A DNA stretch of 49,908 bases from Thermoplasma sp. (GTDB taxonomy: Archaea; Thermoplasmatota; Thermoplasmata; Thermoplasmatales; Thermoplasmataceae), in NCBI RefSeq assembly GCF_023256435.1, contig NZ_JAGDXM010000013.1, forward strand, positions 1 through 49,908, in the 5' to 3' direction. This document shows positions 1 to 49,908 of this stretch, one piece after another. Position 1 is the stretch's first letter. Each line of letters begins with the position of its first letter. The notes below the pieces were generated by a model. It was not told where the DNA came from and did no database searches. It worked only from the letters and a program-made list of their open reading frames with translations. Both the position numbers and the translations under genes were made by a program.

Positions 1-6
1 TCGCTA

Positions 7-28
7 AAGCTGTTGAGATTTACAGCTT
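7..28 (-). terminator. Hairpin over the stop of a 28-codon frame
   Basis: The arms AAGCTGT (7-13) and ACAGCTT (22-28) form a perfect 7-bp stem around an 8-nt loop. On the minus strand the stem starts just before the stop codon at 20-22 and ends beyond it. No U-tract is visible before the window edge, so a terminator role is only a guess. The hairpin after flaB uses similar arm sequences. Confidence 0.3.
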
Positions 29-106
29 CCCCCAAACCCCACCTTCTCTTTTAAACTCAGCATACCAATATGGCCTGAAACCGATCTCTGCTTGTTCCAG
101 TACCAC
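20..106 (-). CDS. Possible small ORF or gene scrap, 28 aa
   Basis: On the minus strand a GTG at 104-106 opens a 28-codon frame ending at TAA 20-22. It lies 18 nt downstream of the methyltransferase stop. The peptide is rich in aromatic and charged residues, with a core like RPYWYAEFKREGG, so it looks more protein-like than random noise. No ribosome site is visible. It could be a genuine small protein co-transcribed with the methyltransferase, or the remains of a longer gene. No family was recognised with certainty, and confidence is low because it is short and has a non-ATG start. Confidence 0.25.
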   Translation of the reverse strand: MVLEQAEIGFRPYWYAEFKREGGVWGKL

Positions 107-124
107 AATATTTTATAATATCCT

Positions 125-808
125 TCATTTTGAAAGTACGAAGCAGTAAACATCCACTCCACTCATCTCGTACAATTTATCAACATGCCAACCGGTATCT
201 TCGACGATGTCCATCAGCTTTGCCTTGTCGACCAAGAGATATCTAAACCAGTCTGACCTGTATCTGTCGTAGATCACCCTTATCTCAAGCTCTCCTGGAT
301 AGCCTTCAGCAGAAGTGAAGCCAGACGCATAGGGATCTGTCGTTTCAGCAATTATCCTAGCATCATCTGAAGATTGGCTGTAGAATTTGCGAAGAAAACC
401 TTTTGCTTCAAGGATTGTACGAAGAAGGCCGAAATTGTTTCCCAGAAGTATAAGTGTGTCCCACGAGCCATGGATATCATCTATTCCGCCCAAGACAACA
501 TTTCTTACACCACGATTCTTCATAACATTCACTGCTAGTGGCGAGATATCCATTGCGATCACATCAAATCCAAGATTCTGAAGATAAAGTGAGTGCCTTC
601 CAGCACCTGCTCCAACATCGATTATCTTTCCGGTTGCATGTTTTATGGCGTTTTTTTCCATGCTGGGCCACTGATCGAAAGATCTGAAATAATATGAAAT
701 TGAGGTCACATCTATCTTGCCGTTTCTGGTTTCTACCATCTCGTAGCTACATCTTCCCTTAGAATAATCCATGAGGGCATGTCCAAAGGCATCTTCTGAA
801 TCATCCAT
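125..808 (-). CDS. SAM-dependent class I methyltransferase
   Basis: This 227-residue protein has a Rossmann-type SAM-binding motif, IIDVGAGAGRH, at about residues 62-72. An acidic strand end (VIAMDIS) follows about 20 residues later, as expected for class I methyltransferases. Its length matches small soluble cytosolic enzymes of this fold. The N-terminal FGHALMDYSKG resembles a widespread archaeal subgroup of unknown substrate, so the target molecule cannot be named. It starts at the ATG following CTGAGAG; a TATA-like stretch lies about 25 bp upstream. It stands alone, flanked by 11-bp direct repeats and by short open frames without full gene structure. Family confidence is high and substrate confidence is nil. 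Confidence 0.85.
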   Translation of the reverse strand: MDDSEDAFGHALMDYSKGRCSYEMVETRNGKIDVTSISYYFRSFDQWPSMEKNAIKHATGKIIDVGAGAGRHSLYLQNLGFDVIAMDISPLAVNVMKNRGVRNVVLGGIDDIHGSWDTLILLGNNFGLLRTILEAKGFLRKFYSQSSDDARIIAETTDPYASGFTSAEGYPGELEIRVIYDRYRSDWFRYLLVDKAKLMDIVEDTGWHVDKLYEMSGVDVYCFVLSK

Positions 809-1174
809 CTCTCAGAGATACAAAGAATATGATAAAGCTGTTGCGGTGCAGGAAAATGCCACTATGCCTACATGTTGCGACCATCGCGCTCACGGCTTGA
901 TCAAAAACGGATCTGTGAGCTATCACTAAGCTGAATCTTTGAATCTTCGCTTCAGCTATCAATTTTTTTTCTTTGCATGCATATTCCCACGAACCAGAAT
1001 TGGTATTCCAAGATATGCCCATTTTGGTTGCACAATCCCTGCTCCTATATATCTTTCAAACCCTTCATCGAATCTTTCATCTGTAGAGGCTCGTATATTG
1101 CCTTCCGGAAGGTTGATTTTTACAGATTCCCCAGGCTCCTAACACTATTTATAAAATGTTCGCATTAACCAGAT
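809..1174. other. 366-bp gap with a decayed-looking open frame and the promoter of the next gene
   Basis: No complete gene is supported here. The minus strand holds a 59-codon open frame (962-1138) without a start codon, described separately. The plus-strand end carries a TATA box (ATTTATAAAA, about 1147-1156) placed about 24 bp before the ATG at 1175. A T8 run at 963-970 lies inside the start-less frame. Confidence 0.6.
959..1138 (-). pseudogene. Start-less 59-codon open frame, possible gene relic
   Basis: Reading the minus strand from 1138 down to the TGA at 959-961 gives 59 sense codons between an in-frame TAG (1139-1141) and that stop. The product looks like real protein: acidic and basic residues alternate in the first half (LPEGNIRASTDERFDEGFER) and a compact hydrophobic part (WAYLGIPILV) follows. 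There is no ATG or TTG, and the only GTG lies in mid-frame. Near the 3' end an A8 tract (963-970 read on this strand) precedes the stop; a one-base slip there would join a further open frame running to 801. I read it as the remnant of a longer gene; the family was not recognised. Confidence 0.35.
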
Positions 1175-1471
1175 ATGATAAATGTCGGCTTGTATTATAA
1201 GGTAAAGAAAGGGCACGAAGAGGAATTTGAAAGAACATTCAACAGCGTTCTGGCCATGCTGAAAAGCACAGATATGGGTATAAAGGACGTGAGACTATAC
1301 AAAGACGTTAACGATCCACAGCAATATATGATATTCACAGAGTGGGAAAGTCTAGACAAATTTAGGGAATTCGTTGCCAGCAGACCTTTCAAGGAGACGA
1401 CTGAGTTCGGTAAGACAATCCTTGAAGAGATGCCGAAAAACAGAATATTCATGAATGAGACTTCAATATGA
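1175..1471 (+). CDS. ABM-domain (antibiotic biosynthesis monooxygenase-like) protein
   Basis: A 98-residue protein of the dimeric alpha/beta-barrel ABM type. It begins with a beta strand (INVGLYYKVK) followed by the GHEEEFERTF helix. The typical signature comes mid-protein: a YMIFTEWESLDKFREF strand and helix, where the substituted tryptophan region is conserved in quinol-monooxygenase/heme-degrading relatives. It ends with a short strand. The physiological substrate is unknown for most archaeal members. The ATG lies about 24 bp after a TATA box, so the mRNA is probably leaderless. Its 3' end overlaps the converging DedA gene by 9 bp. It is cytosolic, with no signal peptide or cofactor-binding motif beyond the fold. 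Confidence 0.75.
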   Translation: MINVGLYYKVKKGHEEEFERTFNSVLAMLKSTDMGIKDVRLYKDVNDPQQYMIFTEWESLDKFREFVASRPFKETTEFGKTILEEMPKNRIFMNETSI

Positions 1472-2230
1472 AGAGTTCATTCTTAAACTTATTTTTAAAT
1501 ATATGAAATAGCCAACGTATATCAAAGATGCTATGAATATCGCGTCTATTATTATCTGATCAAGTATCATGCTGAAGCTGTGCACGGCGGATGACCAGTA
1601 TGGTCCTGCTCTCAATCCTATGTAGATCAGTATTGTTGACCAGATCACAGAACCAAAAAACGTCATCAGGGCAAATATCCAGACCTTCATTTTCAGCATG
1701 CCAGCAGGTATCGAGATTATGCTTCTTACTCCGGGTATAAATCTGGCAAAAAATACGGAGCTTGCTCCCCACCTATCTATCCAGCTCTCCGCCTTTACAA
1801 GGGAATCCTCTTTAACATAGAAAAATGCAAGTATCTTTACGATTATGGGTCTACCAATTACCAATCCCAAATAGTAGTCTATAAAAGAACCGACCATCGA
1901 AGCCAATACTGCATCAGCTATGATCAGCGGGAAGGAAAAAGTATGAAGGTAAACGAGATATCCTGAAAGAGGGAGCACAACCTCGCTGGGTATAGGAATA
2001 AACGTGCTCTCAAGCGTCATCAGCCCAAAAACACCAAGATAACCAGACTTGGAAACTACAGATACCGAAAAACTGAACAAAGATCCTACACTTATGGCAG
2101 CAAAGAATTTCTCAAATGGAAGTTCAGCCAGCTCGAATATCTCGGTCGCAGTTATGCCTATGAGAACAATCGATATTATAACTCCGTAGAGATTGAAATA
2201 ACCGTCTAGTTTCATACTACTCTTTTCCAT
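1463..2230 (-). CDS. DedA/VTT family membrane protein
   Basis: A 255-residue polytopic membrane protein. It has a hydrophobic N-terminal helix, the DedA signature with ESTFIPIPSEVVLPLSGYL near residues 74-92, and the second conserved block FFARFIPGVRSIISIPAGM near 159-177, followed by FGSVIWSTILIYIG. Bacterial DedA proteins are linked to membrane homeostasis and probably act as proton-dependent lipid or ion transporters; the archaeal role is not established. The start at 2230 lies about 25-30 bp after a TATA-like TTTTTAAATC on the minus strand, consistent with a short or absent leader. The 3' end overlaps the ABM gene by 9 bp on the opposite strand. Confidence 0.88.
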   Translation of the reverse strand: MEKSSMKLDGYFNLYGVIISIVLIGITATEIFELAELPFEKFFAAISVGSLFSFSVSVVSKSGYLGVFGLMTLESTFIPIPSEVVLPLSGYLVYLHTFSFPLIIADAVLASMVGSFIDYYLGLVIGRPIIVKILAFFYVKEDSLVKAESWIDRWGASSVFFARFIPGVRSIISIPAGMLKMKVWIFALMTFFGSVIWSTILIYIGLRAGPYWSSAVHSFSMILDQIIIDAIFIASLIYVGYFIYLKISLRMNSSY

Positions 2231-2364
2231 GTTTTACATACCTAAGTGGATTACTGATTTAAAAATTTGCTTTATCTTATTTGATCTTGGTATCTCAAAA
2301 TGCATCTATCAGGCCAGATCACCTCGAAGACTTTATCCTCGTTCCTACTGGTTGGAATCTAATC

Positions 2365-3618
2365 TTATAATACTAATCGCTCTTCCTCAACCTTTCTTTC
2401 CTTCACGCCAAGATCTGCTGTATTTATTCTCATGCCATCGTATAGCTTGGCCTTCTCCTCTCCATCGTATAGGGCAGCCACAATTCTACCTATCGCATCT
2501 CCCTTCATTATACCGCTTCCACTGGTGCCCGTTGCCACGATGAGATTTAGTGATCTGAATATGTATGGATTTCCATCTATCGTGTTATATGAATAGTATC
2601 CTGCCCACATACCCGTGACTGAAGCTGATGAAAAAGGCTTCATGTATGCCTGGAGAACCTGGTGCACATTGTACGTGTAGAACTGTGGTTCTGCTTCAGG
2701 ATCTTCAACGAATGAGAAATCGCGTCCTATGTCATCCGCTACACCCGCCCAAAATGTCTTTTCCTGAGGAGATGGCCTTATGTACACCCCCTTTGGAAAA
2801 ATTGTGAATGGATATGAACCTGTATCAAGCACGTTTTTACCAACAACATCCGATATGAAATCGTTCTTTATCTTGAAGAGCTGTCTCTTTTTTGGCCTTA
2901 TATGGCTATCTATACCTATCGGATCTGTGAGGAGGTTTGTCCAGACATCAGTCGCCAGTATAAAGGTGTCCGCATATATTTCTCCCCTGTTCGTGTTTAT
3001 GCTCTTTATAAATTTATCCTGCCAGATAAATGGCTCACCCGGAAAGTTTATGGGCCTCACTGGCACGAGATTCAGAGACTGAACTGTGGTGTCGAAGAAG
3101 AAATCGATCTTCTTGTTCACACATTGCTGATAGTAGAATGCTGCTATCTTGTCCGGCTCCATTATGCCTGCATTCAGCGCGAGATAGGCATTTCTTATAT
3201 CTTCCAGTCCCATGGCTTCCCGTATCTCATCGTCTACCTTCGTGGATATGCCCATATCGCCAAGTAAATCAAGATCGATCTCTTTGATCTTTGTCTTTTT
3301 CCCTATCTCCTGGATCACATCCACACTGGAATCGTTATCCATGAGGAAAAGATATCCGACATGCTTCATCCCAAGATCGATACCAAGTATCTTCTGCACA
3401 TGATCGTAGAACCTTATAGAAGATGAGGATAATTTGAAGCTTGTATCGGACGAGAAAACATCCCTGAATCCGGCCGCACTTTTACCTGTATTTCCCTGTG
3501 CATACGTGTGGAATTTATCTATGACGGCTATCTTCAGGTCTCCGTGTTTCTCAGAGAGATGGAATGCTGTGGACAGCCCAACTATGCCGGCGCCTATGAT
3601 TGCAATATCATACTTCAT
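2365..3618 (-). CDS. FAD-dependent amine/amino-acid oxidoreductase (DAO family)
   Basis: The product is a soluble flavoprotein of 417 residues. The N-terminus carries the Rossmann FAD motif IIGAGIVGLS (about residues 7-16), then an acidic strand end (AVIDKF). The C-terminal half has the DAO-type MWAGYYSYNTIDGNPY and TGTSGSGIMKG segments. Members oxidise glycine, sarcosine, D-amino acids or glycerol-3-phosphate; the exact substrate cannot be read from sequence. A longer reading from an ATG at 3675 would add 19 residues before the normal N-terminus. The TATA-like AAAAAATAAAG near 3650 sits about 25-30 bp before 3618, so I chose the inner ATG. It diverges from the chelatase gene. Confidence 0.85.
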   Translation of the reverse strand: MKYDIAIIGAGIVGLSTAFHLSEKHGDLKIAVIDKFHTYAQGNTGKSAAGFRDVFSSDTSFKLSSSSIRFYDHVQKILGIDLGMKHVGYLFLMDNDSSVDVIQEIGKKTKIKEIDLDLLGDMGISTKVDDEIREAMGLEDIRNAYLALNAGIMEPDKIAAFYYQQCVNKKIDFFFDTTVQSLNLVPVRPINFPGEPFIWQDKFIKSINTNRGEIYADTFILATDVWTNLLTDPIGIDSHIRPKKRQLFKIKNDFISDVVGKNVLDTGSYPFTIFPKGVYIRPSPQEKTFWAGVADDIGRDFSFVEDPEAEPQFYTYNVHQVLQAYMKPFSSASVTGMWAGYYSYNTIDGNPYIFRSLNLIVATGTSGSGIMKGDAIGRIVAALYDGEEKAKLYDGMRINTADLGVKERKVEEERLVL

Positions 3619-3730
3619 GCTATGGGAATAGTACCTCAGGATAAACACTTTATTTTTTCTGATCGGTGAATCCATTCTGTATATCTGCTATGACAGCACA
3701 TCCATGAAACAGCAATTTAGATATACCGTG

Positions 3731-3789
3731 TAAAAATATGATGATGCCGTGGTGCATGCATACCAGGAATCTGCGACTGGTATCACGGC
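3731..3789 (+). promoter_or_regulatory. Promoter and nested palindrome before the chelatase gene
   Basis: A TATA-like run (GTAAAAATATG, about 3730-3740) is followed by two stacked inverted repeats. GCCGTG (3746-3751) pairs with CACGGC (3784-3789), and ATACCAG (3760-3766) pairs with CTGGTAT (3777-3783). The two 3' arms are contiguous, and the 5' arms are separated by an 8-nt bulge. The structure ends 6 nt before the ATG at 3796. It could be an operator bound as DNA or a 13-bp stem in the mRNA leader. Confidence 0.55.
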
Positions 3790-3795
3790 CATACT

Positions 3796-5652
3796 ATGAG
3801 GGGTTTGATGGGAAAGATACTGTTTCCTTTTAGTGCTGTGGTAGATGAGGAAGATCTGAAAAAGGCGCTGATTCTGAACGCAATCGATCAGAGGATCGGT
3901 GGTGTTCTGATAATGGGTCCAAAGGGCGTCGCCAAATCCACGATAGCCAGGGCGCTTACCGATCTTCTTCCGGAAATAAAGGTGGTTAAAGACTGTCCTT
4001 TCAAGTGCGATCCGGATGATCCATCGTCCATGTGCGATGATTGCCTGAAGAAATACAGAGAGGGAAATATCGTTTCAGATACCAGAAAAATGCCATTCAT
4101 AAATATGCCTGTAACAGCAACCCTAGACAGAGTCATTGGTAGTCTAGATATAAAGAGGGCCATAGACGAGGGCCTGCGATCCCTCCAGCCCGGCCTCCTG
4201 GCCGAGGCAAATCGTGGAATAATATACATAGATGAGGTCAATCTGCTTGACGATGCGGTTGTCGATTCCATACTTGATGCGGCCGCTTCAGGGATAAATG
4301 TAGTTGAACGTGAAGGTGTAAGCGTGACCCACCCGGCAAGGTTCATACTGATAGGTACGATGAATCCAGAGGAGGGAGATCTTAGACCACAGCTGAAGGA
4401 TCGTTTCGGTCTCTCTGTGAATGCCGTGCAGCCATCCGAAGCAGCGGATCTGATCGAGATATCAAATAGGGTTGAAGATTTCGATAGAGATCCTGAGGCG
4501 TTTTCGAAGAAATACGAGAAACTTCAGGCTGAGATCCGTGAAAGGATCATGAAAGCGAGATCGCTATTGAAGGATGTGAAGATAGAGGACGATCTCAAGT
4601 ATTTCATAGCGGAGGTTGTACTTAAACTTCAGGCCGGAAACAGAGCGATGATAACCGCGGTAAAAGCCTCAAAAGCACTGGCTGCTTACAATGGTAGAAA
4701 ATATGTGACTCTCGAAGACGTTAAAGAAGCACTCAATCTGGTACTGCGCCACAGAGTCAAAGATACTGCGATGATCAAAGGCACTATAGAGAGGGAATCC
4801 AAGGAGATGCCTACAACCTCAATTGAGGCTGGTTCAAACAGTGGCATTGATGAAGGCGAAGAATCAAACGGTAGAATGGAAAAGAAGATAGGTTCAGGTA
4901 AAGAGGAGGAGAGGTCTGCAGAGGTTTCCGCCGCGTTTTCAGAGAAGTCCCATAAAAGCGGAAGGACCGGATCCTCAGACATATTTAGACTGCTTGATCG
5001 GAACCGACCAGGGGAACACTTTGATTACAGAGGCAGCCTCATCAACATGATAATTTCTGGACATAGGAGAATAAGGTACAGCGATCTGGCCTTTGTAGCG
5101 TCCAGATCCAGAGCGTCTATCCCGGTGATCCTTGCCCTTGATGCCAGTAGATCGATGGAGACCATGCACAGAATAGCGATCGCTAGAGGCATAGCAAGAT
5201 CATTTCTTCATTCCGCCTATAGAATGCGCATAAGACTCTCATACATAACGTTCTTTGGAACAGAGAGCCATCTCATGGTTGAGCCAACAAGGAACTTGGA
5301 TCTGATAGACGAGGAGATATCAAGGACGGTGCCTCAGGGGAAAACCCCAATCCCTGCAGCGCTGAAGATGATGTATGATATTTCAGGCCGTTACAGGAAC
5401 AGAACGGTCTCCATCATGATCACAGATGGAAGGGCAAACGTTCCCATGGGAAAAGATATCGATCAGGACATAAGGGAATGGGCGACGAAGCTCGGTACAA
5501 GAAGCGATTTATTTCTGATCTCTTCAACCATGGGAAGTGAAAGATTTATGCCATCCTACAACGAAGAGATATGCAGATACGCTGGGGGGCATCTCATCGA
5601 AATGGATGACAACGGGAATATCGGTATATATTCAGGATACAGAAGATACTGA
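3796..5652 (+). CDS. Fused ChlI/ChlD-type metal-chelatase ATPase (AAA+ plus VWA)
   Basis: The 618-residue protein joins two chelatase subunits. Residues 1-340 form the AAA+ (ChlI/BchI) part: GPKGVAKST Walker A at 41-49, a four-cysteine insert (CPFKC and CDDC, about 73-90) and IIYIDEVNLL Walker B near 150. A low-complexity acidic/Ser/Glu linker spans about 340-400. The rest is a von Willebrand A domain with the MIDAS motif DASRS near 451. In magnesium or cobalt chelatases these parts power metal insertion by a large ChlH/CobN subunit, which is not in this window. A start at 3808 is also possible, with GAGGGG just upstream. Nearby pyrrole genes make a tetrapyrrole role plausible but unproven. 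Confidence 0.85.
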   Translation: MRGLMGKILFPFSAVVDEEDLKKALILNAIDQRIGGVLIMGPKGVAKSTIARALTDLLPEIKVVKDCPFKCDPDDPSSMCDDCLKKYREGNIVSDTRKMPFINMPVTATLDRVIGSLDIKRAIDEGLRSLQPGLLAEANRGIIYIDEVNLLDDAVVDSILDAAASGINVVEREGVSVTHPARFILIGTMNPEEGDLRPQLKDRFGLSVNAVQPSEAADLIEISNRVEDFDRDPEAFSKKYEKLQAEIRERIMKARSLLKDVKIEDDLKYFIAEVVLKLQAGNRAMITAVKASKALAAYNGRKYVTLEDVKEALNLVLRHRVKDTAMIKGTIERESKEMPTTSIEAGSNSGIDEGEESNGRMEKKIGSGKEEERSAEVSAAFSEKSHKSGRTGSSDIFRLLDRNRPGEHFDYRGSLINMIISGHRRIRYSDLAFVASRSRASIPVILALDASRSMETMHRIAIARGIARSFLHSAYRMRIRLSYITFFGTESHLMVEPTRNLDLIDEEISRTVPQGKTPIPAALKMMYDISGRYRNRTVSIMITDGRANVPMGKDIDQDIREWATKLGTRSDLFLISSTMGSERFMPSYNEEICRYAGGHLIEMDDNGNIGIYSGYRRY

Positions 5653-5676
5653 AACCTGTATTGGAAAACCCTCTAG

Positions 5677-5710
5677 ATAAAATTTTTAACTCGCCGATTA
5701 TGTCCACTGG
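5677..5710 (+). promoter_or_regulatory. TATA box for pyrB
   Basis: The AT-rich AATTTTTAAC stretch (about 5681-5690) is centred about 25 bp before the pyrB ATG at 5711. That spacing matches transcription starting at or next to the start codon. Confidence 0.5.
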
Positions 5711-6628
5711 ATGTTGAAGAATAAGAGTGTTGTTTCAATCGAAGATGTCGACAGCGATGATCTGAATGATCTCTTCGATCTTGCTGATTCCATGCTTAAA
5801 ACAATTGAAAAAGGTGGAAGCACAGATCTTTTGAAGAGCAAGATAATGGCCACATTGTTTTATGAGCCAAGCACCAGAACTCGACTTTCATTCGAAAGCG
5901 CCATGCACAGGCTTGGTGGATCCGTGATAACAGTATCTGACGTTAAGACCAGCTCTGTCGCAAAGGGGGAAACCCTCGCCGACACCATCAGAATGGCCTC
6001 CTCATATTCCGATATAATAGTGATACGGCATCCGCTTGAAGGTGCTGCAAGGCTTGCCTCCAAGTTCGCCAATAAACCGGTCATAAATGCGGGTGATGGA
6101 TCTGGACAGCATCCAACTCAGACCATACTTGACCTTTACACCATTAAAAAGGAGACCGGATCAATAGATGGAAAGGTCATAACCATGGTGGGTGATCTCA
6201 GGTACGGGAGAACAATACATTCTCTGATCATAGCATTGTCAAAGTACGACGTCAGAATAAATCTTGTAAGCCCTCAGATACTGAAACTACCTGATTACGT
6301 CTATACCAAGATAGGAGACAGGAGCAGGATAAAAGAATACGATGATCTCTCGTCAGTCATAGCGGACACGGATGTTCTCTACGTAACAAGAATTCAGAAG
6401 GAAAGGTTCACCGATCAGAATGAATATCAGAGCGTTATAGGATCCTATTCTGTTGATAAGGAACTCGTATCGAAGATGAAGCAGAAATCCATAATAATGC
6501 ATCCACTTCCTAGAGTTGATGAGATCAGGCCGGAAGTTGATGAACTGCCACAGGCCAAGTACTTCAAACAGGCATATTATGGAGTGCCCGTAAGGATGGC
6601 CCTTATATATCGTATACTAGGTGAGTAA
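5711..6628 (+). CDS. pyrB: Aspartate carbamoyltransferase, catalytic subunit
   Basis: PyrB condenses carbamoyl phosphate with aspartate in the first committed step of pyrimidine synthesis. The 305-residue length is normal. The carbamoyl-phosphate loop FYEPSTRTR sits at 50-58. GDGSGQHPTQ follows near 125 and MHPLPRVDEI near 270, the three signature blocks of the family. It is cytosolic and forms trimers that combine with PyrI in the ATCase holoenzyme. The start is an apparently leaderless ATG. The stop is separated from the pyrI ATG by 1 nt, so the pair forms a tight operon, the usual archaeal arrangement. Confidence 0.97.
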   Translation: MLKNKSVVSIEDVDSDDLNDLFDLADSMLKTIEKGGSTDLLKSKIMATLFYEPSTRTRLSFESAMHRLGGSVITVSDVKTSSVAKGETLADTIRMASSYSDIIVIRHPLEGAARLASKFANKPVINAGDGSGQHPTQTILDLYTIKKETGSIDGKVITMVGDLRYGRTIHSLIIALSKYDVRINLVSPQILKLPDYVYTKIGDRSRIKEYDDLSSVIADTDVLYVTRIQKERFTDQNEYQSVIGSYSVDKELVSKMKQKSIIMHPLPRVDEIRPEVDELPQAKYFKQAYYGVPVRMALIYRILGE

Positions 6629-6629
6629 T

Positions 6630-7085
6630 ATGGAAAAGACGTTAAGGATATCCAAAATAAGGGACGGAACCGTTATAGATCATGTGCCTTCTGGAAAGGG
6701 TATACGTGTGATCGGCGTCTTAGGTGTACATGAGGACGTGAATTACACCGTGAGCGTTGCTATACACGTGCCAAGCAATAAGATGGGTTTCAAGGATGTG
6801 ATAAAGATCGAAAACCGGTTTCTAGACAGGAATGAACTTGACATGATATCGCTCATTGCCCCCAATGCCACCATAAGCATCATAAAAAATTACGAAATAA
6901 GCGAGAAATTTCAGGTGGATCTACCGTCAAGGCTCGTTGGCGTCATAAAATGCAAGAACCAGAACTGCATCACCAATACCCACGAACCAGTAGAATCTGA
7001 GTTTGAGATCGTGTCAAAACATCCGCTAGTCATAAGGTGCGTCTACTGCGAAAGGACAATGGGTGAAAAGGACATATTCAGCTGA
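6630..7085 (+). CDS. pyrI: Aspartate carbamoyltransferase, regulatory subunit
   Basis: PyrI binds nucleotides and controls PyrB allosterically. The 151-residue protein starts with the nucleotide-binding domain (IRDGTVIDHVPSGKGIRVI). It ends with a zinc domain holding four cysteines as CKNQNC and CVYC, near residues 110 and 140, which contacts the catalytic chains. The ATG at 6630 is preceded by AGGTGA five bases upstream, formed by the last codons of pyrB, so I prefer it to the GTG at 6621. Its last 8 bp overlap the end of hemD on the other strand. Feedback control of pyrimidine synthesis by CTP or UTP is inferred from the family. Confidence 0.96.
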   Translation: MEKTLRISKIRDGTVIDHVPSGKGIRVIGVLGVHEDVNYTVSVAIHVPSNKMGFKDVIKIENRFLDRNELDMISLIAPNATISIIKNYEISEKFQVDLPSRLVGVIKCKNQNCITNTHEPVESEFEIVSKHPLVIRCVYCERTMGEKDIFS

Positions 7086-7758
7086 TGGAACACAGATATT
7101 CTTTTATCTTTTTTACCAGATCCGAGAAATCTGATTTTCCCGATATCAGCGGATGTACACCTGCACTTTCCAGAGTTTCTGTGGTGACATCTCCAATGGA
7201 GTAAACAGGTTTTCCAGAAGCCCGTATATAAGGCAATGCAATCTCTGCTTCCATGGATGATGTTACTATTATACCGGCACAATCATCGCTTTGCAGATAT
7301 TGTGCTAGATCGACGCCCGTGGGTACTGCCTCATAGTTTCTGATATCTAGAAAGAAAGCTTTGCCCTTTAAACGGTCGTTAACGATTTTATTTGCACTCC
7401 TGCTCCTTATGAGGGCAATCCTTCTGCCAGCGCATCTGGACAGGAGGAGATTCGCAAGACCTTCGGAGTCCATTCTCTCTGGGTATTCGCATCTGAACCC
7501 ATTTCTCTCAACCTCCTCGCAAGTGGTCTTCCCTATTCCGAAGTATCTGAACGCCTTATTTCTTGCTTTGATGAAGAAGAGATGGGCACCGTATGAGCTG
7601 GTGAAAGCGATGCACTCCACATTGTTCTCTGAGAGTATATCGTCATAATCTATATCAATGGGCTTCAGATCCGTCACAGGCACATTGATAATGCTGAAAC
7701 AATCAGTCGTGACAGGTTTTACCTTTTTTTCTGGTCTTACGGAAAGAACGTATCTCAT
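7078..7758 (-). CDS. hemD: Uroporphyrinogen-III synthase
   Basis: HemD closes hydroxymethylbilane with inversion of ring D to give uroporphyrinogen III, the branch point for siroheme, heme and cobalamin. The family is very divergent, so the call rests on context as well as sequence. There are 226 residues, two alpha/beta lobes, and the characteristic block ADDCAGIIVTSSMEAE-like near 150-165 (here SDDCAGIIVTSSME) followed by YSIGDVTTETLESAG near 185-200. It begins within the hemC stop through an ATGA overlap (7755-7758), third in a hemL-hemC-hemD operon. The 3' end overlaps pyrI by 8 bp. Confidence 0.88.
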   Translation of the reverse strand: MRYVLSVRPEKKVKPVTTDCFSIINVPVTDLKPIDIDYDDILSENNVECIAFTSSYGAHLFFIKARNKAFRYFGIGKTTCEEVERNGFRCEYPERMDSEGLANLLLSRCAGRRIALIRSRSANKIVNDRLKGKAFFLDIRNYEAVPTGVDLAQYLQSDDCAGIIVTSSMEAEIALPYIRASGKPVYSIGDVTTETLESAGVHPLISGKSDFSDLVKKIKEYLCSIS

Positions 7759-8642
7759 AGATTATACCCGTATTCCTCAGGAATGTTGTCCCTTATGTAT
7801 GATACGGTATCTTCGATGTCATGCAGATCCTCTATATGCTGATCGAACATGATCATGTCTGAACCGTCCATTGAGAAGAACTGCGCGAGTATCCTCATTC
7901 CCCTTCCACTGGATCTGCTAAGTATGCCCACTGGAGTTGAACACCCAAGCCTCAGATCCTGCGTTATGGTTCTCTCAACCATCATATCTCTGTAAGTTGC
8001 GCTGTCGTTGATTCTGGATAATATGTCTGATGCTTCTGATCCCTTCCGTGACACTACAGCAATTATCCCCTGATTTGGTGCCGGTACATACTTTTCCGGA
8101 TCTATCGGCCAGTATCTGACGTCGAGATGCAACCTCTCTATGGCCGCGAGTGCCATAACCATGCCCGCCATGCCTTCTGTCTTCATCTTCTCAATCCTCG
8201 TGTCTATGTTGCCTCTCAGATTCACAACCTTTAGATCACTGCGCTGATAAAGTATCTGATACTTACGCCTGAGGCTGGATGTTCCAATCGTTGAACCTGG
8301 TGGCATCATCGATAAAGGCATATCTGAAACAAGAGCATCTTCGAATGGACCTCTTGGCATCACAGCCGATATCTGCAACCTTTCATCAATGGTGTATGGT
8401 ATGTCCTTAGCACTATGAACGGCAGCATCTATCTCGCCTGAGAGTATTAGAGCATTGATCCTGTCCACAAAGACACCTGTCTTGCCTATGGAATACAGCG
8501 GTGATCTTAAATCAGAATCGCCCTCCGATAGATATTTGACTATTTCTACACTGTAACCAAGTTTCCTTATTGAATTGGCCACCATCTCAGTCTGAGCCAT
8601 GGCCAGTCTGCTGGGCCTCGTGCCCAACCTGATCGTTTTCAT
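7755..8642 (-). CDS. hemC: Porphobilinogen deaminase (hydroxymethylbilane synthase)
   Basis: HemC polymerises four porphobilinogens into hydroxymethylbilane in the cytosol. The 295-residue protein carries all main motifs. [12 protein letters not shown] is at the N-terminus, HSAKDIP contains the catalytic Asp80, and RGNIDTR is near 143-149. The dipyrromethane cofactor cysteine is Cys234 in RLGCSTPVG. The slightly short C-terminal domain is normal for archaea. Its start overlaps the hemL stop by ATGA (8639-8642), and hemD starts the same way at its own end, so translation of the three is probably coupled. Confidence 0.97.
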
Positions 8643-9904
8643 CCCACAACCTCACCTACAGATGAATCAAACGCCTCCAGTGTTTTTGCTATATCCTCAT
8701 CCGAATGTGCAAAACTGACGAAATTCGTTTCAAACTGAGAAGGCGGAAGATACACACCATGCCGCATCAGGCTTTTAAATATCCTGAAGTACAGATCCCT
8801 GTCTGCCTTCATGACCTGATCATAGTTATGGGCTTCTTTAGCAAAGAAGAACTGAAACATGGATACGTACCCATTTATAACATGCTGGATCCTCCTTCTG
8901 GACAGAATTTCGTCTATTCCTGTGATCAGTTTCTCTGTCGTCTTTCTGATCCTTGAATAATCCATGTTCTGCAGTTTCTTGAGCGCCGAATAGCCAGCTG
9001 CCATGGTGATGGGATTTCCAGAGAATGTCCCGCTCTGATACACATCACCAGATGGCGATACCCTGCTCATCAGATCCTTTGATCCGCCGAAGAGACCTAT
9101 TGGCATGCCACCGCCAATTATCTTCCCCATCGTGGTCAGATCCGGGCGTATTCCGATCAGATCCTGATAGGGCGAGAAAGCGAAGCGGTAGCCGGTTATA
9201 ACTTCATCAAATATCAGGAGCGATCCGTTTTTCTCCGTAATTTCTCTAAGGAATTCGAGGAATCCGGGATCAGGTAATATAACGCCGGCGTTTCCCATTA
9301 TGGGTTCCGTTATGAGCGCAGCAATTCTGTCTCCATACCTGTCGAATATATCCTTTATGCTTTCCCTGTCATTGTATTTCCCCACGATTACGGTTTTGGC
9401 CACCTCCTCCGGCACTCCTGGCGATGATGGCGATCCGAATGTGAGAGTTCCGCTGCCCGATCTGATGAGCGAATAATCATGAGCACCGTGAAACCCTCCT
9501 TCCATCTTCACAATTATGCTTCTTCCTGTATATCCCCTTGCCAGTCTTATGGCGTGCATGGTGGCTTCCGTGCCGGAATTTGTGAATCGCATCATCTCTA
9601 TATTCCTGGATGATCTGCGTATGAGATCTCCGAGCCTTATCTCCATTTCCGCAGGTGCACCGTAGAGCAGGCCATTTTCTGCCTGTTCCTTTACCGCTTT
9701 TACCACGTCTGGATCGGCATGGCCAAGGATCGAAGGACCATAAGCGAGACAGTAATCAATGTACTCGTTGCCATCCACATCGTATATCTTTGACCCTTTT
9801 ACATGATGAACATAGAAAGGATAATCCTTGAAATAACGCACGGGTGAATTAACACCCATTGGAAACATTGATGATCCAATCTGGAACAGATCTTTAGATC
9901 CCAT
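8639..9904 (-). CDS. hemL: Glutamate-1-semialdehyde 2,1-aminomutase
   Basis: HemL converts glutamate-1-semialdehyde to 5-aminolevulinate, the second step of the C5 pathway after HemA. The 421-residue class III aminotransferase fold shows [18 protein letters not shown] near 105-122, [12 protein letters not shown] near 230, the PLP lysine region [14 protein letters not shown] near 255-270, and [14 protein letters not shown] near 292. It leads the hemL-hemC-hemD operon. A TATA-like CTTTAAATTTC (about 9928-9938) lies roughly 25 bp before the start, which suggests a leaderless mRNA. The substrate comes from HemA, encoded 32 kb away in this window. Confidence 0.97.
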
Positions 9905-9978
9905 GGCTTCAGCATCACAATCTGAAATTTAAAGTGACGTTAGATTAAGAAAAACTATGTTTTTGTATGATCCGAAAA

Positions 9979-10046
9979 TGATTATAAATGCCAGGCGATA
10001 TATTGCTTAGACGTCTGGAATCAATTCATATTGGTGATAATACAAG
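9979..10046 (+). promoter_or_regulatory. Promoter and ribosome site of the AK6-like gene
   Basis: A TATA-like GATTATAAATG (about 9980-9990) is followed by a short leader. A GGTGAT ribosome site (about 10033-10038) lies 8 nt before the ATG. This first gene appears to have a leader, unlike most others here. An 8-bp palindrome, AGACGTCT (10009-10016), lies between the two. Confidence 0.45.
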
Positions 10047-10511
10047 ATGGAAACGAAGATAATATGCATCAGCGGCATACCTGGAACTGGGAAGAGCACC
10101 GTATGCAGGAAGATGAACGATCTTGGCCATCCATGCGTTGAAGGAAATGAATTGGCAACGAGATACGGGTGCATCTCCGGAGATCAGGTTGATATAGACT
10201 GCCTCTCCGATCATCTCCTGATGGATAGATTTCATGGTATCATAGCGGCTCACTATGCCCATCTTCTCCCATGCGATGTCGTAATCATCCTAGAAGCGGA
10301 TGAATCCAAGCTTAGGGAGAGGATGAAAGCCCGCGGATACCCAGATGAAAAGATCGAGGAGAATCTGGATGCTCAGAGATCTGACGTAATATATTCGGAG
10401 AGTCTTGATCTGATCCCATCTACCAGAATATTCAGAATCAATAACGAGGATCTAGATGCAACGATCCTAAATATCGAAAAGATAATAGACCAGCACCCGC
10501 TGTATTCTTAA
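10047..10511 (+). CDS. AK6/Fap7-type putative adenylate kinase
   Basis: A small P-loop NMP kinase of 154 residues. Walker A is GIPGTGKST at 10-18. Further on come DCLSDHLLMDRFHG-type LID and core segments and the LRERMKARGYPDEKIEEN block, which is diagnostic of the AK6/Fap7 family. Eukaryotic Fap7 acts in the last steps of small-subunit rRNA maturation by binding uS11; archaeal members are thought to do the same and also have adenylate kinase activity. The start is set by a GGTGAT ribosome site 8 nt upstream. It is a stand-alone gene between divergent hemL and a lipid enzyme. Confidence 0.88.
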   Translation: METKIICISGIPGTGKSTVCRKMNDLGHPCVEGNELATRYGCISGDQVDIDCLSDHLLMDRFHGIIAAHYAHLLPCDVVIILEADESKLRERMKARGYPDEKIEENLDAQRSDVIYSESLDLIPSTRIFRINNEDLDATILNIEKIIDQHPLYS

Positions 10512-10635
10512 TCCAGTAGCCATACAATGAATTTCGCCGATGATGCATTTTATTTTTACGAAGCGACGTTGATACGCTATCCTGCTTCGGAAAATAATAT
10601 ATTATGCGCCATGTTCATGTATAGGCTGTTCAAAA

Positions 10636-11241
10636 ATGCTGGACTCATACCGAAATAGGGTTGACGGTATCCTGACGCCCATATCCAAGGCATTCATAAG
10701 ATGGGATCCGAACACCATATCTGTCCTTTCTTTGGTTTTCGCAGGTATAGCCGGACTTTCCTATTTTTTTGGATACCCAGCGATAACCTTGATTATGGTT
10801 ATTCTCTCAGCTCTATTTGACGCCATAGACGGAAAACTGGCAAGGCTGAAGGGTGTCTCTTCAAAACTCGGCGACTTTATAGACCACAGCTTTGATCGTT
10901 TTTCTGATATATTTCTCATACTAGGCTTTGCGTTCAGCAGATTCGGCAATGTGTATCTTGGCCTCTTTGCGCTCATAGGGGTATTGATGACGAGTTATCT
11001 CGGCACTCAGGCCCAGGCACTGGGACTGAACCGCCTCTATGCGGGTATTATGGGGAGAGCCGACCGCCTCGTCATAATGATCGTGTTCATAATAATTCAG
11101 ATCTTTGTTGGATCGTTCTACAGATTCAGCTATATTTCCCTAACGCCCACAAACACACTCCTTATAATATTCGGAGTATTTGGAACGGCTACGGTGGTTC
11201 AGCGCTTCTTCATAATATATGGAAAATTGCGCGATCAATGA
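10636..11241 (+). CDS. CDP-alcohol phosphatidyltransferase (likely archaetidylinositol-phosphate synthase type)
   Basis: A 201-residue membrane enzyme with about six hydrophobic segments. The full family motif is present at about residues 67-93: DAIDGKLAR, then GDFIDHSFDRFSD, matching D-x2-D-G-x2-A-R-x8-G-x3-D-x3-D. Such enzymes transfer an alcohol phosphate onto CDP-archaeol or CDP-diacylglycerol to make polar lipids. Among archaea this size most resembles archaetidylinositol-phosphate synthase, but archaetidylglycerol-type enzymes cannot be excluded. A TATA-like AATAATATATT lies about 35 bp upstream. It converges on the phosphohexomutase gene with 6 bp between them. Confidence 0.85.
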   Translation: MLDSYRNRVDGILTPISKAFIRWDPNTISVLSLVFAGIAGLSYFFGYPAITLIMVILSALFDAIDGKLARLKGVSSKLGDFIDHSFDRFSDIFLILGFAFSRFGNVYLGLFALIGVLMTSYLGTQAQALGLNRLYAGIMGRADRLVIMIVFIIIQIFVGSFYRFSYISLTPTNTLLIIFGVFGTATVVQRFFIIYGKLRDQ

Positions 11242-11247
11242 TGCGGC

Positions 11248-12591
11248 TTATCCTAACTTTTCCTGAAGATCCCTTATCTTAGCCACATATTGATCGGCGT
11301 ATTTTCTGGCCGTGGACATGTCTGTAGATTCCGCATATATTCTCAAGATTTTCTCGGTTCCTGACGGCCTTATGAGTATCCATCCATCCTCCTTCAGGAT
11401 CTTGACGCCATCAGTCAGATCTACCTTCTCTCCCTTCTGCAGTTCCTTCTGCAACCTTGACCAGTCAACCGTTCTCTCCACCTGCCTCTTGTCAAGAAAG
11501 TACTGCGGTAGTTCTCTGACAAGTTCAGATATCTTTTTGTTGCTTCTGGCCATGAGATCAAGCATCAGTGACAAGGTCATGGCACCGTCTCTACAGTACT
11601 GATGCTTCCCATATATAACCCCACCATTTTCCTCGCCACCTATCACTGCTCCGTTTTGGATCATTGTTCTTGCAACTATGGGCGCACCAACCTTTGTCCT
11701 GATGAGGGTTGCACCGACGGAACTGCATACGTCTGCGATAATGTCCGATGAACTCACCGGAGTCACAACTATATCCCCGGCTGATGCGACATTCTTCACA
11801 AGCAGGGCAAGGCTCTTATCGCCATCTATGAATTCCCCCTTTTCATCTATGAACACAACCCTGTCCGCATCGCCATCATGCGCAACTCCAAGATCGAAGT
11901 TCCCCGTGGACATAAGAGCCATTAGATCTCTAAGGTTCTCAGGTTTTGGCTCGGCGTTTCTTGAGGTGAACCTTCCATCTGGATTCGCGTTTAGAGTAAC
12001 GACTGTGCATCCCAATCTTTCAAGCAGCATGGGCGTAGAAAAATATGCCGCGCCATTCCCCGTATCCACCAGAACCCTGAACTTTTTCTCCTTTATCCTG
12101 TTTACCTCTACCTTTGAAAGAACACCGCCTATATATTGATCAAGGGCATCATCTACATACCTTATACGCCCGACATCCTCCCATTTTACCGTGGAAAATG
12201 ATTCGGAATGGTATATGCCCTCTATCTTTTCCTCGGATGGCCGTTCTATCTCCGTTCCGTCTTTATCAATAACCTTTATGCCATTGTATTGAGGCGGATT
12301 GTGTGAGGCAGTGATCATGACACCATAGAGTCCGTGATTCTTGCAATAGTATTGAAGGGCTGGTGTTGGCAATATGCCCAGATCCACTATGTTATGGCCA
12401 GCGGAGGTTAGGCCTGCAATCACTGCAGAACTTATCATATCGCCGCTGATCCTTGTATCTCTGCCCAGAGCAACATCTCCAGACACGAACATCCCTATAC
12501 TCTTTCCCACGCGCATTGCAAAGTCAACAGTCAGATCTTCATTGGGAATGCCTCTTATACCATTGGTGCCAAAGAGCCTCTGATCAGCCAT
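11248..12591 (-). CDS. glmM: Phosphohexomutase (phosphoglucosamine/phosphomannomutase family)
   Basis: A 447-residue alpha-D-phosphohexomutase. The active-site phosphoserine is in MITASHNPPQYNG (about residue 94). The metal loop DGDADR lies near 238-243, the sugar loop GGEENGG near 318 and the phosphate loop RPSGTEKILRIY near 415-425. The GTNGIRG N-terminus fits the GlmM/PMM archaeal subfamily, which interconverts glucosamine-, glucose- or mannose-6- and 1-phosphates for nucleotide sugars. The symbol is therefore tentative as to substrate. An ATG at 12609 is also in frame, but the TTTTATAAGG box (about 12612-12621) sits about 25 bp before 12591. Confidence 0.9.
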   Translation of the reverse strand: MADQRLFGTNGIRGIPNEDLTVDFAMRVGKSIGMFVSGDVALGRDTRISGDMISSAVIAGLTSAGHNIVDLGILPTPALQYYCKNHGLYGVMITASHNPPQYNGIKVIDKDGTEIERPSEEKIEGIYHSESFSTVKWEDVGRIRYVDDALDQYIGGVLSKVEVNRIKEKKFRVLVDTGNGAAYFSTPMLLERLGCTVVTLNANPDGRFTSRNAEPKPENLRDLMALMSTGNFDLGVAHDGDADRVVFIDEKGEFIDGDKSLALLVKNVASAGDIVVTPVSSSDIIADVCSSVGATLIRTKVGAPIVARTMIQNGAVIGGEENGGVIYGKHQYCRDGAMTLSLMLDLMARSNKKISELVRELPQYFLDKRQVERTVDWSRLQKELQKGEKVDLTDGVKILKEDGWILIRPSGTEKILRIYAESTDMSTARKYADQYVAKIRDLQEKLG

Positions 12592-12855
12592 GATCAAGAA
12601 TAGCGCCATCCCTTATAAAAGACTTGGGCGATCTTCTACGATCATCCGGGCGATTCACAGTATCAAAGACGTTCCACATTGTCATCTGGTTTGAAGCCAT
12701 AGTTTCCAGTTTCATCTGCCTTAACCTGCATCCATTAGGCGCGATAATATACAGATACGATGCATATCAGAAATTACTTACATTTCAAAGGAAAACTGAC
12801 CTCATCGAACCGAAAAAATGCCGTAACCTAATATAGGAGAATGCTATTTGCGAGT

Positions 12856-13023
12856 ATGGTATACAAAGAGACCTGTACATCCTGTGGTGTTGGACTGATA
12901 GATGAGGGTTATTCGGTATTTCTGTGCCCAAACTGCGGAAATGAAGTTATAGGTAGATGCAAAACATGCAGAGAGCATTCCACCCCATACGTCTGTGATA
13001 ACTGTGGTTTTGAGGGGCCGTGA
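12856..13023 (+). CDS. Small zinc-ribbon protein (HVO_2753-like)
   Basis: The 55-residue protein contains four CxxC knuckles, CTSC, CPNC, CKTC and CDNC, so it should bind two zinc ions. Short archaeal proteins of this arrangement belong to the HVO_2753/DUF1610 group of proposed RNA- or protein-binding factors of unknown specific function. I use the ATG at 12856 because it lies about 25 bp after the TATA-like TAATATA at 12829-12835; a longer frame from 12841 would put five residues before the normal start. It is immediately followed by aEF-1beta, and the linkage of this zinc protein to translation factors supports a ribosome-related role. Confidence 0.85.
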   Translation: MVYKETCTSCGVGLIDEGYSVFLCPNCGNEVIGRCKTCREHSTPYVCDNCGFEGP

Positions 13024-13028
13024 TACAG

Positions 13029-13295
13029 ATGGGAGATGTTCTGGTATCACTGAAGGTTCTGCCGAAAGATACCGATGTTGATATAAAGGGTATCGAAGAT
13101 AAGATAAGGGAAAGCATATCCGGTATCTGCTCCATAAATCGAATGGAAGAAGTCGATATCGGTTTTGGGCTTAAATACATCAAGCTGGAAATAATCGTTC
13201 AGGATAAAGAGGGCGAGATAGACAACGTTGAGAATAAAATTTCCAGCATAGATGGTGTGGGCGAGATAAGTACAGAAAATGTCTCCCTTATATGA
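13029..13295 (+). CDS. ef1b: Translation elongation factor aEF-1beta
   Basis: aEF-1beta is the nucleotide exchange factor for aEF-1alpha. This 88-residue protein matches the archaeal length and fold. It starts with GDVLVSLKVLPKDTDVD, then a helix (IEDKIRES), the GFGLKYIKLEIIV strand, and the closing SIDGVGEISTENVSLI. The ATG at 13029 is preferred to a GTG at 13020 because family members begin with this GDV segment. The gene begins 5 nt after the zinc-ribbon stop and ends in an ATGA overlap with the downstream glycosyltransferase, so the three form an operon. Confidence 0.93.
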   Translation: MGDVLVSLKVLPKDTDVDIKGIEDKIRESISGICSINRMEEVDIGFGLKYIKLEIIVQDKEGEIDNVENKISSIDGVGEISTENVSLI

Positions 13296-14359
13296 TATTA
13301 TTTCTGATCATTTTCATATTATTACTTTCCCTGATTGCAGCGGGTTTTTCTTATATAGGCATTCATAAGGAAATTGATGAGAGATGCGAATATAGAAGGC
13401 AAGACAGGATCCTGGTCATAATACCATGCAAGGGCATAGATTACGGCCTGGAGGATAATCTCAGATCGATCATATCACAGGATGTGAACGCAGACTATCT
13501 GGCTGTGCTTGACGATCCATCGGATCCGGCAATGCCCGCTGTGGAGAATATCGGGATACCACATATCTTATCAAATTATGCGTGCAACACCTGCAGCGGA
13601 AAGGTCAGAGCGATCTCAACTGCAATCGCATCAAGACCAGATTATGATATTTATGTTATAGCCGATTCGGATATCAGGGTAGGAAGAGAATGGCTGAGGA
13701 ACCTTGTATGCCCTCTTTCAGATCCTGAGGTCGGCATCTCGACCACCTTTCCATACTTCTATCCTGTGGGATCATTCTCATCAAAGATCAAAGCCGTATG
13801 GGGTACTGTCGGTCAATCTCTGATGGAATCCAGGTTGACCAGATTCGGCTGGGGCGGATCTCTCGCCTTCAGAAGAACGCTGATCGATTCCGCAATGTCG
13901 TTTTTCTCAGAAAATGTTTCGGATGATTCGGCATTGACTGCCATCTGCAAATCCAAAGGTCTCCGCATAGCCTATGTCAGGGAGGCCAGGCCAGCAATAT
14001 ACTGTCCCGATACATGGCCCCAATTCTGGGAGTGGGCGAACAGACAGACGGCGCTATCCATAAGCGCCTCTCCAAAAATATTTCGTTATGGCATCATATT
14101 CTACTCGCTCGATATCATTCTCTTTATCTCGGCGATTATCCTCTCTATTACGAATCCTGTGTTTTTATATCTCTTCATCCCAAAAATCATAGGAATCTAT
14201 CGCCTTTACGATAGAACAGTCATCAGAAGGATCTCATTCGCAGCAATATTTTTACTGCTTCCCTTTATCTATCTGGTAAATTTGATAATCGCACATAGAA
14301 TGAAGCATATACTGTGGCGCGGAAATAAGTATGAACTTCAAAAGTTTGCTGAGAGATAG
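13292..14359 (+). CDS. Family 2/21 glycosyltransferase, membrane protein
   Basis: A 355-residue enzyme with an N-terminal transmembrane helix (about 1-24), a cytosolic GT-A domain and three or so C-terminal hydrophobic segments. The nucleotide-sugar motif ADSDIR is near 126-131, and an acceptor-side aspartate pair (SDDSALT) is near 213-219. The layout resembles GT21 (ceramide glucosyltransferase/HpnI) proteins, although the usual C-terminal (Q/R)xxRW reads WANRQ here. It probably glycosylates a membrane lipid or polyprenyl acceptor; donor and acceptor are unknown. It overlaps the aEF-1beta stop by ATGA, an odd partnership that may simply reflect economical gene packing. Confidence 0.82.
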   Translation: MILFLIIFILLLSLIAAGFSYIGIHKEIDERCEYRRQDRILVIIPCKGIDYGLEDNLRSIISQDVNADYLAVLDDPSDPAMPAVENIGIPHILSNYACNTCSGKVRAISTAIASRPDYDIYVIADSDIRVGREWLRNLVCPLSDPEVGISTTFPYFYPVGSFSSKIKAVWGTVGQSLMESRLTRFGWGGSLAFRRTLIDSAMSFFSENVSDDSALTAICKSKGLRIAYVREARPAIYCPDTWPQFWEWANRQTALSISASPKIFRYGIIFYSLDIILFISAIILSITNPVFLYLFIPKIIGIYRLYDRTVIRRISFAAIFLLLPFIYLVNLIIAHRMKHILWRGNKYELQKFAER

Positions 14360-14488
14360 ATGCATGTAATCTTTATGAATACGTTTATTGATAAAATCGA
14401 ATTCTACTATCATCGTATGCGCATCGCGTAATCTATAGATTTCTGAACTCTGTCGCATGCCATCCAGAAATAATATCGATATGTATGA

Positions 14489-15067
14489 TCAGAAAACGAA
14501 AAGCACAACAAACACAAGCGCGATCGCTATCGATACTATGTAAACATAGAGATCCCATGTGAATACCTTATAGCCATCGAGAGGCGGTATGGGTATGAGA
14601 TTGAAGAAGCCAAACCAGAAATTCATCTCGGCTACATATCTGAATATGGCACTGACCACCGGTATGAGGGTGAAGAACGCCATGCCATAGAAGAGTATAC
14701 CAAGAAATATATTCATGGCCGGACCTGCCAGCGCGGTTTTCCCTATCTGATCCTTGCGATATATCCCTCCTATATTAACAGCTCCCGGAGCGGCAAATAT
14801 GAAACCGAATATAGATGTCGCGAGGGCAAGGAAAAGGCCTGTAGGCCACATCTTAAAATATGCTATCCCTCCATAGGATCTTGCCACATATCTGTGCGAA
14901 AGTTCGTGCATCAGAAACGCTGTAATAGCAACGAGAAATGATACTGCAAGTATGAAAAATGGACCGTATGGAGATCTGAACCTGTTAGCTATGGCAAATG
15001 CGGCGGTCAATGCTATGACGGAAACAGCTATGTCCTTTTCTTCATTCGAAATATCATGCCCGTACAT
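14489..15067 (-). CDS. Site-2 protease-like (M50) membrane metalloprotease
   Basis: The 192-residue membrane protein has the zinc motif HELSH at 54-58 inside a hydrophobic helix. The second M50 motif, NLIPIPPLDGYKVF, appears near 155-168, where the aspartate supplies the third zinc ligand. No PDZ or CBS domain is present, so this is a minimal core version. M50 proteases cut transmembrane substrates within the bilayer and often release regulators. Its start lies inside the last codons of the large TPR gene (14-bp overlap), with a GGAGG about 12 nt upstream, so the two are translated together and may act together. Confidence 0.88.
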   Translation of the reverse strand: MYGHDISNEEKDIAVSVIALTAAFAIANRFRSPYGPFFILAVSFLVAITAFLMHELSHRYVARSYGGIAYFKMWPTGLFLALATSIFGFIFAAPGAVNIGGIYRKDQIGKTALAGPAMNIFLGILFYGMAFFTLIPVVSAIFRYVAEMNFWFGFFNLIPIPPLDGYKVFTWDLYVYIVSIAIALVFVVLFVF

Positions 15068-18000
15068 CCTTGTATCTATCCTCCTTCATCTTTCTCATCA
15101 TTTTTACCGCCGCCGAAGCTGTAGCGATACCTACCCCGTATCTCTTTATTATTTCTATCTCGTTATCTGGAACATTATCATTCATCGCATTTTCGGCGAT
15201 TGATTTTGCCCCTTCGATGTCCCCTGGATCTCTCTTCATCGATTTCTGTATGTATACATAGAGATTTTTGGCCAGTATTGGATCCCTGGGATCAAGATAA
15301 CCGAATATCGTGTGGATGTATATTTTATCTGCGGTTTCGATCTTCTCCTTCTCTGCAATCATTCTTATTATATCCGCAGATATCTTTTCAAGGCTGATCT
15401 CATCAGGCGATCCCATATATTTATCGTCGGTGAAGAAAGATTTTATGTCACTGGTGAAATCCTCAGGCACATCTGCTTTCGAGATCATCTCTCCCAACGA
15501 TAATTTTCTCCTCTGCTTGAATTCTATAGTTAGGATCTTTGAGGTGTATTTTGTGATCCTATCCATGTATCTTTTGTCGCTGATGGCCTGCATCAAGGAT
15601 CTTTTTACACTATCAGGTAAACTGTACTGATTCAATACCTCCTCCGCTGTTTCAATATCATCAACTGCCAGGTATGATCTAACTATAAACGGTACGATGT
15701 TTGAGTCGGAATCCCTTCTTTTCCTGAATAGTTTTATGATTTCCGTATACTTTTTCAGATCATACAGAATTCCGTATATCCGTCTGTATATCTCCGTGCA
15801 GATATTCCCCTGACACCTGGACGCCAGATCGTCAGCGATTTCGAGGGCCCTTGCAGCATCGCCCTTGATCCTCAGCAGATCGACATAGGAGATGCCAACA
15901 TCAATGTCTGAAAAGTTTTCATACAGGTAAGAGGCTATGCGGAGTGCGTCTTCATATCGACCCTCGTTCACGAATTTCTCCATGATCGACCTGCCTGCCA
16001 CGATGTCTCCTGATTCTTCGTAGTATCTTATCAGGGCTTCCCTTATGTTATCGTAGGACCAGCCAACCTTTGCTATATATTTTATATCTTCTTGGGATTT
16101 TTCTTCACCTGACATAAGGTACTCCACTATCTTGTCTGTCTTGCCCATCCTGAGGTAGAATTTTATAGTCACAGGCATGACGGTAGGAAGCCTTGATATT
16201 ATATCATCCGCCTCTGCATAATTTCCAGTCTCTATTAAGCAGTCTATGTATTCTGGGAACTGAACCGGATTAGCACCCCTGCTTATCATAGCCCTGTATA
16301 TTGTTATAGCATTTTCAAAATCTCTTCTTCTGTAAAATGAATGCGCAGCCTCCTTGAGATCATCCATGCCCTCGAATCTATCCAGATAGTGCAGCAGAAA
16401 ATCGGCTGCAGAATCAGAATTGATCTTCTTCAGTATTGAATAATGAACCTTCAGATCATCGGTGTCTGATGATTCCTTTATCACATTTGCTGAAATATTC
16501 AAAGATTCTTCCAACTTCCCCGACCTGAATAGATGATCCCTTTCTAACCTTGATACTTCAAGATTCTGAACGTTTCTCTCATGAAGAAGAGAAAGTATGC
16601 CGGAAATGATCTTGGCATTGTCCACGTATTTATCTCTGATTATTTTATAAGGAACCGCATTTTTATCAAGCTCCAGTATCGCAGATACATCCTCAACCAC
16701 TGATTCTGGATCTATCATTATAGATAACAGATAGAAGTCCACATTTGGAAAGTCTTCCTTTGCCTTTCTTATCAGCTTCAGCGCATCCTTCTGCCTGTTC
16801 ATGACGTACATCAGACGGGCATATTCATAGTTCAGGAAGGGATCGTCCTTGACATTTTCATATCTGCTGATCAATTTATAGGCCTCATCATACAGACCCA
16901 CGCCAATGAACGTGTCTATTGCTGGATAAAGGTATCTTGGGTGATCTTCAAATACTCTGATGTTGTCCTTCGTATATATGCCCTGCATGCTCACGATAAC
17001 ATCATAGACTTCTTCCAGGCATCTCGTGGACAGAGTGACCTTTATCTTATCTGGAACAGTGTGCATCTTCTTGAAAACGGATTCTGCTGCCACGAAGGCC
17101 ATTGCCTTTGAACATGACTTCGCTGCATAGTCCATTATGTAGTCCACGCCTCTGATCTCTATTCCAAGCAGCCTGTCTATGGAGATCCTAGAATACGTGT
17201 TTTCTAAGCCTACAGAGATCAGCATCTGTGCATGATCCTTTTCCCTTATGGAGAAAAGTATTGAGTCGACAAAATACGGGTCATCCAGAACTTCGCGATG
17301 ATCTCTGGCCATCTTAACAGCATCGTCTATATACCCCATATACACATAGGAGGCCGCCGCAACGCCAACGAATTTCTCTTTCAGGCTTTCGTCCTGCTGT
17401 GATTCATATATGCTCAGTATCTCATCAAAGCTCTTCCTGCTGAAGAGATAATCTATCAGGAATCTTAATGCGTTTTCATCCGGCTCTATCCTTATGAGAT
17501 TTCGATAGGCCTGATAGGCCTCGCCCAGATTCCCCACTTCCTGCATTGCAATTGCATACGATCTGATTATATCCGCGTTGTCTGGAAACCTCGTCACGGC
17601 TTCCTTGAGGAGATTCACCGAAGAGGATATATCACCAGAATCCTTGAGGAGATGGGCGATCCTTACATAATCCTCCGGTCTGAATTTTTCTCTGCTGACA
17701 TTCTTCAGAGCTTCAGCATATTCTTTTGTACGGCCATGATTGTACAATATATCGATCATCTCATACACTGCTTCTATATTCTCAGGTTGAGATCCACAGA
17801 CATCCCTATAGAAATTCAAACTATCATTGATCTTTCCCATTCCATAGAGCGATCTTGCGAGCAGAAGTTTAAGCTGGACGTTGCCAGGATCCAGCTTGAG
17901 ACCGCGATCAGCTATCGCCCTTGCCTTCTCATATCTACCGAGGCGAAGTGCCGTATTCGCCAAGAATATTGAAGAATCTGATTTCTCTATCTTGTCAGGC

Positions 18001-18656
18001 AGGATCAGATCAAGAGCGTATATTACAGATTCGTTGTCTTCAATCTTCTCAGCGCATTCTATCATTTTAACTATATAATTCTCTGAATATTCATAGGCTA
18101 AAACATGCCTGATCAAACTCACAATGGCCCTGCAATCGTTATGCGCTTCATAATTCCCTATTATCGTGTCTGTCGTTGCGTCGTTTCTATCCCGTTCTGC
18201 ATATCTCGCCATTATTCTGTCATCGTATCTTCCGCATTTTGAAAGAAAGACGGCCACGCTGTCATATTTTTCCAAGTGATCTGCGCTTGATATGAGGAGG
18301 TTGATCACATTTTCTATCTCACAGAAGTACGTGTCTGAAGTAACAAGACGTATCACGTCGAGATAGTTTCCAGCGCTGTAGTTCTCTATCACCTTTGACT
18401 CTGCGATGCTCTTATTGTCGGGTGATATCATCTCCAGATACGGCATTATATCCTGAATCTGTGTGCTATCAGATATATTTCTGACAAGAACCGAGATGAA
18501 TGGATCAACTTCCTCCTTGTTGATCTGCGTTACATCGGCGGATTTCAGGGATTCTATAAGTTCAGATATCTTCGACTTTTTCCTTTCCGGATCCTTCTCC
18601 GTAATGATCGCATTCATCTTCATTACGATGGTCTTTGTAAGTTTAGGATCCGCCAT
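15054..18656 (-). CDS. Giant TPR-repeat (alpha-solenoid) protein, 1200 aa
   Basis: A soluble, almost wholly helical protein with many degenerate tetratricopeptide repeats. Recognisable units include LGRYEKARAIADRGLKLDPG and MGKINDSLNFYRDVCGSQPE near residues 230-290 and GNLGEAYQAYRNLIRIEPDE near 380. No signal peptide, membrane helix or catalytic motif is visible, so it is probably a cytosolic scaffold or adaptor. The ATG lies about 25 bp after a TTTTTTATATATGG box (about 18676-18689), implying a leaderless mRNA. It overlaps the M50 protease gene and is divided from the archaellum operon by a promoter and a terminator. Specific partners cannot be deduced; I recognise no named orthologue. Confidence 0.85.
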   Translation of the reverse strand: MADPKLTKTIVMKMNAIITEKDPERKKSKISELIESLKSADVTQINKEEVDPFISVLVRNISDSTQIQDIMPYLEMISPDNKSIAESKVIENYSAGNYLDVIRLVTSDTYFCEIENVINLLISSADHLEKYDSVAVFLSKCGRYDDRIMARYAERDRNDATTDTIIGNYEAHNDCRAIVSLIRHVLAYEYSENYIVKMIECAEKIEDNESVIYALDLILPDKIEKSDSSIFLANTALRLGRYEKARAIADRGLKLDPGNVQLKLLLARSLYGMGKINDSLNFYRDVCGSQPENIEAVYEMIDILYNHGRTKEYAEALKNVSREKFRPEDYVRIAHLLKDSGDISSSVNLLKEAVTRFPDNADIIRSYAIAMQEVGNLGEAYQAYRNLIRIEPDENALRFLIDYLFSRKSFDEILSIYESQQDESLKEKFVGVAAASYVYMGYIDDAVKMARDHREVLDDPYFVDSILFSIREKDHAQMLISVGLENTYSRISIDRLLGIEIRGVDYIMDYAAKSCSKAMAFVAAESVFKKMHTVPDKIKVTLSTRCLEEVYDVIVSMQGIYTKDNIRVFEDHPRYLYPAIDTFIGVGLYDEAYKLISRYENVKDDPFLNYEYARLMYVMNRQKDALKLIRKAKEDFPNVDFYLLSIMIDPESVVEDVSAILELDKNAVPYKIIRDKYVDNAKIISGILSLLHERNVQNLEVSRLERDHLFRSGKLEESLNISANVIKESSDTDDLKVHYSILKKINSDSAADFLLHYLDRFEGMDDLKEAAHSFYRRRDFENAITIYRAMISRGANPVQFPEYIDCLIETGNYAEADDIISRLPTVMPVTIKFYLRMGKTDKIVEYLMSGEEKSQEDIKYIAKVGWSYDNIREALIRYYEESGDIVAGRSIMEKFVNEGRYEDALRIASYLYENFSDIDVGISYVDLLRIKGDAARALEIADDLASRCQGNICTEIYRRIYGILYDLKKYTEIIKLFRKRRDSDSNIVPFIVRSYLAVDDIETAEEVLNQYSLPDSVKRSLMQAISDKRYMDRITKYTSKILTIEFKQRRKLSLGEMISKADVPEDFTSDIKSFFTDDKYMGSPDEISLEKISADIIRMIAEKEKIETADKIYIHTIFGYLDPRDPILAKNLYVYIQKSMKRDPGDIEGAKSIAENAMNDNVPDNEIEIIKRYGVGIATASAAVKMMRKMKEDRYKDVRA

Positions 18657-18806
18657 CCTTTCAAGAATAGTTCACCATATATAAAAAATTGTATCCCGAA
18701 AAACCTTAGTAGAAGAAGCCATTGATGAATTGAACGCCCATTTATCTGCATCCCCTTATTGTAAGTTGCAGAACTGACGATCGGCGAAAACCATCAGCCA
18801 TTTCAT

Positions 18807-18828
18807 AAAAAGACATGAAAATTCATGT
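18807..18828 (-). terminator. Terminator-like hairpin after flaJ
   Basis: On the minus strand ACATGA and TCATGT form a 6-bp stem with a 4-nt loop (18813-18828). It is followed by C and a T5 tract (18807-18811), about 20 nt beyond the flaJ stop. This is the expected place for the end of the archaellum operon transcript. Confidence 0.55.
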
Positions 18829-18848
18829 AGATAGCCCATAATCTTCCT

Positions 18849-20504
18849 TCAAACTGTCGATGAAAGGAGTATGCTGGTTATCTGCAGTGTGCCATACACC
18901 ACAAATGATACGATCCATATCATGAGGACAGTGTGATGAAGCCCATGGGCGATCCTTCCACCGTCAGAGACTTTCAACGAAACCCCACCTATGAAGGAAT
19001 GAACGAAGAGGATTATCATCAGAAATATCTCAATGAGGTATACAGAGGATGAAGGCGGAGCCAGAAATATCCCTGTTACACCAAGTGCGGATAGGTTGAA
19101 ACCTGAGAATATGCCGTCTATTATCTTCAGAATGCCGTAAGATATCGCCAGGGAAAATGCAAGACCCGCTGTTATACCGTACATTATACCAACGAAGCTT
19201 GTCACGGAAGAATGCTTTCTCTTCCTTAGACCAACTATCTTTTCAAAATTTTCAGAGACGATCATTCCACTCTTGAGCGCATCTGCACCCAGATCGATGC
19301 TCTCAGCGTATGTCTCCGAGTAAATTTCAATGAGATGCGATCCTGTGTCGGCCGAAAACATCTTCCATGCTTTCAGTGAATTTATCCTGTAAAGGAGCCT
19401 CTTGTAGAGCTTATCTATATCCTTGGATAGTATGCCGAAGTCGTGCATCACTATAGCCTTCAGAGCATCGATAAGAAGGTTTCCACGTGCTGACGCCGAG
19501 CCAGAGAGGGATCTTATAAAGCTGCCATACATCTCGTCCTTCTTCTGAACCTCCCGTTCCATCTTGGAACCGATATAGCTGGGATAGGCGATAGGGCTTA
19601 CGATCATTGCAAAAGTGAAATAGAACGGTATTTTGTAAATAACCTTTGTAACATCAAGAACGATGAAGATCATCATCGAAGCCGTTATGGATATGAGTAA
19701 GAGATTTCTCATCTTTATATCGGTATCAGTCTTTATGCCGGTCTTGTGCCACAGCGGATCCTTTGGAAGAACTATGCTTATTCCATAGACGAGCATAAAT
19801 TCACCTAGCGCTACCATGAGAAGGCTCAGGCTCAAAACCAAGGTTATGTTTATTGGTATCAGTATTGGCATTATCATGATAAAAGTTATCAGAAATGCGA
19901 AGGAGAGCAGAAGCGATACGTATATATCACGATAGAGATCGAAGCTGTACAGCGCCGATGTGTAAGCGGTCTCGAAGCTGTTCATCGTGCTGAACACCTC
20001 TGTCCTTGCGAACTCCTGAATGTCCTGACCGCTGTCTATCGCATGTCCGAATCTTGTTAAGAAATCAGAGAATATATCGCTGGGTGTTCTCTTTGCAACA
20101 AATGTCATCGCTTCAGCAAGACCCATGCCCCAGTTCCTCACGAGATTCAGTATCTTCTCAAGTTCCTTTCGTAGATAGCCCAGTTTTTCCTTTTTCGAAA
20201 GTAAATCAAGAAGATCGATTATATTTGCATCGCTGGTTGCCAGGGATGAAAACGCTGTTATGAAAAACGGTATGTTTGAATTTATATCGTTTTTCTTATT
20301 GTCGCGGTCTATTATCGGTTTCAGAAAGAAGAAAGCTGATCCGAGGGCAAGCATGCTGAACAGTATCAGTATGAATGTCTTCTGCGTGGCCATGTAAACG
20401 AGATAAAACATAACTGACATGACGGCGGATCCTGCTATGAGCATAAGATCGGTCTTCGAATAATTTATTCCAATCCAGAAACCTCTCTTCATCTTAGTAT
20501 CCAT
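18849..20504 (-). CDS. flaJ: Archaellum platform protein ArlJ/FlaJ
   Basis: FlaJ is the polytopic membrane platform of the archaellum motor, related to TadC/GspF of type IV pili. The 551-residue protein has an N-terminal hydrophobic pair, a central four-helix block and a C-terminal block of three or four transmembrane helices, with charged cytosolic loops between, as in the family. The chosen ATG at 20504 is 7 nt after a GGAGG that lies within the last flaI codons; a longer frame reaches 20522. It is the last gene of the flaB-to-flaJ operon, and a hairpin terminator follows. It works with the FlaI ATPase and FlaH. Confidence 0.95.
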   Translation of the reverse strand: MDTKMKRGFWIGINYSKTDLMLIAGSAVMSVMFYLVYMATQKTFILILFSMLALGSAFFFLKPIIDRDNKKNDINSNIPFFITAFSSLATSDANIIDLLDLLSKKEKLGYLRKELEKILNLVRNWGMGLAEAMTFVAKRTPSDIFSDFLTRFGHAIDSGQDIQEFARTEVFSTMNSFETAYTSALYSFDLYRDIYVSLLLSFAFLITFIMIMPILIPINITLVLSLSLLMVALGEFMLVYGISIVLPKDPLWHKTGIKTDTDIKMRNLLLISITASMMIFIVLDVTKVIYKIPFYFTFAMIVSPIAYPSYIGSKMEREVQKKDEMYGSFIRSLSGSASARGNLLIDALKAIVMHDFGILSKDIDKLYKRLLYRINSLKAWKMFSADTGSHLIEIYSETYAESIDLGADALKSGMIVSENFEKIVGLRKRKHSSVTSFVGIMYGITAGLAFSLAISYGILKIIDGIFSGFNLSALGVTGIFLAPPSSSVYLIEIFLMIILFVHSFIGGVSLKVSDGGRIAHGLHHTVLMIWIVSFVVYGTLQITSILLSSTV

Positions 20505-22101
20505 AGGCGGATCCTCCCTCATAGAATTCCTTTATCTTCTCATATACCTGGAAATAATCTGTGATCTTCTGATCGGCCAATTCTTTCAGTATCTTTGCCC
20601 TGCGGAAGAGCTCATTGTATATGAGGCTTGTATCAACAAGCCCAGCAGTCTTCGCTATCTTCTCTTCAAGTATATATGAGTTGTTCATACCCCTGAACAT
20701 GTGTCTGTCCGTTGATGGATCCCATTCAAAAACGGCTCTTGTCGCGACACCTCCAAGATCTTCGTAATATCCTTCGATTTCGTTTATACTCGTTGTTCTT
20801 CTCAGAAATTTTCCGCCGACGTATACGGCCTGCTGTATAAGGACTATGTTCAGGTTATCCATGAACGTCACTGGTATGTTTATTGGATTACCTGTGAATC
20901 TCTGTATCATCTTCTTGACTGATGATGCATGGAATGTGGATATCACCGGATGCCCTGTCTGCATGGCCTGAAAGGCCATCGCGCCCTCTGCGCCTCTTAT
21001 CTCACCGACAACTATGTAATTAGGCCTGGATCTGAGGGCTGTTCGAAGAAGATCGTAGAGAGTTACACGGCTCTCCTCCGCTCCGCTCTCTCTGGTCACA
21101 AGCTGCTGCCATGCCTTCTGCGGTGCCCTTATTTCAGGGGTATCCTCTGCACTGAATATCTTTGATTCCGGCCTTATGAACGGTATTATGGCGTTTACCA
21201 CAGTGGTCTTACCGCTTGCCGTCTCACCACAGACAAAGACGCTCTGCCCATATTCTAGAGCTAACCAGAGGTACGCGGCCTCCTCATACGACATCGTATT
21301 GTACTTTATCAGATTGATTATGCTGAGCGGTATCTCCGAGAATTTTCTTATGGTGAAGCTTGGACCCCTCTGTGATATATCGGTGCTGTAAACAATGGAA
21401 AGCCTCGATCCGTCTGGAAGCGTTGCGTCTACTATGGGTCTCTTATCGCTGACCGGTCTGCCTACGCGTTCAGAGAGCCTTTTGCTGAACCTCATCAGCC
21501 TCTCCATGCTTCCAAATGTTATATCTGTGGGCATTGACCCGAAGATCTTATGGACTATGTATACATCCTCAGGCCCTATCCCACTTATATCCTCTATATG
21601 AGAATCCCTAATGAGAGGTTCCAATGGACCAAGGCCTATTATCTCCTTCTTGACGTTGTAGAGCATCTTATCGTAGAGGTTCTTCTCAAGTGATACGCTG
21701 TTCCTCCTTATCTTGTTGGAACCCACGGAAACGGTCTTCTTATATACATCCTCGATGTTCTTCTCCTGTTCCTCTTCGTTCTCCGCGGGAGGATACTCTG
21801 AAGCTTTTGTCATTATTATATCAAGGATCGCATCCATGAATTCCAGTTCTTTACCCTTGAGAAGTGGTTCTATAGGCTTATATCTCCTCTCCTTTCCCTT
21901 TTCGTATATATGGATGAATATCGGATCGCCGACGGGGTATATCACATCAACGTGTGCCAGACTCTTCAGAGAGCTGTCGATGTTGACGAGAAACGATGGA
22001 CTTCTGCCTGTCTCGTCTCTGTATTTTGAGAGGTATTCTCCCAGATGTGGATTCCTTGATATCGCAATCTCATAGCTGTCAGAGACAACTCCCTTATCCA
22101 T
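20494..22101 (-). CDS. flaI: Archaellum assembly and rotation ATPase ArlI/FlaI
   Basis: FlaI is the hexameric type II/IV secretion ATPase that drives filament assembly and rotation. In this 535-residue protein Walker A is GETASGKTT near 292-300, the Asp-box AEDTPEIRAP near 318, Walker B around VVGEIRGAEG near 365, and the His-box HPVISTFHASS near 385. The N-terminal 200 residues are the usual FlaI-specific domain. The start is the ATG at 22101, preceded by GTGAT four bases upstream; a GTG at 22110 is the alternative. It follows flaH with 5 nt between stop and ATG and overlaps flaJ by 11 bp. Confidence 0.97.
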   Translation of the reverse strand: MDKGVVSDSYEIAISRNPHLGEYLSKYRDETGRSPSFLVNIDSSLKSLAHVDVIYPVGDPIFIHIYEKGKERRYKPIEPLLKGKELEFMDAILDIIMTKASEYPPAENEEEQEKNIEDVYKKTVSVGSNKIRRNSVSLEKNLYDKMLYNVKKEIIGLGPLEPLIRDSHIEDISGIGPEDVYIVHKIFGSMPTDITFGSMERLMRFSKRLSERVGRPVSDKRPIVDATLPDGSRLSIVYSTDISQRGPSFTIRKFSEIPLSIINLIKYNTMSYEEAAYLWLALEYGQSVFVCGETASGKTTVVNAIIPFIRPESKIFSAEDTPEIRAPQKAWQQLVTRESGAEESRVTLYDLLRTALRSRPNYIVVGEIRGAEGAMAFQAMQTGHPVISTFHASSVKKMIQRFTGNPINIPVTFMDNLNIVLIQQAVYVGGKFLRRTTSINEIEGYYEDLGGVATRAVFEWDPSTDRHMFRGMNNSYILEEKIAKTAGLVDTSLIYNELFRRAKILKELADQKITDYFQVYEKIKEFYEGGSAYGY

Positions 22102-22106
22102 GGCGA

Positions 22107-22778
22107 TCACGACACGCTGGATATCTCAACTATGAGACCGCGGCCAGGTTCAACACGGAAAGGTATACTTTGCTGGATGGATCTTACGACCATTGGGTAT
22201 TTCACGAGGTCTATGAAGTGCCTCTTTATCCCTCCCAATTCCTTAGAATGCAGGGAGACTATTGTTGTAGAGAGTTGATTCATCCGCAGAACCGTAGCAT
22301 CATCCAAACTGGCCTGATTCGCAGTTATTATCACCACGCGGTTCTCCGAGAATTTCCTGAGCTTTTCCATATAGGAATTTATCTCGAAGTCCCTGAACAT
22401 GCCAGGGTTCAGCGAATCGATTATAAGAACACTTTTCTCCTTGACGTGTTCGTTATTAAGCAGATCGTCCAGATTTGCTTTCCTTGGGCGCCTCAGTATA
22501 AAAACAGGCGTTATATACAGCATTGCACCGGATATGACGGAATTCAGAACCGGATAACCGAGTGCGTCTGAAAACGAGATGAATTCCCTTATTGGCATCT
22601 GCGATGAAACGTAGGCTATTGATATTCCATTCTTCAGGAAGCCATAGGCTAACCTTATTGAAAGTAATGTTTTACCTTCACTGTTATCTCCAAATATCGT
22701 GAAGAGCTGGCCGACGTATACGCCGCCACCCATCCTCTTGTCCAGTTCGTCTCCATCTATCTTGAAGCTGAAGAACAT
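22107..22778 (-). CDS. flaH: Archaellum motor protein ArlH/FlaH
   Basis: FlaH is a RecA/KaiC-like ATP-binding protein that binds FlaI and forms a ring in the motor. The 223-residue protein has Walker A GDNSEGKT at 30-37. Walker B is VLIID at 117-121, without the catalytic acidic residue typical of active ATPases, in agreement with the nucleotide-binding but weakly hydrolysing FlaH family. I start it at 22778 because GAGGTG lies 7 nt upstream, formed by the last codons of flaG. The longer frame from 22817 would run backwards into flaG by 13 residues. Confidence 0.95.
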   Translation of the reverse strand: MFFSFKIDGDELDKRMGGGVYVGQLFTIFGDNSEGKTLLSIRLAYGFLKNGISIAYVSSQMPIREFISFSDALGYPVLNSVISGAMLYITPVFILRRPRKANLDDLLNNEHVKEKSVLIIDSLNPGMFRDFEINSYMEKLRKFSENRVVIITANQASLDDATVLRMNQLSTTIVSLHSKELGGIKRHFIDLVKYPMVVRSIQQSIPFRVEPGRGLIVEISSVS

Positions 22779-22782
22779 TCCA

Positions 22783-23226
22783 TCACACCTCAAATTCCAG
22801 TTGATGCGATACACCACTGGAAAGGGAAACGGTTATGCTGTTGTACCCTGTGAGAGTTTCATTCACTATTATCTCTCCGACCTGACCCGGGTAGAGCACC
22901 CCGGTGTTGTTCTGAGTCTCGAATGTGAGGTAATGCCCAGTGACGATGTTGCCATCGATCAGAACCGATACCGAGGTGTTCGTGAAGGCAAAGGCAACGC
23001 TTCCCGTATTCTTTATATAAAATACATAACCACCATTATAAGGTATTTGTGTAGGATCGTTTATTATGGCAAAGTTCTGCTGAATCATATCCGATGTTTT
23101 CTGCGACGAAGTCTTCATGCCGTCCACAAGATGGAATGTCTGATCGGATAGTACGGCCACCGCAGATGCAGTTATAAGCAAAGTGACTATGAAAAATACA
23201 AGTTCCGAAACTGCCGTCGAAGCCAT
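22783..23226 (-). CDS. flaG: Archaellum stator protein ArlG/FlaG
   Basis: The 147-residue protein begins with MASTAVSELVFFIVTLLITASA, the family's N-terminal membrane anchor without a cleavable prepilin signal. A beta-sandwich ectodomain follows, with several N-glycosylation sequons (NTS, NNT, NET). In Sulfolobus and Methanococcus FlaG and FlaF form a stator complex that contacts the S-layer or pseudoperiplasm. The ATG overlaps the flaF stop as TGATG, with an AAGGTGG ribosome site just before. Discrimination between FlaF and FlaG here rests on the MAS-x-x-VSE start and the order F then G. Confidence 0.88.
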   Translation of the reverse strand: MASTAVSELVFFIVTLLITASAVAVLSDQTFHLVDGMKTSSQKTSDMIQQNFAIINDPTQIPYNGGYVFYIKNTGSVAFAFTNTSVSVLIDGNIVTGHYLTFETQNNTGVLYPGQVGEIIVNETLTGYNSITVSLSSGVSHQLEFEV

Positions 23227-23639
23227 CAGGACACCACCTTCTTGAATATCTCATAACCGTCTGGCATAACTATCTCAACCGTATAGGTTCCGGCCGGTTC
23301 TTTGAAGGTTATCGATACCGTCTGAAGTGGAAACAAAAACTGGCCGGAGACGTTGAATTTGACCAACGAACCATTTACGAGAACATTGGCCAGACTCATA
23401 TTGAATACCTGACTTCCATTGTTCGTCAGGTTGATCACGAAATATGATGAACTTGAATTGTAATAATAATCAAATACAGAAACCCGTGTATTTTCAAGAT
23501 CGTATATATTCTTAACAAGCTTCTGATTTGCATTTGCTATATTTTCATTGGATTGAACATACGAAGTATAAACTATTCCAAAAAATATAAGAGTAGACGA
23601 GAGCATTATTACCGCCGCCACTGTATAGCTAAATCCCAT
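23226..23639 (-). CDS. flaF: Archaellum stator protein ArlF/FlaF
   Basis: A 137-residue protein with the typical MGFSYTVAAVIMLSSTLIFFG membrane N-terminus. The extracellular beta-rich domain has sequons (NSS, NLT, NGS, NMS). FlaF binds the S-layer in Sulfolobus and anchors the rotor. I chose the ATG at 23639, which lies inside the last codons of flaD/E; four residues are added if a GTG/ACG-type start at 23651 were used, which family alignments do not favour. Its stop overlaps the flaG start. Unlike archaellins it lacks a class III signal peptide. Confidence 0.88.
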   Translation of the reverse strand: MGFSYTVAAVIMLSSTLIFFGIVYTSYVQSNENIANANQKLVKNIYDLENTRVSVFDYYYNSSSSYFVINLTNNGSQVFNMSLANVLVNGSLVKFNVSGQFLFPLQTVSITFKEPAGTYTVEIVMPDGYEIFKKVVS

Positions 23640-24291
23640 ACAGCTCGTCAACTCCCTTTCTTATTGTTCTAAACTCCCTTTCGAGCGCCTCGATGAGATC
23701 CCTGTTGATCTCTTCACCTCTCAGCTTCTCTATGAACAGCATGTTTATGATGTGGTCCTGTATCGATGGTTTTATCTTATATTCCTGGGCCGGGTTCATC
23801 ACACCGGTCATCTTTGCGTATTTCATCATCTGTTCTTTCACCGTCGAAGATATCCATCCAAGGCTTTCGTAGTAGTCCAAGACATCCAGGGTGTTCTCTG
23901 GGCCGTAGTTGTCCAGAAGAAACTCCAGCCATCTCAATGATACCATTATAGATACCACATCATCCCCAATGACCTCCAGCTTAGCTTTCTTCTTCTGTTT
24001 TTCAACGGGGGCCTGCGACGGGGCAGACTCCGGCTGTTTTGAAGACATCACCTTTTCTATGTCCGATATCTCCTTGAATATCGAGTCTATCTTTCCGATC
24101 AGTGAGTTTTCCTTTGTCTGTTCGTATCTCTTGAGCAGGTTTGAAACCAGGTCGTCTATGTCGTTTTTGCCGAACTGTATTGGTGAAGATATTATCTTCT
24201 GCTTCAGTTCTTCCAGTGCGAAACCAGGCACTGATTTTCTGGCGCCCTCCAGTCTCTCCTCCAGGTACGGTTTCAATGAGTCGTTGATCAT
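23629..24291 (-). CDS. flaD: Archaellum cytosolic ring protein ArlD/E (FlaD/E)
   Basis: The 220-residue soluble protein has the conserved FlaD/E C-terminal domain. The stretch from DDVVSIMVSLRWLEFLLDNYG (about 130-150) through DVLDYYESLGWISSTVKEQM (about 155-175) is diagnostic. Residues 1-120 are helical with a Lys/Pro/Ser/Gln-rich linker at about 84-105. In Euryarchaea FlaC and FlaD/E form the cytosolic ring around FlaH and link the motor to chemotaxis through CheF. It starts by an ATGA overlap with flaC (24288-24291), with GGAG upstream, and its end overlaps flaF by 11 bp. Only one D/E gene is present. Confidence 0.9.
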   Translation of the reverse strand: MINDSLKPYLEERLEGARKSVPGFALEELKQKIISSPIQFGKNDIDDLVSNLLKRYEQTKENSLIGKIDSIFKEISDIEKVMSSKQPESAPSQAPVEKQKKKAKLEVIGDDVVSIMVSLRWLEFLLDNYGPENTLDVLDYYESLGWISSTVKEQMMKYAKMTGVMNPAQEYKIKPSIQDHIINMLFIEKLRGEEINRDLIEALEREFRTIRKGVDELYGI

Positions 24292-24752
24292 TCTTTCTCC
24301 TCCATCTGTATGAACTGATCTATGTCTGGTACGCCATACAGCTCCCTAAGATCCTTTATCGCAGCTTCAACCAGCTTCTTCACGTTGTTCACCTGATCTG
24401 CCAGTGCGTCTGTGATACCCCGGATTTCCTCGGGCGTCTTGTCCATGAACGGGTTGAAATCACGCGACACAAGTTCGTAAAGTGAGACGACCATCTTCAC
24501 ATTCTCCTTTATTCCTTCAAGATCATTCTTTATGTCGTTCAATGTCTTCTTCTGGCCTTCTATCTCACCGTTTATCTTTCCCAGATCGTTTTCAATCTTT
24601 GTCATTCTCTCATTCATAGCATCTATGACCTTGGGGTCAACTCCATTTGTCACGTGTATGGCCTGTACCTGCTTCTGGTCATCACTGGTCTGCTGAGGGG
24701 TTTCTGTGGCCTCCTTCTTAACCATTTTCTTTACATTGTCCAAGAGACCCAT
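24288..24752 (-). CDS. flaC: Archaellum cytosolic ring protein ArlC/FlaC
   Basis: A 154-residue, mostly coiled-coil protein. A basic N-terminus (GLLDNVKKMVKKE) and Gln/Thr-rich linker lead into a long helix at about 45-110 (MNERMTKIENDLGKINGEIE). The conserved FlaC end follows, VVSLYELVSRDFNPFMDK and a Leu-rich C-terminus. FlaC acts with FlaD/E as an adaptor ring in euryarchaeal motors. The ATG at 24752 is chosen; a GTG at 24761 is in frame upstream. It lies directly downstream of the strong hairpin behind flaB, and TATTATATTTTT just before it could also be a weak internal promoter. Confidence 0.88.
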   Translation of the reverse strand: MGLLDNVKKMVKKEATETPQQTSDDQKQVQAIHVTNGVDPKVIDAMNERMTKIENDLGKINGEIEGQKKTLNDIKNDLEGIKENVKMVVSLYELVSRDFNPFMDKTPEEIRGITDALADQVNNVKKLVEAAIKDLRELYGVPDIDQFIQMEEKE

Positions 24753-24762
24753 AGCTGTCACT

Positions 24763-24805
24763 AAAAATATAATACAGCTTCAACTTATATTTATTGAAGC
24801 TGTAT
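24763..24805 (-). terminator. 12-bp perfect hairpin plus U-tract between flaB and flaC
   Basis: On the minus strand ATACAGCTTCAA (24805-24794) and TTGAAGCTGTAT (24783-24772) form a perfect 12-bp stem. The 10-nt loop contains the flaB stop codon, and UAUAUUUUU follows (24771-24763). The shape is that of an intrinsic terminator or a 3' stabilising/processing hairpin. Because flaC and the rest of the operon lie downstream, it should allow partial read-through and give excess flaB mRNA. Confidence 0.7.
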
Positions 24806-25510
24806 CACATCCGATACGAAGGACTCTGGCGTTGTGAACTGTATCACACCTGGGGATCCCACTGGAGCCTGGACCTGACCAACAACCTGCTGTCCCTGCG
24901 TGAAGCCACCGAACACCGCTGTTACGTTGATGAGCAGAGCAACCTGATCCTCATATGATATGACTGGATACTGTGGGCTCAGAGAGTTCGTTGGGTCTCT
25001 TAACACAAGTATTGCAAAGTGAGTTTTAGCGTAACTTCCTGTTAGAGTACTGAAGTATGTTGCATTGAATATATTGTCCGTTCCTCCAGTGACGCTGGTG
25101 AAACCATACGAGCCACCATTTGCATTGCCTATGTATGTTAGAGACGCAGATACACCCCTGTATGTCATAGATACCGTTATGTTTCCAAGGTTTATCGACG
25201 AACTGCCTGCCGAAACACCTATGTCAATGGCGATCCACTTTATATTACCATATGTCGGATATGTTGCATTACTATCAAGCCCCTGTATTGAAAGAACCTG
25301 AATACCTGTAGATACCTGCTGTGTCGTCTGCGAGCCCGTGCTCGTTGCCTTCTGTTGCAGAGTCCCTGCGGTGTGTATCAGGACAGTAGCAGCCACTGCA
25401 GCCACGAGAACCATGGCTATAAAAACGATCAGTGTGCCTATCCCAGTTTCAGCCTTGTTATCTGCTTTAAGGCTGAACACCTTTCGCACTTTTCTTAAGA
25501 GCTTATTCAT
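24791..25510 (-). CDS. flaB: Archaellin (archaellum filament protein)
   Basis: The 239-residue preprotein has a long charged class III signal (residues 1-20, MNKLLRKVRKVFSLKADNKA). Then comes the nearly invariant archaellin core ETGIGTLIVFIAMVLVAAVA (from residue 21) and a Thr/Gly/Ser-rich beta domain typical of acid-stable filaments. Cleavage by the prepilin peptidase is predicted after Ala20, leaving 219 residues. A perfect GAGGTG ribosome site (25515-25520) lies 4 nt before the ATG. It is the first and only archaellin of the operon and is separated from flaC by the hairpin. Sequons suggest N-glycosylation. Confidence 0.97.
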   Translation of the reverse strand: MNKLLRKVRKVFSLKADNKAETGIGTLIVFIAMVLVAAVAATVLIHTAGTLQQKATSTGSQTTQQVSTGIQVLSIQGLDSNATYPTYGNIKWIAIDIGVSAGSSSINLGNITVSMTYRGVSASLTYIGNANGGSYGFTSVTGGTDNIFNATYFSTLTGSYAKTHFAILVLRDPTNSLSPQYPVISYEDQVALLINVTAVFGGFTQGQQVVGQVQAPVGSPGVIQFTTPESFVSDVIQLQ

Positions 25511-25550
25511 CTAGCACCTCAACTCTTCGATCAGCCATACAAATATACCC
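25511..25550 (-). promoter_or_regulatory. flaB promoter and ribosome binding site
   Basis: On the minus strand GGGTATATTTG (about 25539-25550) is a TATA candidate. GAGGTG (25515-25520) is complementary to the anti-Shine-Dalgarno and is spaced 4 nt from the ATG. The gap between TATA and ribosome site is only about 20-25 bp, so the leader should be very short. A CCGT/ACGG inverted repeat lies just upstream of the TATA box. Confidence 0.5.
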
Positions 25551-25672
25551 GTTTTTTGTACGGATGGCTATACGCATTTATGTAGGCTGCTTCTATTTTC
25601 ATATCCATATCTGATTAATCCATATCATCTAAAGCGCGCAGAAATCTAAAAACGATAACGAGATACCTGATT

Positions 25673-26173
25673 ATGAAGATAGGAAAGAATGTCTACATAG
25701 CAGAAACCGCAGTGATCATAGGCGATGTGGAAATAGGCGATAACGTTTCAATATTTGATAATGCCGTTATAAGGGCAGATATGGACAGAATAACTATAGG
25801 GGAGAACACCAATATCCAGGATAATGTAACAATACACACGGATACTGGTTATCCTACCAAGATAGGCAGGAATGTATCAATCGGCCATAATGCAGTTGTT
25901 CACGGATGCACCATTGACGATTACGTTCTAATAGGCATGGGGTCCATACTCATGAATGGAAGCCATATAAGAACCGGATCCATCGTGGGTGCTGGTGCCT
26001 TAGTGACGCAGGGTTTTGTGTCAGATGAATATTCACTCATACTGGGCCTGCCAGCAAAAGTCGTTAAGGTGAACAAAGGACAGATGGAATACATAAAGGC
26101 CAACGCTGAAGATTATCTGAAATTGAAAGAACTTCATATGGGCGGAAGACTCGAACGCTACCGACACAGCTGA
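25673..26173 (+). CDS. Gamma-carbonic-anhydrase-like hexapeptide-repeat protein
   Basis: The 166-residue protein is a left-handed beta-helix built from hexapeptide repeats (IGDVEIGDNVSIFDNAVI and so on). Three histidines, His55 (TIHTD), His72 (IGHNA) and His77 (VVHGC), match the zinc/metal ligands of the trimeric gamma-carbonic-anhydrase fold, and Arg34/Asp36 plus Gln49 are also kept. Members range from true carbonic anhydrases to PaaY/YrdA-type thioesterases or acyltransferases of unknown role, so enzymatic activity is only possible. The ATG lies about 25 bp after AATCTAAAAA, consistent with leaderless mRNA. It ends 1 bp from the pheT stop on the other strand. Confidence 0.85.
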   Translation: MKIGKNVYIAETAVIIGDVEIGDNVSIFDNAVIRADMDRITIGENTNIQDNVTIHTDTGYPTKIGRNVSIGHNAVVHGCTIDDYVLIGMGSILMNGSHIRTGSIVGAGALVTQGFVSDEYSLILGLPAKVVKVNKGQMEYIKANAEDYLKLKELHMGGRLERYRHS

Positions 26174-26174
26174 A

Positions 26175-27791
26175 TCATAGTCCTATAGAGAGAATATGAT
26201 CCAGATTTACTTCAAAGAAGGATACTGGAACAGCCAGAGAAAAGCGATCCAGTATTTCTGGATGGATCTCACCAATCATCCCTATATATTTATTGCATAT
26301 CTTTATGTATCCGGATCTGCCTTCTATGGCGCCATAGATATTGGATTCTTCGATAGCTATATCACCCTTCATAAATCTTGATAGAAATGCCTGAAGATAT
26401 GATTTTGCCACGGAAAATTCTGATCTGGTGTCTGCGATAACACAGGATAACGCTGATATCTGTTTTCCATCCACCATCTTTTCTCCGATCTCAAAGATCT
26501 TCTGCGGGAGTGGATGTTTCTTATTTCTGGCGATCAGATCTATCAAATTGGGATATATCTTGTCCCTTATCACGGAGTAATCATCACTCTTAGGATTGAG
26601 CAGTTTAACACCGCCGGTGTATCCGTCAGCATAAACTGATGATGTGAGCACAAATGTCATAACTTCCTGAAATCCCAGACCTATCATGACATCCCTTATC
26701 ATATTTTTCATATCGTTCTTGTATATGGGTCTGCCGAATTTCCCTATGTATATCTCTTTTTCTTTTATGTTCTCTATCCCCTTAGCCTTGATGATATCCT
26801 CGATCACGTCCATTTCTCCCATGACATCAACCCTGTATCCTGGAACGTACACAACGATTTCAGGCGATCCAGGCTCCGCAACATATCCCATCTTCCTCAA
26901 AAGAACTATGATCTCTTCATCTTCCAGGAACTCACCTAGATATCGATCAATATTCTTCCTTCTAGGCCTTATTGGGCGGTAATCGAATGTAGCTATCGAT
27001 GACTTTTCGAAAGCGGGTATTCCGTTTATAGTCGGCATTCGCACTCTATATTTGAGGCTGGAAAAAAAGTTAGAAAGAAGATAATGAGCATGTTTAACTG
27101 AGTTGAGATCCGTTCCTGTTATGTCGACAAAGAACTTCTTTGTATTCTGATCTATCCTGGACCTGTAGCTGTTGATAACTGGAGGAAGGGACAATATCTC
27201 ACCATCTTCGTCTGTTATGGCAACCACTCTGCCAGTATCAGGGAGCAGACTTCCATACATCTTCCCCTTCTCATGATTTCGCAGTACTTCATCGACCGTA
27301 CCAGAAAAACCGTCATAGGTTTCCATGCGAACCGATCTGCTCACAGTCCTGTAATGTATCATTGTTCCTGTCTTTTCGGCATCGTGGATCCCTATTGCCA
27401 CCTTCAACCTGTTCTTTCCGATGGTAGAATGCAGCGTTTCCTGATAGTCAATAAGATCATCAAAATAGGATCCAATGGAAGAACCATCCGCAGTGAATGC
27501 CGAAAAATACGGTCTTATAGATCTTGATCCCTGCGAAACGTCCACCTTGATATTTTCGTCCTTAGATTGCGATCTGCGTATCTCAATTTCTCCGTAATAG
27601 TACGTTTTAATCTGCTTCACAAGGGTAGGAAATGAAAAAAGATCCGGCCTGTCAGGATTGAATTCTATTTTCAGATCATCTTCCTGATCGACTGAATAAC
27701 CTATGATTTCAGAATAGCGATATATAAGATCTACTATCTCCTTGCCGAATTTTTCCACAAGCCGTGGAAGGGGATCCCTGATTACAACCAT
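26175..27791 (-). CDS. pheT: Phenylalanyl-tRNA synthetase beta subunit, archaeal type
   Basis: PheT joins PheS (not in the window) to charge tRNA-Phe. The 538-residue length fits archaeal/eukaryotic beta chains, which lack some bacterial domains. Visible are IEFNPDRPDLFSFPTL near 43-58 (archaeal B1 segment), the B3/B4-like middle (HSTIGKNRLKVAIGIHD), the GYRVDVMGEMDVIEDIIKAKG B5 block near 325-345 and the catalytic-like C-terminal GLQEVMTF-type motif (here GFQEVMTF, near 370). The start follows TTAAATAAACT by about 25 bp, so the mRNA is probably leaderless even though the regulator gene upstream is on the same strand. Confidence 0.95.
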   Translation of the reverse strand: MVVIRDPLPRLVEKFGKEIVDLIYRYSEIIGYSVDQEDDLKIEFNPDRPDLFSFPTLVKQIKTYYYGEIEIRRSQSKDENIKVDVSQGSRSIRPYFSAFTADGSSIGSYFDDLIDYQETLHSTIGKNRLKVAIGIHDAEKTGTMIHYRTVSRSVRMETYDGFSGTVDEVLRNHEKGKMYGSLLPDTGRVVAITDEDGEILSLPPVINSYRSRIDQNTKKFFVDITGTDLNSVKHAHYLLSNFFSSLKYRVRMPTINGIPAFEKSSIATFDYRPIRPRRKNIDRYLGEFLEDEEIIVLLRKMGYVAEPGSPEIVVYVPGYRVDVMGEMDVIEDIIKAKGIENIKEKEIYIGKFGRPIYKNDMKNMIRDVMIGLGFQEVMTFVLTSSVYADGYTGGVKLLNPKSDDYSVIRDKIYPNLIDLIARNKKHPLPQKIFEIGEKMVDGKQISALSCVIADTRSEFSVAKSYLQAFLSRFMKGDIAIEESNIYGAIEGRSGYIKICNKYIGMIGEIHPEILDRFSLAVPVSFFEVNLDHILSIGL

Positions 27792-27813
27792 CAGAGTGAG
27801 TTAGATCAGGAGT

Positions 27814-28176
27814 TTATTTAATATTTTCTTCGTGCACAATTTTCTTTATCGTCTCCCTCACTGTGAGACCATTTATTCTGTCCAGTATGAGCGATGAAAA
27901 ATCATCCAAGCTCAGATTGACAGGTCTACTTGAATCCTTTCCAAGTTTCTCAACCAGATTCTTAGGTATCATTATCTGAACTGGAACAAAGTCTCCTCTG
28001 ACGCCACGGGATTCTAGCAATGAAGAAACTGCCTTTCTGACGAGATCGGAAATGCTTTCAAATTCTTCTTTCTGCACGAGATCCTCCATCTCTTGGATCA
28101 TCGATCCAGACAGTCTCACCGTGACCCTCTTGTCATCATTCAATCTATCTTTACCTCCTATGTCTGACATAGACAT
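27814..28176 (-). CDS. Ribbon-helix-helix (CopG/MetJ-type) DNA-binding protein
   Basis: A 120-residue protein with a short disordered N-terminus and a ribbon-helix-helix domain at about 17-55 (RVTVRLSGSMIQEMEDLV, FESISDLVRKAVSSLLE). A C-terminal region of about 60 residues is predicted to be alpha/beta and does not match a family I know. RHH proteins bind DNA as dimers through the first strand, usually to short palindromes. A 7-1-7 palindrome overlaps its first codons, so autoregulation is likely. The ATG follows an AATTTATATT box by about 20-25 bp. ATG codons at 28176 and 28170 are both possible starts. Confidence 0.82.
   Translation of the reverse strand: MSMSDIGGKDRLNDDKRVTVRLSGSMIQEMEDLVQKEEFESISDLVRKAVSSLLESRGVRGDFVPVQIMIPKNLVEKLGKDSSRPVNLSLDDFSSLILDRINGLTVRETIKKIVHEENIK
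28158..28172. promoter_or_regulatory. Perfect 7-1-7 palindrome at the RHH gene start
   Basis: CTATGTC (28158-28164) and GACATAG (28166-28172) are separated by one base. The site covers the first codons and probable transcription start of the ribbon-helix-helix gene. It has the size expected for the operator of a dimeric RHH protein. Confidence 0.5.
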
Positions 28177-28221
28177 TAATGGAATATAAATTTTTGCAAT
28201 TAGATTGATGTAATTTCATTT

Positions 28222-29202
28222 TTATAACAAGAAGACTTTTTTAATTGCCTCCTCAGCGGTCGGGTATCCAATGAAATCCATATATTCCATCATAGAGTGC
28301 ATGTCATATTTCAGATGAAAATTATAGCTCTCCAGACTTTTCTTTACTAGACCCTTTCCAACTTTTGTCGCCTTGGCAAGCAGATCTATTATGTCTGACC
28401 TTATGCTGGCCTCGCTGTTTTTATAAATGCTCACAACATCGGCCAGTCGCCCATTTTTGTATCTGTCAGCTGGCACGGATATACCGCAGCATGGAAAACT
28501 GTCCATGAGATCGGAATAATCGTAAACTTTATTGCCGTCTATTGCTGAAGCATAGGGCTCCCAGATTGCGATATATCTGAAATTACCGGCTTCAAAATCC
28601 TTCCTGGCCTTCACTGGATCGTTAAATACAACCAGCTTTGCATTCTGGTGCTTTTTCTGAAATTCCCTAGAGAGAAGCATCATTGACGTCGATTCACTGG
28701 TTGCTATTAAGCTTGAACTGGATGCAGGATTTTCGAATATACCAGATCCACCTGACGCGACCGGGCCTACAACAACGATATTATGCTGAGAGAGCGCAAA
28801 AAGCGTTTCAGTAAATATGGGAGCGAGGGCAAATTCAAGTGTTCCGGATGATATGTCCTGAAGCAGAGAACCTGCATCGTTGTAAAACCTGATCATGATC
28901 CTCGTTCCTGTGCGTTCTCCATAATCCATTGCGATGCTCAGAAATCGAGCGTATTCTGTGGATCTAAGGCAGCCTATTCTTATTATGCTTGGATCATAGT
29001 AAGGATAGTATTCTCTAAGCCAGACACGCTTTGATTTTCCAGCAATCTTACGGCGGACTATCATACCTTCGGCTTCAAGCTTTGAAAGAGCTTCCGAAGC
29101 CGTTGACTTTGAAAAGCCCATCAGCTCCTCTATCTCATACTGATCTACGCCGATGGACTTTCTTCTCTTCAATTCTCTGATCAGAGTGTTTCTGAGGGAC
29201 AT
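28222..29202 (-). CDS. Winged-helix regulator fused to a solute-binding (NMT1/SsuA-like) domain
   Basis: The 326-residue protein combines two parts. Residues 1-68 form a MarR/ArsR-type winged helix (SIGVDQYEIEELMGFSKSTASEALSKL, then a basic wing). Residues about 72-326 resemble type 2 periplasmic solute-binding proteins: a strand RIGCLRSTEYARFL, the central SSSLIATSESTSMMLLSREF and the hinge IAIWEPYASAI near 205. No signal peptide is present, so the binding domain acts inside the cell, probably as a ligand sensor. The ligand is unknown; thiamine precursors, taurine or aromatic compounds bind relatives. The start ATG overlaps the upstream gene stop as TGATG. Confidence 0.8.
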   Translation of the reverse strand: MSLRNTLIRELKRRKSIGVDQYEIEELMGFSKSTASEALSKLEAEGMIVRRKIAGKSKRVWLREYYPYYDPSIIRIGCLRSTEYARFLSIAMDYGERTGTRIMIRFYNDAGSLLQDISSGTLEFALAPIFTETLFALSQHNIVVVGPVASGGSGIFENPASSSSLIATSESTSMMLLSREFQKKHQNAKLVVFNDPVKARKDFEAGNFRYIAIWEPYASAIDGNKVYDYSDLMDSFPCCGISVPADRYKNGRLADVVSIYKNSEASIRSDIIDLLAKATKVGKGLVKKSLESYNFHLKYDMHSMMEYMDFIGYPTAEEAIKKVFLL

Positions 29203-29597
29203 CACTGCAGTCCAAGATTTATCTGAGTCTCTATGAACTGCCAGAGGGCATGCTCCAGTTCAAAGGACCAGAGTGATTCTGGAACCTCTATGAAAGCAAG
29301 AACCGGCGTTATGAAGAATGCCTCAATCGCAGCTACACCCAGATCCTGCAGCCATTTGCCTAGTCCTATCTGCACACGAAAATCTGAAGGCGTACCTGAT
29401 ATGACTATTGTGAAAGCGCGATCCATGCCGAGTATCGTCCTGAAGATCCCACCCTTCTTCGCCTGAACAAGATAGCCGTTCGGATGCTGGCTTGATTGAG
29501 TTACAAAATTTTCCTCCTTAAAATAATCCTCAATGGCCTTTGACAGCTTTTCAAGATCAACGTTCTTACCCTTATATTCTCTTATGGCATATTTCAT
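29202..29597 (-). CDS. Conserved-looking protein of unknown function, 131 aa
   Basis: I do not recognise this family. The protein begins MKYAIREYKG, continues with an amphipathic helix, and has a beta-rich middle (GYLVQAKKGGIFRTILG, FTIVISGTPSDFRVQIGLG). A hydrophobic, aromatic C-terminal region (AAIEAFFITPVLAFIEVPESLW) could insert in or lie on the membrane. The ATG at 29597 is chosen because a GATTATATTACATG box precedes it by about 26 bp; the frame can extend to 29636. It is translationally coupled (TGATG) with the regulator behind it and diverges from another unknown gene across a palindromic promoter. A small-molecule or surface-sensing role with the regulator is only a guess. Confidence 0.6.
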   Translation of the reverse strand: MKYAIREYKGKNVDLEKLSKAIEDYFKEENFVTQSSQHPNGYLVQAKKGGIFRTILGMDRAFTIVISGTPSDFRVQIGLGKWLQDLGVAAIEAFFITPVLAFIEVPESLWSFELEHALWQFIETQINLGLQ

Positions 29598-29649
29598 AGG
29601 CACGTTATCCAAAGCATGTAATATAATCATTCCCATGATTTTGGTTTAT

Positions 29650-29684
29650 TGGTAATCTAGATTACCAGTAATCTTATATACTGG
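29650..29684. promoter_or_regulatory. 18-bp palindrome and second inverted repeat over a bidirectional TATA region
   Basis: TGGTAATCTAGATTACCA (29650-29667) is a perfect 18-bp palindrome. CCAGTA (29665-29670) and TACTGG (29679-29684) form a second inverted repeat around CTTATATA (29673-29680). That TATA box is about 25 bp from the plus-strand ATG at 29701. A regulator bound here would control the divergent pair. Confidence 0.65.
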
Positions 29685-29700
29685 AAAGCTATAACTATAT

Positions 29701-30162
29701 ATGGTTGAAAAAGAAAAGAAGGAAGAAGAGGAAACAAAGAAGATAACCATATCCGTCAAGGGAATAAGAGACGACATCTACAAAAACGTCAGCGAACTGG
29801 CAAAGCACACGGGGAAGACCATAGGCGAGATCACCAACGACGCCTACAGAACTTTCCTCGGAACTGTTGAAGGCGTCAGAAACATATCGCAGAACTTCAT
29901 AGAAGGTGCTAAGGGCGCAATACCTAGATACATAGACAATTTCAAGAAGTTGGAGATAACTGCAGACGATTTGAAGGATCTCGGACAGAAGGTTGCCTTT
30001 AGAAATATAGAAGAACTGACATTTCGCAACATATCTGATGAGGAATTTTCGAAATATGTGGCATTCATAGACGGTGTGAAGGTTCTGCGCATTCCGAAGA
30101 CCGTAAAGAAGACCACGGTGATAAAGATCTCAACCTTCGTGGATGAGATAATTCAAGAATGA
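29701..30162 (+). CDS. Unknown protein with RHH-like N-terminal part, 153 aa
   Basis: The product is rich in Lys and Glu at the start (EKEKKEEEETKK). Next comes KITISVKGIRDDIYKNVSELAKHTGKTIGEI, a beta strand plus two helices in the style of a ribbon-helix-helix or Arc-type fold, then a helical middle. The C-terminal half (LRNIEELTFRNIS-like segment and VKVLRIPKTVKKTTVIK) is predicted alpha/beta. No catalytic motif, signal or membrane helix is visible. The ATG begins about 25 bp after the TATA box inside a palindromic promoter, so the mRNA should be leaderless. I cannot name a family; a DNA-binding or regulatory role is suggested only by the N-terminal fold. Confidence 0.6.
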   Translation: MVEKEKKEEEETKKITISVKGIRDDIYKNVSELAKHTGKTIGEITNDAYRTFLGTVEGVRNISQNFIEGAKGAIPRYIDNFKKLEITADDLKDLGQKVAFRNIEELTFRNISDEEFSKYVAFIDGVKVLRIPKTVKKTTVIKISTFVDEIIQE

Positions 30163-30238
30163 TGTAATTTTATTAATTTTCATAATTTTATCATTTTACA
30201 TAATCCTATATAGTCGTTTATGATCATATCTGCAGTTC

Positions 30239-31015
30239 ATGAGCGTATCCAATAAGCTGGGAGATCTGGCCTCAAAAGTTTACGAGAATGTCCTTCTAGA
30301 GGAAGTCAAGAAGTATCCTAGGCCGAGGCATATAGGCATCATAACAGATGGAAACAGGAGATATGCCAGAAACGTGGGTATTTCTGAAAACGAAGGTCAT
30401 GTAAAGGGAAAGGATAAGGTGGAGGAGGTCGTCGACTGGTGCATGGAGTTGGATATAAAGATCGTAACGTTCTATGCTTTCTCAACGGAAAATTTCCGCA
30501 GGAGTAAGGATGAAATAGATTTTCTCTTCAACCTGATCAACGATGCGTTCAGATCGCTTCTCAAGGATGAACGCGTTTATAAAAATAAGATAAATGTAAA
30601 GGTCATAGGCAATCTTTCAATATTACCTGCCTATCTGAGGCAGACCATTCACGTTGTTGAAGAAACCACCAAGAATTTTAACAATTATCAGCTCAATCTT
30701 GCGATCGGTTACGGTGGAAGGGAAGAGATACTCGATGCGATAAAGAGGATCACGAAGGATGCCATGGCCGGCAAACTGGATATTGATAAACTTGATGAGA
30801 ACAAGTTCAGGGAATACCTTTACGATGGCCGAATACCTGATCCAGATCTGATACTCAGAACCAGCGGGGAAGAGAGGATATCGAACTTCCTTCTCTGGCA
30901 GAGTGCGTACTCTGAACTTTACTTTTCGGATGTTTACTGGCCTGAGTTCTCAAAACTTGATTTTCTCAGGGCTATATACTCGTATCAGAGGAGGCAGAGG
31001 AGGTTCGGAAGGTAG
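30239..31015 (+). CDS. uppS: cis-Polyprenyl diphosphate synthase (UppS family)
   Basis: The enzyme extends geranylgeranyl or farnesyl diphosphate with cis isoprene units to make the polyprenyl carrier for N-glycosylation. The 258-residue protein holds the conserved HIGIITDGNRRYA loop (Asp37 binds Mg), GHVKGKDKVEEVVDWC near 54-69, FYAFSTENFRRSKDEID near 79-95, and the RTSGEERISNFLLWQSAYSELYF block near 204-227 that ends with the WPEF motif. The ATG is about 28 bp after CCTATATAG. Five bases separate its stop from tiaS, so they are co-transcribed. The sequon-rich surface proteins in this window are likely clients. Confidence 0.96.
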   Translation: MSVSNKLGDLASKVYENVLLEEVKKYPRPRHIGIITDGNRRYARNVGISENEGHVKGKDKVEEVVDWCMELDIKIVTFYAFSTENFRRSKDEIDFLFNLINDAFRSLLKDERVYKNKINVKVIGNLSILPAYLRQTIHVVEETTKNFNNYQLNLAIGYGGREEILDAIKRITKDAMAGKLDIDKLDENKFREYLYDGRIPDPDLILRTSGEERISNFLLWQSAYSELYFSDVYWPEFSKLDFLRAIYSYQRRQRRFGR

Positions 31016-31020
31016 ATCAT

Positions 31021-32343
31021 ATGTTTCTTGCCATAGATGATACCGATTCTCCAGAGAGCATGTGCACCACCTATCTGGCGCTCAAACTGATAGAGGAATC
31101 TAATCTAGATATAATAGGAGACCCGTGGCTTGTCAGATTGAATCCAAATATAAGATTCAAGACAAGAGGTAATGGTGCCATCGTGCTGAGACTTGGACAT
31201 GGTAAGGGCAGAACACGAGTAATCGGCGATGCGCAGGGTAAACCTGTAATTTCGTATGAAGATGAATACAGGCCAGCTGATGCAAGCGATCTTATGGAAA
31301 TCGCCAGAAATTTGGTGAATGAATACGCGGTGACGGACTATTACACTACACATCCAGGCATAGTTGTCTCAAATCACCAGCTAGACGAAAGTTTTTACTG
31401 GAAGGCATTGGAAGAAGAAATTTCAGTGGCTACTGCAGAAAAATTCATCAGTGGGTCGAATGCCATATTTCATAAGATCAAGGAGGGCCACGGAATAGTT
31501 GGATCTGCGGCAGCAATAGCATGGCCGGCCAGGAGATATACCTACGAGATACTCGAATATGCATACCCAAGGCCACCTGATATGCCTAAGGAAAGTAAGC
31601 TTAGGCTGGCCGCCTTGGCTGATTCATTCGAGAGTACGTTCAACAATATCGATGTGAGAAATGGATATCCAGCCATCTTTCCTCATCCAAGAACACCGGT
31701 GATCTATGGCATAAGAGGCTTCAAAAATGATGCGCTGCTTGCAGCATCTGATGCCATAAATGAAGCGGGTGGAATATCCTATGAGGGCCGCCTAGTGTTC
31801 AAGACCAATCAGGCGACGGATGATCACATAATACATGAACCTGAGAATATAGAGGATCTTCATTCATACTCGCTCAGGGGATATGTTGAGAGCGACCCAA
31901 TAGCCGTACCTGGAGGCCATTACTTTCTCAAATTTCGCTACAGGGATCGATCCCTAACGGCGGCAGCCTTCGAACCAACAAAGGAATTCCGATCGACGTT
32001 TTCCAAACTCAGGAGCGGTGATGCGGTGAGCTTTTACGGATCTTATGTGAACGGAAATCTGAATGTGGAAAAGATGATAATACATAGCATAGCAAGAACA
32101 TACAAGATGGAGAACCCAGTCTGCGATAAATGTGGTACACGTACCATATCGAAGGGACAGCATGATTTCCGATGCCCCAAATGCGGGGCGAGATACCAAT
32201 CAAGAGAGTTCGTTGAGATCAAGAGAGATGTCAGCCCTGGTAGATATGATGTACCAGTGATAGCAAGGAGGCATCTCTCCATGCCATTCGAAATTGAGGG
32301 GTTCTTTGCAGTTCAATCAATGCTTCAGCAGAATAAAGGGTAG
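31021..32343 (+). CDS. tiaS: tRNA(Ile2) 2-agmatinylcytidine synthetase
   Basis: TiaS attaches agmatine to C34 of tRNA-Ile(CAU) so that AUA is read as isoleucine, an essential archaeal step. The 440-residue length fits. The N-terminal FLAIDDTDSPESMCTTYLA motif is the catalytic ATP/tRNA site of the family, with the HGKGRTRVIG region downstream. Near 300-350 there is an OB-fold strand set. The C-terminus has a zinc ribbon, CDKCGTR and CPKCGARYQSRE near 373-400. It follows uppS directly. Its last 27 bp overlap the GmhB-type phosphatase gene on the other strand. Confidence 0.95.
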   Translation: MFLAIDDTDSPESMCTTYLALKLIEESNLDIIGDPWLVRLNPNIRFKTRGNGAIVLRLGHGKGRTRVIGDAQGKPVISYEDEYRPADASDLMEIARNLVNEYAVTDYYTTHPGIVVSNHQLDESFYWKALEEEISVATAEKFISGSNAIFHKIKEGHGIVGSAAAIAWPARRYTYEILEYAYPRPPDMPKESKLRLAALADSFESTFNNIDVRNGYPAIFPHPRTPVIYGIRGFKNDALLAASDAINEAGGISYEGRLVFKTNQATDDHIIHEPENIEDLHSYSLRGYVESDPIAVPGGHYFLKFRYRDRSLTAAAFEPTKEFRSTFSKLRSGDAVSFYGSYVNGNLNVEKMIIHSIARTYKMENPVCDKCGTRTISKGQHDFRCPKCGARYQSREFVEIKRDVSPGRYDVPVIARRHLSMPFEIEGFFAVQSMLQQNKG

Positions 32344-32790
32344 CCCTATATTATTTGCAAGGGCACCGTCTATGTCTTCTCTGTCTCCTATGACGATGGA
32401 TCCACCCATATCTATTCTGAAGTCGGATAATGCCTCATCTATAAGGCCGCGGCCCGGTTTTCTACACGGACAGTTATCCTCAGGTCTGTGCGGGCAGAAA
32501 TATGTTGCACTAACGATGACGCCTCGCTTACGAAGATCATCTACCAAGGCACCATTGAATCTAAAAAATTCATCGTATGAAAAATATCCCCTTCCGATTC
32601 CAGATTGATTTGTGACGATTATTATCCTGTACCCCCTGTCTTCGTACCGCCTGATCAGATCCACCGCATCATCGTATATATAAAGATCCTCAACTCTGCG
32701 GCAGTATGGGCAGTCTCTGTTTATTGTTCCGTCCCTGTCTACGAAAAGCGTCTTGCGGAAGTCGTCGTCCTTTCGATATATTACCTTCAT
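32317..32790 (-). CDS. HAD phosphatase of the GmhB/histidinol-phosphatase type
   Basis: A 157-residue HAD hydrolase. Motif I is FVDRDGTINRD near 16-26, motif II TNQSGIGRG near 60, and motif III/IV includes the lysine of CRKPGRG near 110 and GDREDIDGA near 136. A zinc loop, CPHRPEDNCPC (about 98-108), identifies the GmhB branch that removes a phosphate from D-glycero-D-manno-heptose bisphosphate; HisB-N is the nearest alternative. An archaeal heptose in surface glycans would fit the window's glycosylation theme, but no other heptose genes are visible here. It converges with tiaS with a 27-bp overlap. Confidence 0.82.
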   Translation of the reverse strand: MKVIYRKDDDFRKTLFVDRDGTINRDCPYCRRVEDLYIYDDAVDLIRRYEDRGYRIIIVTNQSGIGRGYFSYDEFFRFNGALVDDLRKRGVIVSATYFCPHRPEDNCPCRKPGRGLIDEALSDFRIDMGGSIVIGDREDIDGALANNIGLPFILLKH

Positions 32791-32942
32791 GGAAACGGGC
32801 CTTTTATAGCTTCATATCGATATGTGCAACGTACTATTTATCAATAGCGTAACGTTTTTGATCAAGGCTGGAAAATTGAAAAATTGTGAATTATACATAC
32901 GAACGTCTCAAAATAAAGCACAATTATGATCATATTTCCACA

Positions 32943-35900
32943 TCAGCGCTTAACAACCCGAATGTGCCTGATCACCGATCCATATGTGACAGCGAAAATC
33001 AGCACTGAAATTAGAATCATCTGATAATTGTATTCGATGAACGATAAAATCATAATATATGGCGGAACAGGCCTCATCTTGACGTATAGAGTTTCGTTCT
33101 CTGTAATGTTAAGATATACAACCGAGTGTTCATAGCCACTTTTCGTCAGATATATGACGTGATACCCATATGGTAGATATAGAGTGGAATTATATCCAGC
33201 CACCCTATAGCTGAGGTTACCCGTCCTTATGGAAAACGCCTCAATATCTGAATTTATTTTGACCGTGAATATCATGATATTCAATGAAAAATTCAGAGTC
33301 TCGTTGGATTCAACCATAATTCTTTCTTTTACTGTGTCATAACCCGCTCTAGATATGGTCAAATTGTAAGTTCCATAATACTCAGATACGTTAAGTATTC
33401 CTGAGGAAGAACTGTAGTTTCCAAGATTTATATTCGAGGCGATGCCTGTTCTTATGATGATCCTGTATTCACACCTGCTGAAAGTGATGTTAAGATGTTC
33501 GTTTGGAGTGTTTATACTCATAGCGCTTGCGTAGTTTTCCCTATAGCCATCTATACCGATCATTGATATTGCATATATTCCAAACGGAATCTTCAATTCT
33601 GAACCATTGACTACCCCGTATTCTGATCCGTTGATGAATATCATGAAAGGCCCACTGTAGCCAATCGAATGAATATGTATAATTGAATTAGGTCTATAAT
33701 ATTTCACCGTGATCGTGGTGTTTGTTATCAGATCAAGATTTTCAGAAAAATTAGTTCTGAGATAGGTGGAGTTCAGGCCCACAATGCGGTATTCTCCGGA
33801 AACTGTAGATATATTCATATTTCCACTGATATCGTACACCGTACCGTTGATATCGATCCGCTGCTGTGCTTTTGAACCATCTACTAGTACGTTCAATGTG
33901 TAAACGGATCTCGTGAAATTCAGATAGACTGTCAGACTGTTTCCTTCCACAGATATGCTATCATGTATGGTTCTAAATCCGATCGTAGGGACGGCCTCTA
34001 TACTGTATGTTCCGTTCGGCAGCATGATCGAATCATTATAACAATGCTGACCGTCTACGTAAAGGCTCCAGCCTGATTGCATATCTGATACGAATGATAC
34101 ATTGTACAGCGTCTTGGATACATATGCGTAAAGCGTTAAGCCAGAACCATTTACGGCGAAATACCCGGGCAACTGCACACTGTATCCAGGTACAGGTGAT
34201 GAGTGTATCGAATAGGTTCCGTTTGGTATCATCAGCGTGGCGTTGTCTGAGTATACTGTATAATTCATCTTGTCGATGCTTATGTTAAGGGGATAAACCT
34301 CTGATCCTACCTCTTCTATCCTAACCGCATATCTTTTGAACAAGGGAAGAAACCGTATATTACTGGAATACCCGTCATATGAATTGTACATCTCCGGGCT
34401 ATAATCCAAGTATATTACGGCTGAAGTTATGTTCTCTGAGGATCCTATGGAAAATGTCCTGTTATAATACGATCCTGCAGGAATCTCAAGGGTCAGGTTG
34501 TCTGAATATAAGGTGATGTTCTGCGATAGGAAGGATATCGCCAGATCGTTTGTGGAGATCTCGCTGGATGGATTGTGCAGTTCGAGTGTGAAATTGACAT
34601 CGGTGAACGGCCTAGTATAGTGATAGCGGTAATGCACCGAAACGTTGACGTCCTCTCGGACGACCACATTGGAATACTGATAGGCAAACAGTAGTTCAGA
34701 GGAATTGGTTTCATAAAATATCCTGTATACGCCTGCAGGTATCTGGTCACGCAGCGTTACTGTCAGATTCGTGAACGAATCGATTTCAATGGGAGGAATA
34801 TGCAGATAGCATAGTTTGTAATCCGTGATGTTTTCCACGAGATACACTGCCACAGAAAGATTTCCTGTAGACGCATAGAGAGCTTCTACCTCCACATCTA
34901 CTGTATAATTCACGCCAGTCAGTATGCTGGATGGAAAATTTATGCGGATCAACGGCAGGGTGACCGATCCTGTAAAGGAGAATGTGGCTGTCCCCATGTC
35001 AGGGAAAGGCGGCACTGAAAAATATTCGGTTCTATTGAATATTTTTATCTCATAATTTCCCGTGAAGTTCATGCTGGAGCTGTATGTCCATACTGGAACC
35101 GCATACAGACCGCTGAAGCTGAAGGCCGAGGAAAAGATATCTGCCAGCGTCGCATTCACTCTGATCGGATTTCCTCCCGCGAAATATATATCCCCAGTAT
35201 AGGGTCGAATCTTGCCGTCGACCTCGTAGCTCACGTTCACGGCCGCAAAGTAATGCACTGCCGACATCGTGGCTATGAAGGGCATAAGCGTAATATTGCC
35301 TGCATCAGAACCGGTATCCGCAACATAGGCCGATGATCTGTAAAGATATATGCCAGTCGTATCTGGATTCAGGAGGCCGTCCTGGAGATGAATCGGAACA
35401 TCGTTGAGATCGAACTCTGAATCTACGCTATACATGGTGCTTCCATTCATATACAGATCAAAATAAGCTGGACCGAAGAGATAATAGGTATCATTGGCAA
35501 TGGCCAGAATATTCACAGAATACACCATCATATCGCTTTCATTGCTCTCCACGTATATTTCCGGGATCGGATCAGGTTCTGGGTACGGAAGATGGAACGT
35601 GAAATTTGATTCTGACACATCGTTTGACTGATTAAGATGTATGTATTCTGATCTATTCTCATCCGTCAGATATACAGAAGCTGGATGGCTGGTATTCATG
35701 TATTCATATTTTATCGATATCAGAAGCTCGTATGGGTATCCAGACGCATTCCGTAAGGTCTGTAGTTCAACCCTACCTCCACTCTGATAGGTATCATTGT
35801 AATATCTATAAACGTCGTAATTGAATTCCGCTGATGTCCTTTGACCGAATACATGCGATCGGACAAGATATACTGTGGAATTTGTGGCAGTAAACTGGCA

Positions 35901-36281
35901 TTCATCTCCTTTCTGCGAGATCTCTGAACTGTAAGAATATAATGTGGCTTCATTCAGGTACACCGATCCATTTCCGATTATGGTTGAATTGTAAAGTCGC
36001 AGCGATCCATTATCGACATCGATCGATGTCCAGTTGAGGTGAATCGTAGAATTGTACAGATCGAGAATCCCACTGACGTTTAGATAATGACCGTAGAGAA
36101 AGAAGTTCTCATCGGTTATATTCATTATAATCCCGGAGTTCACAGCAAGATTTCCGTACCAGTAATAATCTGAATGGGTTTCAGAGTCTCCTATGTCCAT
36201 CGAACTAGCATTGGAATGCAATACGATACCCTGGAATATTAATAGGAATAAAACGATCAAGATTGGAAGAGATCCCTTCAT
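32943..36281 (-). CDS. Large secreted repeat protein with C-terminal membrane anchor
   Basis: The 1112-residue protein begins with a signal peptide (MKGSLPILIVLFLLIFQGIVL) and ends with a hydrophobic anchor (MILISVLIFAVTYGSVIRHI) and a basic tail. Residues about 30-130 repeat LYNSTI-like turns, as in right-handed beta-helices. From about 640 onwards, roughly six units of about 70 residues carry an IPNGTYSI/LPYGYHVIY-type strand, reminiscent of PEGA or carboxypeptidase-regulatory surface domains. Dozens of N-x-S/T sequons indicate dense glycosylation. It is likely a cell-surface protein of this wall-less archaeon, with no enzymatic motif seen. It stands alone and diverges from the glcD-type operon. 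Confidence 0.85.
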   Translation of the reverse strand: MKGSLPILIVLFLLIFQGIVLHSNASSMDIGDSETHSDYYWYGNLAVNSGIIMNITDENFFLYGHYLNVSGILDLYNSTIHLNWTSIDVDNGSLRLYNSTIIGNGSVYLNEATLYSYSSEISQKGDECQFTATNSTVYLVRSHVFGQRTSAEFNYDVYRYYNDTYQSGGRVELQTLRNASGYPYELLISIKYEYMNTSHPASVYLTDENRSEYIHLNQSNDVSESNFTFHLPYPEPDPIPEIYVESNESDMMVYSVNILAIANDTYYLFGPAYFDLYMNGSTMYSVDSEFDLNDVPIHLQDGLLNPDTTGIYLYRSSAYVADTGSDAGNITLMPFIATMSAVHYFAAVNVSYEVDGKIRPYTGDIYFAGGNPIRVNATLADIFSSAFSFSGLYAVPVWTYSSSMNFTGNYEIKIFNRTEYFSVPPFPDMGTATFSFTGSVTLPLIRINFPSSILTGVNYTVDVEVEALYASTGNLSVAVYLVENITDYKLCYLHIPPIEIDSFTNLTVTLRDQIPAGVYRIFYETNSSELLFAYQYSNVVVREDVNVSVHYRYHYTRPFTDVNFTLELHNPSSEISTNDLAISFLSQNITLYSDNLTLEIPAGSYYNRTFSIGSSENITSAVIYLDYSPEMYNSYDGYSSNIRFLPLFKRYAVRIEEVGSEVYPLNISIDKMNYTVYSDNATLMIPNGTYSIHSSPVPGYSVQLPGYFAVNGSGLTLYAYVSKTLYNVSFVSDMQSGWSLYVDGQHCYNDSIMLPNGTYSIEAVPTIGFRTIHDSISVEGNSLTVYLNFTRSVYTLNVLVDGSKAQQRIDINGTVYDISGNMNISTVSGEYRIVGLNSTYLRTNFSENLDLITNTTITVKYYRPNSIIHIHSIGYSGPFMIFINGSEYGVVNGSELKIPFGIYAISMIGIDGYRENYASAMSINTPNEHLNITFSRCEYRIIIRTGIASNINLGNYSSSSGILNVSEYYGTYNLTISRAGYDTVKERIMVESNETLNFSLNIMIFTVKINSDIEAFSIRTGNLSYRVAGYNSTLYLPYGYHVIYLTKSGYEHSVVYLNITENETLYVKMRPVPPYIMILSFIEYNYQMILISVLIFAVTYGSVIRHIRVVKR

Positions 36282-36578
36282 GAGATCGGATTTTACGGAC
36301 TTATTTATAAGCTTATTTATATTTTATCCAGATGAAAACTATTTACATAGCTCATATCTTTTAAAAATGAGGATCCGAAGCTTTAGTTTAGGAATAGCTC
36401 ACAAACTGGCAAAGGACAAAATGGAAAAATAATCGATCAGAACTCTTGATACTGACCCAAATTAATTATTTCTCTGTCTCTTCATAATACACAGATTCCA
36501 TCTGTAATGGATGGCGCATTGCGGCTCATATCCACGATGATAAGCAAACACTTAACTATCCGTAACTATTAGATATTT
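36282..36578. other. Non-coding divergent region between surface protein and oxidase operon
   Basis: The 297 bp are AT-rich and contain no convincing gene or RNA. TATA-like ACTTATTTATAAGC lies near 36297-36310 for the minus-strand surface protein. AACTAT is repeated 4 nt apart (about 36553-36568) just before the plus-strand ATG, where CACTTAACTA may act as its TATA box. Confidence 0.5.
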
Positions 36579-37958
36579 ATGGAATTCATAGATGAGATCA
36601 GGCCTATCCTTGGCAAATACGTCATAACAAAGAAGGAGGATCTCATACCTTATATGAACGATGCCTCCTATTTCACAGGTGAGATGCCTCAAGCCGTCCT
36701 GTTGCCAGGTTCAACGCAGGATGTACAGAACATAATGAGGATTGCATATAAGTATGATGTTCCCGTCGTGGTCAAGGGAGGTGGATCTTCTCTTACCGGA
36801 TCGTCTATACTCAAAACTGAGGGCGTGGTGATGTCCATGCTCAGGATGAATCATATACTTGATCTGAACCTGAATGATAAGTGCGTAACAGCTGAGCCTG
36901 GCGTCAGGCTGGATGATCTTGAACGCTTTCTGGAAAAATACGATCATTTCTATCCACCGGACCCAGCGAGTTCCCGTGCAGCCACCGTGGGCGGATCCAT
37001 ATCAACAAATGCAGGCGGCCTAAGAGGGGTGGCATACGGAGTTACCAAGGACTGGGTGCTTGGACTGGAGGTGGTCTTGGCTGATGGGACACTTGTGAAA
37101 TTCGGAAACAAAACCCTGAAGCGATCCCTGGGCTATGATATGACTGCTCTCATGATAGGATCTGAGGGTACTCTGGGGGTCATCACAAAGGCATATCTGA
37201 AGATCTGGCCAAAACCAGAAAGGATAGCGAGGATTCTGGCATTCTTCAGAACAATAGACGACGCGGGAAGGGCAATCGCAGAGATCAAGGAACATATCAT
37301 ACCTGAGATGGCTGAATTCATGGACAAGATCTCTCTCGATTCAGTGCCGGATGCAATAAAATATCCACAGGGAACAAATTATGCATTGCTGCTGGACGCA
37401 TCTGGATCAAAGGAGACGGTGCAGAGACGCAAAGAAGATATTGAGACCATCCTGAAGAAGTACGCCATAGAAACGAGGAGCACCATGGACGAAACGGAGA
37501 TGAACAGGATATATCAGGCCAGAAAGGGACTATACGCCTCCATACTGAAGCTGAGGGAAAAGGAAGGAGAGTACATCGTCATAGGTGATATTGTAGTTCC
37601 CGTCTCAGAATTGCCTTCTGCATTAAAGGAGATCGAGATTGCAAGGGATCAGGACGGTATAAGGGCTGCATTGTTCGGTCACATAGGCGACGGAAACATA
37701 CATGCAAATATATTTGCAGACCTTTCAGACAGCCAGTCTATGGAGAGAGTTAACAAATTCATGATGGACATGGCTATGATCTCAGTCAGGCATGGAGGAA
37801 GCGTCTCAGCTGAGCACGGGATAGGTATAGAGAAGAAAAAGCTCCTCGTTGAGGAGATGCGATTCAACGACAATATGCGGACATTGGAACTGATGAAATC
37901 GGTGAAGAAGATCTTCGATCCCAAGAACATACTGAACAGAGGTAATATATTTGACTAA
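36579..37958 (+). CDS. FAD-linked oxidase, GlcD/D-lactate dehydrogenase type
   Basis: The 459-residue flavoprotein oxidises a 2-hydroxy acid such as D-lactate or glycolate. The PP-loop VVVKGGGSSLTGSS binds FAD at about 63-76. GGSISTNAGGLRGVAYGVTKDWV near 131-153 and the C-terminal GHIGDGNIHANIF and VSAEHGIGIEKK blocks (about 367-420) are typical for the VAO/GlcD family. No signal sequence is present, so electrons probably leave through the Fe-S proteins encoded behind it. The stop overlaps the next gene by 8 bp. The ATG seems leaderless. The exact substrate is not deducible; D-lactate is my first guess. Confidence 0.9.
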   Translation: MEFIDEIRPILGKYVITKKEDLIPYMNDASYFTGEMPQAVLLPGSTQDVQNIMRIAYKYDVPVVVKGGGSSLTGSSILKTEGVVMSMLRMNHILDLNLNDKCVTAEPGVRLDDLERFLEKYDHFYPPDPASSRAATVGGSISTNAGGLRGVAYGVTKDWVLGLEVVLADGTLVKFGNKTLKRSLGYDMTALMIGSEGTLGVITKAYLKIWPKPERIARILAFFRTIDDAGRAIAEIKEHIIPEMAEFMDKISLDSVPDAIKYPQGTNYALLLDASGSKETVQRRKEDIETILKKYAIETRSTMDETEMNRIYQARKGLYASILKLREKEGEYIVIGDIVVPVSELPSALKEIEIARDQDGIRAALFGHIGDGNIHANIFADLSDSQSMERVNKFMMDMAMISVRHGGSVSAEHGIGIEKKKLLVEEMRFNDNMRTLELMKSVKKIFDPKNILNRGNIFD

Positions 37959-39132
37959 GCTTCAGGATCTGATAGCGGAAGCTGGGAAATGCGTTAATTG
38001 TGGATTCTGTGAATCAGTATGTCCAACGCTGCCCGCTGCCGGTTTTCTTTCAACGAAGGGGGCAAGGGGGAGAGTTGATATTGCAAAGTTTTTCTACAAG
38101 GATGATAGCATAGATCCCTCTGCATCCTTCTATTCATGCGTTGACTGCTATGCCTGCCTAACAGTATGCCCTGCCGGGGTGAATGCCGGAAAGGTAAGTG
38201 AGATCGGAAGAATGATACTGGCGAAACAGGGGAAGGCACCTGAAATCGCTAAGATGATAGTGGAACTTACGATGAGATACAAGAATCCTCTGGGTGTGAG
38301 GGAGAAATGCGCCCAGTGGGCAAGAGGTATTGAGTTCGATGCTCCTGAAACGCTGCTCTATACCGGAAACATGTATCAGCTTATGGCATACCTAAGAAAA
38401 TTTGGCAAACTGCGCAAATTCTTCGGTCAATACGAGGTTCAGCTGGCGTCATTCATAAGAAAACATCCCTCTTCAGTCTCAATATTTCGTGATCTTTACG
38501 ATAAAGCTATGATGGACAAGATGAACGGATATCTGATCAACATTGTCAAACTTTTGAAGCAGAATGGCATAAAGTTTGGATATCTTGGATCCGAGGAGCC
38601 ATATCCTGGAACATTCATATACGATCTCGGTTTTGAAGATGAGTTCAGAGATTATGCACGATACGTTTCTGAACTCTTCCGATCGAAGGGCGTGAAGAGA
38701 ATAATAACGGTGGATCCCCATACATACGAGCTTTTGAAGTACATCTATCCTAGATACACTGAGTTCAATTTTGAGGTGGTATATTACATGGATCTGATCG
38801 GGACGCATAAGATCTCTGGAAAATACGCGGTGCATACACCATGCCACTTCTCAAGGTATTTCGATTTCTCCGAATACGTTGGCAGGATGTTCGATGTAAA
38901 TGTGGAGGAGAATCCAACGAGATGCTGCGGTGGTCCAGATGAGCTTCTCTTTCCTGAGATCTCGGAAAATATATCAGAAAAGAGGTTCAATGAGCTCAGT
39001 AAAACAGGACTTCCCATAGTGACGGCATGCCCCATATGCTATGCAAATCTTGCCAAGGACGACAGTGTCACCGATATATCTTCAATTCTTCTCGCAGACG
39101 GAGAAAGGGTTTCATCTGCTTCTGTACATTGA
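37951..39132 (+). CDS. GlcF/HdrD-like Fe-S protein with ferredoxin domain and CCG domain
   Basis: The 393-residue protein has two [4Fe-4S] motifs, CVNCGFCESVCPT (about 14-26) and CVDCYACLTVCPAG (about 61-74), followed by two CCG-type lobes. The second lobe is intact (PCHFSRY ... RCCGGPDEL ... CPICYAN, about 293-366). In the first the usual CC is replaced: SEEPYPGTFIYDLGF near 212-226. Related subunits carry electrons from flavoprotein oxidases to quinone or thiols. The start is a TTG, with AGAGGT about 8 nt before it and the end of glcD overlapping. It shares this odd lobe with the next gene. Confidence 0.87.
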   Translation: MTKLQDLIAEAGKCVNCGFCESVCPTLPAAGFLSTKGARGRVDIAKFFYKDDSIDPSASFYSCVDCYACLTVCPAGVNAGKVSEIGRMILAKQGKAPEIAKMIVELTMRYKNPLGVREKCAQWARGIEFDAPETLLYTGNMYQLMAYLRKFGKLRKFFGQYEVQLASFIRKHPSSVSIFRDLYDKAMMDKMNGYLINIVKLLKQNGIKFGYLGSEEPYPGTFIYDLGFEDEFRDYARYVSELFRSKGVKRIITVDPHTYELLKYIYPRYTEFNFEVVYYMDLIGTHKISGKYAVHTPCHFSRYFDFSEYVGRMFDVNVEENPTRCCGGPDELLFPEISENISEKRFNELSKTGLPIVTACPICYANLAKDDSVTDISSILLADGERVSSASVH

Positions 39133-39250
39133 ACATTATTATGATCTTGTGACCTTTTCAGTCATTATACATCTGAGATATATGGCCAATCCCGGACCCT
39201 TTCATAATATCATTTATTAGTATCCTTAATGATATCATGCTGGTGATGTT

Positions 39251-40153
39251 TTGGACGAGGACCGGGTGAAAAAGCAGGAGGGTCTGATCAGGAGTGTTCT
39301 TTACAAGAACCTGATGGAAGATTATACGCCTTTCCCCCTTGACAAGAAGCTGGCGGTAAAATGGGCTGCTGGACTAAACGTTCCCAGAGGGGGGCGGGTG
39401 ATCATTTACACATCATACATGTATCAGATGGCTTCCGTGTTCAAATCCTATGAAAAATATGTGCCAACTCTTGGTTCGCTTGGAAAATCAAGGATACTGG
39501 CATCCATAGGATCACGATTCATAAAACCAAGTGACGAAGACGTGGAGAGATCCGTGAAGATCCTCCAAAACATATACAGAATGGTGTCAAGAGTGAAGGC
39601 AGATGTGGGATATCTCTATGAGGAGGAACCTTACAGCGGATCGCTTCTCTATGAGCTTGGATTTCTGGATGAATTCAAGGAATATGGAAGGAAAGTTCTT
39701 CAATTCTTCAGAGAAAAGGGCGTCGAAGAGATAATTACCGTGGATCCCCATACAACAAACACGCTCGCAAACCTCAAGAAATACATCAATTTCGATATTC
39801 CGTTCAGGAATTATATATCAATGATAGGAACTGTCAAAGGTAGCGGTAAGTTCGTGATGCATGATTCCTGTCTATACTCGAGGTTTCTCGATATGTACGA
39901 CACGGTGAGGGATAAGGCTAAATCCGCAGGCATCGAACTGATAGAGGATCCAACAGTCACAGGGAAGGGTGTCGGCTTCTGCTGTGGTGGTCCTGTTGGG
40001 CCTCTCAACGACGAATTGAGCAATAACATAGCCAGAGCCAGGGCCGCCGCCCTCAAATCAGTATATGAAAATGTGCTAGTTGCCTGCCCGCTTTGCTATG
40101 TTAATCTTGAACCATACTGCAACGTGAGGGATCTGGCGGAGGTGATAGAATGA
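39251..40153 (+). CDS. CCG-domain protein, LutA-like paralogue without ferredoxin domain
   Basis: This 300-residue protein aligns by eye with the C-terminal part of the preceding Fe-S protein. YEEEPYSGSLLYELGFLDEF and VEEIITVDPHTTNTL mirror the earlier copy. The N-terminal cysteine clusters are absent. Its first lobe also lacks the CC pair (PYSG), while the second keeps DSCLYSRFL, FCCGGPVG and ACPLCYVN. The start is a TTG at 39251 with GGTGAT just before it; no in-frame ATG is nearby. It overlaps the LutB-like gene by 4 bp (ATGA). It probably forms part of the same electron-transfer complex. Confidence 0.82.
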   Translation: MDEDRVKKQEGLIRSVLYKNLMEDYTPFPLDKKLAVKWAAGLNVPRGGRVIIYTSYMYQMASVFKSYEKYVPTLGSLGKSRILASIGSRFIKPSDEDVERSVKILQNIYRMVSRVKADVGYLYEEEPYSGSLLYELGFLDEFKEYGRKVLQFFREKGVEEIITVDPHTTNTLANLKKYINFDIPFRNYISMIGTVKGSGKFVMHDSCLYSRFLDMYDTVRDKAKSAGIELIEDPTVTGKGVGFCCGGPVGPLNDELSNNIARARAAALKSVYENVLVACPLCYVNLEPYCNVRDLAEVIE

Positions 40154-41289
40154 ACTGGGTGGAACTGATATCGATGGTTTCCGCCGGGAATTACAACGAA
40201 GTTGAGAGCATACTCAGAGAATATCCGTACATAGTTGAATTAGCCGATCATCTCAGAGAACAAAAGATGAAGGTCATCGAGAATCTGGGTACGTATGTTG
40301 ACATTACGATGAGGAATGTGGAGAAGCTGGGCGGACATGCCTATCTGGCGAAGAATAAGGACGATGCCAGAAAGATCGCAGGGGAGATAGTTGGTGAAAA
40401 CAAGACCGTTGTATTCTCGAAGACAAATGCAGCTTATGAGGTGGGATTGAGAGAGTATCTTGAATCAAGGCACAACGAGGTCTGGGAAACGGACCTTGGC
40501 GAGTATCTCGTGCAGATATCGAAGGGGTGGCCCACCCATATAGTTGCACCCGCACTTGATATGACCAGGGAAGATGCGGCTAAAGCCGTCAGAAAGATCG
40601 ATCCAAGCATAAACGAAAACTCAAAAGTTGAAGATATCGTTGCGGCTGTGAGAAAATTCCTGATGACCAAATACGTTAAGGCGGATGTGGGCATAACTGG
40701 TGCAAACGCGGTAGCAGCAGATTCCGGTGCAATAGCCCTGGTGGAGAATGAGGGCAATATAAGGATCGATACGGTAATGCCCCAGGTCCATATATCAATC
40801 ACCGGAATAGACAAGATAGTGCCTACACTCAGGGATGCTATGGATGAGGTCATGGTACAGGCGGCCTATGCAGGCATTTACCCGCCAACCTACATAAATG
40901 TGACCGCTGGCCCCAGTTCAACCGCAGACATCGAGCTCAAGCGGGTTTCACCTGCAACAGGACCAAAGGACTTCCATCTGATTCTTCTCGATGATGGAAG
41001 GATGGATGCGAGCCAGAACCCAGATCTCAAGGAGGCCCTTCTGTGCATCAAATGCGGACGCTGCTATTTTTCATGCCCCATATACCGCATCCTTGGAAAG
41101 GACTGGGTTTCCACAAAGTCTCCTTACAATGGTCCAACCGGCGTTATGTGGAACTACATAACAAATAAGGACCCATGGCCTGCGTCATACTGCGTTCATT
41201 CTGGTGGCTGCAAGGAAGTTTGCCCAATGAAGATCAATATACCGGAGGTCATCAAGTATATCAAATACATGGGATCAAAAAATCTCTGA
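40150..41289 (+). CDS. LutB-like protein: LUD domain plus C-terminal Fe-S domain
   Basis: Residues 1-260 are the LUD (lactate utilisation) domain with VVFSKTNAAYEVG near 87-99, VGITGANAVAADSGAIALVENEGN near 180-203 and VHISITGIDKIVPT near 215. The C-terminal region has CIKCGRCYFSCPIYR (about 297-311), then CVHSGGCKEVCPMK near 350. In the second motif one usual cysteine is a serine (C-x2-S-x2-C-x3-C). LutB works with LutA and LutC in L-lactate oxidation; no LutC is in this window. The 379-residue length is shorter than many LutB proteins. ATGA overlap with the CCG gene marks a common operon. Confidence 0.87.
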   Translation: MNWVELISMVSAGNYNEVESILREYPYIVELADHLREQKMKVIENLGTYVDITMRNVEKLGGHAYLAKNKDDARKIAGEIVGENKTVVFSKTNAAYEVGLREYLESRHNEVWETDLGEYLVQISKGWPTHIVAPALDMTREDAAKAVRKIDPSINENSKVEDIVAAVRKFLMTKYVKADVGITGANAVAADSGAIALVENEGNIRIDTVMPQVHISITGIDKIVPTLRDAMDEVMVQAAYAGIYPPTYINVTAGPSSTADIELKRVSPATGPKDFHLILLDDGRMDASQNPDLKEALLCIKCGRCYFSCPIYRILGKDWVSTKSPYNGPTGVMWNYITNKDPWPASYCVHSGGCKEVCPMKINIPEVIKYIKYMGSKNL

Positions 41290-41389
41290 AACCATTTATT
41301 ATGAAAATATAATTTTATCATATCTCTTTAAGACGTCTAAATACGATAGGATAAAGTATGTCAGCATAATCTGTACTTAAAAGATCCAC

Positions 41390-42139
41390 ATGCGTGAGAT
41401 AGAGATCCTTGAAAACGTTTTTCTGACAGACCTATACTGCGTCTACTTGAGCGATATAGAGGCTGTAGTTGTTTCAGATCTGCATCTCGGTTACGAGGAG
41501 GAGATGAACCTTCACGGACTGTTCCTGCCCAAGATACAGAGGGATCATGTGACTTCGATAATGGACAGGATAATAGAGAGATACGATCCGCAGAAGATCA
41601 TAATCAACGGTGATTTCAAGCAGGAATTTTCAAAGAACCTTCCCAGTGAATGGACAGACGTCATATACTTCATAGAAAGGTACGATGATCGCGATCTCGT
41701 ATTCATAAGGGGAAACCATGATAACTATCTTGCAACCATATTATCAAGGAAGAACCTTGGCATGCTGGATTTTTACGAAGACAGCAGATACTTCATATAT
41801 CACGGAGATAGAGATATGGGCATAAAAAAGATAACCATACTCGGCCATGAGCATCCCTCTCTCGTCCTGAGGGATCGGGTCGGTGGAATGTACAAGCTGC
41901 CTGCATTCGCATTCAATTTCAAGCGTAATGTGATAATAACTCCCGCTATGAGTTTTTTTTCGTCTGGAACTGATCTCTCACAGTCATTGCTCAGCGAGGA
42001 ACACTTCACACCCTCCCTGAAGGGTATGAAGCCGTCAAGCTTCAGGATCTTTGCAATAACTGACGAGTTCGGTCTCGTAGACTTTGGGTATCTTGATGAT
42101 CTTCATAGCTCTGGAGAGCAGCAGATACGAGATCGCTGA
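41390..42139 (+). CDS. Calcineurin-like metallophosphoesterase
   Basis: The 249-residue protein has the full metal motif set: SDLHLGY near 28-34, NGDFKQEF near 79, RGNHDNY near 108, YHGD near 142 and GHEHPS near 155. This pattern belongs to the archaeal/bacterial ligase-associated-type phosphoesterase group (Mn or Fe dependent), whose substrates could be nucleotides or nucleic acids; no precise role is known. It is cytosolic. Its final 98 bp overlap the 3' end of hemA on the opposite strand, which is long for a convergent pair. Both proteins remain open to plausible ends. Confidence 0.85.
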   Translation: MREIEILENVFLTDLYCVYLSDIEAVVVSDLHLGYEEEMNLHGLFLPKIQRDHVTSIMDRIIERYDPQKIIINGDFKQEFSKNLPSEWTDVIYFIERYDDRDLVFIRGNHDNYLATILSRKNLGMLDFYEDSRYFIYHGDRDMGIKKITILGHEHPSLVLRDRVGGMYKLPAFAFNFKRNVIITPAMSFFSSGTDLSQSLLSEEHFTPSLKGMKPSSFRIFAITDEFGLVDFGYLDDLHSSGEQQIRDR

Positions 42140-43271
42140 AGTTATCGTAAAATTTTGAGAATATCCTTCCGAAATCCTGGCTCTCCTGGGATCTTGCAAC
42201 GCTCTTCAGCGTCATGACGGGTATATTCATAACCTTGTTTATCATGGAATGTGCAAACGCTTCCAGATCCGATGCGGGTATCTCTGGATGCATTCGCCTG
42301 AACTTTTCCACCTCTATCTTCTGAACAACGGCCGCAAATCTATAGAAATCGGCAAATATTTCATCGATCATAAGATCCTTAACCTTATTCATCAGGGATT
42401 CCAACTCTGATTCAATTATCCTGTGGGCATCCTCCACACTCGTCTCTCTCATCGTTCCGTTCCTGTTTGATACAGCGTATATCTGATCTATAGTTATTAT
42501 GTTAGCACCTGGCCGATCCTGGATGTTCCTTGGGTTTCCCAGATCTATGTACAGCTTTCCGTCAACGATGCAATCGCTGCTTATTATCGGAGTCTTGGCG
42601 GACGTAGCTGCTATAACGGCATCGTTTTTGACGATCAGATCACAGACATCATTCAGGGTCGTATAGCTGTAATTGTATCTGCTTGCCAGATCCTTCACAT
42701 GATCTATATTCCTTCCCGCCACTGTAACCTCAAATTTTCCGCTGAGATATGGTGCAATCTCGCTTGCTATCATACCGTTTCCTATGATCAAAACCTTGGA
42801 AACCCCGCTGTGCACCAGAATATCGTAAACTATCGATGGTATGGATACTTTGCCTTTCGATATCTCTGTTTCAGAACGCACCTTCTTGCCCACTGATATA
42901 GCCTTCTGGAAGATCAATGACATAACCTTGTCTACCTTCCCATTTTTCAGAGAAAGATCATAGGCCTCCTTAACCTGCTTCAGTATTTCGTTCTCTCCAA
43001 GCGACATGGAATCAAGGCCTGCCGAGACCTCAAAGAGATGCTTGATGGCCTGATCATCGTGGCTCACGATAGGATTCATTCTGTCCAGTTCAGATGGATA
43101 ATCTCCACGCAGGTATATCTCTACCCGATTGCATGTCAGCAATATCACATACTTTTTAATGCCATTTCTTTCCAACAGTTCTGACCAGTATTCATATGGA
43201 TTGAGAACAGCTTGATTGAAAAATTGATTATTCCTTTTGAAATCCCACGAAATAAGAGTGAATATTTGCAT
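42042..43271 (-). CDS. hemA: Glutamyl-tRNA reductase
   Basis: HemA reduces glutamyl-tRNA to glutamate-1-semialdehyde with NADPH, the entry to C5 tetrapyrrole synthesis. The 409-residue protein has the catalytic Cys47 in LLTCNRVEIYLRG. SAGLDSMSLGENEILKQVKEAY follows near 90-110, the NADPH fold IIGNGMIASEIAPYL near 165, and helical dimer region ending near 400. The ATG follows CATTTAAATCG by about 25 bp, so the mRNA is leaderless. It stands apart from the hemL-hemC-hemD group by more than 30 kb. The 3' end overlaps the phosphoesterase gene by 98 bp. Confidence 0.96.
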   Translation of the reverse strand: MQIFTLISWDFKRNNQFFNQAVLNPYEYWSELLERNGIKKYVILLTCNRVEIYLRGDYPSELDRMNPIVSHDDQAIKHLFEVSAGLDSMSLGENEILKQVKEAYDLSLKNGKVDKVMSLIFQKAISVGKKVRSETEISKGKVSIPSIVYDILVHSGVSKVLIIGNGMIASEIAPYLSGKFEVTVAGRNIDHVKDLASRYNYSYTTLNDVCDLIVKNDAVIAATSAKTPIISSDCIVDGKLYIDLGNPRNIQDRPGANIITIDQIYAVSNRNGTMRETSVEDAHRIIESELESLMNKVKDLMIDEIFADFYRFAAVVQKIEVEKFRRMHPEIPASDLEAFAHSMINKVMNIPVMTLKSVARSQESQDFGRIFSKFYDNFSDLVSAALQSYEDHQDTQSLRDRTRQLLQRS

Positions 43272-43338
43272 TCAACCCATGATTGTTACCTGCGATTTAA
43301 ATGGTTCCATTCGCATGTTCGTGCAGCAGAGCCAACGA

Positions 43339-44241
43339 TCACTGCTTCAGGAAATCCAGCTCGTCCCTGTACTTTTCTCCTGAATCCGGGAATACGGTGA
43401 ATATCTTACCATATCTCTCCTTCATTGTCCTTGCAGCAAAAAGATTTGCGCCAGAGGAGATACCGATGAGATCACCCGTTCTTTCGTAATATCTCTTTAT
43501 CTCTCCCTTTGCCTGATCTTCATTCACATAAACTATTTCGTCGATAAGGTCTCCGTATCTGTCTATTATACCCCTATATTTGGATGAGAATGCGTTTCTC
43601 AGGCCATGTATATGTGAACCTGAGGAGGGCTGCACACCGATGATCCTTATGCCTGGATCCATCTCCTTGAAATATCTGGCTATGCCCGTTATCGTTCCAC
43701 CTGTGCCGATTCCAGCTATTATCGCAGCAGGTTTTCCTTCAGCCTCAGCCATCTCCCTTGCAGTGGTGTAGTAATGAGCATCACTGTTTTTCGTGTTGGA
43801 ATGCTGATTTAGCCAAACATAATTTCCAGTAGATACCATTTCGTTTACCGCTTTTATCGATCCCTCGGTACCCAACACAGCGGAGGTCTCTATCAGTTCT
43901 GATCCGTTACCCAGTATTGCCTGCTTCGTTGCACTGCTTGCGTTCTCTGGCAGGACTATCACGGACTTCAAGCCAAGCATACGGGCTATGCCGGATATGG
44001 CAAGGCCAGTATTCCCTGACGATGCCTCAATAATTATGCGATTGTCCAGATCACCGGCTTCCCTGAGGCTATATATCATATAAAATGCTGGTCTATCCTT
44101 TATGGAACCAAACCTGTTCCTCCACTCTATTTTTGCGAAGACACCCTCTTCAACTTGGACGAAAGGCGTATTGCCTATACCCATCCGGTGCATTGACTCG
44201 ATGAGATCTTCAATCTGCGATCTAGCGCTGCTTCCGATCAT
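43339..44241 (-). CDS. Cysteine synthase-like PLP enzyme
   Basis: The 300-residue enzyme is a fold-type II beta-replacement enzyme. The PLP lysine is Lys48 (GSIKDRPAF), the substrate loop is EASSGNTGLAI near 66-76, and the phosphate cradle is GIGTGGTITG near 168-177. Its family takes O-acetylserine, O-phosphoserine or serine to cysteine or cystathionine; archaeal members often use O-phosphoserine, so I do not assign a symbol. It follows aRF1 on the same strand with 4 nt between stop and ATG, so it belongs to that operon. Confidence 0.88.
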   Translation of the reverse strand: MIGSSARSQIEDLIESMHRMGIGNTPFVQVEEGVFAKIEWRNRFGSIKDRPAFYMIYSLREAGDLDNRIIIEASSGNTGLAISGIARMLGLKSVIVLPENASSATKQAILGNGSELIETSAVLGTEGSIKAVNEMVSTGNYVWLNQHSNTKNSDAHYYTTAREMAEAEGKPAAIIAGIGTGGTITGIARYFKEMDPGIRIIGVQPSSGSHIHGLRNAFSSKYRGIIDRYGDLIDEIVYVNEDQAKGEIKRYYERTGDLIGISSGANLFAARTMKERYGKIFTVFPDSGEKYRDELDFLKQ

Positions 44242-44245
44242 GCGA

Positions 44246-45490
44246 TCACGTTACCTGAACATTATCTTTCCTGATGAATCTCAGAACAGCGGCCATACCA
44301 CCAAATGCCTGCTTCAGAAGCTTACCCTCCTCGCTCTGGTCCGATATTATCTCAACCTGCGCCCCCGATTCCTTCGCCAGCCTATAGAGATCCTCTATGA
44401 AATCATCCTCTGCAACCAGCTCCATGGGTGTACCATCTTTATCACAAACAGGCCATTCGTCAGGCTCCTGATTCAGTACAATTTCCGTCTGGCAAGTTGG
44501 GCACCTGTAGGTGTATCTGACTTTTCTGAGGCCCTCCGATATTAGCAGCAGATCGACCATCTTCTGCTCAAGCGCATCCCTGATGGCTTGCTCACCATAA
44601 ATGGCCAGACCACCATCTGGCTTTCTGACCTCACGCAGGAACCTGTTCATCAGATCCTTTTCTTTGGATATTTTCATATCCTTTATCGATTCAGAGGCCT
44701 TTTCCACAAGCTCTCTCAGACCAGATTCGTCTGTATAGCCAACATCGAAGAGATCCTTTATCTTATCCTTAATTTCATTCCTGAGATAGTCCTTCTCAAA
44801 GAAATATTCCTTTGTTGCACCAGGTCCACCTAGAAATATGGCTCTTATGTCCTTTATCTTTGGCATGAATGCATTGTTGGCTATCTCGCCCACCTTCTTG
44901 AAAAATTCATTGGCGGCTATCTCGATAAGCCTTTCGAACCTTCGCGAAGACTGACCACCTTGATGGTGCTTGCTTGGAACCTGAGATTGAACGTTATCTA
45001 CCACTTCAATCCTCGTACCATTGAGAAATCCAACTGTCGCCTCCTTTCTATCGATGACTATGAGGCCGTAAATTTCTTTTTCTTCCAGCATAGTCTTTAG
45101 CATCTCAAGATGAAACTCTGAATCGCATTTGTACATGAACGTAGTTATGGGTTCCGGCGGTTCTATTATCTTTGTGTACATCTCAGTCTGATCTCCCCTT
45201 GTTGCGATATGCCCCACAAAGAATACCAAGCCGTTTGGAGGTGGCGTCTTGTAATATTTCAACCTTGCCATGATCGATTCGATCGCAGCCAGAACGTTCT
45301 TTCTCGTTGATTTAGACTTTATATTTGAGGACGTCGAATACTCGTCCCTCAAATACGCAACCACATCCGATATCTGTTTATCTGGAGGGATATAGAGTGA
45401 TATCAGCTCCGTACCACGACCATGAAGCTTGGAAAGTTCCTCAAGCGCCCGTTTAAATTCATATCTTCTTATCTGTTCATCATCTTCCAT
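44246..45490 (-). CDS. prf1: Archaeal peptide chain release factor aRF1
   Basis: aRF1 recognises all three stop codons and triggers release. Motifs are clear in this 414-residue protein. NIKS is at 56-59, the YxCxxxF segment (YKCDSEF) near 125, and the catalytic GGQ in [14 protein letters not shown] near 180. A C-terminal zinc-like pair, CPTC and CDKDG, occurs near 340-360. The ATG at 45490 is preceded by AGGTG about 6 nt upstream; a GTG at 45499 is possible but less likely. It is co-transcribed with the PLP enzyme gene behind it, as the spacing is only 4 nt. Confidence 0.97.
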
Positions 45491-45499
45491 AAACAACAC

Positions 45500-45937
45500 C
45501 TTCTAAACGAAGAAGTCAATTCGATGTGCAGAAAATAATTCCAGAGTTCAGATCAAAATTCTGCTGCACCGTCCCAAAACCCTGACTGCTGAATATGAAT
45601 TTCAACGCATTGGAAATCGCTAACCATGTATTTTTATGGGATCGGTTCATTTTACTCATCGATATTCATTTAAACTATAATAGATCTTCCATGCTTCTCA
45701 TGTAGTTTTCTGGGCGGTCGACCCTGTCAATTCTGATTCAATGATAATACCTGGATCTTAGCTCATTCGCCATTTTCAAAGTATTCGGTCAAGGACAGGA
45801 TCGAGTCATATACAATAGAACTCATGAAATGATCCTAGTCTCTCCTTGAAAACAGTACTGCTGTGAAAACATCCCATATGATAAAATTTAAACATAGAGA
45901 CAAAATATCGGTGGCGACTGCATTGTTATATGAATGG
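45500..45937. other. 438-bp gap between aRF1 and the tRNA gene
   Basis: No convincing protein gene was found. A 20-codon minus-strand frame (45763-45825) has no usable ribosome site. A 10-bp inverted repeat with one mismatch (45719-45728 and 45794-45803) was noted but is within chance expectation. TATA-like AAATTTAAACAT (about 45885-45896) lies before the tRNA gene and is its likely promoter. The aRF1 promoter probably lies at 45500-45560. Confidence 0.5.
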
Positions 45938-46010
45938 GGGGCCGTGGGGTAGCCTGGTATCCTTCCAGCTTCGGGAGCTGGAAACTCCGGTCCAAATCCG
46001 GACGGCCCCA
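45938..46010 (+). tRNA. tRNA-Pro (anticodon CGG)
   Basis: The 73-nt sequence folds as a cloverleaf. The acceptor stem is GGGGCCG with CGGCCCC and discriminator A. The anticodon stem is CCAGC/GCTGG with loop TTCGGGA, anticodon CGG, reading CCG. The T-arm is TCCGG/CCGGA around TCCAAAT. No intron is present, and CCA is not encoded (TGT follows). A TATA-like AAATTTAAACAT lies about 45 bp upstream. It is the only RNA gene I can support in the window. Confidence 0.93.
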
Positions 46011-46126
46011 TGTTCTTCAGGTACAATTAGAATTATCTCGTCATGCATCGCGCTGCCATAATCCTGAATGCGGATAGAATTCCAGAATGGATGATCATAC
46101 CGGAAATTTTTGAACTCAATATCACC

Positions 46127-47641
46127 TCAATTAAGATTAATGAGTCTGATCTCATCGCTCTCGCCCTTATATGTGCTGGTAAACAGAATCACGCTTGCAA
46201 CGATCATGAATGGAATCAGATACATAGCAAAGAAAATGTTCACGCCTATTGCAATTTCCATGATCCTGGATGTCGATTCCCTGAGCCATATGAAGCCCAT
46301 GGAAATGGTGGTGGTTGTCAGCAATTCCAGGGAGATCATGGGCAGAGCCTGTGTAAAAGAATATGTGCCAGCCTTTCCCTTGGGGGTCACTTTGAATGGC
46401 TTTCTTCTCTTGAGCAGAGCCGATATGAAGGATGAGGTGGCGGTGAACATTAGCAGGAGTTCAGCTCCTTGATGCAGGAAGAATCCTCTAGCACCGTAAT
46501 TCATGAGACCATCAGAAACTGTGTAGTAATAGAATAGCATTGAATATATGAAGTATGGAAAATAGAAGAAAATAAAGAAAATCGGATATATGATCACGGT
46601 TATCAATCTGAAATCAAGAAACAGTATGAGCATTATTATAGATGCCAGCCGGATCGGGCCAACCCAGATCCAATAAAGCCATCCAGCCATATATTCTGCA
46701 AACACAGATGGCCTGAGCTTGAGACCTAGTAGAAGCCCTAGAGCCTGAAAACCACCAAGGGACCATCTGCCCTGTTGGGTCAGATAGGCGCTCACAGTTT
46801 CAGGAGGTTTACCGTACCATATGTCGGTTGAATCCAGATATATTATCTCCCATCCAAGGCTCTGCAGCATTATGGATGTAGCCAGATCCTCTGTGACGTT
46901 TTTTTCGTAGAATCCACCAACCGATCTTATCGCCGATATCCTCGCAACGAATCCAGATCCAAGAATAAAGGCAGATCTGCCATTTCTGGCTCTCATTATC
47001 TTCCTCAGGAAAACCTCCTGCTGAAAGAATGCAGATTCGCTTATCGATGTAGATATCGCAGTATAAGTCTGTGGTATCTGAACCACAGCCACATTCCTCC
47101 TCTCAAAATAGCTCATTATGCCATTGAAAAATCTTGGCGTAGGTCTCTGATCACTGTCAAACACTGCGATATATCCGTAAGAATCATCGATCTGTGACAT
47201 CGCGTCGTTTATGGCGCCTGCTTTGAAACCTCTGCGATTACTCCGATGGACAAATTTTACGCCCATTTTATCACATATCTCCCTAAGATCAGAAACTATC
47301 TTCTCATCTGTTGAATCGTCCAGAAGCCACGTCTCGCCGTATATATTTGCCTTCTTAACCGCTATGATCGTCTTTTTCAGCATCTTCACATCCTCATTGT
47401 AACTGAGTATGAAGCTGACGACCCTCTCATCCCTGCATTCATGTAGAAGCTTCATGGTGTATCTGTCAGCTCCGAACATCTGCAGTTGAAAAATGACCAC
47501 AGATGTTATGGAAACCAGAAGGAGTAGCCAGAACATATAGACCAGGGGTATCACATAAAGACTGCTTGAGGTGAAGTAGGCTGCAGCAATCGGCGATATG
47601 AAGAATATTAGAAACGAAAATAACTGATAATTGAATTTCAT
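46127..47641 (-). CDS. Processive family 2 glycosyltransferase (cellulose synthase-like)
   Basis: A 504-residue polytopic membrane enzyme. Two N-terminal hydrophobic segments precede a cytosolic GT-A domain with VVSFILSYNEDVKML, the FDSDQRPTPRF metal site, the TEDLATSIM aspartate and the QQGRWSLGG motif of processive enzymes. Several C-terminal helices form the channel. Relatives polymerise beta-glucans, hyaluronan or chitin, or act as dolichol-type transferases; the product is unknown. The ATG at 47641 overlaps the previous stop as ATGA; a longer frame from 47755 would add 38 non-hydrophobic residues and is not favoured. It is paired with the unknown gene upstream. Confidence 0.9.
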   Translation of the reverse strand: MKFNYQLFSFLIFFISPIAAAYFTSSSLYVIPLVYMFWLLLLVSITSVVIFQLQMFGADRYTMKLLHECRDERVVSFILSYNEDVKMLKKTIIAVKKANIYGETWLLDDSTDEKIVSDLREICDKMGVKFVHRSNRRGFKAGAINDAMSQIDDSYGYIAVFDSDQRPTPRFFNGIMSYFERRNVAVVQIPQTYTAISTSISESAFFQQEVFLRKIMRARNGRSAFILGSGFVARISAIRSVGGFYEKNVTEDLATSIMLQSLGWEIIYLDSTDIWYGKPPETVSAYLTQQGRWSLGGFQALGLLLGLKLRPSVFAEYMAGWLYWIWVGPIRLASIIMLILFLDFRLITVIIYPIFFIFFYFPYFIYSMLFYYYTVSDGLMNYGARGFFLHQGAELLLMFTATSSFISALLKRRKPFKVTPKGKAGTYSFTQALPMISLELLTTTTISMGFIWLRESTSRIMEIAIGVNIFFAMYLIPFMIVASVILFTSTYKGESDEIRLINLN

Positions 47642-48279
47642 AGGAATTTTACCTTGATGATAGACGATTGCCCTGAGATATCTAAGTATATACTGGCGAT
47701 CGTATAAGATGCCAAGATCTCCTCCACGTCCCTCAGCCCTCCCCAGTTTATCCAAAAAAGCCTGTTTCTATCGTTCCTCGCAAGAAGCGATGATATGCAG
47801 GAATTCCAAAATGTTTCTGTAAACTCCCTGTTGAATCCTCTTCTGTCCGAAATATATATATCAGATGCGCCCAACAGGAATATATCCAGATCGGTTATTC
47901 TTAAAACGCTGGAGAATATCTCGAATGCGAGTTGATCTCCAAGATTTACGGCATGTCTGGAATCTCCAACGATCATCCTATCCACGTTGGCGATAGCATA
48001 GAATTTGGTATCGCTGCACTTTGACTTAATATCCCCAGAGAAGGAAGAAAATGAAAAACTGGATATTATTACGGGAAATCTGTTTCTTTGCTCCCATTCT
48101 TTGCTGTCCCTGAACAGCCTGATCAGCGATGCATTGATCTTAGCTTTCTCAATTACAAGTTCGAAAACTCCGTATCTATCATTCAGAACATCTGTTAAAA
48201 ACCAATCCTTATCCGTTCTCTGGAAAATGTTATCATGGAATTGAGATCCCTCATCATCCCTCATGCTGTTATATCGCAT
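47638..48279 (-). CDS. Unknown protein coupled to the glycosyltransferase, faint GGDEF-like pattern
   Basis: I do not recognise this 213-residue protein with certainty. It is soluble, without signal or membrane helix. A helix-strand order with FLTDVLNDRYGVFELVIEKA near 27-46 and FYAIANVDRMIVGDSRHAV followed by NLGDQLAFEIFSSVLR and DLDIFLLGASDIYIS near 93-146 recalls the topology of GGDEF domains. The signature is lost (GASDI in the GGDEF place) and the spacing is longer, so this is only suggestive. It is translated just before the processive glycosyltransferase (ATGA overlap), so it is probably a partner or regulator of it. It starts after ACTATTATACC by about 25 bp. Confidence 0.7.
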   Translation of the reverse strand: MRYNSMRDDEGSQFHDNIFQRTDKDWFLTDVLNDRYGVFELVIEKAKINASLIRLFRDSKEWEQRNRFPVIISSFSFSSFSGDIKSKCSDTKFYAIANVDRMIVGDSRHAVNLGDQLAFEIFSSVLRITDLDIFLLGASDIYISDRRGFNREFTETFWNSCISSLLARNDRNRLFWINWGGLRDVEEILASYTIASIYLDISGQSSIIKVKFL

Positions 48280-48396
48280 TGGTCAAACATCGGTATAATA
48301 GTTTCCACGAAGCGAATGAATTTCCTTCTCAGGAATGGCTCATAGATCCCATACTGATATTCTGCGATTGTATTTTAAAGAGTATTCAATAACCTA

Positions 48397-49095
48397 TTGA
48401 TCGAATTGAACGATTCCATAGTAATCTCATTAGGAGGATCCGTGATCTCCGGAGATCCAATTGACGCGGATTACATGAGGGATTTTGCCAGCCTTCTTGA
48501 ATCTTCAAAGTACAGGAGGGTAGGCATAGTGACTGGAGGTGGCCGCACTGCCAGATCCTACATATCCGTGCTGAGGAAGCTCAATGTGAATGAGAATGTT
48601 TTGGATGAAATAGGGATCTATGCGACCAGAATGAACGCCCTCTCCATGGCCAGCCTTATGCCAGGATCCAATCCGATGATACCCTTTACCGTAGAGGAGG
48701 CCGTAAACCTGATGAACACTTATCGCTTTGTCATAATGGGTGGTACCGAACCTGGCCATACGACAGATACCGTGGCAGCACTTCTGTGCGAGCGAAGCGG
48801 TGTAAAGACGCTCATAAATGTGACCTCGGTGGACGGCGTATACGATATGGATCCCAATAAATTTGCCAACGCCAAGAGGTATGAGAGAATAGGATACAGG
48901 GAAGCAATAGCGCTTTCTACAAAGAGTTCAACTGGTGCTGGTCCGAACGTATTTATGGATATAACCGCACTAACAATAGCCATGAGATCAAGAATAAGGG
49001 TAATAGTCACATCTAGGGATCTGGCTAACTTAGAAAAAATACTAAATGGGGATCAGGCCATCTCCACCTTCATAGATGACGGTCAGAAGCTCTGA
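48397..49095 (+). CDS. pyrH: UMP kinase, archaeal type
   Basis: PyrH phosphorylates UMP to UDP. The 232-residue amino-acid-kinase-fold protein has IVISLGGSVISGD at the N-terminus, IVTGGGRTARSYI near 43-55, MGGTEPGHTTDTVAALL near 113-129 and VTSVDGVYDMDPNKF near 143-157. These define the archaeal UMP kinase branch rather than the bacterial GTP-activated one. The start is TTG: one at 48397 lies about 22 bp after GTATTTTAAAG, and another TTG three codons later is an alternative. It completes pyrimidine nucleotide supply with pyrB and pyrI elsewhere in the window. Confidence 0.93.
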   Translation: MIELNDSIVISLGGSVISGDPIDADYMRDFASLLESSKYRRVGIVTGGGRTARSYISVLRKLNVNENVLDEIGIYATRMNALSMASLMPGSNPMIPFTVEEAVNLMNTYRFVIMGGTEPGHTTDTVAALLCERSGVKTLINVTSVDGVYDMDPNKFANAKRYERIGYREAIALSTKSSTGAGPNVFMDITALTIAMRSRIRVIVTSRDLANLEKILNGDQAISTFIDDGQKL

Positions 49096-49191
49096 TTCCA
49101 ATGGTGATGTCCAGGTCAGATAAGGCTTGAATGGAATAGAGTGGACCACAAAAATTAGATAAATCGTAATCCACTGAAAGATGCATATACA

Positions 49192-49204
49192 GGAGGCATT
49201 TGAT
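49192..49204 (+). promoter_or_regulatory. Strong ribosome binding site of the CinA-like gene
   Basis: GGAGG at 49192-49196 is spaced 8 nt from the ATG at 49205. It fixes the start and shows that this gene, unlike many first genes here, is translated through a leader. Confidence 0.6.
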
Positions 49205-49908
49205 ATGAAATATGCAACCGTGATAACCGTAGGAAATGAGATACTGAAAGGAAGAACCATCAACACAAATGCGGCTTTCATAGGGAATTTCCTGACGTAT
49301 CATGGATATCAGGTTAGAAGAGGCATAGTTGTGATGGATGATCCAGACGAGATATGCTGGGCCTTTAAGACAGCATTGGAAACCTCGGATCTTGTGGTTT
49401 CATCTGGCGGACTAGGCCCAACATTCGATGATATGACCGTTGAGGCATTCGCAAAGTGCATAGGGCGGGATTTGATGGTGAACAGCGATGCGCTGGCCAT
49501 GATCAGGAAGAAATATGGCACGGATCAGCTGACAGAACAGAGGATAAAGATGGCGAAGATGCCATCCGAATGCAGGCCGGTTGAGAATCCAGTTGGGACG
49601 GCCCCGGGTCTGCTCTGCAACATTGATGGTAAGAAGATCATAATTACGCCTGGTGTCCCAAGGGAAATGGAAGCCCTTCTGGAGGCTATGGAGAAGGACA
49701 TAATAATACCCGATGTGCACTATTACGATACATCCATAATTATATCTGGAGTCATGGAAAGTCTATTCTCGCCATATGTAGATAAGCTGATGAAGGAATT
49801 CGAAGGTATATATGTAAAGAGTCATCCAAGGAATGTCGAAGTGAAAAACCCGGAGCTGGAGATTGAAATATCAGGTTACGGAGAAAATTATACGGAACTC
49901 AAGAGAAA
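49205..49908 (+). CDS. CinA-like molybdopterin-binding-domain protein, 3' end outside the window
   Basis: The open frame runs to the window edge (234 codons plus 2 nt). It has the MoaB/CinA-N fold: VITVGNEILKGRTINTNAAFIG near 6-27, SDLVVSSGGLGPTFDDMTVEA near 61-81, PVGTAPGLLC near 128-137 and ITPGVPREMEALLE near 146-159. Some bacterial CinA proteins are nicotinamide mononucleotide deamidases or ADP-ribose pyrophosphatases; archaeal short forms often lack the deamidase domain, and whether this one has it cannot be seen. It starts after a GGAGG site. Function remains open between nucleotide repair and molybdopterin-related binding. Confidence 0.88.
   Translation, partial: MKYATVITVGNEILKGRTINTNAAFIGNFLTYHGYQVRRGIVVMDDPDEICWAFKTALETSDLVVSSGGLGPTFDDMTVEAFAKCIGRDLMVNSDALAMIRKKYGTDQLTEQRIKMAKMPSECRPVENPVGTAPGLLCNIDGKKIIITPGVPREMEALLEAMEKDIIIPDVHYYDTSIIISGVMESLFSPYVDKLMKEFEGIYVKSHPRNVEVKNPELEIEISGYGENYTELKR

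Follow-up and report, generated by a model that had tools for sequence, protein, structure and literature searches.

A tandem array of short boxes at positions 29641-29684 of the window, by which we mean the whole 49,908-nt stretch of Thermoplasma sp. DNA that was analyzed, is probably the operator of the adjacent gene 29701 (29701..30162, + strand), which encodes a 153-aa probable RHH autorepressor. We infer that 29701 acts on its own gene through this array, binding it and exerting negative autoregulation. Comparison across the order Thermoplasmatales yields a putative regulator-operator pair that is order-wide and defined by sequence, in a group for which our literature searches turned up little on autoregulated factors. 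Two more general points emerge: an eye-catching palindrome may turn out to be a single register within a tandem-box operator, and genes clustered at one locus may be two older units that have nothing to do with each other.

The box array and its palindromes

The first-pass annotation of this DNA had described an 18-bp palindrome and a second inverted repeat around a TATA box, flanked by divergent genes, and each of these observations was borne out: the palindrome (TGGTAATCTAGATTACCA, 29650-29667) is real and perfect, the inverted repeat CCAGTA..TACTGG brackets the TATA box of the 29701 promoter, and 29202 (- strand) and 29701 (+ strand) lie on either side. Both inverted repeats are parts of a single tandem array, TTGGtttaTTGGtaatCTAGattaCCAGtaatCTTAtataCTGG, in which 4-bp boxes with the consensus CYRG recur with an 8-bp period, separated by A/T-rich 4-bp spacers (ttta, taat, atta, taat and tata, in that order). 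The boxes begin at 29641 (TTGG), 29649 (TTGG), 29657 (CTAG), 29665 (CCAG), 29673 (CTTA) and 29681 (CTGG). The array takes in the TATA box for 29701, which constitutes one unit (CTTATATA, 29673..29680, + strand), has the geometry of a leaderless promoter and is conserved in position in the orthologs. The palindrome, centered on the CTAG box, consists of that unit and its flanks and represents one register of the array, and the second inverted repeat consists of the CCAG and CTGG boxes on either side of the TATA unit.

Taken alone the palindrome is only mildly unusual, as the window contains two perfect 18-bp palindromes compared with 0.25 expected from dinucleotide shuffles; chance alone is not negligible, and the case therefore rests on comparison. 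The other perfect palindrome lies at 33266-33283, within the coding sequence 32943-36281. Genome-wide counts for the window's own genome were obtained by pattern searches, in which TGGTAATCTAGATTACCA was found as a single copy, whether the search covered the window or the full 1.55-Mb genome, with up to 3 mismatches tolerated; the further copies that the first-pass annotation had suggested looking for are absent, and we rejected the palindrome as a repeated genome-wide site. Its perfect form is species-specific, being lost in sister Thermoplasma where the box phase is kept (TTGGTAATCTGGATTATCGGTAATCTTATATACTAG), and its TCTAGA core shows no conservation in 29701 orthologs. The conserved feature is the 8-bp-spaced boxes, not the palindrome.

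The array is nearly unique in each genome. A relaxed form of the pattern matched three registers of the array and one other site, a chance match, in the window's genome. Exact three-box sites (CYRGWWWWCYRGWWWWCYRG) numbered 10 across the 77 family genomes, with 6 at 29701 promoters, so that all intergenic sites (6 of 6) are 29701 promoters; the remaining 4 were considered as additional operators in relatives and were discarded, all of them lying inside other coding sequences.

Conservation of the array and the 29202 gene

Orthologs of 29701 were found in 57 of the 77 family genomes by single-protein search, and two more families within the order, f3 and f4, added members from 10 genomes. Across the upstream regions of 39 non-redundant orthologs (<75% identical), the mean array score was 1.83 vs. 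0.56 in dinucleotide shuffles (sd of the mean 0.05), and pairs of CYRG boxes occurred 24 times at a distance of 8 bp (0.15 expected), 14 times at 16 bp (0.15 expected) and 8 times at 24 bp (0.08 expected); as these upstream regions share ancestry, the figures measure conservation rather than independent events, a problem of kinship that is limited by the non-redundancy cut and by changes of neighborhood. Counted from the start codon, box positions peaked at -36, -44, -52 and -20, and the distance between array and start codon is the same across three families (f1, f3, and f4) of Thermoplasmatales. Some orthologs (L049, L020, and L159) have only one or no clear box upstream, and class-level homologs from other Thermoplasmata (L160-L168), which are 126-127 aa long and share the two-domain layout, have no CYRG array upstream. 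Additionally, upstream of one ortholog (L076, in G024) a 16-bp unit comprising two boxes, with a TATA box (CCAATAATCTTATATA), is present three times in tandem, an arrangement that has grown by 16-bp steps, i.e., by two boxes each time.

The array was seen in at least five different gene neighborhoods and accompanies 29701 in most of those surveyed. According to product names assigned from reading the sequences, 29701 adjoins cytochrome b/Rieske genes in g9, g11, g13, and g17, phosphoglycerate-mutase-like and PDZ genes in g2, g5, and g14, and UppS in Thermoplasma; in f4 a hydrolase gene and a TauE-like gene flank it, and many genera have it with 29202 on one side and, on the other, a conserved 214-aa gene close to psmB. 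Most genera (L039-L052 and others) have a stable neighborhood in which purC, 29202, the 214-aa gene, psmB, and aCPSF1 follow one another, with or without 29701 in the gap.

Furthermore, in genus g6, where identity of the 29701 protein falls to 30-33% and R stands in place of the conserved strand residue K20, the upstream regions (L051, L085, and L086) carry ACATGT-like boxes with 9/18-bp spacing. The ACATGT-like site occurs once per genome, at the promoter of the 29701 ortholog, in the 3 genomes having the gene. Protein and operator appear to have changed together in this clade, with K20 as the predicted DNA-facing residue, and with both its boxes and this residue altered, the clade is a natural test case for RHH specificity. 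Some other DNA-binding protein distributed like 29701 could read the boxes.

The neighboring 29202 gene (29202..29597, - strand) encodes an alpha/beta protein of 131 aa, and 29202 or a paralog is present in 72 of the 77 family genomes. We place its start at 29597, and have not upheld the earlier start at 29636, because the starts of orthologs agree (nearly all begin at M(K/R)xxxREY or similar), because the 12-13 extra N-terminal residues of the longer form are not conserved in them, and because a TATA box (TTATATTA, 29619..29626, - strand), located 29 to 22 nt upstream of the corrected start, falls inside the formerly supposed coding start. Searches of Pfam, NCBIfam, PHROGs, and PDB sequences assigned 29202 to no confident family, and a fold search with its model gave weak matches alone, with TM-scores <0.5.

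The first-pass annotation had taken the palindrome to be a promoter element shared by the two divergent genes, and the array might accordingly be an operator for both, with 29202 co-regulated with 29701. We consider this unlikely. The two genes form a divergent adjacent pair in 27 of the 54 genomes and 10 of the 17 genera having 29701, and they shifted together to a new neighborhood in Thermoplasma; on the other hand, 29202 is served by a separate TATA box that is not part of the array, its start can be about 165 bp or more from that of 29701 in other genera, and genus g4 (G008-G019), from which 29701 is absent in 12 of 12 genomes, retains 29202 or a paralog in 11. In addition, 29202 is unlinked to 29701 in 23 genomes, and none of 15 non-redundant promoters of unlinked 29202 orthologs contains the array, on which ground we rejected the array as an operator of 29202 as such; it tracks 29701 instead. 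The divergent pair is old but has dissolved in other genera, and the 29202 promoter of Thermoplasma is probably at most a bystander.

The 29701 protein and other candidate binders

The layout of the 29701 protein, its weak profile matches and a distant homolog together indicate a probable RHH protein, one that also has a predicted C-terminal LRR-like solenoid. In the AlphaFold2 model, residues 1-18 form a charged disordered tail, and the RHH-like part, a strand and helices, spans about 15-61, with helices predicted at 24-37 and 41-61 in RHH arrangement after the alternating strand ITISVKG; the strand does not form in the monomer model. Residues 76-152 are confidently modeled as a beta-alpha solenoid with strand-helix repeats of about 22 residues, and profile comparison matches this region to LRR structures (1e-6 across some 55 positions). 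A fold search with the model gave no significant match. The profile matches to Arc, Omega, and RHH_1 are weak, the distant homolog has a sub-threshold match to FitA-like_RHH, and the window's own protein passes no curated RHH cut-off and was assigned to no confident family in searches of Pfam, NCBIfam, PHROGs, and PDB sequences. A literature search found no paper on the protein or its operator, and the entries Ta0547 and Ta0548m of a list from 2007 could not be matched to these genes.

Archaeal RHH repressors occlude their own promoters through cooperative oligomers (PMC5569661), and by analogy with these we propose that RHH-domain dimers of 29701 would occupy successive 8-bp boxes side by side and cooperatively. 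Dimers lined up in this way would mask BRE and TATA at the leaderless promoter of 29701, which would block TBP/TFB, such that 29701 would repress its own gene; the C-terminal solenoid is a likely place for a signal, such as a ligand, or for a partner. The repeated boxes do overlap the gene's own promoter, as is characteristic of an RHH autorepressor.

A more ambitious reading is that 29701 represents an order-wide regulator family in which an RHH domain is fused to a sensory LRR-like solenoid and a dedicated 8-bp tandem-box operator has virtually no strong counterpart elsewhere in the genome, protein and operator having changed in step in one clade, and that the protein may have a second role in the nucleoid or in partition; taken as a whole, we regard this as distinctly improbable. 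That 29701 is first of all a centromere- or nucleoid-type RHH protein similar to ParG or SegB, with the array serving as partition site and operator, is very unlikely. ParG sites are arrays in which degenerate tetramer boxes alternate with AT-rich spacers, the N-terminal tail of ParG is unstructured, and the protein acts as repressor of the operon that encodes it (PMC7308502); the single strong site per genome would also fit such a role. However, no ParA-like or other gene is constantly linked to 29701 across the neighborhoods, the sites of SegB are many per chromosome and have a different motif (PMC12284271), and plasmid and phage records yielded no homolog of 29701.

The two other candidate binders at the locus are the winged-HTH regulator 28222 (28222..29205, - strand), whose C-terminal part is possibly substrate-binding-protein-like, and the CopG-type RHH gene 27814 (27814..28176, - strand). 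The first-pass annotation had joined them with 29202 and 29701 in a four-gene module, and binding of the palindrome by the 28222 fusion regulator or the 27814 protein would make this a four-gene circuit, a reading that we hold to be very improbable indeed. Both genes stand next to the pair in all five Thermoplasma genomes, and 28222 overlaps the stop of 29202 by 4 nt and is therefore probably cotranscribed with it. Yet orthologs of 28222 and 27814, present in 18 of 19 genera, adjoin the 29202 and 29701 pair in Thermoplasma only, the array is conserved where both are far away, and elsewhere the two form part of their own pheT cluster, flanking pheT on either side (one genome with both, and coordinates for more). 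The segment 25673-29205, with gCA, pheT, 27814, and 28222, corresponds to this conserved cluster of other genera, and 28222 is convergent with pheT. We therefore rejected the four-gene module: the cluster is two older units joined in one genus. What survives of the earlier proposal of a local regulatory site is the regulatory element, with the adjacent 29701 protein as its likely binder, and not the circuit. Finally, it is extremely improbable that 29701 and 29202 are a divergent toxin-antitoxin pair in which 29701 would be the RHH antitoxin, as the weak FitA-like antitoxin match in the distant homolog might suggest, given that 29202 matches no toxin family, that it persists without 29701 in g4 and lacks the strict linkage of such a pair in the genomes where it is unlinked, and that the two genes are divergent and not operonic.

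Comparison with known RHH systems

The 29701 protein belongs to an undescribed, probably RHH-type family whose proposed mode of action, RHH autorepression, is a known one. In MetJ, RHH dimers sit on tandem 8-bp met boxes, and the binding proposed for 29701 would likewise place a probable RHH protein on tandem 8-bp boxes; the box itself differs, no regulon of 29701 was detected beyond its own promoter, and the likeness is one without demonstrated sequence relation. SegB of the Sulfolobales is an archaeal RHH protein with palindromic sites upstream of its own operon, the counterpart of the binding that we propose for 29701, but its sites number dozens per chromosome with the consensus TCTAGASTCTAGA and it is linked to segA (PMC12284271), whereas the palindrome of the window is single copy, its core is not conserved in the orthologs, and no linkage to segA was seen for 29701. 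ParG, with parH and the parFG operator of plasmid TP228, shares with 29701 the tetramer boxes, the AT-rich spacers, an unstructured N-terminal tail, an RHH domain and autorepression (PMC7308502), the last two being, for 29701, probable and proposed, respectively; 29701 differs in having no linked ParA-type ATPase and in carrying a solenoid C-terminal to the putative RHH domain. The archaeal viral proteins SvtR, AvtR, and F55 are small RHH repressors that bind several sites at their own promoters and oligomerize along the DNA (PMC5569661), and the likeness lies in multi-site occupancy of the own promoter and occlusion of BRE/TATA, which for 29701 we propose from sequence. Unlike these viral repressors, 29701 is cellular and conserved across an archaeal order, has an additional C-terminal solenoid, and is associated with an array of 8-bp CYRG boxes.
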